Origin: Anaerovorax odorimutans
GTDB lineage: Bacteria > Bacillota > Clostridia > Peptostreptococcales > JAAYPU01
Assembly (NCBI GenBank): GCA_016841185.1
Contig: JAENZQ010000003.1
Location: 89,501 to 153,500, forward strand
Length of the DNA: 64,000 nt
Direction of reading: 5' to 3'
The notes under the pieces were generated by a model that saw only the letters and a program-made list of their open reading frames with translations, was not told the origin of the DNA and ran no database searches. Both the position numbers and the translations under genes were made by a program. Shown piece after piece: positions 1-64,000 of the stretch; the first letter of the stretch is position 1; each line of letters starts with the position of its first letter.

Positions 1-742
1 CTCTATATGCTTCGATATAAGCATAAACATATTCTGAAAGATCGATTAAAGTTTCATCTTCGTCACCAATCATCTTTGGTGTAACTTTTACAATTTCTAC
101 TGTTGCATTGTGTTTTTCTTCAAGAAGCGTATCTTCACTCTTTGTTACTGCACCTTCATTGTCAACGGATACAGTTTCTACAGTCAATGCATTGTAAACC
201 ATCTGTGCAACCGCACCTCTGTCGGCAGCTCCTGAAAGAAGTACTTTTACATCATCTGTAATATCAAGATCTTTTGCCAAGGAAATATAGTTTACAGGCC
301 ATGCTCCGACTAATTTTTCACAACCGTCGATGTATCCAAGAGCTCTTACAACCATTGTAATAGCTTCAGGGAAGGATACTTGTGAACTTGGCTGGAAAGT
401 ACCGTCGGGATAGCCGTTGACGATTCCTTTTCCGGCAATAATAGCCACATATTTGTCGGCCCAATGTCCTGCCATGTCGCTGAAGCTGCTTGCTCCAACA
501 TAATCTGCAGCATCTTCAAGCCCTAATGCTCTAACGATAAATGCTGCCATTTCAGCTCTTGTAACAGCGCCTTCCGGTTTATAGCTGCCGTCAGGATAGC
601 CTTCTACAATGCCGAGGTTCATTAATACTTGTACCGGTGTTTCGAAATCTGTGCCTTCAACATCGGCAGGTACAGCAAATGCAAAGCTAAAGCTGCCAAG
701 TACTAATGAAAGTACGAGTACGAATGAAAGTACTTTACGCAT
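1..742 (-). CDS. S-layer homology (SLH) domain surface protein, C-terminus beyond window edge
   Basis: The reading frame starts at ATG 740-742 behind a GGAGGA ribosome site and runs off the left edge, so 247 residues are visible. The first ~24 residues form a signal peptide (MRK, a hydrophobic core, then AFA). Two SLH-type modules follow, each with the motif GYPDG-x-(Y/F)-x-P and a TRAEMAAFIVRALG-like helix, and a third weaker module ends near residue 180. SLH domains bind pyruvylated secondary cell-wall polymers, so this is probably an S-layer or cell-surface protein; its C-terminal function lies outside the window. It has its own strong promoter and a roughly 140-nt leader. High confidence in the SLH assignment, none in the specific role. 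Confidence 0.9.
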   Translation of the reverse strand, partial: MRKVLSFVLVLSLVLGSFSFAFAVPADVEGTDFETPVQVLMNLGIVEGYPDGSYKPEGAVTRAEMAAFIVRALGLEDAADYVGASSFSDMAGHWADKYVAIIAGKGIVNGYPDGTFQPSSQVSFPEAITMVVRALGYIDGCEKLVGAWPVNYISLAKDLDITDDVKVLLSGAADRGAVAQMVYNALTVETVSVDNEGAVTKSEDTLLEEKHNATVEIVKVTPKMIGDEDETLIDLSEYVYAYIEAYR

Positions 743-850
743 ATAATTTGTTCCTCCTTTTGTATTTTTGTTTTTGAAAGGGTTTATAATTTGATTAGGA
801 TGTCAAATCATCTCCCCCTTCCAAAGACAATTTGACTTTTTTATATAGAA

Positions 851-877
851 GTGCCGGCATACCAAGACATGCCCCAC
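851..877 (-). other. Hairpin in the 5' leader of the SLH gene
   Basis: Just inside the predicted transcript, GTG-GGGCAT pairs with ATGCC-GG-CAC around an 8-base loop. No T-run follows, so it is not a terminator. It may stabilise the mRNA, as 5' hairpins do in other S-layer transcripts; that role is inference. Confidence 0.45.
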
Positions 878-892
878 ATTCTATCTCGTTTA

Positions 893-921
893 ATTATACT
901 ATCGAGGATTCGGCCAGTCAA
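893..921 (-). promoter_or_regulatory. Strong sigma-A promoter of the SLH protein gene
   Basis: On the minus strand TTGACT (916-921) and TATAAT (893-898) are separated by exactly 17 bases. This is close to the consensus for the vegetative sigma factor and fits a highly expressed surface protein. Transcription would start near 886 and give a leader of about 140 nt. Confidence 0.85.
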
Positions 922-978
922 TGCGTTGGCTGTTTTGTAATATAACTGTAACAAAATGCCATTCATTGTTAAGGAATA

Positions 979-1060
979 GGGGTTAGAGGTTAGAGGTTAG
1001 TGATGGACAGAAATTTAGCTGAAGCAAAATTTCTACCTTAACTATTATCTCTTATCTCCC
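979..1060 (+). repeat. Intergenic hairpin repeat, copy A
   Basis: This begins with three GGTTAGA-type heptamers, then ACAGAAATTT-(loop)-AAATTTCTACCTTAACT and a run of TATCTCTTATCT. An inverted relative lies 180 bases away at 1241-1330. The rest of the 743-1348 gap holds only the SLH promoter and leader and low-complexity sequence; I see no gene there. Confidence 0.6.
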
Positions 1061-1240
1061 AGCCTTTAATCTGTTTCCTATCGGACCTGAGACCCGAATA
1101 CTCTCTCAAAAGTACAGTCCTAATTATAAAGGGTTTATTGATCAATGTCCATTACACACGTATTACAAAAAGGTTAAAATATAGAAAGGAAAGAAGGATA
1201 GAAGGTCAGTGGGTTGGAAAGATAGTAACTTGGAGAAATA

Positions 1241-1330
1241 GGGAAGATAAGAGATAACAAATAAGAGATAACAGTTAATGTAGAAATTATTACCAAAGGC
1301 AATAATTTCTGTCCTCCCTAACCTCTAACC
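1241..1330 (-). repeat. Intergenic hairpin repeat, copy B (inverted relative of copy A)
   Basis: Read on the minus strand this repeats the order seen at 979-1060: GGTTAGAGGTTAG, GGACAGAAATT, a hairpin whose arms end in AATTTCT, then ACATTAACTGTTATCTCTTAT. The hairpin AGAAATTATT...AATAATTTCT lies between pyrG and the SLH gene but lacks a T-run. Confidence 0.6.
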
Positions 1331-1348
1331 TAATCCATAATCTATAAT

Positions 1349-3029
<1,681 letters not shown>

Positions 3030-3130
3030 CCGTTGTAACAATTTACCAGTACTTTAACAAATGGAAGGTAAAAGACGTATTTTTTTACCCCGCTCTCTCA
3101 TTTGAAAAAAATGGATAAAAATCTTAAATC

Positions 3131-4558
3131 CTATTTTGTCAGTGTTTCAATGGCTTTTTCCAGCTGGGCATCTTCTTTAAGGTTCTCAAAGTATTCGGTA
3201 ATCTCCCGGTTTAAACTTTCTTTTGTGGAATAGTCCAATATACCGTAGGGATATAACCCCTGGGCACTTTGGAAATGCTTTATGGCGCTATAGGTCATTT
3301 CATCCATAATGCCTGTTGTCTCTACATCATATCCCATAAGCTTCAGCCTCTGCTGTGCACCATAGACATTAAGGCCTGTGTCATTTAAATCAGGTTTTTC
3401 GTCTTCGATCATCGGTGCAAATAACTGGATTTTATCCAGTAAGCTCTCAAGTTCCTGACTGTTATTATTCTGCATCATGATATCCGGCGTGATCCCTGTT
3501 CCATGTATCCTGTTCTTATCCGGAGTCAGAAAATGTGCAACCGTCAGTTTCATACCGCTTCCGTTTGTAAGGTTTGTCGACTGCTGGGCCGAGCCTTTTC
3601 CAAAGGTCTTGGTTCCGATGATGATACCTGAATCCGTATCCTGAACAGCCCCTGCCAATATTTCCGAGGCACTTGCTGTGCCGCCGTTAACCAGAACCGC
3701 TACAGGCAGGTCGATCTGAGGTGTTTCGGAATAATAGGTATCCGTAATTTCTCCCTGTTTTTCGAAATGCATCATGGGGCCTTCAGGGACGATTTGTTCT
3801 GCTACTTCAAGAGCCGTATTAATGTATCCGCCTCCGTTATCCCTCAAGTCAATAATCAGTGCCTTGGCGTCTTCTTGTCTAAGCTCCTTCAATGCGGCTT
3901 TAAATTCGTCGCCTGTATTGCTGTCAAAGCTCAGGATTCGGATATATCCGATTTTGTTTTCTTTCATTTCATGGTTAACAGATGACATTTTAATGGTTTC
4001 TCTTATTATTTCAAATCGGAGGATATCCTTCTTCCCTTCTCTTTTAATCCCAACAGTCACCTTTGTTCCAGGCTTGCCTCTGAGCAAATTCACGATGCTT
4101 TCAGTTGTTAGAGCCGTTACATCTTGTCCATCCACTTCTACCACTACATCTTTCGATAGTATCCCCGCCTTATAAGCCGGGGAATCAAATATGGGAGATA
4201 CGATGGTACACTGGTTGTTCTTTGCTTCAATTATAACCCCGATACCATTGTATTCTCCTGACACGGATTCAACAAAATTATCAAGGGATTTCTTTTCAGG
4301 AAAATAAGTGCTGTAGGGGTCTAATGCTTCAAACAATCCTTTAAATGCACCGTTTACCAGTTTTTCATAGTCAACTTCATCGGAATAATTCGCTTCAATG
4401 TATAGAATCAAACGCTTCATAAAATCCATCTGTTCATTCAGATATGTTTCTTTTTCATCTTCTGCCCCAAAAGCCGGAAATAAAACAGAAGAGAATACCA
4501 TCATGACGGATATTAGTAATACAATTGTTTTTTTCGCTGCAGGTCTTTTTGCCTTCAC
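3131..4558 (-). CDS. C-terminal processing protease (S41) with PDZ and peptidoglycan-binding domains
   Basis: This is a 475-residue exported serine protease of the CtpA/CtpB type, which cleaves protein C-termini outside the membrane. In Bacillus, CtpB acts in the sporulation signalling cascade. It starts at GTG behind AGGAGG. Residues ~10-32 are a signal sequence, ~95-180 a PDZ domain, ~195-365 the S41 catalytic core with GGTASASEI (Ser296/Ser298) and the lysine of TKTFGKGSAQQ (Lys321), and ~395-450 a peptidoglycan-binding repeat. The combination of PDZ, S41 and a C-terminal peptidoglycan-binding domain is common in clostridia. It stands alone between intergenic repeats; the substrate is unknown. 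Confidence 0.93.
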   Translation of the reverse strand: MKAKRPAAKKTIVLLISVMMVFSSVLFPAFGAEDEKETYLNEQMDFMKRLILYIEANYSDEVDYEKLVNGAFKGLFEALDPYSTYFPEKKSLDNFVESVSGEYNGIGVIIEAKNNQCTIVSPIFDSPAYKAGILSKDVVVEVDGQDVTALTTESIVNLLRGKPGTKVTVGIKREGKKDILRFEIIRETIKMSSVNHEMKENKIGYIRILSFDSNTGDEFKAALKELRQEDAKALIIDLRDNGGGYINTALEVAEQIVPEGPMMHFEKQGEITDTYYSETPQIDLPVAVLVNGGTASASEILAGAVQDTDSGIIIGTKTFGKGSAQQSTNLTNGSGMKLTVAHFLTPDKNRIHGTGITPDIMMQNNNSQELESLLDKIQLFAPMIEDEKPDLNDTGLNVYGAQQRLKLMGYDVETTGIMDEMTYSAIKHFQSAQGLYPYGILDYSTKESLNREITEYFENLKEDAQLEKAIETLTK

Positions 4559-4609
4559 AGTTTATCCTCCTTTGTGTACTTAATTATTTATAATAAATTC
4601 ATAGTAAAT

Positions 4610-4720
4610 TAGAGGTTAGGGGTTAATGAATGAAGGCTTTGGGACAAAGCCCACCCATGATTGTCAATTCTCAACTCTCTATTATCAATCTTCCTAACCC
4701 ACTGACCTTCTATCCTTCTT
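4610..4720 (+). repeat. Dispersed intergenic repeat, copy C
   Basis: About 110 bases that match 8197-8290 at most positions. The order is a TTAG-rich segment, the hairpin GGCTTTGGGACAAAGCCC, ATTGTCAA-TCTCAA, ATTATCAAT and TAACCCACTGACC. A TAACCCACTGACCTTCTATCC segment also occurs on the other strand near 1195-1215. Confidence 0.7.
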
Positions 4721-4791
4721 CCCTTATCCCTAAGACCTTTTTGGAGATCGCCCCATAGCTATCGCTCCTTGCGATGGCAAACCTCCGAATT

Positions 4792-5226
4792 TTAATGCTT
4801 TACTTTGTCCATAATCTCAATGTTCAGTTTGTTTCTTCCCTCTGCAAGTCCTGAAAAGCTAATATCGTATTCAATATTAAGAAATCCTGCTGCACGGGAA
4901 CTGTTTAACGCATTTTCAATTTTCTTGGTTACAACTTCCATTTCAACATTTCCATAAGGTGTATTGTAGTGCGTGTTGAATCTTTTTCCTTTCTGAAAAT
5001 GGATTTCGGAAGATGCGGAGCCAAATCTTTTCATATGAATGATATCTCCTGTAACTTTTAATGTGGTGGTACACCCTTTGACCCCTGACAGGTCCGTTTC
5101 TTGATATATCAGATACGTCGAATCCCCTTTCTGATAATATTTTCCTTCCGTAATCAGTTCGACAACATCTTGTTCCCCATCTTTATTCAATTGTTTTCCA
5201 ATAATTTTCAACATAATATTTTTCAT
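4792..5226 (-). CDS. DUF1934 (YwiB-like) beta-barrel protein
   Basis: A 144-residue protein of the DUF1934 family, which is related in fold to calycin-like small beta-barrels and has no defined function. The sequence shows the family pattern: a beta-rich body, YLIYQETDLSG near residue 40, and a conserved TTLKV-x(10)-RFG segment. In Bacillus the homologue YwiB lies by argS; here it lies between a broken ddl and the ctp protease gene, so its neighbours give no hint. The start follows an AGAAGGTG site. Function unknown. Confidence 0.8.
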   Translation of the reverse strand: MKNIMLKIIGKQLNKDGEQDVVELITEGKYYQKGDSTYLIYQETDLSGVKGCTTTLKVTGDIIHMKRFGSASSEIHFQKGKRFNTHYNTPYGNVEMEVVTKKIENALNSSRAAGFLNIEYDISFSGLAEGRNKLNIEIMDKVKH

Positions 5227-5470
5227 GCCTTCACCTTCTGACGTTTAAGTTTTAGTGTTCGCTATTTTGAAACTTGAGATTGCAGCGTCGCTATAGCTCC
5301 TCGCGATGACAGAATCAGAGTATGGAGTATGGAAATTTGCTGAGCAAAATTATCCTTTAATCTTAAATCATAAACCTTAAACCTTAAATCTCAAATACTG
5401 CTTCTACCCCTGACATCCGAAATATCCCCTGTCTCCTGTAACCTGTCCTCTGAACCTGTATCCTGACTCC

Positions 5471-6556
5471 TTAGACCTTGCACCTCTGCTTTTCTTTATA
5501 TCTTTCCAAACCATACATAATTAGTTTATCAATCAACTGAGGATAGTCAATACCCTGTTCCTTCCATAATAGGGGAAGCATGCTGTATCTTGTGAATCCG
5601 GGAATGGTATTGATTTCATTGATCAACACCTCTCCTGTATCCTTATTGATGAAGAAATCAACTCTTGCAAAACCGCAGCAGTCTAAAGCTCAGTAAGCAT
5701 TAATTGCATAAGCTTTTACTTGTTCTTTCTGCAAATCGGTTATATCTGCAGGAATGCATAATTTGGACTTTCACCCGTCAAAATATTTTGCTTAATAATC
5801 ATAAAATACTTTGGAGGAAATAGTCTCGCCTACTGCTGCAGCCAAAAGATCATCATTTCCAATAACACTTGATTCTATTTCCCTGCAATTCACAAACTCC
5901 TCTATTATGATTTTTCTGTCATGCCTGCAGGCTTCAAGGAGAGCGTCTTCAAATTCATCCCTGTGGTGTGCTTTTGTAATACCCACACTGGAACCCAGAT
6001 TTGCAGGCTTTACAAACACTGGATATTGGAATTTTTCTTCTATTATTGAAACAGTTTTCTCCCTGTCCTTTTTAATATCACTTCTCAAGATCACTTTATA
6101 TTTACATATTGGAAGATTTACCTGTTCAAAAATAATTTTGGAACAAGCTTTGTCCATTGCAGCCGAAGATCCCAGCACGCCTGCCCCTACATAAGGAATA
6201 TCCGCCATTTCAAACAAGCCCTGTATGGTGCCGTCCTCACCATAAGGGCCGTGAAGAACAGGAAATACAATATCCGCCCTTGCCTTCAGACCAAAGGGGC
6301 CCATAATATCAAGTCCGAATTTTTGAGAATCTCCTTTAAGCATCTCCCTTGCCTGTTTTTCCCAACAGCCATTTTCTATATCTTCAGGTTCTCCTTCAAA
6401 GAGAAGCCATTCACCTTCTTTAGTAATTCCAATACAAATGACTTCATATTTCTTTTTATCCACAGCATTGATCACAGAGGCTGCCGACATAAGAGAAACT
6501 TCATGCTCTCCGGATCTGCCTCCAAACACAATGCCCAAACGAATTTTATCTGTCAT
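5471..6556 (-). pseudogene. ddl: D-alanine--D-alanine ligase with three in-frame stop codons
   Basis: The frame spans 362 codons including its final stop, the normal length for Ddl, which joins two D-alanines for peptidoglycan. Residues 1-254 are intact, with GGRSGEHEVSL at the N-terminus, HGPYGEDG, and the ATP-grasp segments FVKPANLGSSVG and IIEEFV. Then TAA (codon 255, 5792-5794), TGA (codon 262, 5771-5773) and TGA (codon 289, 5690-5692) interrupt the same frame. The sequence between and after them is still clearly Ddl, including RVDFF and the Mg/ATP motif INEINTIPGFT, to a final TAA at 5471-5473. No frameshift is needed. TGA and TAA both end other genes here, so the product should be truncated before the active-site lobe is complete. 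Confidence 0.88.
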
Positions 6557-6632
6557 TATAATACCCCCGATAGTTTTATTTCAATCATTACTATTATATC
6601 ACTAAGGGATGGCAATGTAGAATTAAATTGCA

Positions 6633-6670
6633 AAGAAAAAAAGATTTTGTAACTTCTTTTACAAAATCTC
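6633..6670 (-). terminator. Rho-independent terminator after ypeB
   Basis: On the minus strand AGATTTTGTAA pairs with TTACAAAATCT around a 6-base loop and is followed by a run of seven T. It lies ~95 bases past the ypeB stop and before the ddl start. Confidence 0.85.
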
Positions 6671-6759
6671 CAATTCAGATAATCAATACGTCATCAAGGT
6701 ACTTAATCTATAATTTAAAATTCTTCGTACACGAAGAGTCTTACTTTAATTATTCATTA

Positions 6760-8136
6760 TTAAATCATTAGAGTTCCGTCCTGACTGATAACAGCTTTTA
6801 GTATTTTTTCCTCTATGCCTGTTTCGGCATTTATATAGATCAGAAAATGCTCATCCCCTCTGCTGGCTTTTACTTCATAGCAGTAAATTTCTCCGCCAAA
6901 TTCCGTGGGGATATAGCATAATTTTGGCTCATCTTCTATTCTGGCTCTGACACTGACACTTTGCTTTGCCTCATCCGGCGTTAGCTTCGGAGGATAAAGC
7001 TGTCTTTGATAATTAAGCGTCAGATAGTGGGCTGAATCAAATCCTACTATATCTCCATTATCAAGCGCAACTTTGACTTTGATAAGATCGGGATACATGA
7101 TCACCCCTTCCTGTGAAGCTGCATAGACAATAAATACCGTATTATCTGTTTTAAGAGAATAAGTGGGCACCATCTCTTTAAAACCTTTATCTTCTAAGAA
7201 CTGGTTGGCTATTTCCACAGCCTGCTTTCGTGAATAATTCGCCTGATTAACCTGTTTATTGTCCAGTACATTTACAATATATCCTTCTATTTCAGATACG
7301 CAAATAAAAGTAGGTGTTGCATGGTTATTTTGCTGTACCTTGAAATTATAGGTTACAATCCTACCGTCTACTCCCGGTTGACTCTCCATCTGTTGTATTC
7401 TGTCTTTACCAATGAATTCACGTACTTTTTCCGCAGCTTCTTCCTCGGTGATCTTTTTTCCCTGAAGTCTTGGCTTTATACCTTGTATCATGTGCTCTGA
7501 AAAAGGACCGTCATAAATAAGCTCCGGATAAAGATTCATCCTTTCTTCAAACTGAGTAAATTGCATTTCGATGGGATTCTCTGCTTCTGCCTCTTCAGTT
7601 TCTTCCTTTATCATTTGGGTATCTTTGTTTTGTTTGAATTGACTGGTCCACATCTGCCCTCCGATGCTTTCATCCTTTACTTCACGAAGCCCCTCAGACA
7701 AGTTCACGGAATACTCATATAACTGCTGAAGATTATTTATATCTTCGGAGGAAAGCCTTTCCCCTTTTATGCTCTTTTGGGCCATTGCAAAAGTATAATC
7801 TCCAAGCTGATTAAAATATTTATTGGATTTGGTCAACTCTTCATGACGGATGGGTATCTGTGAAAGATATTCTTCTGCATTATAGGCACTTTGCCAGACT
7901 TTTGAAAATAAAACAATGTTTTCTTTCGTCTGAGATGAAACCATCAGTTTGGATAGTTCTGCGGTAATGGTTTCCACACTGCCCACCAGATCATAATATC
8001 TTTTTTGCACCTGATTATCAATATAGCGGTAATAACTTTCCTTATCCCTATATTGTAAATATCCCCAGACACCTGTTCCGATAAGGCCTACTATAAGAAA
8101 AACAATAATTGTAAAATTTATGTATTTATATTTCAT
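6760..8136 (-). CDS. ypeB: Germination protein YpeB
   Basis: YpeB is a forespore-made inner-membrane protein needed for SleB to accumulate and stay stable in the spore. The chosen ATG (8134-8136) lies 9 bases after AAGGA; an ATG three codons upstream sits inside the ribosome site. The 458-residue protein has an N-terminal membrane anchor (residues ~5-25), a helical region to ~210, and three PepSY-like repeats in the C-terminal half, the YpeB architecture. It follows sleB on the same strand, as in Bacillus, but the two are separated by a 225-bp repeat-filled gap. Its own terminator follows. Confidence 0.93.
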   Translation of the reverse strand: MKYKYINFTIIVFLIVGLIGTGVWGYLQYRDKESYYRYIDNQVQKRYYDLVGSVETITAELSKLMVSSQTKENIVLFSKVWQSAYNAEEYLSQIPIRHEELTKSNKYFNQLGDYTFAMAQKSIKGERLSSEDINNLQQLYEYSVNLSEGLREVKDESIGGQMWTSQFKQNKDTQMIKEETEEAEAENPIEMQFTQFEERMNLYPELIYDGPFSEHMIQGIKPRLQGKKITEEEAAEKVREFIGKDRIQQMESQPGVDGRIVTYNFKVQQNNHATPTFICVSEIEGYIVNVLDNKQVNQANYSRKQAVEIANQFLEDKGFKEMVPTYSLKTDNTVFIVYAASQEGVIMYPDLIKVKVALDNGDIVGFDSAHYLTLNYQRQLYPPKLTPDEAKQSVSVRARIEDEPKLCYIPTEFGGEIYCYEVKASRGDEHFLIYINAETGIEEKILKAVISQDGTLMI

Positions 8137-8196
8137 TCGTACCATCCTTATAATTAGATTATGGAGTATGGATTATAGGGTATAGATTGAGTTAGT

Positions 8197-8290
8197 GATT
8201 AGTGGTTAGTGAATGAAGTCTTTGGGACAAAGCCCTCCATAATTGTCAAGTCTCAATTCTCCATTATCAATTTCCCTAACCCACTGACCT
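8197..8290 (+). repeat. Dispersed intergenic repeat, copy D
   Basis: This matches copy C at 4610-4720: TTAGTGAATGAAG, the hairpin TTTGGGACAAA flanked by GCCC, ATTGTCAA, ATTATCAAT and TAACCCACTGACC. It lies between sleB and ypeB and runs directly into the heptamer array. Confidence 0.7.
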
Positions 8291-8356
8291 CTAACCTCTG
8301 ACCTCTAACCTCTAACCTCTAACCTCTAACCTCTAACCTCTAACCTCTAACCTCTA
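8287..8356 (+). repeat. Tandem heptamer array (ACCTCTA)10
   Basis: Ten consecutive heptamers fill exactly 70 bases. Nine read ACCTCTA and the second reads ACCTCTG. The array ends five bases before the sleB stop codon at 8361. Shorter runs of the same heptamer occur near 980-1000 (opposite strand) and 1318-1332. Confidence 0.95.
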
Positions 8357-8360
8357 AAAA

Positions 8361-9053
8361 TTATAATCCAAAATAATGTTTTCCTATAACAGTTACGACC
8401 CGCCTTGACCAGATCCATTTACTGGTTGCTTTTGCAGGATTCCAGTAATAGAGGGAGCCTCCTGACGGATCCCAACCGTTTAATGCATCTTCTGCTGCTT
8501 TTAAACAGGAGGGATCAGGGGGTAAATTAATCTGTCCGTCTGCAACTGCAGTAAAAGCTAACGGCTGATAAATCACTCCTGGTATGGTGTTGGGAAACGA
8601 CGGATTTCTGGTTCTGTTTAAAATTACGGCACCTACTGCAACCTGCCCCACATAAGGCTCTCCCCGGGCCTCTCCTGTAATAGCTTTTGCGAGGAGTACC
8701 TTCTCATCATTTCTGGTAACCGAACCTCCTGACGCCCTGTTTGGGGCACCTGCAGGCATACCTAATGCTTTATAGGTATTCGGGCCTACAACACCATCAG
8801 GTTTTAAACCGTGTTTTCTTTGAAATTTTACTACGCCATCATAGGTCAACTGCCCAAACACGCCATCTGCTGTCCCCTGCATATATCCCCAGTTAATCAA
8901 CCGGGTCTGGACTTCCCGCACACTCTGCCCTCGGGATCCCCAATAAATGGTTTCTGCCGCATGTACATTGTGAAAAAAGTAAGAAATATTGAACATGAAT
9001 AAAGTTATCATGATAACCGATAAACTCATGGATATGAATAAGAACCGCTTCAT
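8361..9053 (-). CDS. sleB: Spore cortex-lytic enzyme SleB
   Basis: SleB is a lytic transglycosylase that degrades the muramic-lactam-containing spore cortex during germination. The 230-residue protein has a signal peptide (residues ~1-33, cut after VHA), a peptidoglycan-binding domain (~38-95) and the SleB/hydrolase-2 catalytic domain (~118-230) with the conserved catalytic glutamate in AKAITGEARGEPYVGQVAVGAV. The ATG follows GAGGAGG. It begins 11 bases after the spoIIR stop, so the two are probably cotranscribed, and ypeB lies downstream. Confidence 0.95.
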   Translation of the reverse strand: MKRFLFISMSLSVIMITLFMFNISYFFHNVHAAETIYWGSRGQSVREVQTRLINWGYMQGTADGVFGQLTYDGVVKFQRKHGLKPDGVVGPNTYKALGMPAGAPNRASGGSVTRNDEKVLLAKAITGEARGEPYVGQVAVGAVILNRTRNPSFPNTIPGVIYQPLAFTAVADGQINLPPDPSCLKAAEDALNGWDPSGGSLYYWNPAKATSKWIWSRRVVTVIGKHYFGL

Positions 9054-9064
9054 GTAGACCTCCT

Positions 9065-9745
9065 CTACTCAATAGATGCTTTTTCTTTATTGAATTTTTC
9101 TAACAGTTTTTCAATATCTGCTTTTAATTCCTCTGCCGTCTCAAGGGTCTTAAATTTGAGCCGCAGTACCGGTGCTTCTCCTTTTGTTTCATCCGCCAGC
9201 ATTTGATATTCCTCTTCTGTTAATGTATGATTTAAAGCTTCTTCAAGAATTCCAACCTCATTATCCTGAATGTCTATAAGACATAGGGGAGGAAAAAGCA
9301 CACACCACCAATTCTGCCCTTCCCCCTCACCAATAACCACATTAAGGGCTTCATATTCTCCTGCAGGAAGTGTCAGATTTCCATAAGTTTTTTCCGGTAT
9401 CCATGTCTGCTCCAGCCGGGCACTGATTGGATAGACAGAGCCGCTTTTTAACAGAGTATCTTTGACCGTATCCATTATTTCATCCATATGGCCTCTGATG
9501 AAATCTCTTGATTCTTCGACATTTTCAAAGGCCTCCAGACGTTCATTCAAAGAACAGATGATAGCATCTCTGACTTTCAGCTTCAATTCTTGGTCTTCCT
9601 GAGAATCACTATTTGCAATCACATGTAATCGGATGATTTTATCCTTATATGTTGATTCCTGTTTTCCATTATCAAACACCAGAAAAGCAGTAAATAAAAT
9701 CAAAGACATTACCACTAATCCTGTAATCCTTTTTTTTTGGTTCAT
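9065..9745 (-). CDS. spoIIR: Stage II sporulation protein R
   Basis: SpoIIR is made in the forespore under sigma-F, is secreted into the intermembrane space and triggers SpoIIGA to process pro-sigma-E in the mother cell. The 226-residue protein has an N-terminal membrane/signal segment (residues ~7-24), then the family signature IIRLHVIANSDSQEDQ and the conserved central block with AGEYEALNVVIGEGEGQNWWCVLFPPLC. It is first in a likely spoIIR-sleB(-ypeB) transcript in which every product acts in or on the forespore. Confidence 0.95.
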   Translation of the reverse strand: MNQKKRITGLVVMSLILFTAFLVFDNGKQESTYKDKIIRLHVIANSDSQEDQELKLKVRDAIICSLNERLEAFENVEESRDFIRGHMDEIMDTVKDTLLKSGSVYPISARLEQTWIPEKTYGNLTLPAGEYEALNVVIGEGEGQNWWCVLFPPLCLIDIQDNEVGILEEALNHTLTEEEYQMLADETKGEAPVLRLKFKTLETAEELKADIEKLLEKFNKEKASIE

Positions 9746-9883
9746 TTTTCAACACCTCTTATAGCTTAAAATAATTTCTACTTTCATTTTTTCCACAATA
9801 AAGCCTTTTATACGTTTATTAGAAAAATGAACAGATATTGAAGAAAAAAGTAATGTATTTTGATTTAAAATTGATACTGTAAA

Positions 9884-9910
9884 TAAAAAAAAATTTGCCC
9901 TTAGGCAAAC
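9884..9910 (-). terminator. Rho-independent terminator of the ispE-gntR operon
   Basis: On the minus strand TTTGCC-TAAG-GGCAAA is a perfect six-pair stem with a tetraloop, followed at once by nine T. Confidence 0.85.
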
Positions 9911-9969
9911 TCTCTTTGTGAAAAGTAATATATAACCTTGAAGCCATACATGTATAAATTACCGAATTT

Positions 9970-9992
9970 GGGACAGCCACGAGGGCTGTCCC
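9970..9992. repeat. Perfect GC-rich palindrome, REP-like
   Basis: GGGACAGCC-ACGAG-GGCTGTCCC has nine perfectly paired bases and a 5-base loop. There is no T-run. It is more GC-rich than its surroundings and resembles short dispersed REP-like palindromes. Confidence 0.6.
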
Positions 9993-10112
9993 TACTATTT
10001 ATGGCCCTTTATGGCCCTTTTTCTATTTTCTTTTAATCCTGACAAAAATCAGACTCTTATCTACTTTACGCTGCCCCCTGTTTCCTGTACCCAGTCACCT
10101 AACCTCTTTATT

Positions 10113-10781
10113 TTATTCCTTCGGTTCTTCATTCAATATGGTCTCTTTCAGCATATCGATATGGTATTGTCCGTTTTTCTGGGCCGCAATAGGATCTCCG
10201 TTGGCTATGGCTTTATAAATAAGCTGATGTTCCGCCGGCATGTCTGTTGCTCTTTTGTACTCCGTAAAATAGGTAATCCTGAACCTCAGCACCAGCTCCT
10301 GAAGGCCGTTGACAATCTGTATTAGCTTTTTATTTCTTGTACTCTTAAAAATCAGATTGTGAAACCTGGTATCCTGTTCAATCATTCTCTTCATATCGTC
10401 GTCTTTTACAGCTTGGTTAAATGATTCCAAAGTAACTTGCATTTCTTCCAGCTCTTCTTTTGTCACTCTCTTTGCAGCTAATGATGCTGCCAGGCCTTCG
10501 AGGACACTCCTGACTTCGAGAATGTCCAGCGTTTCTTTTACGGAAACATCGGCTACATAAGCTCCTTTTCTGACTTCCATAACCACCAGGCCTTCCAGTT
10601 CCAGCTTTCGGATGGCCTCTCTTATAGGTGTCCGGCTTACTCCCAACTTTTCTGCCAGATCAATCTCCATCAGCCTTTCTCCCGGCTTGAGGCTGCCATT
10701 TAATATGGAGGATCTTAGCTGCTCAAAAACCAGTTCTCTTAAAGGGCGATGATTGTGAATTCTGAATTTTTCAATCTCCAT
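10113..10781 (-). CDS. GntR-family transcriptional regulator (FadR subfamily)
   Basis: A 222-residue one-component DNA-binding regulator. Residues ~10-75 form the winged helix-turn-helix with GERLMEIDLAEKLGVSRTPIREAIRKLE, and residues ~85-210 the all-helical FCD effector domain with the metal-site pattern D-x3-H (near 148-152) and a later E-x-H and H. FCD-type GntR proteins respond to small organic acids. It begins two bases after ispE ends, so it is translated from the ispE transcript, an arrangement that does not reveal its target. Confidence 0.9.
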   Translation of the reverse strand: MEIEKFRIHNHRPLRELVFEQLRSSILNGSLKPGERLMEIDLAEKLGVSRTPIREAIRKLELEGLVVMEVRKGAYVADVSVKETLDILEVRSVLEGLAASLAAKRVTKEELEEMQVTLESFNQAVKDDDMKRMIEQDTRFHNLIFKSTRNKKLIQIVNGLQELVLRFRITYFTEYKRATDMPAEHQLIYKAIANGDPIAAQKNGQYHIDMLKETILNEEPKE

Positions 10782-10783
10782 TA

Positions 10784-11668
10784 TTATCCCTCCTGCTTTA
10801 TCAAGAGCTCTTTTTGGGGAATAGATTTAACTAAATAGGTTTCTTTATACAATTTTTTCAAATTTTCCTGAGCTGATTTTGCCCGGTTATAATCTTTGAA
10901 CAAACCGTAAACAGTAGGCCCGCTTCCGCTCATTAGTGAAGCTTCTGCCTGGCATTCCAACAGCTTTTTTTTAATATTATAAAGAATTGGATACTCTTTC
11001 ATTGTAACAGTCTCAAGTACATTGATCATATCCTTTCGGAATATTTCTATGGGCGCATTTTGATTCAAATGATCAATCAATGCATCGATATTCGGGCGTT
11101 TTGTAATATTCTGAAACTGAAGTTTCTGATAAACCTCTCCTGTGGAAATTCGCATGTTAGGTTTACATAAAACAATGAAACAATCCACCTCTTTCACAGG
11201 ATTAAGTTTCTCTCCAATACCCTCGGCTAATGCACAGCCTCCTAAGATGCAAAAAGGTACATCGGCACCTATCCTGCTTCCCAACGCCATAAGCTGCTTT
11301 TCATCTTTTATATCCCATAAACGGTTAAGCCCATTGAGTACGGCAGCCGCATCTGCGCTTCCTCCGGCCAATCCTGCAGATACCGGTATATTTTTTGAAA
11401 TGTTAATCTGCACTCCTTTTTTTATTCCAAAAGCTTGTATAAAATTCTCTGCTGCTCTGAACGCAAGATTCTCCCGGTTCTCCGGGAGATAATCCAAATC
11501 GGTGCATATTTTTATCTCAGGTTCCGGTATTTCTTCAATCATTATTTCATCGTAAAGACCGATTTGCTGCATGATCATTCGCACTTCATGATAGCCATCT
11601 TCTCTCTTTCTCAAAACATCAATTGCCAAATTAATTTTTGCATAAGCTTTTACCCTTATTTTCTTCAT
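10784..11668 (-). CDS. ispE: 4-diphosphocytidyl-2-C-methyl-D-erythritol kinase
   Basis: IspE phosphorylates CDP-methylerythritol with ATP in the non-mevalonate (MEP) isoprenoid pathway. The 294-residue length is typical. GHMP-kinase motifs are visible: AYAKINLAIDVL at the N-terminus, the ATP loop PVSAGLAGGSADAAA near residue 95, and the C-terminal glycine motif LMSGSGPTVYGLF. In Bacillus ispE lies near veg and ksgA; here veg is 2 kb away. It is followed without gap by the gntR gene. Confidence 0.95.
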   Translation of the reverse strand: MKKIRVKAYAKINLAIDVLRKREDGYHEVRMIMQQIGLYDEIMIEEIPEPEIKICTDLDYLPENRENLAFRAAENFIQAFGIKKGVQINISKNIPVSAGLAGGSADAAAVLNGLNRLWDIKDEKQLMALGSRIGADVPFCILGGCALAEGIGEKLNPVKEVDCFIVLCKPNMRISTGEVYQKLQFQNITKRPNIDALIDHLNQNAPIEIFRKDMINVLETVTMKEYPILYNIKKKLLECQAEASLMSGSGPTVYGLFKDYNRAKSAQENLKKLYKETYLVKSIPQKELLIKQEG

Positions 11669-11734
11669 TTGCTCACCTGTTTGTTTTTTGTATACTGTAT
11701 TATATACTACTTTTAAAAAATTTACAAAAAAATT

Positions 11735-11773
11735 GATAAAAAGAAGGTTTTGTATATTTTTCTTACAAAACCT
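11735..11773 (-). terminator. Rho-independent terminator after the SPOCS/LysM gene
   Basis: On the minus strand AGGTTTTGTA pairs with TACAAAACCT around a 9-base A-rich loop and is followed by TCTTTTTATC. It separates the SPOCS gene from ispE. Confidence 0.75.
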
Positions 11774-11838
11774 ATCTCGCTTTATCTATTATTTATTATC
11801 TCTTATCTGATTTTTAATCTATCCCTTGCCCCTGTCCT

Positions 11839-13404
11839 CTATTGACAGTTTTTAAGCAGAATTAATTTTTCTCCAGGTTTGATATCACTGCCTTCAAGCA
11901 TGTTATTAATGGTTTTAATCTCTTCAATGGTTGTTCGGTAATTCTTTGCTATTTTCCAAAGACTATCCCCTTTTTTTGTTACATAAAGTATAATGCTCGG
12001 ATTTTCTTCAATGCTTACATCCGCATCTATTGTCAAAACATCCGTAAGTACCTCATAGGTATCTTTTTTATAAGAAGTACTTTTTACGTATAAACTTGCA
12101 TTTATTTCTATTTGTTTTGAATTGATCATTTCAAAATCCAATCTCCGAACAGTAATATCATGCTCTATTGTCTTTTCTGAAGAAAGCCCGGCTATTTCAA
12201 CGGCATGTCTGAATGGTATTTCTTCATTAAACCCATATGTCTTTCTGTTTCCCTCATTAGATACATACAAAATATTTGAAGAAAGGATCCCTTCTATAAT
12301 ATCTCTTCCATGTTCTACAACACTTCCTGTCTCAAAAGCCTTTCCGGTAATATAGATGATTCTTTCCATATCCGGTAAATTGTCCGGAATGTTTAATAAT
12401 TCTTTTATCGATACGTCTGCTGCACTTTTATCTGACATGAGTTTACATTGGATTTTATCTTTTTGTGCTTCTATTTGTTTCTGCGGATTATAAGCATCTA
12501 CTATAAATTCTTTAACTTTAGTCTTTGAAATTTCCACATTTGTCATAATATCAACGTAAACATCAAAAATCGTCATATTATCGTTGGCATCATTTTTTAC
12601 TTTAATGTCGGAATATTTTAATATAAATTCTACTTTACTGTCTGCTGTACCGTCATCTTCTTTAACATCAATAAATTGCGTGAATTCCGACTTTTCTCTA
12701 AATAGAACAGGGACCGATTCAACTTCTTCGCTGAGGTATAAAATATTATACTGTATTTCAGCATTGACCACTACTCTGTCTTTTACCAACTGTCTTTGGT
12801 TTTCAATAATATTGATGTCCCAGTTAAGAATTTTTCCTATTTCAGGCATTCCCTCTTTAACAGACAGTTCTTCCCTGATATCTATAGGGGCTTTTTTCTT
12901 TTCAACAATATCTGTGTACATTGCCTCGCTTTTTAAAAGCTGCATTTCTTCATCCTCAGAATTTGAAAACAAGTCTACATTCAATGTATCATAAACCCTG
13001 GAAGTAATGTTTGTAACTGTTTTTACTCTTAATTTTCTTTCGTTTACGATTTCAAAGTCCATGTGCTCTACATTCCCTGCAACCTCTACTTCGGATTTAT
13101 CTGAAACAGGATAGTCCAATTCATGCTTAAAGTTAATCACAGCATCCATGGGTATTAACGGGAAATCATCTGTTTCAGCCATTGGAATGTACATCAGTTT
13201 AACATCGATTTTTCCTGAAATCTGTGTGCCGCTGCTGTCGGTTTCTTTGTCGATCACATTCATTTTGCCTTCAATTGATACGATTTTAGATAAATCAGGC
13301 TTGGAATCCGGCACCAAAATATCTTCTTCAAGCAAAATTTGGACAGAATCTTTTTCAGACATTTGTGACATCTTGAAGGTATCCCTTATTGATTCTGCTG
13401 TCAT
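11839..13404 (-). CDS. SPOCS (DUF3794) and LysM domain protein
   Basis: A 521-residue protein with three repeats of the SPOCS/DUF3794 beta-domain (roughly residues 20-140, 165-290 and 335-450), each opening with an acidic D(I/L)x(V/L)PD-like motif such as EEDILVPDSKPDLSKI and LLNIPDNLPDMERI. A C-terminal LysM domain (~470-518) begins at KKGDSLWKIAKNY. SPOCS domains occur in spore-coat morphogenetic proteins such as SpoVID. The architecture is common in spore-forming clostridia and suggests a peptidoglycan- or coat-associated sporulation protein. It has no signal peptide. The gene lies downstream of the veg terminator and of an unusual leader element. Confidence 0.88.
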   Translation of the reverse strand: MTAESIRDTFKMSQMSEKDSVQILLEEDILVPDSKPDLSKIVSIEGKMNVIDKETDSSGTQISGKIDVKLMYIPMAETDDFPLIPMDAVINFKHELDYPVSDKSEVEVAGNVEHMDFEIVNERKLRVKTVTNITSRVYDTLNVDLFSNSEDEEMQLLKSEAMYTDIVEKKKAPIDIREELSVKEGMPEIGKILNWDINIIENQRQLVKDRVVVNAEIQYNILYLSEEVESVPVLFREKSEFTQFIDVKEDDGTADSKVEFILKYSDIKVKNDANDNMTIFDVYVDIMTNVEISKTKVKEFIVDAYNPQKQIEAQKDKIQCKLMSDKSAADVSIKELLNIPDNLPDMERIIYITGKAFETGSVVEHGRDIIEGILSSNILYVSNEGNRKTYGFNEEIPFRHAVEIAGLSSEKTIEHDITVRRLDFEMINSKQIEINASLYVKSTSYKKDTYEVLTDVLTIDADVSIEENPSIILYVTKKGDSLWKIAKNYRTTIEEIKTINNMLEGSDIKPGEKLILLKNCQ

Positions 13405-13493
13405 AATTTTTCCTCCTTATTCCCTTTTATTTAATATAACTATATTTTGTTTGTACAAAAATATGATAGTTTTATTTCGGATAAACAGAGATC

Positions 13494-13550
13494 TTGGCTC
13501 ACGTAGAGTTTTCGTTCTTTCGGGTCAGGCGAATTCGTAGCCATCGGATA
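13494..13550 (-). other. Leader element of the dispersed family, copy a
   Basis: On the minus strand TTATCCGATGGCTACGAATT is followed by a conserved CCTGACCCGAAAGA. GGCTACG can pair with CGT-G-AGCC, and TTCG with CGAA inside it. Copy b at 22731-22820 shares the same ~36-base core. This copy lies between the veg terminator and the SPOCS gene and points toward the latter. Confidence 0.55.
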
Positions 13551-13586
13551 AAAAAACAGACAGCTCTTTTTGAGCTGTCTGTTTTT
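13550..13586 (-). terminator. Rho-independent terminator of veg
   Basis: CAGACAGCTC-TTTTT-GAGCTGTCTG is flanked by A-run and T-run, so it can work in both directions. It lies directly downstream of the veg stop codon. Confidence 0.9.
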
Positions 13587-13594
13587 ATAAATTC

Positions 13595-13861
13595 TTAACA
13601 AGCTTGTATTTTTGGTTCTTCTTCATAAGGCATTATTTGAACATTCCGAATGAGAATATCTGTATATGCATAAGACACGGTTCTTTCTTTATCATATTTA
13701 TCTTTGATTTTAACAGTAAATATACTCGGATATGTATGTTCAACAATTCCTGTTCTTATAGAGATTTTTTTTCTGCCTTTATTGGTTTTTAGACGTACTT
13801 TTACTCCTAACATGTCCTCAATTTTTTTCTTTATTTCGTCTATTTCTTTGCTTTGCGCCAA
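13595..13861 (-). CDS. veg: Veg-family protein
   Basis: Veg is a small, highly expressed Bacillota protein that stimulates biofilm gene expression in Bacillus subtilis and has a beta-rich, RNA/DNA-binding-like fold. The 88-residue frame shows the family pattern: an N-terminal helix, LGVKVRLKTNKGRKK, GIVEHTYPSIFTV, and a C-terminal VSYAYTDILIRNV. I place the start at TTG (13859-13861), six bases after AAGGTGG; frames that begin further upstream lack a ribosome site and family similarity. A strong terminator follows. Confidence 0.88.
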   Translation of the reverse strand: MAQSKEIDEIKKKIEDMLGVKVRLKTNKGRKKISIRTGIVEHTYPSIFTVKIKDKYDKERTVSYAYTDILIRNVQIMPYEEEPKIQAC

Positions 13862-13965
13862 GTTCAACCACCTTCTTTCAAAACCGTGACGCAATTTATT
13901 TGACTTTAAAATAGCATTATACTACAAGTATTAACATTAAGTCAACATATATAATAGAATTTTTA

Positions 13966-15369
13966 TCAATTCTTATTATAAAATTTTATTATACCTTCAG
14001 CAATTGCTTCCGATATACTTTCTTTTCCATTTTCGTCTTTAAATATATTATGATCATGCTCATTAGACAAATATCCCAATTCAATTAATAGTGCATTTAC
14101 TTTTATTTCTTTAAAGAGAGATAACTCCGCAATTTTTACACCCTTTTGTACTAAAGTTGTATACGAATCAAGGCGGTCCATTATAAGCTCTGCCAAAATA
14201 TGACTTTCTGTGTCTCCACGAAAATGAAAAATGTCTGTACCGGACAGATTTGAATTTTTTTCAAAATTACAATTAAGGCTGATATAAAATTCAGGATTTA
14301 ATGAATCCGCCATCATAACTTTGTCTTTCATGGGGCAAAAATCATTTTTTTTTCGGGTTAAATATACTTTTGCACCGAGAAGCGACAATTTTTTCTTTAT
14401 TCTGCAGCATATATCGAGAAGCATATCCCTTCCCATATATATCTCGCCGATCTTGGCGCCATTCCCGGGGTCTAAAAGAAATTTCCGGTCATCGAGAAGT
14501 TTTAAAGGTTCATACTTTCTTAGAGGAATAATATCAATACCTGTAAAATATACCTTTAAAATCTCTTCAGCCGTTTTTCCTTCTAAGGCCATACCCTTGG
14601 CCCCATATTGACACAGACCCAGTCCGTTGCCGAATCCCTTGGATTCAAATGTAATCACTTTTGGTTTCCATCCGAATCTTGTTGAACCAATCCCAATCTT
14701 CTCAATTATTTCCTGTCCTTTGTATATGGTATTTCCAATTTTAACGGTTTTTATTCGCCCATCTTCGTCTCTTTCAACATTTTCAATGATGCCTTTTATC
14801 TCCGAACCAATTTGCCAGTTTATCATTGAGGTTTTTGTATTTAAAATTTTTTCCATTTCTTCAATATCGATATCGATATTAATAATATCATCACAATTAT
14901 CTTTACAATAATCGCAAAAAGTTTTCCTCAGGTAAGTAATGGGAATACCATTGATATTCTCACTGTTTTCAGTCGAACCCCCGCATGCTTTATGAAAAAA
15001 CGGCAAAATAGGATTTCCATTCATTACGGCAATCTGAGCTTTGGTCTCAGTAACCAGTGAACAAACCCGGCTCCATCGGTTTGTACTTTCCTTGCCCCAG
15101 AGAGAAAACAACTCCTCTTTATTATGAAAAAAAATACAATGTGAACTTCTGCAGACATCTGCCTCTTTATGAAGGTTACACCCTTCCCCGCCCAAGTTTC
15201 TGGTTTTTTTTGCAAGGAAGGTCCTTGCCATAATAATCTGAGCTTTCAGTGCCTCATCGGGAAAAGAATATGGCATATTGGATATTGCTATCAAAGCAGA
15301 TGCTTCATCTATATCAAGAGTATAGATATCATTATTTTCATTATCAAAAATTTTAACCGGCCACGTCAA
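13966..15369 (-). CDS. SpoIID-like protein fused to an amidase_3-like domain, catalytic residues missing
   Basis: I choose the TTG at 15367-15369, eight bases after GGAGG, giving 467 residues; an ATG five codons upstream overlaps that site. Residues ~1-290 resemble SpoIID/LytB (PDEALKAQIIMARTFL, the CGGSTENSE motif, GFGNGLGLCQYGAKGMA). Residues ~295-467 resemble an N-acetylmuramoyl-L-alanine amidase (DPGNG, LTRKKND, FYISLNCN, LLIELGYLSN). Key positions are altered: the SpoIID catalytic glutamate of the usual EMP motif is Asn31 (SNMP), the GHG histidine is Asn248, and both zinc histidines of the amidase are Asn303 and Asn366. The final glutamate (Glu430) remains. It may be a structural or peptidoglycan-binding homologue. 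It has no obvious signal peptide. Confidence 0.82.
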   Translation of the reverse strand: MTWPVKIFDNENNDIYTLDIDEASALIAISNMPYSFPDEALKAQIIMARTFLAKKTRNLGGEGCNLHKEADVCRSSHCIFFHNKEELFSLWGKESTNRWSRVCSLVTETKAQIAVMNGNPILPFFHKACGGSTENSENINGIPITYLRKTFCDYCKDNCDDIINIDIDIEEMEKILNTKTSMINWQIGSEIKGIIENVERDEDGRIKTVKIGNTIYKGQEIIEKIGIGSTRFGWKPKVITFESKGFGNGLGLCQYGAKGMALEGKTAEEILKVYFTGIDIIPLRKYEPLKLLDDRKFLLDPGNGAKIGEIYMGRDMLLDICCRIKKKLSLLGAKVYLTRKKNDFCPMKDKVMMADSLNPEFYISLNCNFEKNSNLSGTDIFHFRGDTESHILAELIMDRLDSYTTLVQKGVKIAELSLFKEIKVNALLIELGYLSNEHDHNIFKDENGKESISEAIAEGIIKFYNKN

Positions 15370-15444
15370 TACTTTCCCCTCCATTTTAAGGTGAATACAT
15401 ATAATTATAGTATGAGGGGAAATATAATTAGGTGACGAAAAAAC

Positions 15445-15481
15445 AAAAATGCCCTTAACCAAATGGTTTCGGGCATTTTTT
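15445..15481 (-). terminator. Rho-independent terminator of the thiolase gene
   Basis: AAAAATGCCC pairs with GGGCATTTTT, with an inner AACC-AAAT-GGTT stem. On the minus strand it is followed by more T. Confidence 0.85.
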
Positions 15482-15494
15482 ACAGTTACGTCAA

Positions 15495-16673
15495 TTATCT
15501 TTCTACAATAAGTGATGTCCCTTGGCCGCCGCCTATGCAAAGCGTTGCCAAACCGGTTTTGGCATCTCTCTTCATCATTTCATATAACAATGTAACTAAA
15601 ATTCTGGCTCCTGAAGCACCTATCGGGTGGCCTAAAGCGATGGCTCCCCCATTAACATTGGTCTTTTCGGAATCAAGCCCAAGATCTCTGACTACTGCTA
15701 CAGACTGGGCTGCAAAAGCTTCGTTTGCTTCAACTAAATCCAAATCGTCTATTGTCATGCCTATTTTTTCCAAAGCAGCCTTTGTCGCAGGAACAGGTCC
15801 ATATCCCATTATACTTGGATCAAGTCCTGCAGATCCGTAAGATTTAATGGTACACAGAATATTTAAACCTAATGCTTCGGCTTTTTCTTTAGACATTACA
15901 ACAACTGCAGCTGCTCCGTCATTGATTCCTGAAGAATTAGCAGCTGTAACCGCACCATCTTTTTTAAATGCAGGTTTCAAACCGGCCATTTTTTCCAATG
16001 TAGCCCCAAATTTTGGATGCTCATCCGTATCAAATATCTTTGGATCTCCCTTTCTTTGTGGAATCGTAACCGGAACAATTTCATCTTTAAACTTCCCTGA
16101 TTTTATGGCTGCTTCTGCTCTTTGTTGAGATCTCAAAGCAAATTCATCAAGCTCTTCTCTTGTTAAGCCCCATTGTTCAACGATGTTCTCTGCAGTAATG
16201 CCCATATGATACTTATTGAAAATATCGAAGAGTCCGTCATGAACCATATAGTCCACCATTGAGAAATCACCCATTCGAGCTCCCCATCTTACTTTCGGCG
16301 CAAGATATGGTGCCATGCTCATGTTTTCAGTTCCACCGGCAACGATACAGTCGGCATCTCCCAATTTAATAATTTGAGCAGCAAGACTAACAGCACGAAG
16401 CCCCGAACCGCATACCTTGTTAAGAGTAAAAGAAGGTACTTCTTTTGGTATTCCTGATGCCATTGCAACTTGCCTTGCCACATTCTGGCCTTGCCCGGCC
16501 TGCAATACGTTTCCGAATATCACCTCATTGACCATTTCAGGCTTTACACCGGCTCTTTCCATAGCAGCTATAACGGATATCTTTCCAAGTTCAACTGCCG
16601 ATACGGATGCTAATGCACCGCCATATGTTCCTATAGGAGTCCTTACTGCACCAACAATTACAACTTCTTTCAT
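15495..16673 (-). CDS. thlA: Acetyl-CoA acetyltransferase (thiolase)
   Basis: Thiolase condenses two acetyl-CoA to acetoacetyl-CoA, the entry to butyrate-type fermentation, or runs in reverse for degradation. The 392-residue protein has all the family landmarks: the acyl-accepting cysteine in [11 protein letters not shown] (near residue 88), the NEAFAAQ segment, [17 protein letters not shown] with the catalytic histidine, and the second active cysteine in [11 protein letters not shown]. The start follows AAGGAGG. It stands alone with its own terminator, with no crt-bcd-hbd genes next to it, so its pathway partner is not visible here. Confidence 0.95.
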
Positions 16674-16841
16674 ATTAAATCCTCCTTAAGCATATTTTCT
16701 CTATTATTCATTTTTATATTGCAAGTTTATATTGCAAGTTTTATGCCAATAATAAATACTGTTATTCAGCCACCTGTTTTATCGCTTGCTAAAGTTTTTG
16801 TAACGATATATGTACACCTGTCTGTTTTTTGAGACATAATC

Positions 16842-16873
16842 AAAAAGCCGGTCGTTGTTTTAACCGGCATTTT
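16842..16873 (-). terminator. Terminator of the Asn-rich lipoprotein gene
   Basis: GCCGGT pairs with ACCGGC, flanked by A/T tracts; on the minus strand five T follow the stem. Confidence 0.75.
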
Positions 16874-16909
16874 GCAATAACGTGGTTTTAATAATTTGTT
16901 TTCCGCTAT

Positions 16910-17200
16910 TTAAGGTGTTGTCCTTAAATTATTATTATCGTTGTTTGGATTCATATCCATATTGTTAGGATAGTTGGTAGTTCCGTTATTCGGTGTATTT
17001 GGGATGTTTTGATTAGGAGTTACCTGATCATACGTTCTATTGTCGGTGTAACCATCATCATCGATTAATCCATTATTATCATCGATATACCCATTGTTGT
17101 TATAACCACCGTTATTGTCTAATGGTTTCTCCGCAGCAGGTGCACATGCCGTAAACAGAGCTAAAGCAAAAATTAAAACAATTACTGTGATTTTTTTCAT
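16910..17200 (-). CDS. Small asparagine-rich lipoprotein
   Basis: The ATG at 17198-17200 lies seven bases after AGGAG and gives 96 residues. An N-terminal lipoprotein signal ends in LFTAC, with Cys at about residue 19. The mature chain is low complexity, dominated by Asn, Asp, Pro, Thr and Tyr (for example NNNGYIDDNNG and TPNNGTTNYPNN), so it is probably unfolded and lies on the outer face of the membrane. I recognise no domain and propose no function. Confidence 0.75.
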   Translation of the reverse strand: MKKITVIVLIFALALFTACAPAAEKPLDNNGGYNNNGYIDDNNGLIDDDGYTDNRTYDQVTPNQNIPNTPNNGTTNYPNNMDMNPNNDNNNLRTTP

Positions 17201-17380
17201 GCTCATACTCCTTTCTAAAAAATGTATTGACATTGTGTTAAGCTGTCAATAATATTATTTGTAAATAAATATAAGTTACTCTTTGAAAATTTTTCATGGC
17301 CATCACTATTTATGAAAACTTTATTTTTAAAATAATGAGGTTTTTGAACAATTTTTCATTACTATTACGAGGTGTCTTTT

Positions 17381-18313
17381 ATGCTGAAAAATTCCATAAC
17401 CATACAGGATAAAAAAATTTTTGATGAATATCTGCAAGCTTATGATTATAAAACCTCCGGCTTAACATTTACCAGTTTGTTTATGTGGAAAAATCTGAAC
17501 CATTTCAAATATGAAATCATCAATGATTTTCTTTGTATTTCCGGAAACAGTCATTTGGAAGTTACTGAAGCAGAACCTTTTTTATTTCCTCCTCTGACAA
17601 AAACAGGCTGCTATGATTTGAATCTGCTATCTGCTACAATTGATCAGGTGCGAAAGATTTTTGAAGAAAAAGGCTATCTTTTTAGCATCCGGTTATTGCC
17701 TTTTCATATGGTAGATATTATAGAAGGTGCGAAACCGCACCGTATGGATTTTACTTCTGACAGGCCGAATTATGATTATGTATATCTTTCTAAAGATTTG
17801 ATTGAATTAAAAGGGAAAAAATTTCACAGTAAAAAAAATCATCTGAATTTTTTTAAAAAAAATTATGACTATAAATATATCCCTTTGACCCCGGATATGG
17901 CAAATGAATGTCTGCAGTTAAATAAAAAAAACATCGGCAAAAAGCAAATAAATGCCAATGAAATGAGTCTTTTGAAAATGGAAGAAGAAGCTTTGAAAGA
18001 AGCGTTCACATATTATACGGCAGCCGGTTTTATAGGCGGTGCAATTTTAATCAACAATCAAATAGAAGCTTTTACTCTTGGCGGCCCTTTAGGAAAAAAA
18101 GCCGTCTCTGTCCATGTGGAAAAAGCCAACCCTGATTATAGAGGACTTTACCAGGCTATAAACAATGAGTTTTGCAGACATACAGCAAATACGGTAAAGT
18201 ATGTGAACCGTGAAGAGGATATGGGTATACCGGGGCTGCGAAAAGCAAAACTCTCTTACCGCCCGGTAAAATATATCGAAAAGTACATTGCAATGTTTAA
18301 AGAGGACATATAG
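17381..18313 (+). CDS. DUF2156 protein (GNAT-like, phosphatidylglycerol lysyltransferase C-terminal type)
   Basis: A 310-residue soluble protein of the DUF2156 family, whose fold is a tandem GNAT domain related to the catalytic half of MprF aminoacyl-phosphatidylglycerol synthases. Landmarks are FTSLFMWKN near the start, the conserved KKNHLNFFKKNY block in the middle, GGAILINNQIEAFTLG, and the C-terminal VNREEDMGIPGLRKAKLSYRP. There is no membrane domain, unlike full MprF, so this belongs to the stand-alone clostridial group of unknown substrate. The ATG is preferred over a GTG three codons upstream because GAGG lies eight bases ahead of it. Confidence 0.85.
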   Translation: MLKNSITIQDKKIFDEYLQAYDYKTSGLTFTSLFMWKNLNHFKYEIINDFLCISGNSHLEVTEAEPFLFPPLTKTGCYDLNLLSATIDQVRKIFEEKGYLFSIRLLPFHMVDIIEGAKPHRMDFTSDRPNYDYVYLSKDLIELKGKKFHSKKNHLNFFKKNYDYKYIPLTPDMANECLQLNKKNIGKKQINANEMSLLKMEEEALKEAFTYYTAAGFIGGAILINNQIEAFTLGGPLGKKAVSVHVEKANPDYRGLYQAINNEFCRHTANTVKYVNREEDMGIPGLRKAKLSYRPVKYIEKYIAMFKEDI

Positions 18314-18401
18314 TATCATTTTAAGATTATAAGCTAAGATTTAAGATAAAGAATTTTGAGATTACTCTCAAAATTTCAGACTAAAAACAAAGTATCTTAT
18401 G

Positions 18402-18512
18402 AATTGAATACTGTTGTATAAATATGAATGACTTTAGCTATTTGATTAAAAATTTTGGTAATAGATAAGATGGTAGATAACGGAAAAGAATATTTATCAA
18501 CAGTATTCAATT
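18402..18512. repeat. Long spaced inverted repeat between convergent genes
   Basis: AATTGAATACTGTTG-T-ATAAATAT at 18402-18425 is the near-exact reverse complement of 18490-18512, differing by one inserted T, with 64 bases between. A shorter hairpin (TTTTGAGA-TTAC-TCTCAAAA) sits just outside on the left and a degenerate copy of it on the right at ~18520-18540. The unit separates the DUF2156 and isochorismatase genes. Confidence 0.75.
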
Positions 18513-18555
18513 GTCTATAATTTTGAAATTACTCTAAATCAAAATCTCACAATAC

Positions 18556-19098
18556 TTATCTAACCAGCCTTGAGATTTCTTTGAAACCTTCTGTTTTAGC
18601 GTTTTTACAAAGTTCAAAGAGGACGGATTCATAGGTAGTTCCTATTGCACCACTTGCCGTCATTCGTCTTCCTGCATACTTTTTATCCTGATTATTTCTT
18701 GATCCTATGCAATCATAAACAATAAATACCCTATATCCCGATTCCAATAAATCCAATACTGTCTGCTGTACACAAATATGTGCTTCGATGCCGGCAATAA
18801 TAACGGATGTCCTGCCGATCCTTTCAAGTTCCTGAATAAATTCAGGTTCTCCCATACAGCTGAAGGCCGTTTTTTCCACAGGTGATAATTCCCCGGCTGC
18901 TTCTCTTATAGGAGCAACCGTTTCCCCCAGCCCTTTTGTATATTGTTGTGTCATTATAACAGGAACATTAAATACACGGCACCCTTTTATAAGTTTTATC
19001 ACTGTTTTCTCAAGTTCGTCATTGGCTTTTATTGCCGGCATCAATTTTTCCTGAAAATCAATGAGAATCAATACACTGTCTTCCTTTTCCAATTTCAT
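18556..19098 (-). CDS. Isochorismatase-family cysteine hydrolase
   Basis: A 180-residue cytosolic hydrolase of the isochorismatase/nicotinamidase superfamily. The catalytic triad is visible: Asp14 in LILIDFQEKLMP, Lys76 in PVEKTAFSC and Cys109 in GIEAHICVQQT, with the cis-peptide region before it. This subgroup (YcaC-like) often has no established substrate. The ATG follows TAGGAGG. The upstream gene, a phosphotransferase-like protein on the same strand, ends 11 bases before it, so the two are probably cotranscribed. Confidence 0.9.
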   Translation of the reverse strand: MKLEKEDSVLILIDFQEKLMPAIKANDELEKTVIKLIKGCRVFNVPVIMTQQYTKGLGETVAPIREAAGELSPVEKTAFSCMGEPEFIQELERIGRTSVIIAGIEAHICVQQTVLDLLESGYRVFIVYDCIGSRNNQDKKYAGRRMTASGAIGTTYESVLFELCKNAKTEGFKEISRLVR

Positions 19099-19109
19099 AA
19101 TATATCCTC

Positions 19110-20009
19110 CTACAAAATAGATTTCAGTAATCTCACACCACTGTTATAAAAGTTATTAGCTTTTTCATATGACCAACTGCAAGTGTGTAATCCTAAGTTT
19201 ATCATATAATATTTTTTCCTTTCTTTAAAATCTCCCGGTCTGGCCATATATTTCTCATATCCCTCAAAAAAGGCTTTTTCCATATCATCGGTGTTCAGCA
19301 TCTGGTACTGGTATAATGTATTGAAATCAATCGCCGGATCATCTATCTGACAATGTTCGAAATCAATTAAACCTTTGATTGTTCTGTTGTTATTCTCTTT
19401 AGTGACCAGAATATTTCTAAAAGAATAATCCCTATGACAGATAACTCCTTTAGTATCAGGGTCCAATTTAGTATAAAGATTTTTCAGTTCATCATAGGCT
19501 TCTTCAAATATTTTTTTATCCGGCAGATTCTGATTTCTGATTTTTTCCATGATTCTATTGTCATTCTTTATTCTGTACTTTATAAAATTATTTTCAGGAG
19601 GAATTGGACTTAGGTCTTCCCATAGACCAAAATAATCCTGTGTCTGTTGGTTATGCAGCCTTCCTAAAAGTTCTCCCATAGATCTCAATAAATGGTTCCT
19701 GTTCTCCCGGGAAACAGATTCCCATACTTCCTGAAGTAAAGCACCTTCAATTTTATTCATCAAAATCCATGGTACATTATCATCTCCAGATGATTTCAGC
19801 TTTGGAATTTCTTTAAAAGTTTTCAGACATGAAAGTGCTCTTTTTTCACAAAGATACTTTACTTTTTTTCCATAAAATTTAAAAATTAAGTCCTCTTTTC
19901 CTTTGACAAGAAAAACATAATTCCTGTTGAGGCTATGATGCCCAATTGGCTCCAAATCCATAAATGCAATCTTTTCTTTATTTAGTACTGCTACGGCTTC
20001 TTTTCTCAT
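19110..20009 (-). CDS. Aminoglycoside phosphotransferase-fold (APH/ChoK) kinase-like protein
   Basis: A 299-residue protein with the eukaryotic-kinase-like APH fold. Visible are a lysine in an LIFKFYG strand, the catalytic loop VICHRDYSFRNILV near residue 200, and the metal-binding LIDFEHCQIDDPAIDF. The substrate may be a small molecule such as an aminoglycoside, choline, homoserine or a sugar; the sequence does not tell. The ATG at 20007-20009 follows AAAGGTG at 5-base spacing and is preferred to an upstream in-frame ATG. It lies divergent from a LysR regulator gene (95-bp gap), which could control it and the isochorismatase. Confidence 0.85.
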   Translation of the reverse strand: MRKEAVAVLNKEKIAFMDLEPIGHHSLNRNYVFLVKGKEDLIFKFYGKKVKYLCEKRALSCLKTFKEIPKLKSSGDDNVPWILMNKIEGALLQEVWESVSRENRNHLLRSMGELLGRLHNQQTQDYFGLWEDLSPIPPENNFIKYRIKNDNRIMEKIRNQNLPDKKIFEEAYDELKNLYTKLDPDTKGVICHRDYSFRNILVTKENNNRTIKGLIDFEHCQIDDPAIDFNTLYQYQMLNTDDMEKAFFEGYEKYMARPGDFKERKKYYMINLGLHTCSWSYEKANNFYNSGVRLLKSIL

Positions 20010-20104
20010 CTTATCACCTTTTTTTCCCATAAATATCTTTTTATCAGATAATCCGGCTGTATCTTTTTATGGTATAATAGGACTAATAAAGGAGTCAATA
20101 TATT

Positions 20105-20992
20105 ATGAGTATAGAACAAATAAAATATTTTTATAATATTGCAAAATACAAAAATATCACAAAAGTAGCTAAAGAGTTGCATATATCTCAACCGGCACTG
20201 AGCCAACAGATTCAAAAATTTGAAAACACTCTGGGGCACAAACTTTTGGAAAGAAGTAATAAGGGTGCGGAACTTACCGAAATGGGTGAAATCGCATTTA
20301 AGCATTCAAAGTCAATTATTGATATTTATTCAAAAATGTTGGACGAACTGGATCATAAAGCCACAAATGTTCAAACTATACGAATAGAAGCCTGCTGCTC
20401 TTTAGATGATTATTTTCTAACAAGAATCCTGTGTGATTCCGGGTTAAATACTTCGGACATTCGTTATAAACTTTATTCCGAGAAGCCGGAAATTATATTG
20501 GAACATTTGAAAACAGGCGTTTGTGATATCGGTTTTATGTGTGATGATTTTTTAGATAAAGACTATATATGCAAAGAGATAGGAAATATCGAATTTATCC
20601 TTTTTGCACATAAGGATTATCCTATTCCGGATGAAATAGAATTGCAGTCTTTATCCAGTTACCCTTTTATTACCATGAATGAAAATTATGAATTCCGCAC
20701 AAAGCTTTTTCAAAAGCTTAACAACTTGGGATTTGATACGAGGAAATTAAAGGTCAAGCTGGAATTAGGTTCTTTTGAATCTGTAAAAAAAGCGGTGGTC
20801 TCTTCCATGGGAGTCGCTTATCTCCCGGATATTGCACTGGATGAGGAATCGGACTTTTCTTCCATCAAATTAATTAAAGTCAAATCCACAAAAATCGTCC
20901 AGAATTTCAAAATGATTTATAAAAAACTCCCGGTTTATTCTGCTATCCCAAAATTTGTGAAATTTTTTGATGATAAAATGCTAAGTGATTAA
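20105..20992 (+). CDS. LysR-family transcriptional regulator
   Basis: A 295-residue LysR regulator: N-terminal winged helix-turn-helix (residues ~3-62, with KVAKELHISQPALSQQIQKFENTLG) and a C-terminal periplasmic-binding-protein-like effector domain (~88-290) of the CysB/CynR type. It is transcribed away from the APH-like and isochorismatase genes, the usual geometry for a LysR gene and its target. A TATAAT box lies at 20071-20076 upstream. The effector is unknown. Confidence 0.9.
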   Translation: MSIEQIKYFYNIAKYKNITKVAKELHISQPALSQQIQKFENTLGHKLLERSNKGAELTEMGEIAFKHSKSIIDIYSKMLDELDHKATNVQTIRIEACCSLDDYFLTRILCDSGLNTSDIRYKLYSEKPEIILEHLKTGVCDIGFMCDDFLDKDYICKEIGNIEFILFAHKDYPIPDEIELQSLSSYPFITMNENYEFRTKLFQKLNNLGFDTRKLKVKLELGSFESVKKAVVSSMGVAYLPDIALDEESDFSSIKLIKVKSTKIVQNFKMIYKKLPVYSAIPKFVKFFDDKMLSD

Positions 20993-21005
20993 TCACTTAG
21001 CATTT

Positions 21006-21767
21006 TTACTCGTACCGGATTCCCCAATCTTTTACATCATTTATAATCCGATAATTTGTCAAATCAAAATGTATGGGCGTAATGGATATATATTCTTTTT
21101 CCACAGCCATAACATCAGTGTCTTCTTCACTGAACACATTTTTAGGTGTCCCGGAATACCAATAATATACTCTGCCTCTGGGATCTTTCCTCTCCTGAAA
21201 GGATTCGGTATATTCCCTTATCCCTAACTTCGTAATCTGAACACCTTTTATGCGATCTTTTGAAACATAAGGAACATTAATGTTCAGAAGTGTCTCTCTT
21301 TCAAGTTCCTTTGTCATCATTTTCTTGCAGACCGTCCGGGATATTTTTTGTGATGCTTCAAAATCATCTCCAGTATGGGAATCAAGAGAAACAGCCACCG
21401 ACGGAATGCCTAGAAGAATACCTTCTATTGCACCGGATACCGTCCCGGAATAAAGAATATCCGTTCCCATATTTCCTCCTTGATTGATTCCTGAAAAAAG
21501 TATATCTATTTTATCCGGTATCAGCATCGAACTTCCTAATTTTACACAATCTGCAGGTGTACCGGAAACAGACCAGGCCTTTTCTGCTCCTTCAAAGGAT
21601 GCCTCTCTGACCATTACAGGGTCATGAATGGTAATACCATGCCCGCATGCACTTTTCTGACTGTCCGGTGCTACCACAAATACTTTTCCCAGTCCGGACA
21701 AAGCTTCTACCAGTGCTCTTATCCCTTTTGCATAAATACCGTCATCATTAGTTACTAATATATTCAC
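21006..21767 (-). CDS. surE: 5'/3'-nucleotidase SurE
   Basis: SurE removes phosphate from nucleoside 5'- and 3'-monophosphates with a divalent metal and is linked to stationary-phase survival. The 253-residue length is standard. The N-terminal metal-site motif ILVTNDDGIYAKGI and the later SGINQGGNMGTDILYSGTVSGA are textbook SurE sequences. Its stop codon lies 13 bases from the end of the convergent LysR gene. A GGGGAGTCTTAGAG-type element (21781-21820) immediately precedes the gene. Confidence 0.95.
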   Translation of the reverse strand: MNILVTNDDGIYAKGIRALVEALSGLGKVFVVAPDSQKSACGHGITIHDPVMVREASFEGAEKAWSVSGTPADCVKLGSSMLIPDKIDILFSGINQGGNMGTDILYSGTVSGAIEGILLGIPSVAVSLDSHTGDDFEASQKISRTVCKKMMTKELERETLLNINVPYVSKDRIKGVQITKLGIREYTESFQERKDPRGRVYYWYSGTPKNVFSEEDTDVMAVEKEYISITPIHFDLTNYRIINDVKDWGIRYE

Positions 21768-21780
21768 ATGAATGCCTCCA

Positions 21781-21820
21781 AGTCTTTATTGATCTCATTA
21801 GACAGCTCTAAGACTCCCCC
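21781..21820 (-). other. Element of the dispersed family, 3'-part only (copy c)
   Basis: On the minus strand GGGGGAGTCTTAGAGCTGTC continues into TAATGAGAT, close to 49082-49109 (TAATGAAAT there). It ends 13 bases before the surE start codon, so it forms most of the surE leader. Confidence 0.5.
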
Positions 21821-21928
21821 TTTATAGGCGGCCAAGAGCAGCTTAACTTTTTTTCTAATATTTATTATACCAAATATAATCTTTAATATATATTATGAAA
21901 TAATTACTTGCATGAAAATGGTCCCCTT

Positions 21929-22693
21929 TTAAAAGAGTAAAAACCAGACATGCCAAAGTTCATCTTCAAATACTGCAACCAGAAAAGCCGCCATAGAAAT
22001 AAACGGTCCAAAAGGAATGAAATCTTTCCTGCCTTTCTTTCCCGTTATCAATAAGATAATCGAAAAAATTGCAGCAATAAAAAAAGATAAAAAAACTATC
22101 GTAAAAATCGACCTGATCCCCACCCAAAATCCTAATAATGCCATGAGTTTGATATCACCGCCTCCCATTGCCTTTGTTATCAAGGCAATCAACAGAAAAA
22201 TACCACCACCTGCTAAAAAACCTGAAAAATGAAGAATCAAACTATCCTTAAAAAGAATATAACGAATAACTATAAAGATACCTGCCGAAATAAATCCAAT
22301 AAGGATTATTTTATCCGGTATTTCCATGGTTTTTAAATCAATTGCTGCAATAGCAATTAAAAAAAAAGCCATGGCCCCGTACTCAAAAAAATGTATTGAA
22401 AAGCCATATCGATGAAAAATCAAAGCAAGAAGAATGGCATATAATAATTGAAATACAAGTTGCCGTCGTGATAATTTTGTTTTATAATCTTCACAACCTT
22501 TGGATATTTTGCTGGAAAACAGATAACATAAAAATGGCATGATATTTTGTATCATCAAATAGAATCTGCAATCTTTGCAATGAATGATCTGTCCGTCAGA
22601 AAGTCTACTTTGAGAAATATGATCTATGCATGAATTTAATACCGAGCCCAGGAAAAAACCTGCTAAAATGACAAGAATATAGGATGCCGGCAT
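21929..22693 (-). CDS. Prepilin peptidase (A24), stand-alone
   Basis: A 254-residue polytopic membrane aspartyl protease that would cleave type IV pilin-like leader peptides and may methylate the new N-terminus. The two catalytic aspartates are Asp119 in AAIDLKTMEIPD and Asp180 in the GGGD motif. The N-terminal cytoplasmic loop normally has two CxxC zinc pairs; here Cys39, Cys42 and Cys67 are present but the fourth is replaced (residue 64 is Ser). No pilin, ATPase or secretion gene is nearby, so its substrates are encoded elsewhere. Confidence 0.9.
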   Translation of the reverse strand: MPASYILVILAGFFLGSVLNSCIDHISQSRLSDGQIIHCKDCRFYLMIQNIMPFLCYLFSSKISKGCEDYKTKLSRRQLVFQLLYAILLALIFHRYGFSIHFFEYGAMAFFLIAIAAIDLKTMEIPDKIILIGFISAGIFIVIRYILFKDSLILHFSGFLAGGGIFLLIALITKAMGGGDIKLMALLGFWVGIRSIFTIVFLSFFIAAIFSIILLITGKKGRKDFIPFGPFISMAAFLVAVFEDELWHVWFLLF

Positions 22694-22730
22694 ATCAAAA
22701 ATACCCCTTTTAAAACAATTATTTATTTCT

Positions 22731-22820
22731 TTTATCCGATGACTATGAATTTGCCTGTACCCGAAAGAGTGGCGTCAAACACGAAATTCGTTTTTTTCAT
22801 CAGTGGGAGTCTTGAAGCCC
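22731..22820 (+). other. Leader element of the dispersed family, copy b (complete)
   Basis: The core TTATCCGATG-ACTATGAATT-TGCCTGTACCCGAAAGA matches copy a at 13494-13550. GATGA can pair with TCATC and GAATTT with AAATTC. It then runs into GTGGGAGTCTTGAAGC, related to copies c and d. It points toward the FAH gene at 22966. Confidence 0.55.
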
Positions 22821-22965
22821 ATTTCTCATTTCATTATGACACAATGTTTCAGTTAAAGTCAATGTTATGCCTAAAGCAGAAATATTGAAAAATACGATTT
22901 AACTTGTATTTTTCTTAACAGGATAATAAGATATATTATATCATCAAGTTCAGGGAGGAATATTC

Positions 22966-23862
22966 ATGATTTTTGCATTGTTTTCGTATCAGGGAAGTAT
23001 AGAAACGGGCATTGTTTCTATAGACAAAACCGCTGTAACGCCTTTTAGAGTTTTATTTGCAGATCAGGGCTTTGCTGCGCCAAAAGATATAAATACACTT
23101 ATTGAAAACTATGACACTTTCTGTCCTGTTATAGAACGTCTGCTTAAAGAAAAAAATTATTCTTCAATCCCTTTAAAGGATATAAAACTAAAATCACCTA
23201 TACCTTATCCAAAGAGAAATGTCATTTGTCTGGGGAAAAACTATGCCGACCACGTAAAAGAAATTAAAGGTTTTACAGGAGGACCCTCTGATATTCCCGA
23301 TCATCCCATTTACTTCACCAAAGCTGCTTACCCCTGTATTGGACCGGAAGATACTATTTTAAGGCATAAAAATGCCACTCGAAAAATTGATTATGAAGTA
23401 GAACTCGGGGTTATAATCGGTAAAAAGGGCATCAATATTCCTGCTCATGAAGCAGAATCTTATATATTCGGATATACGGTGGGAAACGATATCTCAGCAA
23501 GAGACCTTCAAAAACAGCATGTCAACTGGTTCAAAGGAAAAAGTTTGAAAACTCATTGTTCAATAGGTCCTTGGATAGTACATAAAACCCTTATTCCGTT
23601 CCCGATATGTCTGAATATTCAAAGCCGAATAAACGGAGAACTCCGGCAGGATTCTAATACAAAGAATCTCATTTTTGATATCCCTAATATTATAAGCGAT
23701 TTGTCCAAAGGAATGGAATTAATCCCCGGCGATATTATTCTGACCGGAACACCATCAGGTGTTGGTTTGGGTTTTGATCCTCCAAAATACCTGCAGCCGG
23801 GAGATAAAATAGAATGCTCCGTAGAAAAAATCGGCACCTTAACCAATTATTTAGAAGAATAA
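22966..23862 (+). CDS. Fumarylacetoacetate hydrolase (FAH) family protein
   Basis: A 298-residue member of the FAH superfamily, whose members hydrolyse or decarboxylate beta-diketo acids and related metabolites with Mg2+ or Ca2+. Conserved features are NVICLGKNYADHVKE, the metal-binding DYEVELGVIIG (E-x-E), GYTVGNDISARDLQ, and the C-terminal PGDIILTGTPSGVG. The N-terminal ~60 residues form the family's small beta domain. It is followed after 11 bases by the MbfA-like gene with a good ribosome site, so they may be cotranscribed, but I see no functional link. The true substrate cannot be read from the sequence. Confidence 0.92.
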   Translation: MIFALFSYQGSIETGIVSIDKTAVTPFRVLFADQGFAAPKDINTLIENYDTFCPVIERLLKEKNYSSIPLKDIKLKSPIPYPKRNVICLGKNYADHVKEIKGFTGGPSDIPDHPIYFTKAAYPCIGPEDTILRHKNATRKIDYEVELGVIIGKKGINIPAHEAESYIFGYTVGNDISARDLQKQHVNWFKGKSLKTHCSIGPWIVHKTLIPFPICLNIQSRINGELRQDSNTKNLIFDIPNIISDLSKGMELIPGDIILTGTPSGVGLGFDPPKYLQPGDKIECSVEKIGTLTNYLEE

Positions 23863-23873
23863 CGGAGGCTGTT

Positions 23874-24761
23874 ATGAATACCCTGCTTTCTGAACATGAA
23901 ATAAACTGTATCAAGGCGTTCCAAAAAAATGAAATAACCGAATACCATATCTACACCAAATTGGCTGATTCCATAAAGGATGCTCATAATAAAGAACAAT
24001 TGAGAAAAATCGCCGGTGAGGAATTGAAACATTATGAAATATGGAAGAAATATACTTATTCTGACGTAAAACCTGATACAAAACTTATCAAAAAATTTTA
24101 CTGGATTTCAAAGATCCTGGGATTGACCTTTGGGGTAAAGCTTCTGGAAAAAGGCGAAAAAAACGCTCAAAAGACATATTCTGAAATAGCGGTGAAGATA
24201 CCGGAAGCCAAAAAAATTATTGAAGAAGAAACTCAACATGAGCATATGATCATCGACATGCTGGATGAAGAAAAACTTGAATATGTAGGCTCTATGGTCC
24301 TCGGACTCAATGATGCTTTGGTAGAGCTTACCGGCGCTCTGGCCGGTTTTACTTTTGCTCTTCAAAATTCGGGACTCATTGCTCTTACAGGCCTGATAAC
24401 CGGTATATCCGCTTCTTTTTCTATGGCAGCATCCGAATATCTTTCAACCAAAGCAGAAATTGAAAATCAGGAAAATGGCCATGCATTTAAATCCGCATTA
24501 TATACCGGCATTGCTTATATTTTCACAGTAGTATTCCTGGTACTGCCTTTTTTTATATTGTCCAATTATTTTTTATCCTTAGGATTGACTCTGATAATTG
24601 CCGTTTTGATTATTTTCTTATTTAATTTTTATATTTCTATAGCAAAGGGTTATCCTTTTAAGAAGCGTTTTATAGAAATGACCGCCATCAGTTTAGGCGT
24701 AGCAGCTATTTCTTTTGTAATCGGCATCCTTATCCGAAATACGATAGGAATAGAAATTTAA
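23874..24761 (+). CDS. Ferritin-like domain fused to a VIT1/CCC1 transporter (MbfA-like)
   Basis: A 295-residue fusion. Residues ~5-130 are a rubrerythrin/ferritin-like four-helix domain with di-iron ligand candidates Glu20, Glu23, Glu49/50 and His53 (GEELKHYE), and Glu117-119 with His122 (EEETQHEH). Residues ~138-295 form five membrane helices of the VIT1/CCC1 iron/manganese transporter family. In alpha-proteobacteria this architecture (MbfA) exports iron and protects against peroxide. The start ATG (23874) follows GGAGG. A role in iron or manganese export is inferred from the architecture. Confidence 0.88.
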   Translation: MNTLLSEHEINCIKAFQKNEITEYHIYTKLADSIKDAHNKEQLRKIAGEELKHYEIWKKYTYSDVKPDTKLIKKFYWISKILGLTFGVKLLEKGEKNAQKTYSEIAVKIPEAKKIIEEETQHEHMIIDMLDEEKLEYVGSMVLGLNDALVELTGALAGFTFALQNSGLIALTGLITGISASFSMAASEYLSTKAEIENQENGHAFKSALYTGIAYIFTVVFLVLPFFILSNYFLSLGLTLIIAVLIIFLFNFYISIAKGYPFKKRFIEMTAISLGVAAISFVIGILIRNTIGIEI

Positions 24762-24813
24762 TGTTTTATGAATGGTTTGTATTCAAGAGATTGAATATAA
24801 TATGCCATTAAAT

Positions 24814-24857
24814 AAGCCCTTATAAATAATCATCCATATGATTTTTTTATAGGGCTT
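24814..24857. terminator. Bidirectional terminator between the MbfA-like and sirtuin genes
   Basis: AAGCCC-TATAAA pairs with TTTATA-GGGCTT with one bulged T, flanked by A/T tracts. The two genes converge on it. Confidence 0.65.
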
Positions 24858-24982
24858 CTTCATTTAGAATTGTACTGGTAATTTTTAACTTGAGGTTTAA
24901 TATTCACAAACCCTCAAAAAAATGATTTAGAAGATTTTCCTCAGGAAAATCTCTTCCATAATTGTTCATTGTGAATTATTCA

Positions 24983-25714
24983 TTATTCATTAATTCTAAC
25001 TATTTCCCCCATCACTTTACCAATAGGGGCGTTTATGACCAAATCCGCACTGTTGTCGTATTCTGTTTTTGATTTATTAATCAATACCAGATACTTTCCA
25101 GTAAAATAATTTACAAGACCTGCCGCCGGATAAACCACCAAAGAAGTCCCTCCGATAATCAATGTATCGGCATTCCGTACCGCTTTTATCGACTTATTGA
25201 TGGTTTCTTCGTCTAAAGGCTCTTCATAGAGAACCACATCCGGCTTAATGATGCCCCCGCATTCAGTACACTTTGGTACTCCTTCAATGCTCATTATATG
25301 GTTCAAGTCATAGAACTTCCCGCATTTCATACAATAGTTTTTGTGTATGGTGCCATGTAATTCATAGACTTTTTTACTTCCTGCCGCCTGATGCAGTCCA
25401 TCAATATTCTGAGTAATAACGGCCTCCATCTTTCCTTCTTTCTCAAGCAATGAAAGGGCAATATGGGCTTTATTGGGTTTCGCTTCTTTATGAATCAGAT
25501 TGTTTTTATAGTAATCATAAAACATTCCCGTATGATTCATAAAAAATGTCCTGCTCAGCATTTCTTCAGGGGAATGACTATAAGTTTGAACCGCATTGTA
25601 CAATCCCTTCTCAGATCTGAAATCTGGAATGTTGCTCTCCGTGGAAACACCGGCTCCGCCAAAAAACACAATTCTTTTGCTTTCTTCAACTATTTTTTTA
25701 AGCTCTTCATACAT
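24983..25714 (-). CDS. cobB: NAD-dependent protein deacylase (sirtuin)
   Basis: A 243-residue Sir2 enzyme that removes acetyl (or longer acyl) groups from protein lysines using NAD+. Motifs present: GAGVSTESNIPDFRS, QNIDGLHQAAG with the catalytic histidine in ELHGT, two zinc CxxC pairs (CMKCG and CTECGG), and GGTSLVVYPA. The deacetylase group U pattern fits better than the desuccinylase type because the Tyr/Arg pair of the latter is not evident. The ATG at 25712-25714 lies eight bases after GGAGG; a TTG five codons upstream overlaps that site. Confidence 0.93.
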   Translation of the reverse strand: MYEELKKIVEESKRIVFFGGAGVSTESNIPDFRSEKGLYNAVQTYSHSPEEMLSRTFFMNHTGMFYDYYKNNLIHKEAKPNKAHIALSLLEKEGKMEAVITQNIDGLHQAAGSKKVYELHGTIHKNYCMKCGKFYDLNHIMSIEGVPKCTECGGIIKPDVVLYEEPLDEETINKSIKAVRNADTLIIGGTSLVVYPAAGLVNYFTGKYLVLINKSKTEYDNSADLVINAPIGKVMGEIVRINE

Positions 25715-25787
25715 TCCTCTGTCCTCCAAATAATGTATATATTATAACACTTTTAACCTCAACTTGTAAAATTTTTGAATTTTTTAT

Positions 25788-25837
25788 GAACGTATGTTTA
25801 CAATCTTGTTTTTATGTTATAATAAGAACACATGTTC
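25788..25837 (+). promoter_or_regulatory. SOS-type promoter with two LexA boxes
   Basis: GAACGTATGTTT (25788-25799) and GAACACATGTTC (25826-25837) both fit the Gram-positive LexA consensus GAAC-RNRY-GTTY without mismatch, centred 38 bp apart. A promoter lies between and under them: TTTACA at 25797-25802 and TATAAT at 25818-25823 with a 15-base spacer. One box overlaps the -35 region and the other lies just past the -10, the arrangement expected for LexA repression of the two genes that follow. Confidence 0.85.
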
Positions 25838-25859
25838 TAATTATGTGAGGTGTTCCGAA

Positions 25860-27095
25860 ATGAATCATTCTCTTGAAAAATTACGAATTTTGGCTGATGC
25901 TGCCAAATACGATGTATCCTGTGCCTCCAGCGGCCTCGAAAGAAAAAATATCAAAGGCCTTGGTAATTCAAGAAGCTTCGGCATTTGCCACTCGTGGGCA
26001 TCTGACGGTCGATGCATCTCATTGCTTAAGATTCTTTTGTCAAATAAATGTGCCTACAATTGTATCTACTGTGTCAACCGATGCAGTGCAGATACTCAAA
26101 GAGCCAGCTTTGAGCCGGAAGAAATAGCTGAAATCACCACTGAATTTTACAGAAGAAATTATATCGAAGGTCTTTTTTTAAGCTCTGCAGTAGAAAAAAG
26201 CCCGGACAACACCATGGAAAAAATGGTTAAGACACTGGAAATACTCAGAAATTCCTATGGTTTTAACGGTTATATCCATGCAAAGATTATCCCGGGTACA
26301 AATGCGTCCCTTATTGATAAAATTGGGTTTCTCGCAGATAGGATCAGTGTTAATATTGAACTCCCCAGTGAAAACAGTCTACAACTTCTGGCACCTCAGA
26401 AAAAGCTGAAAGCTATTTTGACGCCTATGTTACATATTAATGAGAAAATACAGGAAAACCGGGATATGAGAAAACATTTCAGAAATGTTGAAAAGTTTTC
26501 AGGTGCCGGTCAATCTACCCAGATGATAATTGGTGCTTCAAATGAAAATGATTATCTTATACTCAAATCTGCTCAGTACATGTATCAAAAGTTTCACCTG
26601 AAACGGGTTTATTATTCGGCTTATATGCCTGTAGTATCATCTTCTCTTTTGCCCGTACCCTCTGCTCCCCCGCCTCTTAAGCGGGAGAACCGTCTGTATC
26701 AGGCAGACTGGCTGTTGAGGTATTACTTTTTTAAAGCAGATGAATTGATTGACGCCTCTTCTCCTTTTCTGGATCTGGATTTTGACCCCAAGATGTCCTG
26801 GGCTTTGAGAAACATGCACTTGTTTCCTATGGAAATTAACAGAGCTTCCTATGAAGAACTCCTGCGAATCCCCGGTATTGGCGTCCGTTCTGCCTATAAG
26901 ATTGTAACTCAAAGAAAAAATGCTGCAATTAAATTTGAACACCTGCATAAGATCGGCATTGTCGTTAAGCGGGCAAAATTTTTTATCACCTGCTGCGGAA
27001 AATACTACAACAATATACCCTTTAAACCTGAAGCCATAAGAAAATCACTCCTCCCTGAAAGAAACGACGGGGAACAGCTTAGTATGTGGACATAA
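25860..27095 (+). CDS. Putative DNA modification/repair radical SAM protein
   Basis: A 411-residue protein of the radical SAM family that always pairs with the DNA metabolism family encoded next to it (TIGR03916 with TIGR03914/03915). The [4Fe-4S]-binding motif is Cys64-x3-Cys68-x2-Cys71 (KCAYNCIYC). Further cysteines at 21, 43 and 52, and the CC pair in FITCCG near the C-terminus, could hold another cluster. Residues ~340-395 contain helix-hairpin-helix motifs (RIPGIGVRSAYKIV), typical of DNA binding. In other genomes the partner is sometimes fused to a uracil-DNA glycosylase domain, which is the basis for the DNA repair label. The reaction is unknown. Two LexA boxes precede it. Confidence 0.88.
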   Translation: MNHSLEKLRILADAAKYDVSCASSGLERKNIKGLGNSRSFGICHSWASDGRCISLLKILLSNKCAYNCIYCVNRCSADTQRASFEPEEIAEITTEFYRRNYIEGLFLSSAVEKSPDNTMEKMVKTLEILRNSYGFNGYIHAKIIPGTNASLIDKIGFLADRISVNIELPSENSLQLLAPQKKLKAILTPMLHINEKIQENRDMRKHFRNVEKFSGAGQSTQMIIGASNENDYLILKSAQYMYQKFHLKRVYYSAYMPVVSSSLLPVPSAPPPLKRENRLYQADWLLRYYFFKADELIDASSPFLDLDFDPKMSWALRNMHLFPMEINRASYEELLRIPGIGVRSAYKIVTQRKNAAIKFEHLHKIGIVVKRAKFFITCCGKYYNNIPFKPEAIRKSLLPERNDGEQLSMWT

Positions 27096-27159
27096 TGGAA
27101 ATCTCAATTGTTTAAACATAGTTTCTACCTTCAATATTCATTATAGAAAGGATGTTCTT

Positions 27160-27894
27160 ATGATAGATTATATTTATGACGGTTCCTTTGAAGGGCTTCT
27201 GACCTGTATCTATTTGCATTATTATGTAGAAAAGGCTTCAGGCATTTACGCAAAAAATGAATATCAGGCCGATTTGATTAGAGCCTGTAAAGAAATCTCC
27301 ACAAATCATACATATTTTGATAAAGTATACATGGCAATAAATAAAAAAATATCCTCTTTGGCTTTACAGAATGTTTATTATTTATATTTATCCAATGCCT
27401 CAGATAAAGAGAATATCATTTTGTCATATTTACGGATGGGATTTAAACGTGGTAAATCGGTAGATACGTATCATTCGGACCCTTTGATCCATGACGTCCA
27501 CCGCATTTCCAGAAAAGTTACGGCTGAAAGCCACCGATTCCTGGGGCTGATTCGATTTATGGATACGGGAGTTTTTTTATATGCTGTCATAGAGCCTGAT
27601 CACAATATTTTGGTTCTTTTGGGTGATCATTTTTCCAACCGCTTAAAAAATGAAAATTTCATTATTCATGATAAAAAAAGGAAGAAAGCTTTAGTTTCCT
27701 CCAAGGGAACATGGCATATAACAGATTTTAAAAGAGAAGAAGAATTCCCTTTGCAGGAAAAAGAAGTTTTTTACCGGTCTTTGTGGAAAAATTACTTTAA
27801 ACATATCGGCATAGCAGATAGAAAAAATCCGAGACTCCAGGCACAATATATGCCTCGAAGGTATTGGAAACACTTGCCCGAAATCAATGATTGA
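27160..27894 (+). CDS. Putative DNA metabolism protein, partner of the radical SAM protein
   Basis: A 244-residue protein matching the TIGR03915/DUF4130 family: an opening YIYDGSFEGLLTCIYLHYY, a middle VHRISRKVTAESHRFLGLIRF, and the C-terminal RNPRLQAQYMPRRYWKHLPE. In many bacteria this domain is fused to a uracil-DNA glycosylase-like domain (TIGR03914); here it is the short form without it. It follows the radical SAM gene after 64 bases with its own AAAGGATG ribosome site, so both should be induced with the SOS response. Its end overlaps the convergent activase gene by 11 bases. Confidence 0.87.
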   Translation: MIDYIYDGSFEGLLTCIYLHYYVEKASGIYAKNEYQADLIRACKEISTNHTYFDKVYMAINKKISSLALQNVYYLYLSNASDKENIILSYLRMGFKRGKSVDTYHSDPLIHDVHRISRKVTAESHRFLGLIRFMDTGVFLYAVIEPDHNILVLLGDHFSNRLKNENFIIHDKKRKKALVSSKGTWHITDFKREEEFPLQEKEVFYRSLWKNYFKHIGIADRKNPRLQAQYMPRRYWKHLPEIND

Positions 27895-29515
27895 GTTTTG
27901 AAAGTGCAAAAAGACACGCGCCTACTGCTCCTGTGATCTGTGGTTCTTCAGGAATAATGATATCTTCCGCCAACGCTTCTTCAAGGGCTTCTATGACGCC
28001 TCTATTCTTTGCAACACCGCCAGTCATCATGTATCCGGTCTTGCGCCCAAGTCTTTCAACCATGCCTGTTACTCTGGTTACAACAGAATGGTTCAAAGCT
28101 TTAACGATATCCGCCTTTTCTTTATTATCTGCAATGAGGGAAATGACTTCCGATTCTGCAAACACACTGCACATACTGGTGATCTCAAGGGATTCGACGG
28201 ATTTTTTATGTGCTTCTCCCATTTCTTCCATAGACATTTCAAGCGTGTTTGACATCATCTCAAGAAACCGGCCGGTTCCAGCCGCACATTTGTCGTTCAT
28301 GGTAAAATCCAATACCTCTCCATTCTCATCAATCCGGATCACTTTGCTGTCCTGCCCTCCGATATCTATTATGGTTCTGACGGAAGGATCAAAATAATAT
28401 GCCCCTTTTCCATGGCAGGAAATTTCCGTAACACATTCATCCGCAAAAGGAATCTTTGCCCGTCCATAACCTGTTGCTACAATATATGACACTTGATCAG
28501 GCGAGATATTTGATTGTAGCAGAAGCTCTTTATATGCTTTTTCAGCACTTTGAATACTTTTTGCCCCTGTGGATACGATATGATAAGCAAGAATCTCCCG
28601 TCCTTCATTCATTAAAACAATGTTTGTTGACGTAGAGCCACTGTCTATTCCGGCTACAATATTATTTTGAAATTTCTTTATGGATGGTTTCTTACTGCTT
28701 TCTTTTATAGCTTCCATAAAAGCCTCTATACGTGTCCGAAGCTGTCCTGAGCTCTGCTTCAGATAATCTGTTTCAAACTTCAATATTTTCAGATTTTCCA
28801 TTCCCTTTAATAAAGCATACCCGTAGGAATAATAATCACAGAACTTTATGGTTGGGTATAAAATTCCCCTTAAATGATTCTGCTTTACAACTTTAGATAT
28901 CTGATGCCAATACATTTCCATTCTCATGCATGGCAACTGATTTAATAAACTCTCTTCATAACTGCCGTCTTTCAAAATCCTGTTTTCTTGGGAAGAGCAA
29001 GTCAGATCCGTAAAACAAACAACTTGCTCCTTCAGTATTTCTGTTATAAATTCTGGAGTTCTGGCACCAATCAATAGTATTTCTTCATAGTTTTCAACTG
29101 CTTTTTTCCGGTAAAAATTTTTCGAGTATCCCTTAAACTGAGCCGCATCAAAAACTTTCCCGGAAAAGGCTTCATAGGCTTCAATCAATTTATCTATTTC
29201 TTCTTTATAAAAACCAATCGCTTTTTCATTGCACTTTCGGGGAAGCTCCATCATATATACAAATTGTTCCGAAAATCGGGCTTTCAGTATATCATATACT
29301 CTTCTGATACTGTCGCAGCAATTGGTGAAAATGATTTTTTCATATTTTTTTGATAAGCATACTTCCAATACGGATTTGGAATAAGCACACATATTCGGAT
29401 GAAATACCGAATCAGCAGCAGGAGTCGCATTCAATTCCGGCTCGATCTTCTCACACTTTTCCCCCATAAATTCAAAAATCTCAATGGGTGTATATTTACA
29501 GACATATCCTATCAT
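27884..29515 (-). CDS. 2-hydroxyacyl-CoA dehydratase-like domain fused to its ATP-dependent activase
   Basis: A 543-residue fusion. Residues ~1-260 look like a reduced HgdB-type dehydratase subunit, with candidate cluster ligands in MCAYSKSV, FTNCCDS and KFCDYYSYG followed by a GQLRTRIEAF helix. Residues ~280-540 are a BadF/HgdC-type ASKHA activase: GIDSGSTSTNIVL phosphate loop, DIGGQDSKVI, and the inter-subunit [4Fe-4S] cysteines in NDKCAAGTGRFLE and MCSVFAESEV. Activases use ATP to drive one electron into the dehydratase cluster. The ATG at 29513-29515 follows GAGGAG. It pairs with the next gene upstream, a separate HgdB-like subunit. Confidence 0.85.
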   Translation of the reverse strand: MIGYVCKYTPIEIFEFMGEKCEKIEPELNATPAADSVFHPNMCAYSKSVLEVCLSKKYEKIIFTNCCDSIRRVYDILKARFSEQFVYMMELPRKCNEKAIGFYKEEIDKLIEAYEAFSGKVFDAAQFKGYSKNFYRKKAVENYEEILLIGARTPEFITEILKEQVVCFTDLTCSSQENRILKDGSYEESLLNQLPCMRMEMYWHQISKVVKQNHLRGILYPTIKFCDYYSYGYALLKGMENLKILKFETDYLKQSSGQLRTRIEAFMEAIKESSKKPSIKKFQNNIVAGIDSGSTSTNIVLMNEGREILAYHIVSTGAKSIQSAEKAYKELLLQSNISPDQVSYIVATGYGRAKIPFADECVTEISCHGKGAYYFDPSVRTIIDIGGQDSKVIRIDENGEVLDFTMNDKCAAGTGRFLEMMSNTLEMSMEEMGEAHKKSVESLEITSMCSVFAESEVISLIADNKEKADIVKALNHSVVTRVTGMVERLGRKTGYMMTGGVAKNRGVIEALEEALAEDIIIPEEPQITGAVGACLFALSKLNH

Positions 29516-29663
29516 GTGATTTCTCCTCACTTGTAAAACAAAAGGTATTAATACAGTTTATAAATTATGGAGTATAGAGCATGGATTTCTCTGTCTTTTT
29601 TCATAAATAGAGATTTTGTATAGCAAAATCCACCTTCAATCTTAAATTCTTAAATTTTAACTA

Positions 29664-30935
29664 TTATATCATACGTTCTTCTTTATTTACGATTATTTCC
29701 AGAAAAGCTTCTACCCTTGTAATTAGCTGTCCTTGTTGATTTTTCCTCATATCAAGTCCGTCACCGTCAACAGGCAGAAAAGGAATATTCTTTGATTTTA
29801 GAGCTTCTCTGAGCAAATCCATACCCCCTGAATTCTGCCTGCATCCCAAATGACAAAATTGAATGACACCATATACTTTAAGTATATCCGCAAGATTCAG
29901 TATCTTTTCTATTTTTCTTTCATAGGATCCATTATAGATGTTATCAATTATTTTTTCCGAAAGTGCCATTAAAGGATCTTCCGCTTCATCAAGATGAATC
30001 GTATCAGGATGGTTTAACTCCATAGTGATAATTTCAAACTGCCCTTTTTCGCCGAACAAACCCCTGAAAGGCCGGAAAGGGAAAGGCATGGTATGGACCC
30101 AGAGAATTCTTCTCTTTTTTCTTTCATAGCTGTTTTTTACTTCATTATACACATTTTTGTAAAAATGAAAGGATTCCGGTGTTCCCATATAAACATGCGC
30201 TGTATTCAGCATATACATTTCCTGGGTCATGGTCTTTGAATAGCTCTTCCAACTTAACAAAGGAAGAGTCCGATGGATATAATCCAATGTTTTGTTTTCA
30301 GTGTGAATAATTTTTTTCAATTTATGAATATCAAACTTCTGTCCCTTTACTTCCTCTATGGCTTTGATCATATCCAAAAGCTGATGATAAACATATCTTA
30401 CAGATGCTTCATTCTTTTCATGAGGAATATCCAATAAAAAATATGGGATGTCCCATTTGTGACTGAGATAAGCAAATGTGCTGTTATTGGCATCGCAAAT
30501 AGTAGAAGTTGCTGTCGAAAAAACAGGGCGTGGAACAATTCCTCCTTCTACGGCACCGATAAAAGCTTTATGGTAGCTGCATAATGTATCTGAAAGCCCA
30601 CTGTTATCAGCTTTATCCAAATAAATATTTTGAAGCTGAAATCCCGCCAGAAAAGAGGCATAGTATTCTATGCAGATTGGATTGAGATCAAAGGCATGAA
30701 TCACTTCACAGGGTACGAACAAATTGACCCATACAGATGATTCAGGCCTTTCGATAGTTCTTTTAATAATATTTAAAGAAATCTCGTTCAGATACTTCAA
30801 CGCATATTTATCTCGAGAAAAATGCTTTACCCTGAATATTTCATAGTTCAACCCCATCTGCATCAGCCTGAGTATTCTGTCCGGGTTATGAATATTCTGT
30901 TTCAGCATTTTATAATATACATTCTTTACACTCAT
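29664..30935 (-). CDS. 2-hydroxyacyl-CoA dehydratase subunit-like iron-sulfur protein (HgdB/DCCP type)
   Basis: A 423-residue protein of the 2-hydroxyacyl-CoA dehydratase D-component/BcrC family. The three cysteine motifs of the fold are present: CSYHKAFIG, STICDANNSTF and QFCHLGCRQNSGG. The C-terminal VDGDGLDMRKNQQGQLITRVEAF matches the corresponding region of the activase fusion downstream, so the two may form a heterodimer sharing related folds. Known relatives include acyl-CoA dehydratases, benzoyl-CoA reductases and double-cubane cluster proteins. No CoA-transferase, transporter or other pathway gene is nearby, so the substrate is open. Confidence 0.83.
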   Translation of the reverse strand: MSVKNVYYKMLKQNIHNPDRILRLMQMGLNYEIFRVKHFSRDKYALKYLNEISLNIIKRTIERPESSVWVNLFVPCEVIHAFDLNPICIEYYASFLAGFQLQNIYLDKADNSGLSDTLCSYHKAFIGAVEGGIVPRPVFSTATSTICDANNSTFAYLSHKWDIPYFLLDIPHEKNEASVRYVYHQLLDMIKAIEEVKGQKFDIHKLKKIIHTENKTLDYIHRTLPLLSWKSYSKTMTQEMYMLNTAHVYMGTPESFHFYKNVYNEVKNSYERKKRRILWVHTMPFPFRPFRGLFGEKGQFEIITMELNHPDTIHLDEAEDPLMALSEKIIDNIYNGSYERKIEKILNLADILKVYGVIQFCHLGCRQNSGGMDLLREALKSKNIPFLPVDGDGLDMRKNQQGQLITRVEAFLEIIVNKEERMI

Positions 30936-30993
30936 TTTTCTCCTCTATTTTCCAAATATCTAATACATTTTACCACTTTTCATTCATCTTTTA

Positions 30994-31770
30994 CTACCCT
31001 TTGTCATAGTGTTTCTGTATAGGTGTTTTTTTCAATGCTGCCCACACAATAACCGCAATTACAAAGCCCATGATATACTGGATCATATTCCATGGAACGC
31101 TGAATGCTGCAATGGCAAAATTACCATACATAACACCTTCTACGATAAAATAACCGAAAATCATCCACAGCCCTGCTATTGTCATTCCAAGAAGCTGTGG
31201 GATATGGATCGAAATATTTTCTTTCTTTTTGATCACTAAAGATAAAATGATTAAAAACAAAGGAATAATCAAAGCAAAAACAAGTATCTGGCTTTCAGCT
31301 TTTTCGATCAAAGCTGTGAGATCCGTTATACTCGATACATCCTCAAACGAGTTAATTAGCATATCCGGATCTCCCAACGCCTTTACGGTGATAATTCTGT
31401 GAATGATAAAATTAAAAATTAACCAAACGCCTACGGTAATGGCACTTAAAGCAAAGATACTTTTTTTATTATTGTGGCTCTTTTCCAATGCTAATCCCAT
31501 GAATACGGCCATTAATCCCTTTATTACCAAAGTCGGCAGGATATACTGCGAATAACCCGCCAATAAATCTGAAAGAGCAGACCCCATTCCTGCAGCAATG
31601 GCACCGTTTTTCCACCCAAGAATTAATACGGCGATAAAAATCATGCTGTCACCTGCATGAATGTATCCTTGAGTAAAGGGAACAGGAATTCTGATGGAGA
31701 AAGTTGCTGCAAAAATCAAAGCTGCCATTAAAGCTGTATATACGATTTGCTTTGTTTTATTGTCTGTCAT
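30994..31770 (-). CDS. ECF transporter S component, probably for a vitamin
   Basis: A 258-residue integral membrane protein with six predicted helices. The N-terminal YTALMAALIFAATFSI and GYIHAGDSMIFIAVLILGW-x-GAIAAGMGSALSDLL blocks are typical of energy-coupling-factor substrate-binding subunits, which share an ATPase-transmembrane module encoded elsewhere. A ~60-residue insert separates helices 4 and 5. The divergent neighbour is a MocR/PdxR-type PLP-dependent regulator, so a vitamin B6-type substrate is a reasonable inference. The ATG at 31768-31770 lies six bases after AGGAGTG. Confidence 0.8.
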   Translation of the reverse strand: MTDNKTKQIVYTALMAALIFAATFSIRIPVPFTQGYIHAGDSMIFIAVLILGWKNGAIAAGMGSALSDLLAGYSQYILPTLVIKGLMAVFMGLALEKSHNNKKSIFALSAITVGVWLIFNFIIHRIITVKALGDPDMLINSFEDVSSITDLTALIEKAESQILVFALIIPLFLIILSLVIKKKENISIHIPQLLGMTIAGLWMIFGYFIVEGVMYGNFAIAAFSVPWNMIQYIMGFVIAVIVWAALKKTPIQKHYDKG

Positions 31771-31887
31771 AATAATCACTCCTATAGTATTGATAAAAAA
31801 GTATTTTGCATATATAATGATAATCGTAATGTGTACTGATTAAAAGAGTCAGTTTAAGATATTTTTTAGAGTACAGTAGGTGAAGAT

Positions 31888-33282
31888 ATGAATACCATTA
31901 CGCCAAATCTAAATAGTATGTCGAATACGCCTTTATATGTTCAATTGTACGAATACATCAAACATGAAATATTAGACAGCAGAATTGCTCCCAATGAAAA
32001 GCTCCCGTCCATCAGGGGTCTTTCCAAAGAGCTTAATTTAAGTAAGACAACTGTTGAATCTTCTTATGATCAGTTATTGGTAGAAGGTTATATTTATAGT
32101 AAGCCGCAATCAGGGTATTATGCTAATACAATTTCAAAAGGAATGGCTGCTTCTTCAAAGAATCAGGTCTCTTGTCCCGATATTTCTTTTATGGCAGATA
32201 ATGATCAGAATAAATTTACTGATGTTTCATCCTTTGACTTTGTAAAATGGAAAAAATGTCTGAATCAAGTGTTAACCAATCATACGGATTCTCTTTTGGT
32301 AGAAGCTGCTCCTCAAGGTGAAAAAGCACTCCGGAATGAAATAGCAAAATATGTCTATCAATCAAGGGGTGCTGTATGTACCCCTGAGCAAATAGTCATT
32401 GGCGCAGGAACACAGCAGATCATGAATCTTCTATGTACCATACTGGAAAATATAGGTATCCGAAATATTGCTTTTGAAGATCCCGGCTACTATCCTGCCA
32501 GAAAAACCTTTTCAGACAGAGATTTTAATATTTCTCCTGTTCCTGTTGAAAAAGACGGTATCCACATGGAAGAATTAAAAAATTCTGCATGCTCAATTGT
32601 TTATGTCAGTCCTTCTCATCAATTTCCATTAGGGTCTGTCATGCCGATTGCCAAAAGATACGAATTATTGGAATGGGCTTATGCCGCCAATGGTATTATT
32701 ATAGAAGATGATTACGACAGTGAGCTAAGGTATTATGGGCGGCCAATCCCTTCACTGCAGGGGCTGGACCAAAAAGACAGAGTCATTTATTTAGGCTCCT
32801 TTTCCACCACACTCTTACCTTCAATTAAAATCAGTTATATCATGCTTCCTGATACCCTGCTCAAATATTATAGGCATATGATGTATCACTACAATCAGAC
32901 TTGTTCTAAAATCGAACAACTCACTTTGGCTCTTTATATGAAAGAAGGCTTTTACCAAAAACAAATTAAAAAGCTTCGAAAGTTATATACCAATAAAATT
33001 CAGCTTTTAGTAGAATGTATACAAAAAGAAATGAAAGGATTGGTTAAAGTATTAAGCCATACTTCAGGTCTTCATATTCTGCTTGAAATCCATTCAGGAA
33101 AATCTGTAGAAAAATTATGTGAGGAAGCCGCAACCCTAAAGCTTGATGCTGTCCCTATAGAAAAATACATCATTAGAAAAAGAGAAAAGGGTAACCCTGT
33201 AATTCTGCTGTACTACACTCAGATTCCACTTTCCGATATCCCCATGGCTGTCCATCAACTGAAAAATATATGGGATAAATAA
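31888..33282 (+). CDS. MocR/PdxR-family regulator (GntR helix-turn-helix plus PLP aminotransferase fold)
   Basis: A 464-residue regulator. Residues ~12-80 are a GntR-type winged helix (LPSIRGLSKELNLSKTTVESSYDQLLVEGYI). Residues ~110-464 are a class I aminotransferase fold that binds PLP as effector: GAGTQQIMNLL, DPGYYPARKTF, VSPSHQFPLG, EDDYDSELRYYG, and the PLP lysine in GSFSTTLLPSIKISY. PdxR members control vitamin B6 synthesis; others control transport or amino-acid metabolism. The divergent ECF gene shares its 117-bp promoter region, which contains the inverted repeat ACTGA-N9-TCAGT (~31838-31856) as a possible operator. Confidence 0.88.
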   Translation: MNTITPNLNSMSNTPLYVQLYEYIKHEILDSRIAPNEKLPSIRGLSKELNLSKTTVESSYDQLLVEGYIYSKPQSGYYANTISKGMAASSKNQVSCPDISFMADNDQNKFTDVSSFDFVKWKKCLNQVLTNHTDSLLVEAAPQGEKALRNEIAKYVYQSRGAVCTPEQIVIGAGTQQIMNLLCTILENIGIRNIAFEDPGYYPARKTFSDRDFNISPVPVEKDGIHMEELKNSACSIVYVSPSHQFPLGSVMPIAKRYELLEWAYAANGIIIEDDYDSELRYYGRPIPSLQGLDQKDRVIYLGSFSTTLLPSIKISYIMLPDTLLKYYRHMMYHYNQTCSKIEQLTLALYMKEGFYQKQIKKLRKLYTNKIQLLVECIQKEMKGLVKVLSHTSGLHILLEIHSGKSVEKLCEEAATLKLDAVPIEKYIIRKREKGNPVILLYYTQIPLSDIPMAVHQLKNIWDK

Positions 33283-33299
33283 ATCATGCTGTGCCTAAA

Positions 33300-33340
33300 A
33301 AAGAAAAAATGGGACATCCTCATCTTTTAAGGAATATCCC
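33300..33340 (-). terminator. Terminator of the aldehyde oxidoreductase operon
   Basis: On the minus strand GGGATATTCC pairs with GGATGTCCC (one bulge, one G-T pair) around an 11-base loop and is followed by ATTTTTTCTTTTTT. Confidence 0.8.
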
Positions 33341-33387
33341 TATCACCGTTCGAATAGCAACAAAATCTGGGTTCACTTCATTCATAC

Positions 33388-34143
33388 TTATCTATAAATT
33401 TCTACCAGAGCTTTTGTATATTTTTTCTTTTTGCATTCTTCACAGATACGTTCCTGCTTTTCTCCCATTTTATTGTTGATGAAATCATATTGCTCTTTGG
33501 TAATATAAGGTTTTTGACAATTCTCACACTCTAACATTTCAAAAGTTTTGCCCCATATTTCACGCTTGCCGCCATTTTCATGCATGGCAATATTATTCGT
33601 CGGGCAAACAAAAGCACATGAACCACACCCTATACATGTTGCAGAAGGTTCTTCGTATGGAGTAGTGACTTTTTTGTGTATTCCTCTATTAACCGTTGAT
33701 ATAGATGCATTTCCCATTTCTTCACATGCTTTAACACAAAGGCCGCACATAATACAATTATCTTCTCTGTTTATTTTAAACCTTGATATGTTTTCAGCAA
33801 GGTATTCTTTTGCCAATTCGTTTATTACCGGGCTGTCAGGCGCTTCTGAGAGGAGTAATCTTAATAGGTTTTTTCTGATTTCTCTTATTTCTTCTGTATT
33901 TGTTTTAACTTCAATATCTGCAAGTACAGGATAAATACATGACGTTACAATTTTCTTTTTTCCTTTTTCCCAAACTTCTACCACACAAATCCTGCATGAC
34001 GCCTGTCCTCTTAAAACATCATTATGACATAGAGTAGGTATTTTTATCCCATTTCTGCTTGCAATATCTAAAAGAATTTCTCCTTTTTCAGCTCCACATG
34101 ATCTCCCATTGATTATGACTCTTAATTTTTTCATAGGCCTCAC
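33388..34143 (-). CDS. NuoG/HoxU-like iron-sulfur subunit of the aldehyde oxidoreductase complex
   Basis: A 251-residue electron-transfer subunit. Residues ~1-80 form a plant-type [2Fe-2S] domain (cysteines in PTLCHNDVLRGQASCRICVVEV and VTSC). After the His/Cys-poor linker come two [4Fe-4S] sets, CIMCGLCVKACEEMG (~141-155) and CIGCGSCAFVCP (~185-196). The C-terminal tail adds two CxxC pairs (CENC and CEEC), which could bind zinc or iron. It is last in the operon, two bases after the NuoF-like gene. This short NuoG-like form, lacking a molybdopterin or hydrogenase domain, is what is expected of the third subunit in Bfu-type bifurcating complexes. Confidence 0.85.
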   Translation of the reverse strand: MRPMKKLRVIINGRSCGAEKGEILLDIASRNGIKIPTLCHNDVLRGQASCRICVVEVWEKGKKKIVTSCIYPVLADIEVKTNTEEIREIRKNLLRLLLSEAPDSPVINELAKEYLAENISRFKINREDNCIMCGLCVKACEEMGNASISTVNRGIHKKVTTPYEEPSATCIGCGSCAFVCPTNNIAMHENGGKREIWGKTFEMLECENCQKPYITKEQYDFINNKMGEKQERICEECKKKKYTKALVEIYR

Positions 34144-34144
34144 C

Positions 34145-35953
34145 TCATTTCACTTTTACAGCATTAAATTTGCAGTTATCTATGCAGCTTCCACATTTAA
34201 TACATTTTTGCCGGTTGATTTTATGAGGTTTCTTTATATCTCCTGTTATGGCAGCTGATGGACATGCTTTTTTACAGAGACCGCAGCCAATGCATTTATC
34301 CTGATCTATATAATAAGTTGACAGAGCTTTACAAACGCCGGCCGGACATCGTTTATTATAAATATGCTCCCTGTACTCGTTTTCAAAATATTTTATTGTG
34401 CTGACTACCGGATTTGGAGCGCTTTTCCCAAGACCGCACAGAGAGGACTCTCTGACAGTATTACAAATATCCAAAAGCAGTTCAATATCTCCGTCTTGTC
34501 CTTTTCCTTCACAGATATCCGTTAATATCTTTAACATCTGCTTGATGCCTTCCCTGCATGAAACGCATTTTCCACAGGATTCCTCTGCTAAAAAATTAAT
34601 ATAATATTTTGCTACATCCACCATACAGGTTCTTTCATCCATAACAATAATGCCGCCTGAACCCATCATGGAACCTGCATCCCTCAATGTATCAAAGTCA
34701 ACTTGAAGATCCAGGCTTTCTTCCGGCAGGCATCCTCCGGAAGGTCCGCCGGTCTGGACAGCCTTGAATGCTTTATTGTTTGAAATACCTCCTCCGATTC
34801 CAAAAATAAGTTCTTTGAGTGTAACACCCATCGGAATTTCTACAAGCCCGGTGTTTTTTACTTTGCCAACAAGGGAGAATACTTTTGTGCCTTTACTGGA
34901 TGCATTTCCAATCTTATTGAACCATTTGCTCCCTTTGACAATAATTTCAGGGATATTTGCCCATGTTTCCACATTATTTAATACGGTAGGCTGCCCCCAA
35001 AGGCCATATTCTGCGGACCTGATATATTTTGCCCTTGGTTCTCCTGCTTTGCCTTCTATTGAAGCCATTAAAGCAGACGATTCTCCACAAACAAATGCAC
35101 CCCCGCCTCTAACTATTTCTAAGTCAAAACTTAATGAACTGCCTAATATATTATTTCCAAGAAAATTGTTTGATTTAGCATCATTAATAGCCTTTTGCAT
35201 ATTTTTTAATGCCAGTCCGTATTCATCCCTAATATAAATGAAGCCTTTATTTATATTCAATGCTTTTGCACAAATAATCATTCCCTCAATAACCGTATGT
35301 GGGTCTCCTTCCATAATGCTTCTATCCATAAATGCACCAGGATCTCCTTCATCTCCATTGCATATCACGTACTTGGGATTTCTGTCAATTCTTTTACAAG
35401 CTTCCCATTTTACACCTGTCGGAAATCCTGCACCGCCTCTGCCTTTTAATCCGGATTCTTTTAATTCAGAAATAACATCCTCTTCTGTCATTTCAAATAA
35501 TGCTTTTTTCAATGCTTCGTACCCTCTATTTTCTAAGTAATCATTGATATCTGAAGGATCGATTTCTCCAATATTTCTAAGTGCAATTTTTACCTGCTTG
35601 GAATAAAAAACTGTATCTCTATGAGATTTAATTCTTCTATTCGTATCAGGGTCCAAATATAACAGTCTTTCTATCACTTCATGATTTAAAACTGTTTTAT
35701 CTATAATTTCGTTAACATCTTCCAGTTTGACATGATAATAGGAAATTTCATCCGGGATGATTTTAACAACAGGCCCTCTCTCACACAAACCATTACATCC
35801 GGTTGCCTTTATATGCGGCATCACCGGTACATTGTATTCTTTCTCCTTGAGAAGTGCTTTGAATGCCTGATAGATTTTTTCACTGCCATTTGCCAGGCAT
35901 CCGGTGCCGCAGCAAATCAAGATTTTTCTGTCTTCATCCTTCTTCAAACGCAT
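34145..35953 (-). CDS. NuoF-like NADH/FMN subunit with extra ferredoxin domain
   Basis: A 602-residue flavoprotein. Residues ~5-85 are a thioredoxin-like [2Fe-2S] domain (CCGTGCLANGS and TGCNGLCERG). Residues ~135-330 are the FMN/NADH-binding domain with GRGGAGFPTGVKWE and the CNGDEGDPGAFMDR motif. Then come SLBB and the NuoF C-terminal [4Fe-4S] motif ESCGKCVSCREG, and finally a two-cluster ferredoxin domain (CIGCGLCKKACP and CIKCGSCIDNC). HydB/HndC and Bfu catalytic subunits have this layout. The start codon overlaps the end of the NuoE-like gene by 20 bases. It probably exchanges electrons between NAD(H), ferredoxin and the tungsten subunit. Confidence 0.9.
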   Translation of the reverse strand: MRLKKDEDRKILICCGTGCLANGSEKIYQAFKALLKEKEYNVPVMPHIKATGCNGLCERGPVVKIIPDEISYYHVKLEDVNEIIDKTVLNHEVIERLLYLDPDTNRRIKSHRDTVFYSKQVKIALRNIGEIDPSDINDYLENRGYEALKKALFEMTEEDVISELKESGLKGRGGAGFPTGVKWEACKRIDRNPKYVICNGDEGDPGAFMDRSIMEGDPHTVIEGMIICAKALNINKGFIYIRDEYGLALKNMQKAINDAKSNNFLGNNILGSSLSFDLEIVRGGGAFVCGESSALMASIEGKAGEPRAKYIRSAEYGLWGQPTVLNNVETWANIPEIIVKGSKWFNKIGNASSKGTKVFSLVGKVKNTGLVEIPMGVTLKELIFGIGGGISNNKAFKAVQTGGPSGGCLPEESLDLQVDFDTLRDAGSMMGSGGIIVMDERTCMVDVAKYYINFLAEESCGKCVSCREGIKQMLKILTDICEGKGQDGDIELLLDICNTVRESSLCGLGKSAPNPVVSTIKYFENEYREHIYNKRCPAGVCKALSTYYIDQDKCIGCGLCKKACPSAAITGDIKKPHKINRQKCIKCGSCIDNCKFNAVKVK

Positions 35954-36428
35954 CCCTGCCACCACCTTTATACTTTTCCAATATCTTTTTAATCTCTTGA
36001 GGCGTTACTTTGCCGTAATATTCATCGTTTACAACAACTACCGGGGCAAGTGCGCAAGATCCGACACAATTGACAGTTTCCAGTGAAAACAAACCGTCAC
36101 TGGTCGTTTCGCCTGCCTTGATATTCAATTGTTTTTCGATTTCTGAGAGAATGACCATTGAAGATCTGATATGACATGCCGTACCATCACATACTTTAAT
36201 TATATTTTTACCCTTTGGCTGTAAACTGAAAGCTTTAAAAAAAGTCGCAATACCATAAAGCTTGCTGGTTGGTGTGTCTACGTAGTTCGAGATACATTTT
36301 AATGCCTCTTTGGGAATGTAATTATATATTTTTTGAATATCCTGCATCATTGAAAGGGTATATCTTTTTTCAGGAGGATACTTTTTGATTATTTTTTCCA
36401 ACTCTTTAGTTTCTGTTCTATTCTCCAT
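35934..36428 (-). CDS. NuoE-like [2Fe-2S] subunit
   Basis: A 164-residue member of the 24-kDa NADH dehydrogenase subunit family. An N-terminal helical part precedes the thioredoxin-like [2Fe-2S] domain with ligands in CDGTACHIRSS and CVGSCALAPVVVV. The ATG at 36426-36428 lies six bases after GAGGCG. In HydABC and Bfu complexes the equivalent subunit sits next to the NuoF-like flavin subunit, whose gene overlaps it here. Confidence 0.92.
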   Translation of the reverse strand: MENRTETKELEKIIKKYPPEKRYTLSMMQDIQKIYNYIPKEALKCISNYVDTPTSKLYGIATFFKAFSLQPKGKNIIKVCDGTACHIRSSMVILSEIEKQLNIKAGETTSDGLFSLETVNCVGSCALAPVVVVNDEYYGKVTPQEIKKILEKYKGGGRDAFEEG

Positions 36429-36453
36429 ATATTTCGCCTCTTTTTTTAAATTT

Positions 36454-36726
36454 TCAACCTCCAGCAATGCGAGGAAATAATGAAATAACATCTGTGGAAC
36501 ATAGCTTCGTTTCGCCCCATTGCAAGTGATCAATATGCCTTCCGTTAACTAAAATGATAATATCCGAATGTATTTCATTATTTTCGGTTAAAATTTTTCT
36601 TTTCAATTCTTTGCCATATTCTGAAGACAAAAAAAGTAAAAGCTCTTTGATGTTTTTCGGCCCGGAAACATCCATTTCCTTAACTTTGGATATATCTCTT
36701 AAATTGGCATAAAATTTTACTTTCAT
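36454..36726 (-). CDS. MoaD/ThiS-like small sulfur-carrier protein
   Basis: A 90-residue ubiquitin-fold protein that ends in the double glycine needed for thiocarboxylate formation. MoaD supplies the dithiolene sulfur of molybdopterin; a dedicated copy beside an aor gene is common for tungstopterin enzymes. MKVKFYANLRD opens the chain and ISLFPRIAGG closes it. The ATG at 36724-36726 follows AAGGGTG. It lies between aor and the NuoE-like gene. Confidence 0.87.
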   Translation of the reverse strand: MKVKFYANLRDISKVKEMDVSGPKNIKELLLFLSSEYGKELKRKILTENNEIHSDIIILVNGRHIDHLQWGETKLCSTDVISLFPRIAGG

Positions 36727-36806
36727 TAAAATCACCCTTGATTCAAGGTCAGAGGGGCATTTGCAAGTGATTATTCTGTTAACGCCCCTCCTTTTAATCT
36801 CAATAC

Positions 36807-38603
36807 TTATAACCCAAGCTCCCTGATTTTTTCTTCCGGAGGAATTCCGTTGGAATCCCAACCCCTTTCCTTATAGTACTCTTCAAGCATCTTATCCAAT
36901 TGACTGACTCTGCCTTTGGCAGGCCCTTCAGAAATAGGTTCTTTCAACAGGCGTGGCGGTAGTGTATCGTCTGTTTTTTCAAACCCGTTCTTTAAATTAT
37001 ATAATTTTTCCATGTTCCAGATTCTTTCTCCCATTTGAAGAATTTCTTCATCGGAATAATCAAAACCGGTGGCAGTCCTATACAAAGCTGCAATTTCAGG
37101 AAGACCTATCCCAAATGTTGTAAATAGGCATAGCCCCAAAGAATCTACTACAGCAGTTAAATCCTGAAATACTTTCAACATAGCTGCCTTGCCTTCTGTT
37201 TCAAACTGGTCAAGTTTTTCAGGAACACCCAATACTTCAGGAGAAATCATATAACCCCTTACATGACAGCCGCCTCTGTTTGAAGTGGCATAATTAAGTC
37301 CGATACCCTGAATCCCTCTGCCATCATAAGCCGGCATTTCCTGTTTCTTGACGGACATGGATAGTTCCGGACATCCATACTTTTCAGCCATTCTGTAAGA
37401 TCCCTGTGCCATAATGTCTCCAAAGCCTTCTCTCTTTCCGATTTTTTCCGTAAGTTCCACGAGGGCTTCAGCATCTCCAAATTTTAAAGGCCGGCCGATT
37501 TCTTTTTCTGAGATTATCCCTCTATCATACATCTCCATTGCACATGCAATGGTTGAACCTAAAGTAATTGGATCCATTCCCAGCTCATTGCAAATAAAGT
37601 TGGCTTTGCAGATTGCTCCTAAATCATTTATGCCACAATCGGCACCTAACGCCCATGCAGCTTCATATTCAGGTCCCTCTCCAAGACCCTCATATTTGCC
37701 GTTTAACTTCGTTAATCTTCCACATCCTATAGGACATCCAAAACAACCTTTGTTCCTGATCAGATATTTTTCAGCCAGTGCCTCTCCACCAGTATCATCT
37801 GCCTTATCATAAATACTTTCTTTCCAATTTCTTGTCGGAAAAGAGCCTACTCCATTTATGATATTTACTAATATCTCCGTTCCATATTGGCCAAGGCCGG
37901 TTCCTGTAACAGGATGTTCCTTTAACTTTCTTCTTGCATCTTTACATGTTTTAAAGAAATCTTCAGGGTTTTTAACTTCAATCGACTTCGATCCGCGAAC
38001 CACAACAGCTTTTAGATTCTTATACCCCATAACAGCGCCTACACCTGTACGTCCGGCAGCTCTGTTTTTATCATTCATAACGCCGGCATAAAGAACCCGT
38101 TTCTCTCCTGCCGGGCCAATACAAGCAACCTTATAATCCTCACCATACTTTTCCAAAAGCATATTTGTTGTTATAAAAGTGTTCTTTCCCCATAATTCAG
38201 TAGCATCTTTTATCTCTACCTTGTCATCATTTATATATAAGTAAACCGGTTTTTTTGCCTTTCCTTCAATTATAATCCCATCATATCCTGCATATTTCAG
38301 TTCAGGCCCAAAAAAACCTCCTGAATTGGATGCGGCAATAGTACCGGTTAAAGGACCTTTTGTGACTACATTATATCTTCCTGAAGAAGGTGAAAATGTT
38401 CCTGTTAATGGACCTGTCATAAAAATAAGATTATTTTCTTCACTTAAAGGATCAGCATCATGACCAACTTCTGAAATATAATATTTTGTTCCCAGTCCTC
38501 TTGCACCAATGAATGCTTGTGCCCATTTATCATTCAAAGCCTCTTTCTTTACAATGTTATCCGATAAATTGACTCTTAAAATGGTTCCAACCCATCCGTT
38601 CAT
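36807..38603 (-). CDS. aor: Tungsten-dependent aldehyde:ferredoxin oxidoreductase
   Basis: A 598-residue AOR-family enzyme that oxidises aldehydes to carboxylic acids at a tungsten bis-pyranopterin centre. The N-terminal domain carries the pterin-contact segment [20 protein letters not shown] (residues ~91-110) and [14 protein letters not shown]. The [4Fe-4S] motif is Cys287-x2-Cys290-x3-Cys294 (CFGCPIGC), with the fourth cysteine near 493 (LGLCLF). It is flanked by its ferredoxin-like subunit upstream (2-base gap) and a MoaD-like gene downstream. The aldehyde range cannot be read from the sequence. Confidence 0.95.
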
Positions 38604-38605
38604 TT

Positions 38606-39079
38606 TTACACCTCCTCAAATATCTCTTTGAATCTTTGAGCCAGATCCTTTTTCTTGGCAATATTCAAACCTGTCGCTTCAGTAAATTCAATTGCACCGG
38701 AAGGGCAAAATTCGGCACATTTTGGTTCGCCCAAACATGTATCGCATTTAACAATTCTTTTTTTTTCGGAATCAAAAGATATATTTCCGAAAGGGCATGC
38801 ACTAATACACATTTTACATCCTATACATTTTTTGAAATTAATAGATACAACACCTTCTTCATCCCTGGATAATGCCGAAACAGGACACACTTTTATACAT
38901 GCCGCATCTTCACACTGCATGCACATCATAGGAACTGCAATACCAACTTCTTCATAATCATGTACCGTTACCGCCGCATGTTTAGGATTAAATGCCAATG
39001 TTTTTCCAAAAGAACATACTATTTCGCAGGTCTTACAGCCAATACATTTTTTGGGAGAAATCATTAAAACTTTGCTCAT
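38606..39079 (-). CDS. Four-cluster ferredoxin subunit of the aldehyde oxidoreductase
   Basis: A 157-residue ferredoxin with four [4Fe-4S] cysteine sets (for example [11 protein letters not shown] and [14 protein letters not shown]), like HycB/AorA/WorS electron-transfer subunits. The ATG at 39077-39079 begins the family-typical [13 protein letters not shown] perfect AAAGGAGGT site lies 31 bases upstream of it, too far for normal use. The only in-frame alternative, GTG at 39110-39112, overlaps that site. The true start is therefore uncertain. First gene of the operon, preceded by a sigma-54 promoter. Confidence 0.9.
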
Positions 39080-39187
39080 AAACTTCCCGACAACTTTTTG
39101 CCAGGGTGACACCTCCTTTAATTTTCAATATTCAGATAATTTTGCTGTTATTATTTTGGGTACAGCAAAAGAATTATTATAATAAAA

Positions 39188-39205
39188 TAGCAAAAGATAT
39201 GCCAA
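39188..39205 (-). promoter_or_regulatory. Sigma-54 (-24/-12) promoter of the aldehyde oxidoreductase operon
   Basis: On the minus strand TTGGCATATCTTTTGCTA has the invariant GG and GC separated by ten bases, and fits the TGGCA-N7-TTGC pattern. Transcription would start near 39178 and give a ~100-nt leader. Confidence 0.88.
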
Positions 39206-39210
39206 ATACT

Positions 39211-39243
39211 AAAGCCTATGATTGCAATGCATCACAGGCTTTT
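39211..39243. other. Hairpin between the sigma-54 promoter and its upstream sites
   Basis: AAAGCCTATGAT pairs with ATCACAGGCTTT (one A-C mismatch) around TGCAATGC. It lies past the regulator gene's end and could stop its transcription, though the minus-strand T-run is short. Confidence 0.6.
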
Positions 39244-39254
39244 ATTTATAGTTT

Positions 39255-39320
39255 GTTCTTTTTTGGAGCGTTATTTGATTTTAATAAGTTCTATTTTGGA
39301 ACAATGTTCTATTTAAGAAC
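39255..39320 (-). promoter_or_regulatory. Three upstream activator sites (GTTC-N7-GAAC palindromes)
   Basis: Three copies of one 15-bp palindrome: GTTCTTTTTTGGAGC (39255-39269), GTTCTATTTTGGAAC (39288-39302) and GTTCTATTTAAGAAC (39306-39320). They lie ~70-120 bp upstream of the -12 element, where enhancer-binding activators bind. The distal site overlaps the last codons of the activator gene. Confidence 0.8.
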
Positions 39321-41181
39321 ATCCTAACCGATGTTTATCTATTTTTCTGTATAAAGTATTCCTTCCTATTCCTAATTTTTTTGCTGCTAAGGTAATGTTC
39401 CCTTCGCATTTTTTAAGCGTTCTTTCAATGAATTGCTTCTCAGCTTCTTCCAAATTAAGACATTCGATATCTTTCAAATGGCACTCCAGTTTGTTGTTTT
39501 GGCCTATCTGAATCTGAACCGACTGGGTATTGATCATCCTTTCTATTACGTTTTCCAGCTCTCGAATATTCCCTGGCCAATGATATCCATATAGTTGCTT
39601 TATTGTGTCCGGGCATATGTCCACTTCTTTTTTATTTAATTTCTTTGAAAGCATTTTCATAAAGTAATGTGCCAGCGGCATAATATCTTCTTTGCGTTCT
39701 CTTAAAGAAGGAAGTCGAATGGGTAACACATTTAGTCTATAGTATAAATCCAGCCTAAAATCACCTTCATCTACCATTATAGACAGATCTTTATTTGTTG
39801 CTGCTATGATCCTTACATCAATTGGTATTTGTTTTCCGGTACCTACTCTGCTTATAATGCCTTCTTCTATAACACGTAATAGCTTTGTTTGCATGTCTAA
39901 GGGCATTTCGCCTATCTCGTCAAGAAGTATGGTTCCGCCATCTGCTATTTCAAATTTTCCCGTCGATCCACCTTTTTTCGCACCTGTAAAAGCACCTTCT
40001 TCATATCCAAACATTTCAGATTCTATAAGATTAGCGGGTATTGCTCCACAATTTATAGCAATGAAAGGTTCTTCCTTTCTGCTGCTATGATTATGAATAG
40101 CCTGTGCAAATACTTCTTTTCCCGTACCGCTTTCTCCTGATATCAGGATTGTTGATTTACTGTCGGAAATTTTTTTGGCATATTGTACGATTTCTAAAAA
40201 TCTGTCACTGTTTCCGATGATTTTATCAAAAGTATATATTGCTTTATTATTCATTATCCTGTCTGCAAGCTTCCGGTTTTTTTTAATTTCTTTAAATTCA
40301 AAAATAATTTCTTTCAATACTTTTTCATCAGAATTAATCGGGTACACACTGAGACTGAATTGTAATCTGTTTGTATTCGTATTTACCAGCACGTCTTCCT
40401 CATGAAATATCCCTCCTGCTTTTACAATTTGAATCACATGTCCAAACCCTTCAAATAATTCTCCAATATTTTTACTCATCAATTCTTTTTGTGACATTCC
40501 GAACATTTCCGGCGTTTTTTTATTAAAAGTCAAAATGTTTCCGCTGATATCAGTGGTTAGAATCCCTGCAGAAATAGATTCTACAATTGTTTCAGTTCGG
40601 TTTTTTGCCAGTGCTAATTCTGTATTATATCCTTTTATCAATAAAATTTTTTCTATCGCATTGGCTGCTGCAACAACCATTCCCAATGTATGGGGATGAA
40701 CATATTCACTATATCCTGTCAAATCTAAAGAACCTATGATCTGACCCTCTGGATTTTTGATGGGTACTCCTGAACAAGTCCACCTGTGGTATGCTGTTAC
40801 ATAATGCTCCTTGCCGGAAATTTGGACTGGCATTTCCTCAGCAATAGCCGTTCCCATAGCATTGGTCCCGATACTTTTTTCGTCCATATATGCACCCGGT
40901 ATCATCTTGAGAGAAAAAGCTTCCATCAAAATATTTTCATCCCCAATAATATTGAGGATACACCCTTCTTCATCGGTTAAAATAACGAAAAATCCTGAAC
41001 CTTTTACAAAATTATATAAATGATCAATAAAGGGCCCTGCATTAATAATAAGCTCCCTATTGTCTTCAAGTTTTTTCTGTAGTTCTAAGCCTGAAATAAT
41101 TTTAGAGCTGTATATCCTGTCTAATGGAACACCCATTTCAGTACATCTTTTATGTGAGTGTTCTACATATGAATTGGTCAT
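39313..41181 (-). CDS. Sigma-54-dependent activator (GAF-PAS-AAA-Fis)
   Basis: A 622-residue AcoR-like enhancer-binding protein. Residues ~55-185 are a GAF sensor domain, ~205-300 a PAS domain, ~315-545 the AAA+ core, and ~580-620 a Fis helix-turn-helix. Visible AAA+ motifs are Walker A GESGTGKEVFA, the sigma-54 contact loop GAFTGAKKGG, Walker B GGTILLDEIGEMP and the arginine finger region. It has no receiver domain, so it is probably switched by a small ligand. It lies directly upstream of the AOR operon, whose promoter is of the sigma-54 type, so it almost certainly activates that operon. Confidence 0.93.
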   Translation of the reverse strand: MTNSYVEHSHKRCTEMGVPLDRIYSSKIISGLELQKKLEDNRELIINAGPFIDHLYNFVKGSGFFVILTDEEGCILNIIGDENILMEAFSLKMIPGAYMDEKSIGTNAMGTAIAEEMPVQISGKEHYVTAYHRWTCSGVPIKNPEGQIIGSLDLTGYSEYVHPHTLGMVVAAANAIEKILLIKGYNTELALAKNRTETIVESISAGILTTDISGNILTFNKKTPEMFGMSQKELMSKNIGELFEGFGHVIQIVKAGGIFHEEDVLVNTNTNRLQFSLSVYPINSDEKVLKEIIFEFKEIKKNRKLADRIMNNKAIYTFDKIIGNSDRFLEIVQYAKKISDSKSTILISGESGTGKEVFAQAIHNHSSRKEEPFIAINCGAIPANLIESEMFGYEEGAFTGAKKGGSTGKFEIADGGTILLDEIGEMPLDMQTKLLRVIEEGIISRVGTGKQIPIDVRIIAATNKDLSIMVDEGDFRLDLYYRLNVLPIRLPSLRERKEDIMPLAHYFMKMLSKKLNKKEVDICPDTIKQLYGYHWPGNIRELENVIERMINTQSVQIQIGQNNKLECHLKDIECLNLEEAEKQFIERTLKKCEGNITLAAKKLGIGRNTLYRKIDKHRLGCS

Positions 41182-41312
41182 ATAGCACCACTCTTTCTTT
41201 TCATTGCTTAGTTAAAAAATATCACAATATAATTCCAAATTCAACAAAAATGCTTTTGACTGGTTTTAATAAATACTTCTCCATCTTTTCCATTTATTGT
41301 TTATAATGATTT

Positions 41313-41350
41313 AAAAAAAAAGATTTTCCGCAGAGCAAAAAATCTTTTTT
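41313..41350 (-). terminator. Terminator of the leucine operon
   Basis: On the minus strand AAAAAGATTTT pairs with AAAATCTTTTT around TTGCTCTGCGG-like loop bases and is followed by further T. It lies ~10 bases past the leuB stop. Confidence 0.75.
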
Positions 41351-41360
41351 AAAATCTTTT

Positions 41361-42431
41361 TTAAATCTCATTAATAATTAACTGTCCTATTTTCTTAGTT
41401 CCGGCAAGTTTCATGCCTTTACTCATAATATCTCCCGTTCGATAACCTTGATCCAATACAGATTTTACTGCAGCCTCTATAATATCGGCTTCCTCCGATA
41501 GATTAAAATTGTATCTAAGCATCATAGCAGCAGATAAAATGGTAGCCATAGGATTTGCTTTATCTTGGCCTGCAATATCCGGTGCACTTCCGTGGACAGG
41601 TTCATACATTCCAAAATTGCCAACCCCAAGGCTTGCAGAAGGAAGCATTCCTATGGAGCCTGTAATCATACTGGCCTCATCAGACAAAATGTCTCCAAAC
41701 ATATTACCGGTTACAATAACGTCAAATTGCTTTGGGTCTCTGATTAATTGCATTGCTGCGTTATCCACATACATATGATTCAGCTCAACTTCAGGATAAT
41801 CAACCGCTACCTCTTCAACAACCCGCCGCCATAATCTTGAACTCTCAAGAATATTGGCTTTATCTACATTAGTAACTTTTCTGCTGCGTTTCATGGCCAT
41901 ATCAAAAGCAATTTTCGCAATTCTTTTTACTTCTCCTTCGGAGTATATTTTTACATCATAAGCACCTTTACCATATTCGGTTGCTTTAAATCCTTTTTCC
42001 CCAAAATAAATACCTCCTGTCAATTCCCTGACAACACAAATATCCAAGCCTTTTCCAATAATCTCCGGCTTGAGGGGGCAAGCCTCTTTTAGAGCTTCGA
42101 ACAGCAATGCAGGCCTTAGGTTTGCAAATAGCCCAAGGTTTTTACGGAGTCCCAGCAGGGCTTGCTCCGGCCTCTTCTCCCCTGGAAAGTTGTCCCATTT
42201 TGGACCGCCAACCGCACCAAGTAATACGGCATCACTATTTTTGCAGCCTTCAAGAGTGTCCTGCGGAAGCGGTTCTCCGGTTTCATCCAGCGCGGCACCT
42301 CCGGCAAGGTATTTTGTATATTTAAATGTATGTCCGTATTTATCTCCAACTCGATCCAGTACCTTTAACGTTTCTTCTATCACGTCCGGTCCTATTCCGT
42401 CACCGGGCACAACTGCAATTTTATATTCCAT
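41361..42431 (-). CDS. leuB: 3-isopropylmalate dehydrogenase
   Basis: LeuB oxidises and decarboxylates 3-isopropylmalate to 2-oxoisocaproate with NAD+, the third step of leucine synthesis. The 356-residue protein has [16 protein letters not shown] at the N-terminus, the substrate arginines in [10 protein letters not shown], the metal site [16 protein letters not shown], and the NAD-binding [16 protein letters not shown]. It is last of the operon, 190 bases after leuD, with a gap containing two small hairpins and degenerate ACTTAC-type repeats. Confidence 0.95.
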
Positions 42432-42566
42432 AATAATACTTCACTCCTTATTTCTCTAGAACTTAACTGTTAAGTATGAATAAGCTCCTTCGGAGCAGTA
42501 ACGAACAGCCGCAATGGTTATTCCTTATTCTATAATAAACCTAAGACTACAGACTCCGAACCAGTT

Positions 42567-42617
42567 ACTTGTACTTACACTCACACTCTCACTTATACTT
42601 ACACTTTTACTTATATT
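42567..42617. repeat. Degenerate ACTTAC/ACACTC hexamer array
   Basis: A ~50-base run of variants of the hexamers ACTTAC, ACTCAC, ACTCTC and ACTTAT between leuD and leuB. Confidence 0.6.
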
Positions 42618-42621
42618 TATT

Positions 42622-43110
42622 TTACAGGTTATTCTTCACATAATTCACTAAACCGTCGTTGTCGATGATTTTCTGTATGAACTCAGGGAAAGGCTGAGCA
42701 TTGTATTTTTCATTTCTTGTAATATTATGAATTTCTCCTGTTTTAAAATTTACTTCCACTTCATCACCATTTTGTATTTTTTCTGCTGCTTCATTACATT
42801 CAAGTATGGGTAATCCTGTATTAAACGCATTTCTGTAAAAAATTCTTGCATAGGTAGATGCAATGACACAGGAGACTCCTGAAGCCTTGATTGCAATAGG
42901 GGCATGTTCTCTGGAAGAACCACATCCAAAATTCTTGTTTGCCACGATGATATCATTCTTTTGCACCTGTTCTGTAAAATCGGAATCAATATCTTCCATA
43001 CAGTGTTTGGCCAATTCAGCCGGGTCTGATGTATTTAAGTATCTGGCCGGGATAATGACATCCGTATCCACATTGTCTCCATATTTAAACACTTTTCCTT
43101 TTTTAATCAT
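42622..43110 (-). CDS. leuD: 3-isopropylmalate dehydratase small subunit
   Basis: LeuD joins LeuC to isomerise 2-isopropylmalate to 3-isopropylmalate. The 162-residue chain is the short bacterial/archaeal form, with [19 protein letters not shown] at the N-terminus and the substrate-binding [17 protein letters not shown]. The ATG at 43108-43110 is preferred because AAGGG lies eight bases ahead and family members start with MI(K/R)GKV. The 140-bp gap from leuC contains no gene. Confidence 0.93.
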
Positions 43111-43249
43111 TTTCAAAACCCTTCTTTCTTTCATTTCTTCATCTTTTCACCTTAATCAACTATCTTTTGTCGTTAAGAAAAGCCCTTGACATGAAAAAAA
43201 TCAAAATCTTTTCCTTCAAACTTAAATCTCAATACTTAAATCTTAACGA

Positions 43250-44509
43250 CTATAGTTTCTCCGGATCTGTTATATATCCTGTTATTGCCGAAGCTGCCGC
43301 AACAGCAGGACTTGAAAGATAAACTTCAGACTCGGGATGTCCCATTCTTCCGACAAAGTTTCTGTTTGTTGTAGCAATAGCCTTTTCACCGGGCGCCAAT
43401 ATCCCCATATGTCCGCCCAGGCATGGCCCGCAGGTAGGCGTAGAAAGTACAGCCCCTGCTTTGACAAATACTTCCGCAATGCCTTCTTTTACGCACTGTA
43501 GATAAATATCCTGAGTACCGGGGAATATAATAACCCTTATATTCTCGGCAACCTGTCTGTCTTTTAGAATACCTGCAGCAATCCTCATATCTTCCATTCT
43601 GCCATTGGTACAGGACCCGATCACCACCTGATCGATTTTTACTTCTCCTGCTTCGTCAATGGTTCTTGTATTTTCCGGAAGATGGGGAAACGCCACTGTA
43701 GGTCTTATTGTACTTAAATCGATCACATATATTTCATCATATTCCGCATCGGCATCCGGAGTATAAATGGTGTATTCTTTTTTTGAATGCGCTTTCATAT
43801 ACTCTATTGTCTTTTCATCTACCATAAAGATACCATTTTTACCTCCTGCTTCAATAGCCATATTGGCCATTGAAAACCGATCATCCATAGATAAGTGTTT
43901 TAGGCCTTCTCCTGTAAACTCCATGGATTTATATAGTGCACCATCTACGCCGATTTTTCCGATAATATGAAGAATGACATCTTTTCCGCTTACCCACTTT
44001 TCCGGTTTTCCTATCAGTTCAAATTTTAAAGCACCGGGCACCTTGAACCAGGCCTTTCCTCTTGCCATTCCTGCTGCCATATCCGTCGAACCGATACCGG
44101 TCGAAAAAGCACCTAATGCACCATAAGTACAGGTGTGCGAATCCGCTCCTATAATGACGTCTCCTGCAACAACCAGTCCCTGCTCAGGAAGCAGACAATG
44201 TTCTATCCCCATACGGCCAACTTCGAAATAATTTTCGATATCCATGCCTGTAGCAAATTCTCTAACCATCTTACACTGCTGTGCAGCTTTAATATCTTTG
44301 TTCGGTGTAAAATGATCGGGTACAATGACCACTTTTTCTTTATCGAAAACTGTTTTGGCACCCATTTTATTAAATTCTTTTATGGCAACCGGTGTGGTTA
44401 CATCATTTCCTAATACAATATCCAGATCCGCTTCAATAAATTGTCCTGCTTTCACTTCCTTTAATCCTGCATGTGCTGCAAGAATTTTTTGAGTCATTGT
44501 CATACCCAT
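43250..44509 (-). CDS. leuC: 3-isopropylmalate dehydratase large subunit
   Basis: LeuC carries the [4Fe-4S] cluster of isopropylmalate isomerase. The 419-residue protein is the short LeuC type that pairs with the short LeuD. Cluster and substrate motifs are [40 protein letters not shown] and [13 protein letters not shown], giving the three cluster cysteines. The start follows AAGGAGG. It lies 28 bases after cimA. Confidence 0.95.
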
Positions 44510-44537
44510 CGTTTTTTCCTCCTTACATGAACTATTT

Positions 44538-46115
44538 TTAGTCTATTTCCATATCTTTTATAAGTTTATATTCTATTGAATCTACCAAAGCAATCATACT
44601 TGCCTCAATAATATTGCCTGATACGCCAACAGTAGTCCAGCATTGTTTTCCGTCTGTTGATTCTATCAGCACTCGGACCTTGGCAGCCGTAGCGCTATTT
44701 GCATCCAATACACGCACTTTATAATCTGTCAGATACATTTCTTTCAAATTTGGGAAAAAAATTTCCAGTGCCTTTCGGATGGCTTTATCCAATGCGTTAA
44801 CCGGCCCGTTTCCTTCTGTAGCTGTCATTTCTTCTTTTCCGTCAACACTGATTTTTATCATGGCAGTTGCACTGCAATTCTTGTCAATGACCGGTTCTTC
44901 TTCTATGATTCTATAATACTTTAATTTGAAAAAAGGATTAAATTTTCTCAAATGTTTTCTTATAATCATTTCGAAAGAAGTTTCTGCGCCTTCAAATTGA
45001 TAGCCTTCATGTTCTAATTGTTTTAATTTATCAACCAATTCCTTTGTTTCTTTCGAGTCCTTGGTTAAAGACGGCTCTATTCTCTGAATTTTTTTGATAA
45101 TGGTGTTTTTACCGGACACTTCAGACATAAGAAATTTTCTGGAATTGCCTACTTTTTCAGGAGATATGTGCTCAAATGAATGGTGCGCTTTCGTAACACC
45201 GTCTATATGCATGCCCCCTTTATGGGCAAAAGCATTCCCTCCTACATAAGGTAATGAAGCTTCTAGTTTGATATTGGTCACTTCTGCAATATATTGAGCT
45301 GTCTCTTTCAGCTTAGGCAGATTCTCCGGCTGGATACATTTATAATTTCTTTTTATCTGAAGATTGGGAATAAGTGTTGATAAATTTGCATTCCCACATC
45401 TTTCGCCAAATCCTAAGAAAGTGCCTTGTATATGCGTAGCTCCTGCTTTTACAGCCATCATTGAATTGGCAGCAGCCATTCCACAATCATTATGACAATG
45501 TATACCAACCTCTACGTCAAATACTGATACGATCTTTTTTGTAATATCAAAAATTTCATCAGGAAAAGTTCCTCCATTTGTATCACAAAGCGATAGGCAG
45601 TCTGCACCACCTTCAACAGCAGCTTTCAATGTTTGCACAGCATATTCTGCATTTGCCTTATATCCGTCAAAAAAATGTTCAGCGTCAAAAATAACTTCTT
45701 TATTATGCATTTTAAAAAAAGATATTGTGTCCCGGATCATATTCAGGTTTTCGTTTAGTGTTGTTTTGATCACAGTTTCAACGTGAAAATCCCAGGATTT
45801 CCCGAAAATTGCTACAACGGGGGTATACGCCTGAAGCAGACTCTTTACATTGCTGTCGTCTTCAACTGATATTTCCTTTCGTCTTGTACTTCCAAAGGCC
45901 GTTAGCCGGACATTATTCAACTTTTTTTCACGCATCCGGTTAAAGAACTCCATGTCTTTTGAATTTGATCCCGGATTTCCTGCTTCCACATAACTGATTC
46001 CTAAAGTATCAAGCGCTTCAACAATTTTTATCTTATCCTTGACTGAAAAGGATATTCCTTTTGCCTGGGCACCATCTCTGAGAGATGAATCAAATATTTT
46101 TATCCTTTTTGCCAT
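44538..46115 (-). CDS. cimA: (R)-Citramalate synthase
   Basis: CimA condenses pyruvate with acetyl-CoA to citramalate, which the same LeuCD and LeuB then convert to 2-oxobutyrate for isoleucine, bypassing threonine dehydratase. The 525-residue protein is of the TIGR00977 type: [20 protein letters not shown] replaces the DTTLRDGEQSPG of LeuA, and the HxH metal site is in [11 protein letters not shown]. The C-terminal ~130 residues form the allosteric domain. It lies 10 bases after leuA, consistent with shared use of the downstream genes. Confidence 0.92.
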
Positions 46116-46125
46116 AAGTCTCCTC

Positions 46126-47643
46126 CTAAACTGATTCCTCGTAAATCATTTTATTAACAGCATTTATAAACGCATGAATGCTTGCTTCGATTACGTCTGT
46201 ACTGAGTCCTCTGCCTGTATGAATACGTCCGTTACCATTACTGAGTTTGACAAGTGCATCTCCTAAAGCATCTCCGCCTTCAGTAACAGACTGCAATTGA
46301 TAATCTTCAAGCTTTAGCTTTTTCCCTACGATTTTCTGTATAGCATTGAAAGCGGCATCGATGGGGCCGTCTCCTACGGATACTTTTTCTATATTTTTTG
46401 CTTCTTTCTTCATGATAACAGATGCTGTAGAAGTAATGGTATTGCCGCTGTTAATGACAAATCTGGTAAGAGTATATGTTTTGGGAACCTGAACAGATTC
46501 TTTTGATATGATTGCATCAATATCTCTATCATATACTTCTTTTTTCTTATCTGCAATATCTTTAAATCTGATAAAAGCCTTTTCCAGCTCCTCTTTATTT
46601 ATAGTGTATCCCAATTGTTTCACTTTGTCTTCAAATGCATGTTTTCCGGAATGCTTTCCAAGAACCATTGTATTTGCTGTTAAACCTATGGATTCCGGTG
46701 TCATGATTTCGTAGGTCTTTTTGTTGTTAAGCACACCATGCTGGTGGATCCCCGATTCATGAGCAAAAGCATTCTCACCTACAATGGCTTTATTTGGCTG
46801 TACTTTAACGCCGGTGATCCTGCTTAAGAGCATAGAGGATCTCATTATTTCTTCAGTTTTAATATCAGATGTCATCTGATAGATGTCTTTTCTTGTATCC
46901 AGAATCATTACCAGTTCTTCAAGGGCCGCATTGCCGGCCCTTTCTCCAATCCCATTAATGGTACATTCAAATTGATTGGCACCGGCTTTTGCTGCAGCCA
47001 GTGAATTGGCTACCGCAAGACCCAGATCATTGTGACAATGTACCGAAATATTGACTTTATCAAAACTGGGCGTATTTTCTTTAATAGTCATGATAAAATC
47101 ATAAAACTCATCCGGTGTGGTATAGCCGACTGTGTCCGGTATGTTCAACGTAGTCGCCCCCGCTTTTATCACCTCTTCAAAAAGCTGTGCCAAGAAAAGA
47201 GGATCGCTTCTGGTGGCATCTTCAGCTGAAAATTCAATATCTGAGCAATACTTTTTAGCATAGGAGACCATTTCTACCGCATTGGCTTTGACCTGTTCAG
47301 GTGTCATCTTAAGTTTATACCGCATATGAATATCTGAAGTTGCAATAAAAGTATGAATCCGTGGTGCTTTTGCATTTTTCACAGCTTCCCAGACTCTGTC
47401 TATGTCCGTTTTTAAAGCCCTGGCCAACCCTGCAACAGAACATTCCTTAATGGCATCTGCCACTTCTTTAACAGACGCAAAGTCCCCCGAAGATGCTGCC
47501 GGAAAACCTGCTTCAATTACATTGACTTTTAATTTTTCAAGCTGCTTTGCCATTTCAAGCTTTTCTCTGATATTCATACTGCAGCCTGGTGATTGCTCCC
47601 CGTCTCTTAATGTTGTGTCAAAAATTAAAATTTTTTTAGACAT
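46126..47643 (-). CDS. leuA: 2-Isopropylmalate synthase
   Basis: LeuA starts the leucine branch by condensing 2-oxoisovalerate with acetyl-CoA. The 505-residue enzyme has ILIFDTTLRDGEQSPG at the N-terminus, metal histidines in SVHCHNDLGLAVANS, NGIGERAGNAALEE, and a C-terminal regulatory domain from ~390 that gives leucine feedback. The ATG at 47641-47643 lies seven bases after GGAGGG; a TTG five codons upstream overlaps that site. First gene of the leu operon, behind a T-box leader. Confidence 0.95.
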   Translation of the reverse strand: MSKKILIFDTTLRDGEQSPGCSMNIREKLEMAKQLEKLKVNVIEAGFPAASSGDFASVKEVADAIKECSVAGLARALKTDIDRVWEAVKNAKAPRIHTFIATSDIHMRYKLKMTPEQVKANAVEMVSYAKKYCSDIEFSAEDATRSDPLFLAQLFEEVIKAGATTLNIPDTVGYTTPDEFYDFIMTIKENTPSFDKVNISVHCHNDLGLAVANSLAAAKAGANQFECTINGIGERAGNAALEELVMILDTRKDIYQMTSDIKTEEIMRSSMLLSRITGVKVQPNKAIVGENAFAHESGIHQHGVLNNKKTYEIMTPESIGLTANTMVLGKHSGKHAFEDKVKQLGYTINKEELEKAFIRFKDIADKKKEVYDRDIDAIISKESVQVPKTYTLTRFVINSGNTITSTASVIMKKEAKNIEKVSVGDGPIDAAFNAIQKIVGKKLKLEDYQLQSVTEGGDALGDALVKLSNGNGRIHTGRGLSTDVIEASIHAFINAVNKMIYEESV

Positions 47644-47730
47644 CTTTACACCCTCCAAATTTTGTTTGTAACCTCTAAGATTACAGCTATAGAATTATAA
47701 AATTCGGATAATGAAACCCCTCGGTCTTTT

Positions 47731-47960
47731 TTAAAAAATAAAAAACCCGTCACTACAAATCTGTAGGGACGAGTAATAGTTCCCGTGGTACCACCCTTTT
47801 TGCTACTAAAATAGCCGCTTTACAGGATTCCATCAAATCCTTGGCTTAATAACGGTGCCTGCCGCTATCTCTTACTAAATAAATCTTTCAGAGATAATGC
47901 TCCGGAATGAGGCTTATTTTTTTCTATGGTTCGGCTCGCAGCCACCGCCGACTCTCTTAA
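47731..47960 (-). promoter_or_regulatory. T-box leader of the leucine operon (leucyl-tRNA sensor)
   Basis: The conserved T-box AAGGGTGGTACCACGGGAA lies at 47780-47798 on the minus strand. Stem I begins with AAGAGAGTCGGCGGTGG near 47960 and closes with ATCTCT. The terminator CTCGTC-CTACA/TGTAG-GACGGG with six T lies at ~47736-47774; the T-box sequence offers the competing antiterminator. The probable specifier is CTC (47909-47911, followed by A), a leucine codon matching the genes downstream. Uncharged tRNA-Leu should relieve termination. Confidence 0.93.
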
Positions 47961-48023
47961 CCAAATGATTGAAAAAAATAATAGTTCCATCAAAGCAATT
48001 CTTTTATTAAATAAATTGTATGT

Positions 48024-48052
48024 ATTTTAACAAAAAAAGATTCCTTTGTCAA
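48024..48052 (-). promoter_or_regulatory. Sigma-A promoter of the leucine operon
   Basis: On the minus strand TTGACA (48047-48052) and TAAAAT (48024-48029) are 17 bases apart, placing the transcript start near 48017, ~55 bases ahead of T-box stem I. Confidence 0.85.
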
Positions 48053-48072
48053 ACAATATTTATATATTTTTT

Positions 48073-48270
48073 TTATTTCTCTTCTTTTTTTTGTGTTATT
48101 TTTTTAATCCTCTTTTCCAGTTTGCTTCTGCTTAGCCATACTTGTTTACCGCATTCTAAACATTTTATTCTAAAGTCCATACCTGTTCTTGCAATTTCAA
48201 ATTTATTATTTCCGCATGGATGCTGTTTCTTTAATTCTACAATATCGCCAACATTTAAATCCATCGGCAT
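48073..48270 (-). CDS. DUF951 family protein
   Basis: A 65-residue protein of the DUF951 family found across Bacillota. It shows the family pattern LNVGDIVELKKQHPCG, RTGMDFRIKC, and one CxxC in CLECG that, with the earlier cysteine, could bind zinc. The fold resembles SH3-like or OB beta-barrels and the conserved basic C-terminus suggests nucleic-acid binding, but the function is unknown. In related genomes it often lies near ychF or mechanosensitive-channel genes. The ATG at 48268-48270 is chosen for its spacing from GAGGGTGG. Confidence 0.82.
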   Translation of the reverse strand: MPMDLNVGDIVELKKQHPCGNNKFEIARTGMDFRIKCLECGKQVWLSRSKLEKRIKKITQKKEEK

Positions 48271-48359
48271 TAAAACCACCCTCTCTGATCTTTAGGCCTT
48301 GCTGAACAATTAAAAAACTCCAAAAGCTTATATGCCTATTTTTTCGGCAAGCCCTATTA

Positions 48360-49043
48360 TTATATTGGAAGTATTGAACCCGCAGCCTGTTTGATGAAAA
48401 ACAGCAAAAGATTATGATGATATAAATACTTAGTTACCGTTGAATTCTCCAATGAACGAATCAGAAAATCATTTTCGGTAACCCCTATAACAGGTACACA
48501 TACCGCTAATATGATAAATATTATTATACCCCCTTTTATGAATCCAAACAATAGTCCGCTGAATCTGTTCATTTGTTTCAATACAGGAAGCTGTGCAAAG
48601 TTATCCAGAACCGAAGAAATAATCGCAAGAAATACTTTTACCGCGATAATAATCAGTACAATACTGATAATATCCACTAACAATTTAGAAACCACTTCAC
48701 TCAGAGAATTCCCCACTATACCCTCTAATGATACATCGGGGCCTGACCATAACTGATCCAATACATCCGGCAGCTTAATAAAGGAAGTGCTGTCAAAAGA
48801 TGTATTCTTCATGTTCATATTGGATACGGCCTTTACTTTTTCATTTATGATACAATTGATTTTTGAATATATCGGTGTAAAGCTGACAAGATAATAGGAG
48901 ATAACAGGGTAAAATTTAATGGCACAAACAACTGAAACAATCCAGCTCGTGGTGTTCACAAAAGATCTTATAAATCCCTTTGCATACCCTTGGATCCCGG
49001 CTAAAACAAAAATAATGGCTGTGATGATATCCATCCAGTTCAT
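48360..49043 (-). CDS. CvpA-family membrane protein
   Basis: A 227-residue membrane protein of the CvpA/colicin V production family, with four or five hydrophobic helices (near residues 5-25, 28-48, 110-140, 155-185). The family signature MDIITAIIFVLAGIQGYAKGF is at the N-terminus. Homologues affect envelope stress and biofilm formation, but the activity is unknown. A stretch of ~50 soluble residues between helices 2 and 3 is rich in Ser and Asn. The ATG at 49041-49043 follows AAAGGGTG. Confidence 0.83.
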   Translation of the reverse strand: MNWMDIITAIIFVLAGIQGYAKGFIRSFVNTTSWIVSVVCAIKFYPVISYYLVSFTPIYSKINCIINEKVKAVSNMNMKNTSFDSTSFIKLPDVLDQLWSGPDVSLEGIVGNSLSEVVSKLLVDIISIVLIIIAVKVFLAIISSVLDNFAQLPVLKQMNRFSGLLFGFIKGGIIIFIILAVCVPVIGVTENDFLIRSLENSTVTKYLYHHNLLLFFIKQAAGSILPI

Positions 49044-49068
49044 AAGCATACACCCTTTCGGCATGAAG

Positions 49069-49110
49069 TAAGCCCCGTCAAGGGGAGTCTTAGAGTTGTT
49101 TAATGAAATA
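49069..49110 (+). other. Element of the dispersed family, 3'-part only (copy d)
   Basis: CCCC-GTCAA-GGGG hairpin followed by AGTCTTAGAGTTGTTTAATG, close to the surE leader copy (21781-21820). It points toward the gene at 49274. Confidence 0.5.
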
Positions 49111-49273
49111 AAAAAAGAAATTTGTCTTATTTTATCCTATTCATTATTCTCTATTATGTTTCTTTTTCCTTTTTTTATTTTAAGTCCCGAAGGTTATTAG
49201 TTACTCTTAGAATGTTTTGTTCTTTTATTCATATATTTATAATAGTTTAAATTATATCTTTGGGGGGTTTTGA

Positions 49274-50596
49274 ATGAATTACTCTAAGTATACACGTTCT
49301 TTTATCATACTTGATGATAAAAAAAGCGACTTTAGAAATACGAATGAAAATATAAAAGGCCATGTAAAAATAGAACTTCGGAATAATCAGGGAACACTAA
49401 AATGTAATGTGCAAAATCTCAAATATTATGAAGATGCCCGATATCTTTACAAACTTTATTTTTTTGGCAAAAAAGCTGACAACACTATCTTTACAAATAC
49501 CGGAACATTATATATCGATAAACAGGGGCGGGGAGAACACTTTTTTAAATTTAATCCTTCAGATTTAGACGGAGAAGGTAATGAATTGTATGATTTCAGT
49601 ATACTTGCTATCATTGCACATCCGAATAAAGACATTGTTGAAGATGATACCCTATTTCCGGTATTGACCGGTTATCTTTCAAAAGAATCCCGAAGCGAAT
49701 CCCATTCAGATGATAATTTGATTAACCTTAATAGCAGAACAAAAGAAGAGGAATTGCAGGAAGAAGTCTCAGATATCAAAACTGGAGAAACTGCAGAATT
49801 TGATGTAAATGCTGCTTCTGCTGTACAAAATATTGAAGAAAAAGTTACTGAACCAGAAGAATCTGATGCAGAGGTTTCTTCTCCTGAAGCAAACCCGGAA
49901 GATCTCTCTGCAGATGCTGATTTGAAAGAATCTTCTGAAGATGTCTCTTCTCCGGAAGCAAAGCCGGTTGAAGATCAAGAGGAAAAAGAAATACCCATTA
50001 ACACAACATCTGAAAAACCTGGGCCGGCAGATGTAAGTGCAGAAAAAGGAACTTTTAATACTCCGGATTCAAAATCGGCTCTTAAACCTTTGTCAAAAAA
50101 AGTATTTGATACCAGTGGTTATTTTAGCAATTACGTTCGAGCAGTAAGCACGAATTTAGAAAAAGTTCTATCTTTTTATAACCGAACCGAACCCTTTGAA
50201 CAGGACAGAATCGGTTGTAAATGGTGGAAAATCATAAACCTGATGAGCATTCCCTTTGCCAATACTTCCTATTTACAGGGCTATCCGGAACATATGCGTC
50301 CGTACAACATGAATTATTTTGATCCCCGGGAATTCTGTCCCAGCTGTCATGATCTGATCTATAAATATCAGCATTATATTTTTGGTATCAACCGGGAAAA
50401 AAACAACTCAGCAAAGTATTATTACTATGGCATCCCCGGCAGATATATGAAGGAAGAACAGCCCGATAACGGCAAATCAGGATTTCAATACTGGCAGCCC
50501 CTACAGGGAACTGATAAAAAAATCGGGGATTATGGGTACTGGATCATTGGAATCAATTCTCAAACCGGCCAGTTTGAAATACCGATAGAAGAATAA
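49274..50596 (+). CDS. Conserved clostridial protein of unknown function with acidic linker
   Basis: A 440-residue protein in three parts. Residues ~1-135 form a beta-rich domain (NYSKYTRSFIIL, VKIELRNNQGTLKCNVQNL). Residues ~140-285 are a low-complexity acidic linker rich in Glu, Ser and Asp with a repeated EVSSPEAN-/DVSSPEAK-type motif. Residues ~290-440 form a second conserved domain with many aromatic residues (KWWKIINLMSIPF, NYFDPREFCPSCHDLIYKYQHYIFGI, KLGDYGYWIIGINSQTG). No signal peptide or membrane segment. It looks like a soluble protein with two folded domains joined by a flexible linker; I cannot assign a function. Confidence 0.75.
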   Translation: MNYSKYTRSFIILDDKKSDFRNTNENIKGHVKIELRNNQGTLKCNVQNLKYYEDARYLYKLYFFGKKADNTIFTNTGTLYIDKQGRGEHFFKFNPSDLDGEGNELYDFSILAIIAHPNKDIVEDDTLFPVLTGYLSKESRSESHSDDNLINLNSRTKEEELQEEVSDIKTGETAEFDVNAASAVQNIEEKVTEPEESDAEVSSPEANPEDLSADADLKESSEDVSSPEAKPVEDQEEKEIPINTTSEKPGPADVSAEKGTFNTPDSKSALKPLSKKVFDTSGYFSNYVRAVSTNLEKVLSFYNRTEPFEQDRIGCKWWKIINLMSIPFANTSYLQGYPEHMRPYNMNYFDPREFCPSCHDLIYKYQHYIFGINREKNNSAKYYYYGIPGRYMKEEQPDNGKSGFQYWQPLQGTDKKIGDYGYWIIGINSQTGQFEIPIEE

Positions 50597-50699
50597 TTAA
50601 ACCTCACTGAATAATTAAAAAATATTGTGGTTAAAAAGAGATGAAATATCTATTATTGAATGACTTTGAATGATTTGATTCAGAAAATTGAGATATAAG

Positions 50700-50790
50700 A
50701 TGAGGGTAAAAACGTGAATTCAGCAGGATGCTGAATTAGACCGCTTGAGGCAGGACACGAATAAGGGCGATAGCTTTTTATTCTCAGATT
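50700..50790 (+). other. Possible structured intergenic element
   Basis: AATTCAGCA-GGA-TGCTGAATT is a perfect nine-pair hairpin, followed by AGACCGCTTGAGGCAGGACA and a second stem GAATAA/TTATTC. It lies in the 250-bp gap between the unknown gene and ksgA. No gene is visible there. Confidence 0.45.
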
Positions 50791-50848
50791 TTGTCCAATT
50801 TTCTTCAAATCATGAACGGAATGAAAATAATACATGTTTCATCTTTTA

Positions 50849-51706
50849 CTATTTTTGATTCAAATGGTTTGTCAATATTTCAAATTCTTCTATAGTCAAC
50901 GTTTCTGCTCGTCTTGCCGGATCAATTTTACAAAGCAGCAACGTTTCTTCCAAAATCCTTTTATCAATACCCATGGCATTACTTAAAGAATTCAGCAGAG
51001 TTTTTCTTCTTTGGTTAAATCCTGCCCTGACCACTTTAAAAAACAAATCTTCATCATCAACATAAACTAAAGGTTGAGATCTTACAACTAAACGGATAAT
51101 AGAAGAATCCACATTTGGCTTTGGAATGAATACCGTTTTAGGCACAGAAGCAACCGGCTCAACGGTACAAAAATATTGTACCGCAATAGATAATGATCCA
51201 TAATCTTTATTGCCCGGGGAAGCTTTTAATCGATCTGCCACTTCTTTCTGGAGCATAATGATAATATCCGAAACCCGGGTCCTTTCTTCAAGAATTTTCA
51301 TTATAATGGGCGTAGTGATATAATATGGCAAATTGCCAATGACCTTTACTTGCTTGTAGCTCTTTTCCGTTTGGATCAATTGCTTTAAATCAACTTTAAG
51401 GATATCACTATGAACAATTTCTATGTTCTCATGCTCTGAAAGTGTCTCGTGAAGAATCGGAATCAGTTTTTTATCAATTTCTATTGCTTTGACCTTTCCG
51501 GCGTAATTGGCTGCAGCAGAAGTCAGAGTACCTATTCCAGGCCCGATCTCAATAACCAGGTCTTCTTTTGTTATATCTGCAGCCTTTATAATTTTTTCAA
51601 TCATATTATTGTCAATCAAAAAGTTTTGACCTAAAGATTTTTCTAACTTAAAATCATATTTTCTGATAATACGCTGAACCGTTGACGGTGAAAAAAGCTT
51701 GTCCAT
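50849..51706 (-). CDS. rsmA: 16S rRNA dimethyladenosine transferase
   Basis: RsmA (KsgA) dimethylates two adjacent adenosines near the 3' end of 16S rRNA during 30S assembly. The 285-residue protein has the family opening KSLGQNFLIDNNMIEKII, the SAM-binding VIEIGPGIGTLT, and the catalytic NLPYYITTPI. It is two bases downstream of rnmV, as in Bacillus, where the two RNA-processing genes are also adjacent. Confidence 0.96.
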   Translation of the reverse strand: MDKLFSPSTVQRIIRKYDFKLEKSLGQNFLIDNNMIEKIIKAADITKEDLVIEIGPGIGTLTSAAANYAGKVKAIEIDKKLIPILHETLSEHENIEIVHSDILKVDLKQLIQTEKSYKQVKVIGNLPYYITTPIIMKILEERTRVSDIIIMLQKEVADRLKASPGNKDYGSLSIAVQYFCTVEPVASVPKTVFIPKPNVDSSIIRLVVRSQPLVYVDDEDLFFKVVRAGFNQRRKTLLNSLSNAMGIDKRILEETLLLCKIDPARRAETLTIEEFEILTNHLNQK

Positions 51707-51708
51707 TT

Positions 51709-52260
51709 CTATCTCTCTCTAACATTTAATTTTACACTTTTAGCAGCTTTCTCAAATTCTTCTCTATTTATATTAAAATTATTCAAACGGCTTAAAAAAG
51801 TTTTTGCGTTTCCATATCCAATTCCCAGCTCCTGACCTAATTTTGCCCTGTTTTGGGAAGCATTTTCATTTCCTGCCAAGAACCACTTGTTAAGATCATT
51901 CATTGTAAACTCCGTTCTTTTTACCTGTTCTGCTGCTTTTGCTTTTCTTAGTGCACGAATAATACTTTTCGGTTCAGCATTTTCAATACCTATATTTTCA
52001 CCCTCACGAGCTTCATCCTGTGATAAATAAGCCTGCTTGCATTTTGGAAATCTTTCAGACAGCTTTCGTCTTATATTTTCACCTGCATAATCCGGATCGG
52101 TAAATATAATAATTCCTTTGGTTTTGTAAGCCGTTTCAATTCTTTTATATATATCCTTGCTGATAGCATAACCATGTGTTGCGATTATTTCCGCCTCTAC
52201 AGCTTGCTTTATTGCTGCCATATCGTCTTTTCCTTCAACAATAATTACTTCCTTTATCAT
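51709..52260 (-). CDS. rnmV: Ribonuclease M5
   Basis: RNase M5 matures 5S rRNA by cleaving both sides of the precursor helix, with ribosomal protein L18 as cofactor. The 183-residue protein has an N-terminal TOPRIM domain with the catalytic glutamate in IIVEGKDD and the acidic pair in FTDPDYAGENIR, and a C-terminal RNA-binding domain. It directly precedes rsmA. Confidence 0.94.
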   Translation of the reverse strand: MIKEVIIVEGKDDMAAIKQAVEAEIIATHGYAISKDIYKRIETAYKTKGIIIFTDPDYAGENIRRKLSERFPKCKQAYLSQDEAREGENIGIENAEPKSIIRALRKAKAAEQVKRTEFTMNDLNKWFLAGNENASQNRAKLGQELGIGYGNAKTFLSRLNNFNINREEFEKAAKSVKLNVRER

Positions 52261-52311
52261 ACTGCCACCTTTTTAGATTTTTTCTCAGTTACTGAATATT
52301 AACCCTGTCTC

Positions 52312-52662
52312 TCACTGTTCTTCCTGCACGTCCGGATCATTCTGATTCTCGTCTGTTTCAGGATCGACATATAATATTTCTCCCGGCATTATCATTCTTA
52401 AGTTTTCACGGGCAATTCTTTCAATAAATTCAGGACTGTTGACCTGTTCTAATTGCTGTTGGTATTCTGCTTTTGTCTTGTTAAGTTCCTCCAGGCATTG
52501 GCTCTGTATCTTCTCTTGCCTTTTAAGAGAAATAATCTGGAATGACTGATAAGCGAAAAAAATCATTAAGTAAAAAATTACCAATGTCAGGATAATGCGT
52601 CTTTTTTTAATTTTTCTTTTCTTTGGTATTAAATTTATTACCTTTCGATTATTCTCAGCCAT
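52312..52662 (-). CDS. Septum formation initiator (DivIC/FtsB-like)
   Basis: A 116-residue single-pass protein: basic cytoplasmic N-terminus, one membrane helix (~23-43), then a coiled coil (KRQEKIQSQCLEELNKTKAE) and the EFIERIARENLRMIMPGEILYV motif typical of FtsB/DivIC, which assemble with FtsL and DivIB in the divisome. It follows yabP-yabQ, the same order as yabP-yabQ-divIC of Bacillus, which supports the assignment. The C-terminal tail is acidic. Confidence 0.88.
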   Translation of the reverse strand: MAENNRKVINLIPKKRKIKKRRIILTLVIFYLMIFFAYQSFQIISLKRQEKIQSQCLEELNKTKAEYQQQLEQVNSPEFIERIARENLRMIMPGEILYVDPETDENQNDPDVQEEQ

Positions 52663-52692
52663 AAGTTATCCCACCCTTTAAATGCAATTATA

Positions 52693-53091
52693 TCACATTT
52701 TAGAATGGGTCTTTTCATTTTTATGATTATTTGCATAAGGAAGGCTAAGAATTTTTATACATATTCTTATTGCTTTGACTAAGCTTAAAATAATCTTTTC
52801 AATGGTTTTGTTAATTATTTGGCTCAGAAATATTCTATAAATCAAATACCCTGATATCAACGCAAAAAAAGAGTACCCCTTAATGCTTCCGAGGCTGCTG
52901 TAATAAAGCAGATATATGACTATGGATGTCATCATTATCCAATATAAGATGTCCTGAAAAGAAGACAGTATTTTACCGGGTTTAAAATGCTTTTGATATA
53001 ACATAATAAAATCATATATAAAGGCTGCTACAATTCCACCATAGAGGAGTACCAAAAATTCGAATAATTGCTGAGCTATAGAGGTTGCCAT
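52693..53091 (-). CDS. yabQ: Spore cortex biosynthesis protein YabQ
   Basis: A 132-residue membrane protein with about four helices, matching YabQ, a mother-cell outer-forespore-membrane protein needed for cortex formation. The opening LFEFLVLLYGGIVAAFIYDFIMLY and GSIKGYSFFALISGYLIY are characteristic. It lies between yabP and divIC as in Bacillus. Confidence 0.9.
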   Translation of the reverse strand: MATSIAQQLFEFLVLLYGGIVAAFIYDFIMLYQKHFKPGKILSSFQDILYWIMMTSIVIYLLYYSSLGSIKGYSFFALISGYLIYRIFLSQIINKTIEKIILSLVKAIRICIKILSLPYANNHKNEKTHSKM

Positions 53092-53123
53092 TCAATATTT
53101 CCCCGCTCTCATAAAGGTTGGTT

Positions 53124-53408
53124 TTACTTTAGTATTTTTCCCAAAAATCCTTTATTTTTGGAATCTGTTTTTTCCATATAGGTAATGGCATTGATGGTTC
53201 CGTTTATAACCACTTTTCCTTCTTCAATATCAAGCCTTTGAACCTGAAGATTCATTCCTTTAATTACGATCTTACCTTTGGTTGTCATAACCTGTATAAG
53301 CTCATCATCAAAGCTTTCCACATCTTGAACTTCGGTGATACTCGCTTTTTCTCTGTTTTCCAGAAAAACATTCTGATTATTGGTTTTAATTGTTTTTTGT
53401 TCCTCCAT
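53124..53408 (-). CDS. yabP: Sporulation protein YabP
   Basis: A 94-residue YabP/YqfC-family protein with the family core HLENREKASITEVQDVESFDDE-like segment, then VMTTKGKIVIKGMNLQVQRLDIEEGKV. YabP is required for spore cortex assembly in Bacillus, probably at the outer forespore membrane with YabQ. The ATG at 53406-53408 lies six bases after GGGGAGG. yabQ follows after 32 bases. Confidence 0.92.
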   Translation of the reverse strand: MEEQKTIKTNNQNVFLENREKASITEVQDVESFDDELIQVMTTKGKIVIKGMNLQVQRLDIEEGKVVINGTINAITYMEKTDSKNKGFLGKILK

Positions 53409-53471
53409 ATTAAACCTCCCCTTCATAACCTAATGGTTTCTGTTAATATTTATGTCTTATTTCAGGAGAAT

Positions 53472-53503
53472 ATGAAAAGGATTTTGCTTAATAAGCAAAA
53501 TCC
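53472..53503 (-). terminator. Terminator downstream of the walRK cluster
   Basis: On the minus strand GGATTTTGCTTA pairs with TAAGCAAAATCC, followed by TTTTCATATT, ~110 bases beyond the PH-like gene and ahead of yabP. Confidence 0.65.
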
Positions 53504-53610
53504 ATGAGATTGTTGGAAAAGTTAATATATGATCTTCTTTTGAATAAACCTGTATAAATAATCATCCGTATCGAATTTGAAAAAAATGAATAATAACTGT
53601 TAATGTATTA

Positions 53611-54054
53611 TTATTTATAGATATCTTTACTTACCTTGATCTTTGAGTTCTGGTTCAATAATGCTTCAATAAAAGCTCTTCTGTTTTTCGGCGATACAAC
53701 AATCCTTTTATTTCCTGCCTGCAGGCAAATGGCATTCTTTATTGAAAACGATGGAGAAAATAAAATATTCTTCGTCGGTTTAATACTGGATATATATTTA
53801 ATGGGAATTTTATTTCTGAATGGGCCGGACCATGTAATCAACAGTTCATCATATATGACATATACTGTTCTTAACCATATCCATCCAATAAAAAAAATAA
53901 TGAAACCCATCATCCCTTTTATATTGCCCGGAGCATCCTGTACATAACTATTGTAAAATGCCAAGCCTATGGAAATCCAAATAATCAGACCGATCCATAA
54001 ATCATGTTTACATGGAAAGTAATTTTTGTTCAGGTGCTCTCTTTTGCCAAGCAT
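53611..54054 (-). CDS. Membrane-anchored PH-like domain protein
   Basis: A 147-residue protein. Two membrane helices (~21-40 and ~47-70) precede a beta-rich cytoplasmic part with DELLITWSGPFRNKIPIKYISSIKPTKN and VVSPKNRRAFIEAL, the pattern of bacterial PH-like domains (DUF1200/YcxB type). It is the last gene of the walRK cluster, after walK by 62 bases. In Bacillus the equivalent position is held by walH and walI; this protein is unrelated to them, and I infer no function. Confidence 0.7.
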   Translation of the reverse strand: MLGKREHLNKNYFPCKHDLWIGLIIWISIGLAFYNSYVQDAPGNIKGMMGFIIFFIGWIWLRTVYVIYDELLITWSGPFRNKIPIKYISSIKPTKNILFSPSFSIKNAICLQAGNKRIVVSPKNRRAFIEALLNQNSKIKVSKDIYK

Positions 54055-54115
54055 CGTAACAACTCCTTATTATTTAGTATTCGCCATTAAATGGTATCAT
54101 ATTTCGTGGAATATA

Positions 54116-55909
54116 TCAATCATTCCGTGTTAAAGGAAATACAATATTGACCGTTGTTCCTTTTCCTTCTTTACTATGGATTTCAACGTCTCCGCCATGT
54201 TCTTTCATGATCTGCTTTGCAATAGAAAGGCCTAACCCTGTTCCGCCTAAGGCTCTTGATCTTGCCTTGTCCACACGATAAAATCTTTCAAAAAGTCTGG
54301 GCAAATCCTCTTCAGGAATACCGATACCATTATCCTTGATGATGATTCTTGCTTCATATTCTGTCTTTATAGCGTCAATATCGATCCTGCCGCTTTCATG
54401 AGTATATTTGATGGCATTACTTAGGATGTTTAAAATTACCTGTTCGATACTGTCTTTATCAATGAAAACTTTTATCTCTTCATTTTTAAAAAGGCAATTC
54501 AGATATTGCTGTTTTCCTTTTGCATTGATCTGCATTTTTATAACAGCACCTTTAAGAACCTCTATTAAATTGCTTTCCGCTTTGTTCCATTTTTCTCTTT
54601 TGTTTTCCAATCTGGAAAGCTGCAGTAAATCTTTTACCAAACGGCTCATACGATCCGCTTCGCTTTCAACAACTGATAAAAATTGTTTCGCTACTTCCAT
54701 ATCGTAAAGAGCCCCTTCCAGCAAAGTTTCCGTATAGCTTTTTATGCTGGTAAGCGGCGTTTTTAACTCATGGGAAACATTGGCAACAAATTCCCGCTGC
54801 ATGTTTTCTATTTTTTGTCTTTCGGTAATATCCTGTATGATCATAACACTGCCGATATGATCGCCGTTTTCTTCTTTAAAGGGCGCATACCTTGCAAGGA
54901 AAGTAGAATTTTGATATTCGAAATTAATTTCTCCTTCCCAGTTTTTTGACTTGTTCTGTATCTCGGATAAAAGCAATTTTTCACTGTACTTTCCAATAAT
55001 TTCGTCATAAGGTTTGTTATTTATTTCATTTTCCGTTATAAAAAACATCTGTTTCGCAGCAGGATTGGCATGTATAATTGATCCATTGGTATCCACAGCA
55101 ATCAGACCATCTGCCATATATTTCAAAATGGTTTCTAATTTGCTTTTTTCATTGGAAATCTCGGACAAAGTATGATCCAGCTTCCCTCTTAGATAATTAA
55201 ACATTTCTGCAAGTCTTCCGATTTCATCATCGGATTTAACATTTACTTCTTGGCTGAAATCTCCCTTAGCCATGTTTTCCGCTTTTTCAGTTACATCGTT
55301 AATAGGAACAGTAATGCTTCTTGCAATCAAAAATCCAAGGATTATCGTAACAAACAATGCCAAAACAATGGCTCTTAAAAAAATAAGTTTGGATTCATCC
55401 AAAGCCTCATAAATATCGGTTAAATCGGCTCTCAGATATATCATACCTTTTACCATATCACTTTTTATTATCGGAAAAGCCATATTTTTTGTAGGGATCT
55501 GGCCTTCTTTCATTATGTCTTTTTCAGACATTTCACCTATAAAGCCATCCCTCAGCAAGTCCACATCTAATATATCTGATGCATTTCTATTTAATAAATT
55601 TTCATTATTGGACGCAATAATATTGAAATGATTATCAATAATGAATATTTCCTGTTGTACGCCTTTCAAATGCGTCTCAATATTACTTTGAATTTCATCC
55701 TCGTATCCAGTAAAATCATCGTATTCTTCAAAAACGCTTGCAATGCTGTTCTGGAAATCTATCAGATCTTCACGTACTGTATTTAAATGATAAGACTCCA
55801 GTTGCTGCAGTATAAAAACACCCGCTATGACCATGGCAATAAAGACTAACAGAAAATAAATGAAAATAAATTTCCACCGGATGCTTCTCCATCTATGAAT
55901 CCCTAACAT
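54116..55909 (-). CDS. walK: Cell-wall sensor histidine kinase WalK
   Basis: WalK senses envelope state and phosphorylates WalR. The 597-residue protein has two membrane helices (~11-31 and ~178-198) around an extracytoplasmic sensor domain, then HAMP (~198-250), PAS (~258-365), the dimerisation domain with the phospho-accepting histidine in FVANVSHELKTPLTSIKSY, and the ATPase with DNGIGIPEEDLPRLFERFYRVD and GGTGLGLSIAK. This is the WalK domain order. It follows walR after 3 bases. Confidence 0.93.
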   Translation of the reverse strand: MLGIHRWRSIRWKFIFIYFLLVFIAMVIAGVFILQQLESYHLNTVREDLIDFQNSIASVFEEYDDFTGYEDEIQSNIETHLKGVQQEIFIIDNHFNIIASNNENLLNRNASDILDVDLLRDGFIGEMSEKDIMKEGQIPTKNMAFPIIKSDMVKGMIYLRADLTDIYEALDESKLIFLRAIVLALFVTIILGFLIARSITVPINDVTEKAENMAKGDFSQEVNVKSDDEIGRLAEMFNYLRGKLDHTLSEISNEKSKLETILKYMADGLIAVDTNGSIIHANPAAKQMFFITENEINNKPYDEIIGKYSEKLLLSEIQNKSKNWEGEINFEYQNSTFLARYAPFKEENGDHIGSVMIIQDITERQKIENMQREFVANVSHELKTPLTSIKSYTETLLEGALYDMEVAKQFLSVVESEADRMSRLVKDLLQLSRLENKREKWNKAESNLIEVLKGAVIKMQINAKGKQQYLNCLFKNEEIKVFIDKDSIEQVILNILSNAIKYTHESGRIDIDAIKTEYEARIIIKDNGIGIPEEDLPRLFERFYRVDKARSRALGGTGLGLSIAKQIMKEHGGDVEIHSKEGKGTTVNIVFPLTRND

Positions 55910-55912
55910 ATT

Positions 55913-56608
55913 TTAAGGCCTCCTGAAATAATACCCTATTCCTCTTTTAGTCATAATATAATGTGGATTACTGGAATCATCTTCTATTTTTTCTCTTAAT
56001 CGTCTTATTGTAACGTCTACCGTACGGATATCTCCATAATATTCGTATCCCCAGACTTCCTCCAGCAACTTTTCTCTGGTAAAAACCTGGTTTTCGCTTT
56101 CTGCCAGATATTTTAACAGCTCAAATTCCCTTAGCGTTAATTCGATCACGTCGTTGTATTTTCTGACTTCATATTTGTTCAAATCTATTGACAAATTTCC
56201 AAAATCCATTTTTTTTGTTTCGGTTATCGTATCATTGACAAAATCGACTCTTCTCATATTGGCTTTGACCCTTGCAATCAGTTCCCTCATGCCAAAAGGT
56301 TTTGTGATATAATCATCCGCCCCAAGTTCTAAGCCCAAAACTTTATCCACTTCTTCTTCTTTGGCTGTCAACATCAAAATAGGTGTTTGTAAGGTTTCTC
56401 TGACTTTTTTACATATCTGGAAGCCATCTACTTTAGGAAGCATGATATCTAATATAATCAAATCGGCTTTAAAGGAATAGACTTTATTTAAAGCCTCCTC
56501 CCCGTCATATGCTGTTTCAACAGTATAGCCTTCTTTTGTAAGATTAAATTTAATAATATCCGATATGGCTTTTTCATCTTCTATCACAAGTATCTTTTTT
56601 TGTTTCAT
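55913..56608 (-). CDS. walR: Response regulator WalR
   Basis: A 231-residue OmpR-family regulator, typical for WalR, the essential controller of autolysin and cell-wall genes. Residues 1-120 are the receiver domain with the phosphorylated aspartate in LIILDIMLPKVDG (~Asp53) and LTAKEEE. Residues ~135-230 are the winged DNA-binding domain with LTLREFELLKYLAESENQVFTREKLLEEVWGYEYYGDIRTVDVTIRRLREK. The WalR-type pairing with a HAMP-PAS WalK kinase is clear. The upstream gene encodes a metalloprotease-like protein. Confidence 0.94.
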   Translation of the reverse strand: MKQKKILVIEDEKAISDIIKFNLTKEGYTVETAYDGEEALNKVYSFKADLIILDIMLPKVDGFQICKKVRETLQTPILMLTAKEEEVDKVLGLELGADDYITKPFGMRELIARVKANMRRVDFVNDTITETKKMDFGNLSIDLNKYEVRKYNDVIELTLREFELLKYLAESENQVFTREKLLEEVWGYEYYGDIRTVDVTIRRLREKIEDDSSNPHYIMTKRGIGYYFRRP

Positions 56609-56632
56609 TCTCTTCTCCCCTGTTCAATTATC

Positions 56633-57385
56633 TTAAATATTGATTTTCAAATTTTTCCCTTCACTTAAATATTGTAGCATATTATTCAGGTATTCAAAAT
56701 TATTTTCTTCTGCTATTGATTTTATAATCATAAAGGATGAATAATAGGCTTTGATTTGATCCAGATTCCTGAATTTATTTTTAAGCTCGTTAATGGAGTA
56801 CAGCGTTTCAAAAGAACTGTTTTTACCGATAACAAACCCGGTATATAGATATTCCGTATAAAGAGACATCCCTTCAAAAAACCATTCTTCATGATTCCCA
56901 TTGGTAATATCGTCTACAATATAGTGCGCCATTTCATGAATAACCGGGCCTTCCTTTTCAAAAATTTCTTTCATATTTTCTTTAGAATCGATCCATATTT
57001 CCGGAGACAGGATCTGTATGGTATTTCCTTTATACAGCCCCATAGGAACGCTCTTTGTTTTCTGAGAAGCCGTTTTCTTCATTTTCTCTATATCTGAATA
57101 AATAATAATCGGTATTTTGTTTTCAACTTGATAATCAAATTTTTCACTCAGTTTTTCATAATACTTTTCTGCTATATCTGCTGTCATTTCAGCTGCTTCT
57201 TCTTTTTCATACTTTATTATAAAATGCTCTGTTTCAATAGCCTCCATATTTCTTGAGGAAAATAGAAAATACTGCTGTTGAATTTTATTAATTAGTGTAT
57301 GTGTGATACCCCTTGAAGAAGAGCCCAACAGAATAAAAAGCAATAAAAAAAGTGCTGCAAAAATCTTGATACTTTTTCTTTTCAC
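56633..57385 (-). CDS. Peptidase MA-like metalloprotease, exported
   Basis: A 250-residue protein with an N-terminal membrane/signal segment (~8-25) and a metalloprotease domain with the zinc motif HEMAH (near residue 166) and the downstream glutamate in HEEWFFEGMSLYTEYL. This fits the peptidase MA-like (M1/gluzincin-related) families. The start is GTG, after a GGGGG ribosome site. It lies 25 bases upstream of walR on the same strand, so it may be part of that transcript and could act in the envelope. It is divergent from a subtilisin-like protease gene. Confidence 0.82.
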   Translation of the reverse strand: MKRKSIKIFAALFLLLFILLGSSSRGITHTLINKIQQQYFLFSSRNMEAIETEHFIIKYEKEEAAEMTADIAEKYYEKLSEKFDYQVENKIPIIIYSDIEKMKKTASQKTKSVPMGLYKGNTIQILSPEIWIDSKENMKEIFEKEGPVIHEMAHYIVDDITNGNHEEWFFEGMSLYTEYLYTGFVIGKNSSFETLYSINELKNKFRNLDQIKAYYSSFMIIKSIAEENNFEYLNNMLQYLSEGKNLKINI

Positions 57386-57552
57386 TTTTTTCCCCCTTAA
57401 TTTACTTTAGTTGTATCTCTTCAGAGGACTATTATAACATCTTGTATTCTTTTTGTAACATACACTTTATGGAACTACTGTTTTTTACTGCCTTTAACAA
57501 TCTTATTTTTTCAAACATATTATGAATTGAAAATAGTATTGGAGTGATCTTT

Positions 57553-58857
57553 ATGAATATAAGAAAAGCAAGATCCAAATTTGTCCATCCAATGGTTGCA
57601 GCACGCATTTCAGCAGGAACAAAACAATCGCTGCAAGTTATCATATATTCAAATAAAACAATAAATGAAATAAAAGATTGTGTGTTAGAAAAAAAGGGGA
57701 AAATAAAGTATGAACTTCCTTTTATTAATGCTGTGGCAGCAGAAATTCCTTCAGACAGCGTAGATCCCATTGCCCTTCATAATATGATAAAGTTTATCGA
57801 TGATGACAATAAAGTATTTAAAACAGTTGATATTGCAAGAGAATTTATGGGGTCAAATACGGCAAATGATTATGGATATACCGGCAAAGGTATCGGCATA
57901 GCTGTTGTAGATACCGGTGTAGCACCTCATAGCGATTTGATTAAACCAAAAAACAGGATCGTAGCTTTCAAAGATTTTATCAATAATCGGGAGTTTCCAT
58001 ATGATGATGACGGGCATGGAACACATGTGGCCGGAATCGCTGCAGGAAATGGTTTTTCGTCATCAAAGTATAAAGGAATAGCGCCTGAAGCAGATATCAT
58101 TGCCGTCAAGGCCCTGGATGAGACCGGAAGCGGTTCAACATCTGATATTTTAGCCGGTATCCAGTGGGTTGTAGACAACAAAGATAAATACAACATAAAA
58201 ATTTTGAATTTATCCCTTGGAACTCCTGCCGATACAACTTACCGGGAGGACCCTCTTGCAAAAGGCGCCGCTGCGGCTTCCAATTACGGGATTTGCGTAG
58301 TAACTGCAGCAGGAAACAGCGGACCTAATCGGCGGACCATAAATTCCCCTGGCATAAGCCCCTATGTCATTACAGTCGGTTCCATTGACGATAATCGAAC
58401 CACCTCATATGAAGATGTATTTGTAGCCGAATTTTCAAGCAGAGGCCCTACTTTATCAGGAGAAATTAAACCGGATGTAATGGCTCCGGGAGTAGATATC
58501 CTATCCCTCTCAAATAAAAACTTAAGCGGCTACACTTCACATTCCGGAACATCAATGTCTACACCGTTTATAAGCGGCGCCATAGCACTTCTTCATGAAA
58601 AAAATGGCAATATCAGTCCTGAACATGCAAAAAGAATAGTTAAAAGCACTGCGGTTCCCATAAGAGGAGAAGCCCGAATTGCACAAGGTGCAGGGGTAGC
58701 AAATATCACGAAAATGTTGGGTATAAAAAAAGTAGAAAATACGCCGCCTGTTATTGTTCCAAAAAAGCCGCCTAAATCGGAAAAGTTGAGAAAAACCGCA
58801 TCTCTTCCTTTTTCTTCCGATGACATGAATTTAATGTTTTTAATCTATCTTCTGTTA
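57553..58857 (+). CDS. Subtilisin-like serine protease (AprX type)
   Basis: A 435-residue S8 peptidase without a signal peptide, therefore likely intracellular. An N-terminal inhibitor-like propeptide (~25-75) precedes the catalytic core. The triad is Asp120 in VVDTGVAPH, His155 in DDDGHGTHVAG and Ser334 in SGTSMSTPF, with the oxyanion Asn255 in AAGNSG. The ATG (57553) follows GGAGTG. It is transcribed away from the peptidase MA-like gene and ends at a strong terminator; the C-terminal ~60 residues are variable and end in a hydrophobic tail. Confidence 0.92.
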
Positions 58858-58934
58858 TAGACATAGCAAAACTCACAAATTGGAAGTATAAGCCTAAGTA
58901 TAAGTTAAGATATAAACATTAGATGTTAGAAATA

Positions 58935-58964
58935 GCAAGGTTGAAGCATATGCTTCAACCTTGC
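58935..58964. repeat. Perfect 30-bp palindrome without loop
   Basis: GCAAGGTTGAAGCAT is followed directly by its exact reverse complement. It lies just past the subtilisin gene and before the main terminator at 58975-59010. Confidence 0.85.
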
Positions 58965-58974
58965 ACTTATAGTC

Positions 58975-59010
58975 AGAGGATGGGCACAGTCCATCCTCTT
59001 TTATCTTTTC
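58975..59010 (+). terminator. Rho-independent terminator of the subtilisin-like gene
   Basis: AGAGGATGG-GCACAGT-CCATCCTCT is a nine-pair stem followed by TTTATCTTTT. Confidence 0.85.
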
Positions 59011-59123
59011 TTTGTATTCTTTCATTAATCGAGAGTGCATCTTAACACCTGATTAGATCGCCACGTCGCTGTCGCTCCTCGCGACGACAAAATCAGAGTA
59101 TGGAGTATTAGGCACGTGGTTTT

Positions 59124-60842
59124 TTAATAGTTTACATAATTCAGCGGGTTTTGTGCTTTACCATTTACCTGCACTTCAAAATGGACATGAGGACCTGTAC
59201 TTCTTCCGGTGCTTCCAATTTCAGCTATTTTTTTTCCTTTGTAAACCTTGTCCCCTTTATTTACAAGAATTTTACTGCAATGCGCATAAAGTGTTGATTT
59301 ATTCTGACCATGATCGATAATTACCGTAAGTCCATAATTTCCTTTCCATCCGGTATAGGTCACGACTCCTCCATCAGCAGCCCTGATTGTAGTACCTGTA
59401 GCTGCCGCAATATCAATTCCTGAATGCATTCTTCCCCAACGAATGCCGAACCGGGATGTCAGTCTTCCTCTTGCAGGTTCATCAAAGGTGCCTGTCCCAA
59501 TTAATGGAGGTAATGCTTTTGTCCCCACCAATACAACTTGTGTCCGGGGTTCTTCTATAACCTTAGATTCCAATTCTTTTCTGGATGTTTCAATTCCATT
59601 TTGCCGTGTTATTTCAGCCAATATTTCTTTTTCTCCATACTTACCTCTTAGTTTAATTTCATTTTCACCTTTGAATAATGCACCGGTGTTTTCATAAGTA
59701 ACTTCATAAGGAATTCTTTCATAATATTTTTTCTTTTCCAGGCTCACAACAGTAACCAATGGCTTTGGAACAATCAGACTAATCTCCTGGCCAATCTGAA
59801 TTCTTTCAGGATTAACTGTTGGATTTGCTGCTTCCAGCTCTTCCGGGGTAATATTATATTTTTCTGCTATTGTCCAATAATTTTCTCCCTTTTTAACCTT
59901 ATAACTTTTTTCTTCTTTTGTTCCTTTAAGAACATATTTTAAAGAAGAATCAAAATCACTTAAAGTAGAAAGTCCTGTTTCTTTTTCTTCAATTGCCACA
60001 TTTTCAAGAAAATATATTTTTCCATACTCGATGGTTTCATCGTCTTCTTGTATATAAGTATTTTTGATTTCTTCCAAGAATTTTTCAGCTTCTTCTTTTC
60101 TGGAAAACAGAGCAACCTCTTCGCCGTTTATAAGAACCGAATAACTTTTAGCTTCAAGATTTGAAAAATATGTAAAGTGATTTAACAGCTCATCATCAGG
60201 CGTTATTTCCAATTTCAAGCTTCTTATTTGTTCAAATTTCAAATTGTCTTCATTGATAATAATATCCGCATCATAAGCGATGTCCAGCTTCTCATCCAAA
60301 AGATCTGTTAAATATAGTACACTCTCCGGATCTTTTACGATACCAATCTCTTCTCCATTAAAAAAAACTTTATATGCGGTCATATTGTCTAAGATATACA
60401 GGAAAGATAAAATGATCATGATAATAGAAAATGCTCCTGCAAATACTTTGATCTTAAATGATTTGCCGGTGCTTTTCTTCTTTTTTAAAAAAACTGGAAA
60501 CTTAATTCTTTCTTTTATAGAAAAAATATTCAGGGATCTAAAAATTTTCTTTGGGAAAATTTTTGATGCTTTTTCCCTTTTTAAAGACTTCGGGATTATA
60601 GAATATGACTGAATTTTGTTCTTAAGATTTTGATTGCTTTTTTTGATTTTATTAAGATGTGTTTTTTTTGCTTTTTCTTTTTTTATAGAAGAGTTTTGAT
60701 TTTCTTTGTATACTTCATTAATATAGCGGGCTTGAGTCCTTTTTTTTAGAGTCTCCTCCAACTTCTGGAATTGCCCACGTTTCTCTTTTTTCTCTTCGAT
60801 ATATTCGTTTATTTTATTGCTAATTTCTTTAAAATCTTTCAT
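59124..60842 (-). CDS. M23 peptidase with LysM and G5 domains, membrane anchored
   Basis: A 572-residue cell-wall endopeptidase. The N-terminal ~130 residues are cytoplasmic, very Lys/Glu-rich and probably coiled coil. A single membrane helix (~130-150) follows. The outer part has LysM (~325-370, SYKVKKGENYWTIAEKYNIT), a G5 domain (~373-450), and an M23 metallopeptidase (~465-572) with the zinc ligands His and Asp in RMHSGIDIAAATG, and HVHF. It most resembles spore/envelope LytM proteins such as SpoIIQ- and YabE-type fusions. The long positively charged cytoplasmic region is unusual for the family. Confidence 0.88.
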   Translation of the reverse strand: MKDFKEISNKINEYIEEKKEKRGQFQKLEETLKKRTQARYINEVYKENQNSSIKKEKAKKTHLNKIKKSNQNLKNKIQSYSIIPKSLKREKASKIFPKKIFRSLNIFSIKERIKFPVFLKKKKSTGKSFKIKVFAGAFSIIMIILSFLYILDNMTAYKVFFNGEEIGIVKDPESVLYLTDLLDEKLDIAYDADIIINEDNLKFEQIRSLKLEITPDDELLNHFTYFSNLEAKSYSVLINGEEVALFSRKEEAEKFLEEIKNTYIQEDDETIEYGKIYFLENVAIEEKETGLSTLSDFDSSLKYVLKGTKEEKSYKVKKGENYWTIAEKYNITPEELEAANPTVNPERIQIGQEISLIVPKPLVTVVSLEKKKYYERIPYEVTYENTGALFKGENEIKLRGKYGEKEILAEITRQNGIETSRKELESKVIEEPRTQVVLVGTKALPPLIGTGTFDEPARGRLTSRFGIRWGRMHSGIDIAAATGTTIRAADGGVVTYTGWKGNYGLTVIIDHGQNKSTLYAHCSKILVNKGDKVYKGKKIAEIGSTGRSTGPHVHFEVQVNGKAQNPLNYVNY

Positions 60843-61015
60843 CGTTCCACCACATATAAATAAACTTGTCTATTATTGTCTCTTAAATTCTATTATACAA
60901 TAATATCCTATCATTTAAATCATAAAATAAAATTCTTATATCATTTTATCTTTATTTTTTTAATGATATAATATACATTATTGATTAATCCCACAAAAAT
61001 CAAGGAGTATGACCC

Positions 61016-62314
61016 ATGAATTTCACAAAAGAAAAAATTGATTTTTATCTTATGGATACCCATATAGAAAATATGTTTATTAACGAATATATGCCTCTTG
61101 CAGATGGAAATTATGTCAAGGTCTATTTGTTTGCACGAATGTATGCCGATCAATCAGATACCATGTCCAACGAAACCATTGCCAAACATTTAAATCTGGA
61201 AGTAGAAGATGTTCTCAAGGCCTGGAACTACTGGGAAAAGCAAGGTGTTATCAAAAAACACAGGAAGTCTGAATCAAATCCTTTTGATTATGTCGTAGAA
61301 TTTATTAGCCTTAAACAGCTTTTTGCCGCAGGGAATACCGGATCTTCTGTTTCTGATCTGCATAAAAATAATTATTCACCTAATGATTTAGAAAAAGCTA
61401 TGCGAAACAATAATATTAAGCAAATGTTTGATCAAATCCAGAGCATTTCAGGACGGCCTTTTCAAGGAAATGAAATGTTTGAAATTTTAGAATGGCTGGA
61501 TCATTACAAAATGGACCCGGATTTAATTTCTCATGCTTATTCTTATTGCGTCAATAAAAAAAATAATAACAGTTTCAATTATATAGCCGGTATTATACGC
61601 AACTGGTATGATCATCATATCAAAACTATACAGGATTTGGAAAAGCATCTGGAAAAAACAGATTCCAGACACTCCATGTATAAGAGAATTCTCAGAGCTC
61701 TTGGTTTGAACTTCCGATATCCTACTGAAGAAGAGATGAGAATAATGGATAAATGGTTTGACCAATGGAAATTTGATTTACAGGCTATTTTAGAAGCTTG
61801 CAAGAAAACTTCCGGCATTTCAAATCCGAATATTAACTATATCAATAGTGTATTGAAGAACTGGCATGAAAAAAATATTCCACCATCAAAGGGCGGCCTT
61901 CAATCCAAGGCAGCAAAAGAAAATACCGGTAAGCCCAGGTATAATAAAAATATATTTAATGAATATGAACAAATCAGAAACAAAAATGAAAAGATTCATG
62001 AATCCAGAAAGTATAAAATATATGAGCAAATACCAAGAATAAGAGCCATTGATGAGGAAATATCAAAATGCAGTGTTTCCATTTCAAGAGTCGTATTGAT
62101 GAAAACCGATAAGTCAAAGGATGATGTCAAAAAGCTTAAAAGCCAGATCAACACCCTTCATCAGGAAAAAGCTTTTTTATTAACAGAACATAATTACCCT
62201 GCAAATTATCTGGATATGATTTACGAGTGCGAAGTGTGCAAGGACACCGGCCTGCTTCCCAGCGGCGAACACTGTTCCTGCTTTATCGAAAAGCAAAAAA
62301 AGGTGGATGAATAA
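61016..62314 (+). CDS. DnaD-family replication protein ending in a DnaC/DnaI-like N-terminal domain
   Basis: A 432-residue protein. Residues ~1-100 are the DnaD winged-helix N-domain (DFYLMDTHIENMFINEYMPLADG, SNETIAKHLNLEVEDVLKAWNYWEKQGVIKKH), and ~125-195 and ~220-292 are two DnaD/DnaB_2 helical domains. Residues ~312-428 match, from memory, the N-terminal domain of clostridial helicase loaders (DnaC/DnaI): a basic helical part with PRIRAIDEEISK, then a zinc site Cys405-x2-Cys408-x11-Cys420-x-Cys422. The frame then stops, and the AAA+ loader ATPase that should follow is absent. DnaD proteins remodel DNA at the origin and recruit the loader. Confidence 0.85.
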   Translation: MNFTKEKIDFYLMDTHIENMFINEYMPLADGNYVKVYLFARMYADQSDTMSNETIAKHLNLEVEDVLKAWNYWEKQGVIKKHRKSESNPFDYVVEFISLKQLFAAGNTGSSVSDLHKNNYSPNDLEKAMRNNNIKQMFDQIQSISGRPFQGNEMFEILEWLDHYKMDPDLISHAYSYCVNKKNNNSFNYIAGIIRNWYDHHIKTIQDLEKHLEKTDSRHSMYKRILRALGLNFRYPTEEEMRIMDKWFDQWKFDLQAILEACKKTSGISNPNINYINSVLKNWHEKNIPPSKGGLQSKAAKENTGKPRYNKNIFNEYEQIRNKNEKIHESRKYKIYEQIPRIRAIDEEISKCSVSISRVVLMKTDKSKDDVKKLKSQINTLHQEKAFLLTEHNYPANYLDMIYECEVCKDTGLLPSGEHCSCFIEKQKKVDE

Positions 62315-62370
62315 TAAATATTTTGAACTTTCCACAATACAAAACTGCATATTTATCGCTTTAGTATATA

Positions 62371-62400
62371 AAGGGTTTTGCATCACAATGCAAAACCCTT
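62371..62400. terminator. Bidirectional hairpin between dnaD-like and purA genes
   Basis: AAGGGTTTTGCAT-CACA-ATGCAAAACCCTT is a 13-pair perfect stem with a tetraloop; the two genes converge on it. T-rich sequence on both sides is modest. Confidence 0.75.
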
Positions 62401-62426
62401 AACTAATTGTTATTTTTTATTTATCT

Positions 62427-63758
<1,332 letters not shown>

Positions 63759-63786
63759 CTATATGATAATACCTTTGTCTTTCTTA

Positions 63787-63999
63787 CTACTCTTCTTTTT
63801 CAGGGCTGAAGCATTGATTCAAGTCCTTAATAATATTATCAATATTTGCCTCATACCCTTTGACTGCTTCTGAAAGCGTTTCTCTTTGTGCCGCTGGGCA
63901 TCCTGAACAGTTTAAACCATGCTTTTTTAATATTTCAGCAAAACGGGTATCCAATTCCAGAATTTCTCCAATCAACATGCCCTCCGATATTTTTTTCAC
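63787..63999 (-). CDS. DUF1858 protein
   Basis: A 70-residue protein of the DUF1858 family: MLIGEILELDTRFAEILKKHGLNCSGCPAAQRE-like text, with the family CxxC. The family is found fused or next to anaerobic iron-sulfur or disulfide enzymes and is assumed to bind a cofactor or partner; its role is not established. The visible start is GTG at 63997-63999; the window ends one base beyond, so the ribosome site and any upstream start cannot be seen. Confidence 0.75.
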   Translation of the reverse strand: MKKISEGMLIGEILELDTRFAEILKKHGLNCSGCPAAQRETLSEAVKGYEANIDNIIKDLNQCFSPEKEE

Positions 64000-64000
64000 T

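Follow-up and report, generated by a model that had tools for sequence, protein, structure and literature searches.

SOS control of the gene for the TIGR03916 radical-SAM protein is real and conserved across distantly related bacteria. In a 64,000-nt stretch of Anaerovorax odorimutans DNA, hereafter the window, this gene (gene A) is followed by a gene of the TIGR03915/DUF4130 family (gene B), and judging from the operator sequences it is well supported that the pair belongs to the LexA regulon and is regulated by LexA. We consider it probable that protein A is made upon SOS induction, is recruited by the sliding clamp and, as a radical-SAM enzyme, processes damaged DNA together with its DUF4130 partner. 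Computational support is strong for the LexA boxes, for their conservation, for the radical-SAM and helix-hairpin-helix (HHH) domains, for the operon and for the clamp motif; binding to the clamp, the presence of a second cluster, the lesion, the chemistry and the part played by B are what we infer. The clamp-type motif and three additional invariant cysteines in A are new relative to the sequence-only reading of this DNA that we followed up. The features of the locus are collected in Table 1.

Table 1. Features of the gene A/B locus (window coordinates)
Feature	Position	Strand	Basis or remark
LexA box 1, GAACGTATGTTT	25788..25799	+	Overlaps the -35; box type as at lexA, recA, dinB and uvrB
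-35-like TTTACA	25797..25802	+	Read from sequence
Extended -10, TGTTATAAT	25815..25823	+	Read from sequence
LexA box 2, GAACACATGTTC	25826..25837	.	Over the likely transcription start
Gene A, TIGR03916, 'putative DNA modification/repair radical SAM protein', 411 aa	25860..27095	+	Profile match
Three extra cysteines C21, C43 and C52, with H44; candidate second Fe-S site	25920..26015	+	Invariance
Radical-SAM motif CX3CX2C (C64, C68, C71)	26049..26072	+	Profile match, invariant cysteines
HHH, residues 325-355	26832..26924	+	PF12836 above gathering score
Beta-clamp-type motif QLSMW, residues 406-410, in the disordered C-terminal tail of A	27075..27089	+	Tail conservation
Gene B, TIGR03915/DUF4130, 244 aa, 64 nt downstream of A	27160..27894	+	Profile match

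Two LexA boxes in the promoter of the pair

Both boxes are perfect at all defined positions of the Gram-positive LexA consensus, GAAC-RNRY-GTTY, as the sequence-only reading had claimed. Its description of the boxes as straddling the -35 and -10 regions is close enough, since box 1 overlaps the -35 and box 2, located 26 bp from box 1, begins 2 nt past the -10. The spacer between the -35-like element and the extended -10 is 15 nt long, and because it is so short the promoter of the pair is absent from the promoter scan. Gene A has the ribosome-binding site GAGGTG and an ATG start. The loose pattern GAACNNNNGTTY is not commoner in the window than expected (four occurrences vs 2.96 from shuffles), and thus a motif count alone is no proof. 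What is above chance is the presence of two boxes in one promoter, their location and their conservation.

The genome codes for one full-length LexA. The box GAACATATGTTT is found before both lexA and uvrB, and GAACATATGTTC before both recA and dinB; the operator in the promoter of the pair matches this LexA box of the genome itself. Only 12 distinct GAACRNRYGTTY sites are present in the 3.56-Mb genome, eight of them in promoters, namely those of recA, lexA, dinB, uvrB, a yneA-like gene (two sites) and the gene A/B pair (two sites). The yneA-like gene (L015:1598-1992 in G000:C18) codes for a LysM protein of 101 residues, likely an SOS cell-division inhibitor, and has three LexA boxes upstream within 70 bp.

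Conservation of the box in the same order

TIGR03916 proteins scoring above the cut-off are encoded in 62 of the 148 genomes of the same taxonomic order. A box was expected to be frequent upstream of the orthologues if the sequence-only reading was right, and it is: 46 of the 59 testable orthologues have one within 150 nt, with the RNRY core in 45 cases, as compared with 0.42% of 1,432 control tiles drawn from these loci and an average of 0.32 of 59 in shuffled upstream regions. The box is also found at all 29 placeable lexA loci (of 30) of these genomes, which indicates that the specificity of LexA is the same across them. The absence of boxes in genomes with LexA of that specificity would have spoken against SOS control, and boxes are nearly always present there.

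The absence of the box tracks the loss of full-length LexA. Among genomes that are not phylogenetically independent and include some fragmented assemblies, a box within 300 nt is present in 46 of 51 genomes with full LexA and in four of the eight without it (Fisher p = 0.014), and in an independent subset of 50 genome-contig loci, hand-picked to include box-less Firmicutes rather than sampled at random, full-length LexA accompanies 19 of 20 loci with a box vs 14 of 30 without (p = 0.0005). The four LexA-less assemblies that keep the box are fragmented. In family f9, the box occurs in two LexA-bearing genomes and in none of four LexA-less ones. Five genomes of the order (G112, G144, G028, G080 and G105) are box-less despite having LexA; the TIGR03916 copies of G080 and G105 are divergent. 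Near matches, such as GAACATATATTC and GTACATATGTTT, are seen at the promoter of several loci that lack a box.

The divergent copies of G105 and G080 (loci L083 and L084, respectively) score ~423 bits against TIGR03916, have no LexA box, are farther from gene B and harbour a degenerate tail motif, QLTIEQF. They possibly represent a separate subfamily.

Different operators in other lineages

The alpha- and betaproteobacterial orthologues carry the LexA motifs of their own classes, which backs SOS control further. The motif GAACN7GAAC lies within ~60 nt of the start in all 11 alphaproteobacterial copies examined and in none of 432 control tiles, and the three betaproteobacterial copies all have CTGTATN4ATACAG (CTGTN8ACAG). 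The Bacteroidetes LexA motif, CTAAN5TTAG (PMC8565304), precedes the gene in three Bacteroidota loci, two from Hymenobacter and one from Pontibacter. No LexA motif was found upstream of the Acinetobacter, Fusobacterium and Bacteroides finegoldii copies. These groups are, to our knowledge, without canonical LexA, and that orthologues lacking the regulator are mostly box-less also fits SOS control. Its maintenance while the operator sequence differs argues for selection on the regulation, and with at least three LexA motifs involved, this selection ties the family to DNA damage.

Protein A combines a radical-SAM core with a helix-hairpin-helix domain

Both family assignments of the sequence-only reading hold. 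Protein A matches TIGR03916 over its full length (residues 6-402) with 607 bits for a cut-off of 343.5, and protein B scores 243.9 bits against full-length TIGR03915 (cut-off 112.25) and 164.9 bits against PF13566 (cut-off 27). Radical-SAM superfamily membership of A is indicated by a PF04055 match, an invariant CX3CX2C motif and a partial TIM barrel fold. Its HHH domain has a ComEA-like match in the PDB, through which A probably contacts DNA. In some orthologues (L078, L128 and L076), long and variable stretches are inserted around residue 200, where the radical-SAM core gives way to the GQSTQ block.

In addition to C64, C68 and C71, all 60 A sequences compared share the invariant residues C21, C43, C52 and H44, and C21, C43 and C52 likely hold a second Fe-S cluster. 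The AlphaFold model of A has a pLDDT of 87.8, with low confidence in the N-terminal cysteine region. Among the 50 best matches listed for residues 1-287, the nearest fold is that of lipoyl synthase (Z 17.9; 229 residues, rmsd 3.4, 15% sequence identity), with HydE within about 1 Z of it and other radical-SAM enzymes close behind. Lipoyl synthase (LipA/LIAS) also has three cysteines upstream of CX3CX2C, and its auxiliary-cluster motif is CX4CX5C. The resemblance is thus in topology and not in spacing, as A has C21-X21-C43-X8-C52 instead of the lipoyl-synthase motif. Unlike A, LipA has neither an HHH nor a clamp tail.

A beta-clamp-type motif in the tail of protein A

After the HHH domain, the tails of A proteins diverge in length and sequence save for one short block. 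It takes the forms QLSLF, QLSIF, QLSFF, QLDLF and, in the window, QLSMW, or forms of six residues, for example QLSLPF, QLLLDF and QLSLGF, all of which we take to be recognised variants of the beta-clamp-binding motif. The strict motif occurs in 112 of 146 A tails vs 1.5 in shuffled tails (maximum 5), and in seven of 983 windows from the protein body. In the same loci, the motif is present in 118 of 153 A proteins, as compared with none of 137 B proteins and two of 391 other long ORFs. Residue Q406 is invariant in 60 diverse A proteins, and the model of A is disordered at the motif; the flexible region of A therefore harbours a QLxLF-type motif, in the window as a variant. QLSFF occurs near the C-terminus of the DinB encoded by this genome, which is SOS-controlled too. 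The tail probably docks A onto the sliding clamp of the replication machinery, as suggested by its sequence. It also persists in the copies from Acinetobacter, Fusobacterium and Bacteroides, and hence it does not simply accompany SOS control. In the open-access literature, we found no earlier report of radical-SAM proteins with a clamp motif.

The DUF4130 partner

The model of B has a pLDDT of 93.6. All its top structural matches belong to the DHH superfamily (PAP phosphatase, Z 8.7; RecJ, 8.0; Cdc45, about 7), and the best one spans 188 residues; the similarity is weak, with a Foldseek E above 0.001. B thus resembles in fold, weakly, a superfamily that comprises RecJ, Cdc45, PAP phosphatase and family II pyrophosphatase, but the metal ligands of these proteins are not conserved in B: none of the DHH metal-ligand motifs appears among the conserved columns of 55 B proteins. 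We therefore rejected an active DHH nuclease. A sequence search of solved structures with B gave chance-level matches only.

Gene B of the window codes for DUF4130 only, with no UDG domain. The alpha- and betaproteobacterial B proteins are fusions with UdgX (TIGR03915 + TIGR03914), encoded behind TIGR03916; these fusions share the operon position and the DUF4130 domain with the window protein and differ from it by the UDG domain. UdgX excises uracil and then bonds to the abasic site (PMC10359453). Taken together, the fusions and this chemistry point to damage of the uracil or abasic type as the target. The A. odorimutans genome has UDG-like genes elsewhere (G000:C68 and G000:C57:159663-159980), below the UdgX cut-off, and the C57 copy contains an internal stop. 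Genes A and B are not always adjacent, as a Hymenobacter locus (L143) has an alpha/beta-hydrolase-like gene between them.

Relation to known systems

We take COG4277 to be the TIGR03916 family. A COG1573-COG4277 operon is reported to be under SOS control in Bacteroidetes, with Verrucomicrobia and Caulobacter cited in the same work (PMC8565304; references 7 and 65 therein). SOS control is thus not wholly new, having been published for the COG4277-UDG operon of Bacteroidetes, Verrucomicrobia and Alphaproteobacteria. That 'UDG base-excision repair' operon is LexA-controlled like the window pair, which differs by its Gram-positive box and its stand-alone DUF4130 protein devoid of a UDG domain. No report of the clostridial or betaproteobacterial case was found in the open-access literature. 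The main text of the Clostridioides difficile LexA papers (PMC4234289, PMC4689574) mentions no radical-SAM target, and the LexA regulon of S. venezuelae includes a 'radical SAM protein', vnz_31145 (PMC9380542).

According to the sequence-only reading, the DNA role of the pair had been inferred only from a uracil-DNA glycosylase fusion. This is outdated, because DUF4130 had been predicted to be a mutagenesis-related enzyme by Burroughs et al. 2013 (PMC3765255), and PMC8565304 gives further grounds. The same reading took SOS regulation as evidence for an action of the pair on damaged DNA; the regulation stands, and such an action is still an inference. Neither biochemistry nor other experiments on protein A or B were found in the open-access literature.

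Spore photoproduct lyase (SplB) is a radical-SAM enzyme of DNA damage, as we propose for A, and it is SOS-regulated in several species (PMC8565304). TIGR03916 proteins are unlike SplB in having an HHH, a clamp motif and a DUF4130 partner; the absence of SplB from the 50 best structural matches listed for A does not prove that the two differ.

Proposed mechanism and alternatives

LexA bound to the two boxes would block the promoter of the pair, and upon DNA damage, RecA-driven cleavage of LexA would release it. Protein A would then be made and bind DNA via its HHH domain, and its C-terminal sliding-clamp motif would recruit it to the replication fork. There, A, in concert with B, may act on a damaged or abnormal base by means of a 5'-deoxyadenosyl radical and, probably, of a second Fe-S cluster (C21/C43/C52). 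A narrower version, which we advance tentatively, has A tethered to DnaN by its QLxLF tail, with the LipA-like two-cluster core and DUF4130 altering a damaged or uracil/abasic site through radical chemistry at the fork; if true, this would be a repair route unlike those of photolyases, spore photoproduct lyase or glycosylases. What counts against the proposed mechanism is that the clamp motif is short and located in a disordered part of the model, and that QLSMW is not the ideal QLSLF. The TIGR03916 family is found widely, in bacteria of gut, soil and water, and could reveal a radical-based handling of base damage, and a clamp-docking tail, which would put A at the replication fork, offers a simple experimental handle.

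The pair might instead be an accessory to error-prone synthesis, i.e. a factor for mutagenesis that works at the clamp alongside Pol IV/DnaE2-type polymerases rather than reversing lesions. The prediction for DUF4130 cited above and the likeness of the clamp motif to that of the SOS-controlled DinB of the genome are in line with this role. However, no polymerase gene lies beside the pair in the annotated loci inspected, and the retention of all radical-SAM cysteines and active-site residues in A implies chemistry, so that we find a mutagenesis factor unlikely. We regard it as quite unlikely that the pair, instead of repairing a lesion, modifies DNA upon damage, for instance by LipA-like sulfur insertion, with the SOS timing being that of a modification. 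Lipoyl synthases are the closest solved folds among the matches listed and share the three upstream cysteines, but the fold ranking is a near tie that gives no function, the cysteine region is modelled with low confidence, and SOS control and the UdgX fusion suit repair better.

It is very improbable that the pair serves against phages or belongs to a mobile element as an SOS-induced module. Modules of this kind are often induced by SOS and some copies of the pair are on plasmids, but no transfer or defence genes surround the window copy and the chromosomal distribution is wide; a defence module was rejected given the lack of PADLOC or PHROGs matches and of viral-contig homologues. Finally, the boxes might be chance matches or belong to another regulator, in keeping with the lack of enrichment of the loose pattern in the window. 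This is hardly credible, and we rejected it on account of the conservation at orthologues, the match to the lexA and recA boxes and the switch of motif in other classes.

Other genes near the pair

Divergent from the pair is a gene for a sirtuin (NAD-dependent deacylase; 24983-25729, minus strand), whose promoter, TTTACA-18-TATAAT (25770-25741), is ~18 nt from LexA box 1. Farther upstream, a VIT family protein of 315 residues with a rubrerythrin-like N-terminal domain (23814-24761, plus strand) possibly handles iron or manganese. On the other side, the minus strand at 27884-30935 codes for an acyl-CoA dehydratase activase, with an adjacent, unassigned ORF of 423 residues. The N-terminal extension of the activase matches 2-hydroxyacyl-CoA dehydratase/double-cubane reductase models, and the two proteins possibly form a double-cubane-type reductase system.
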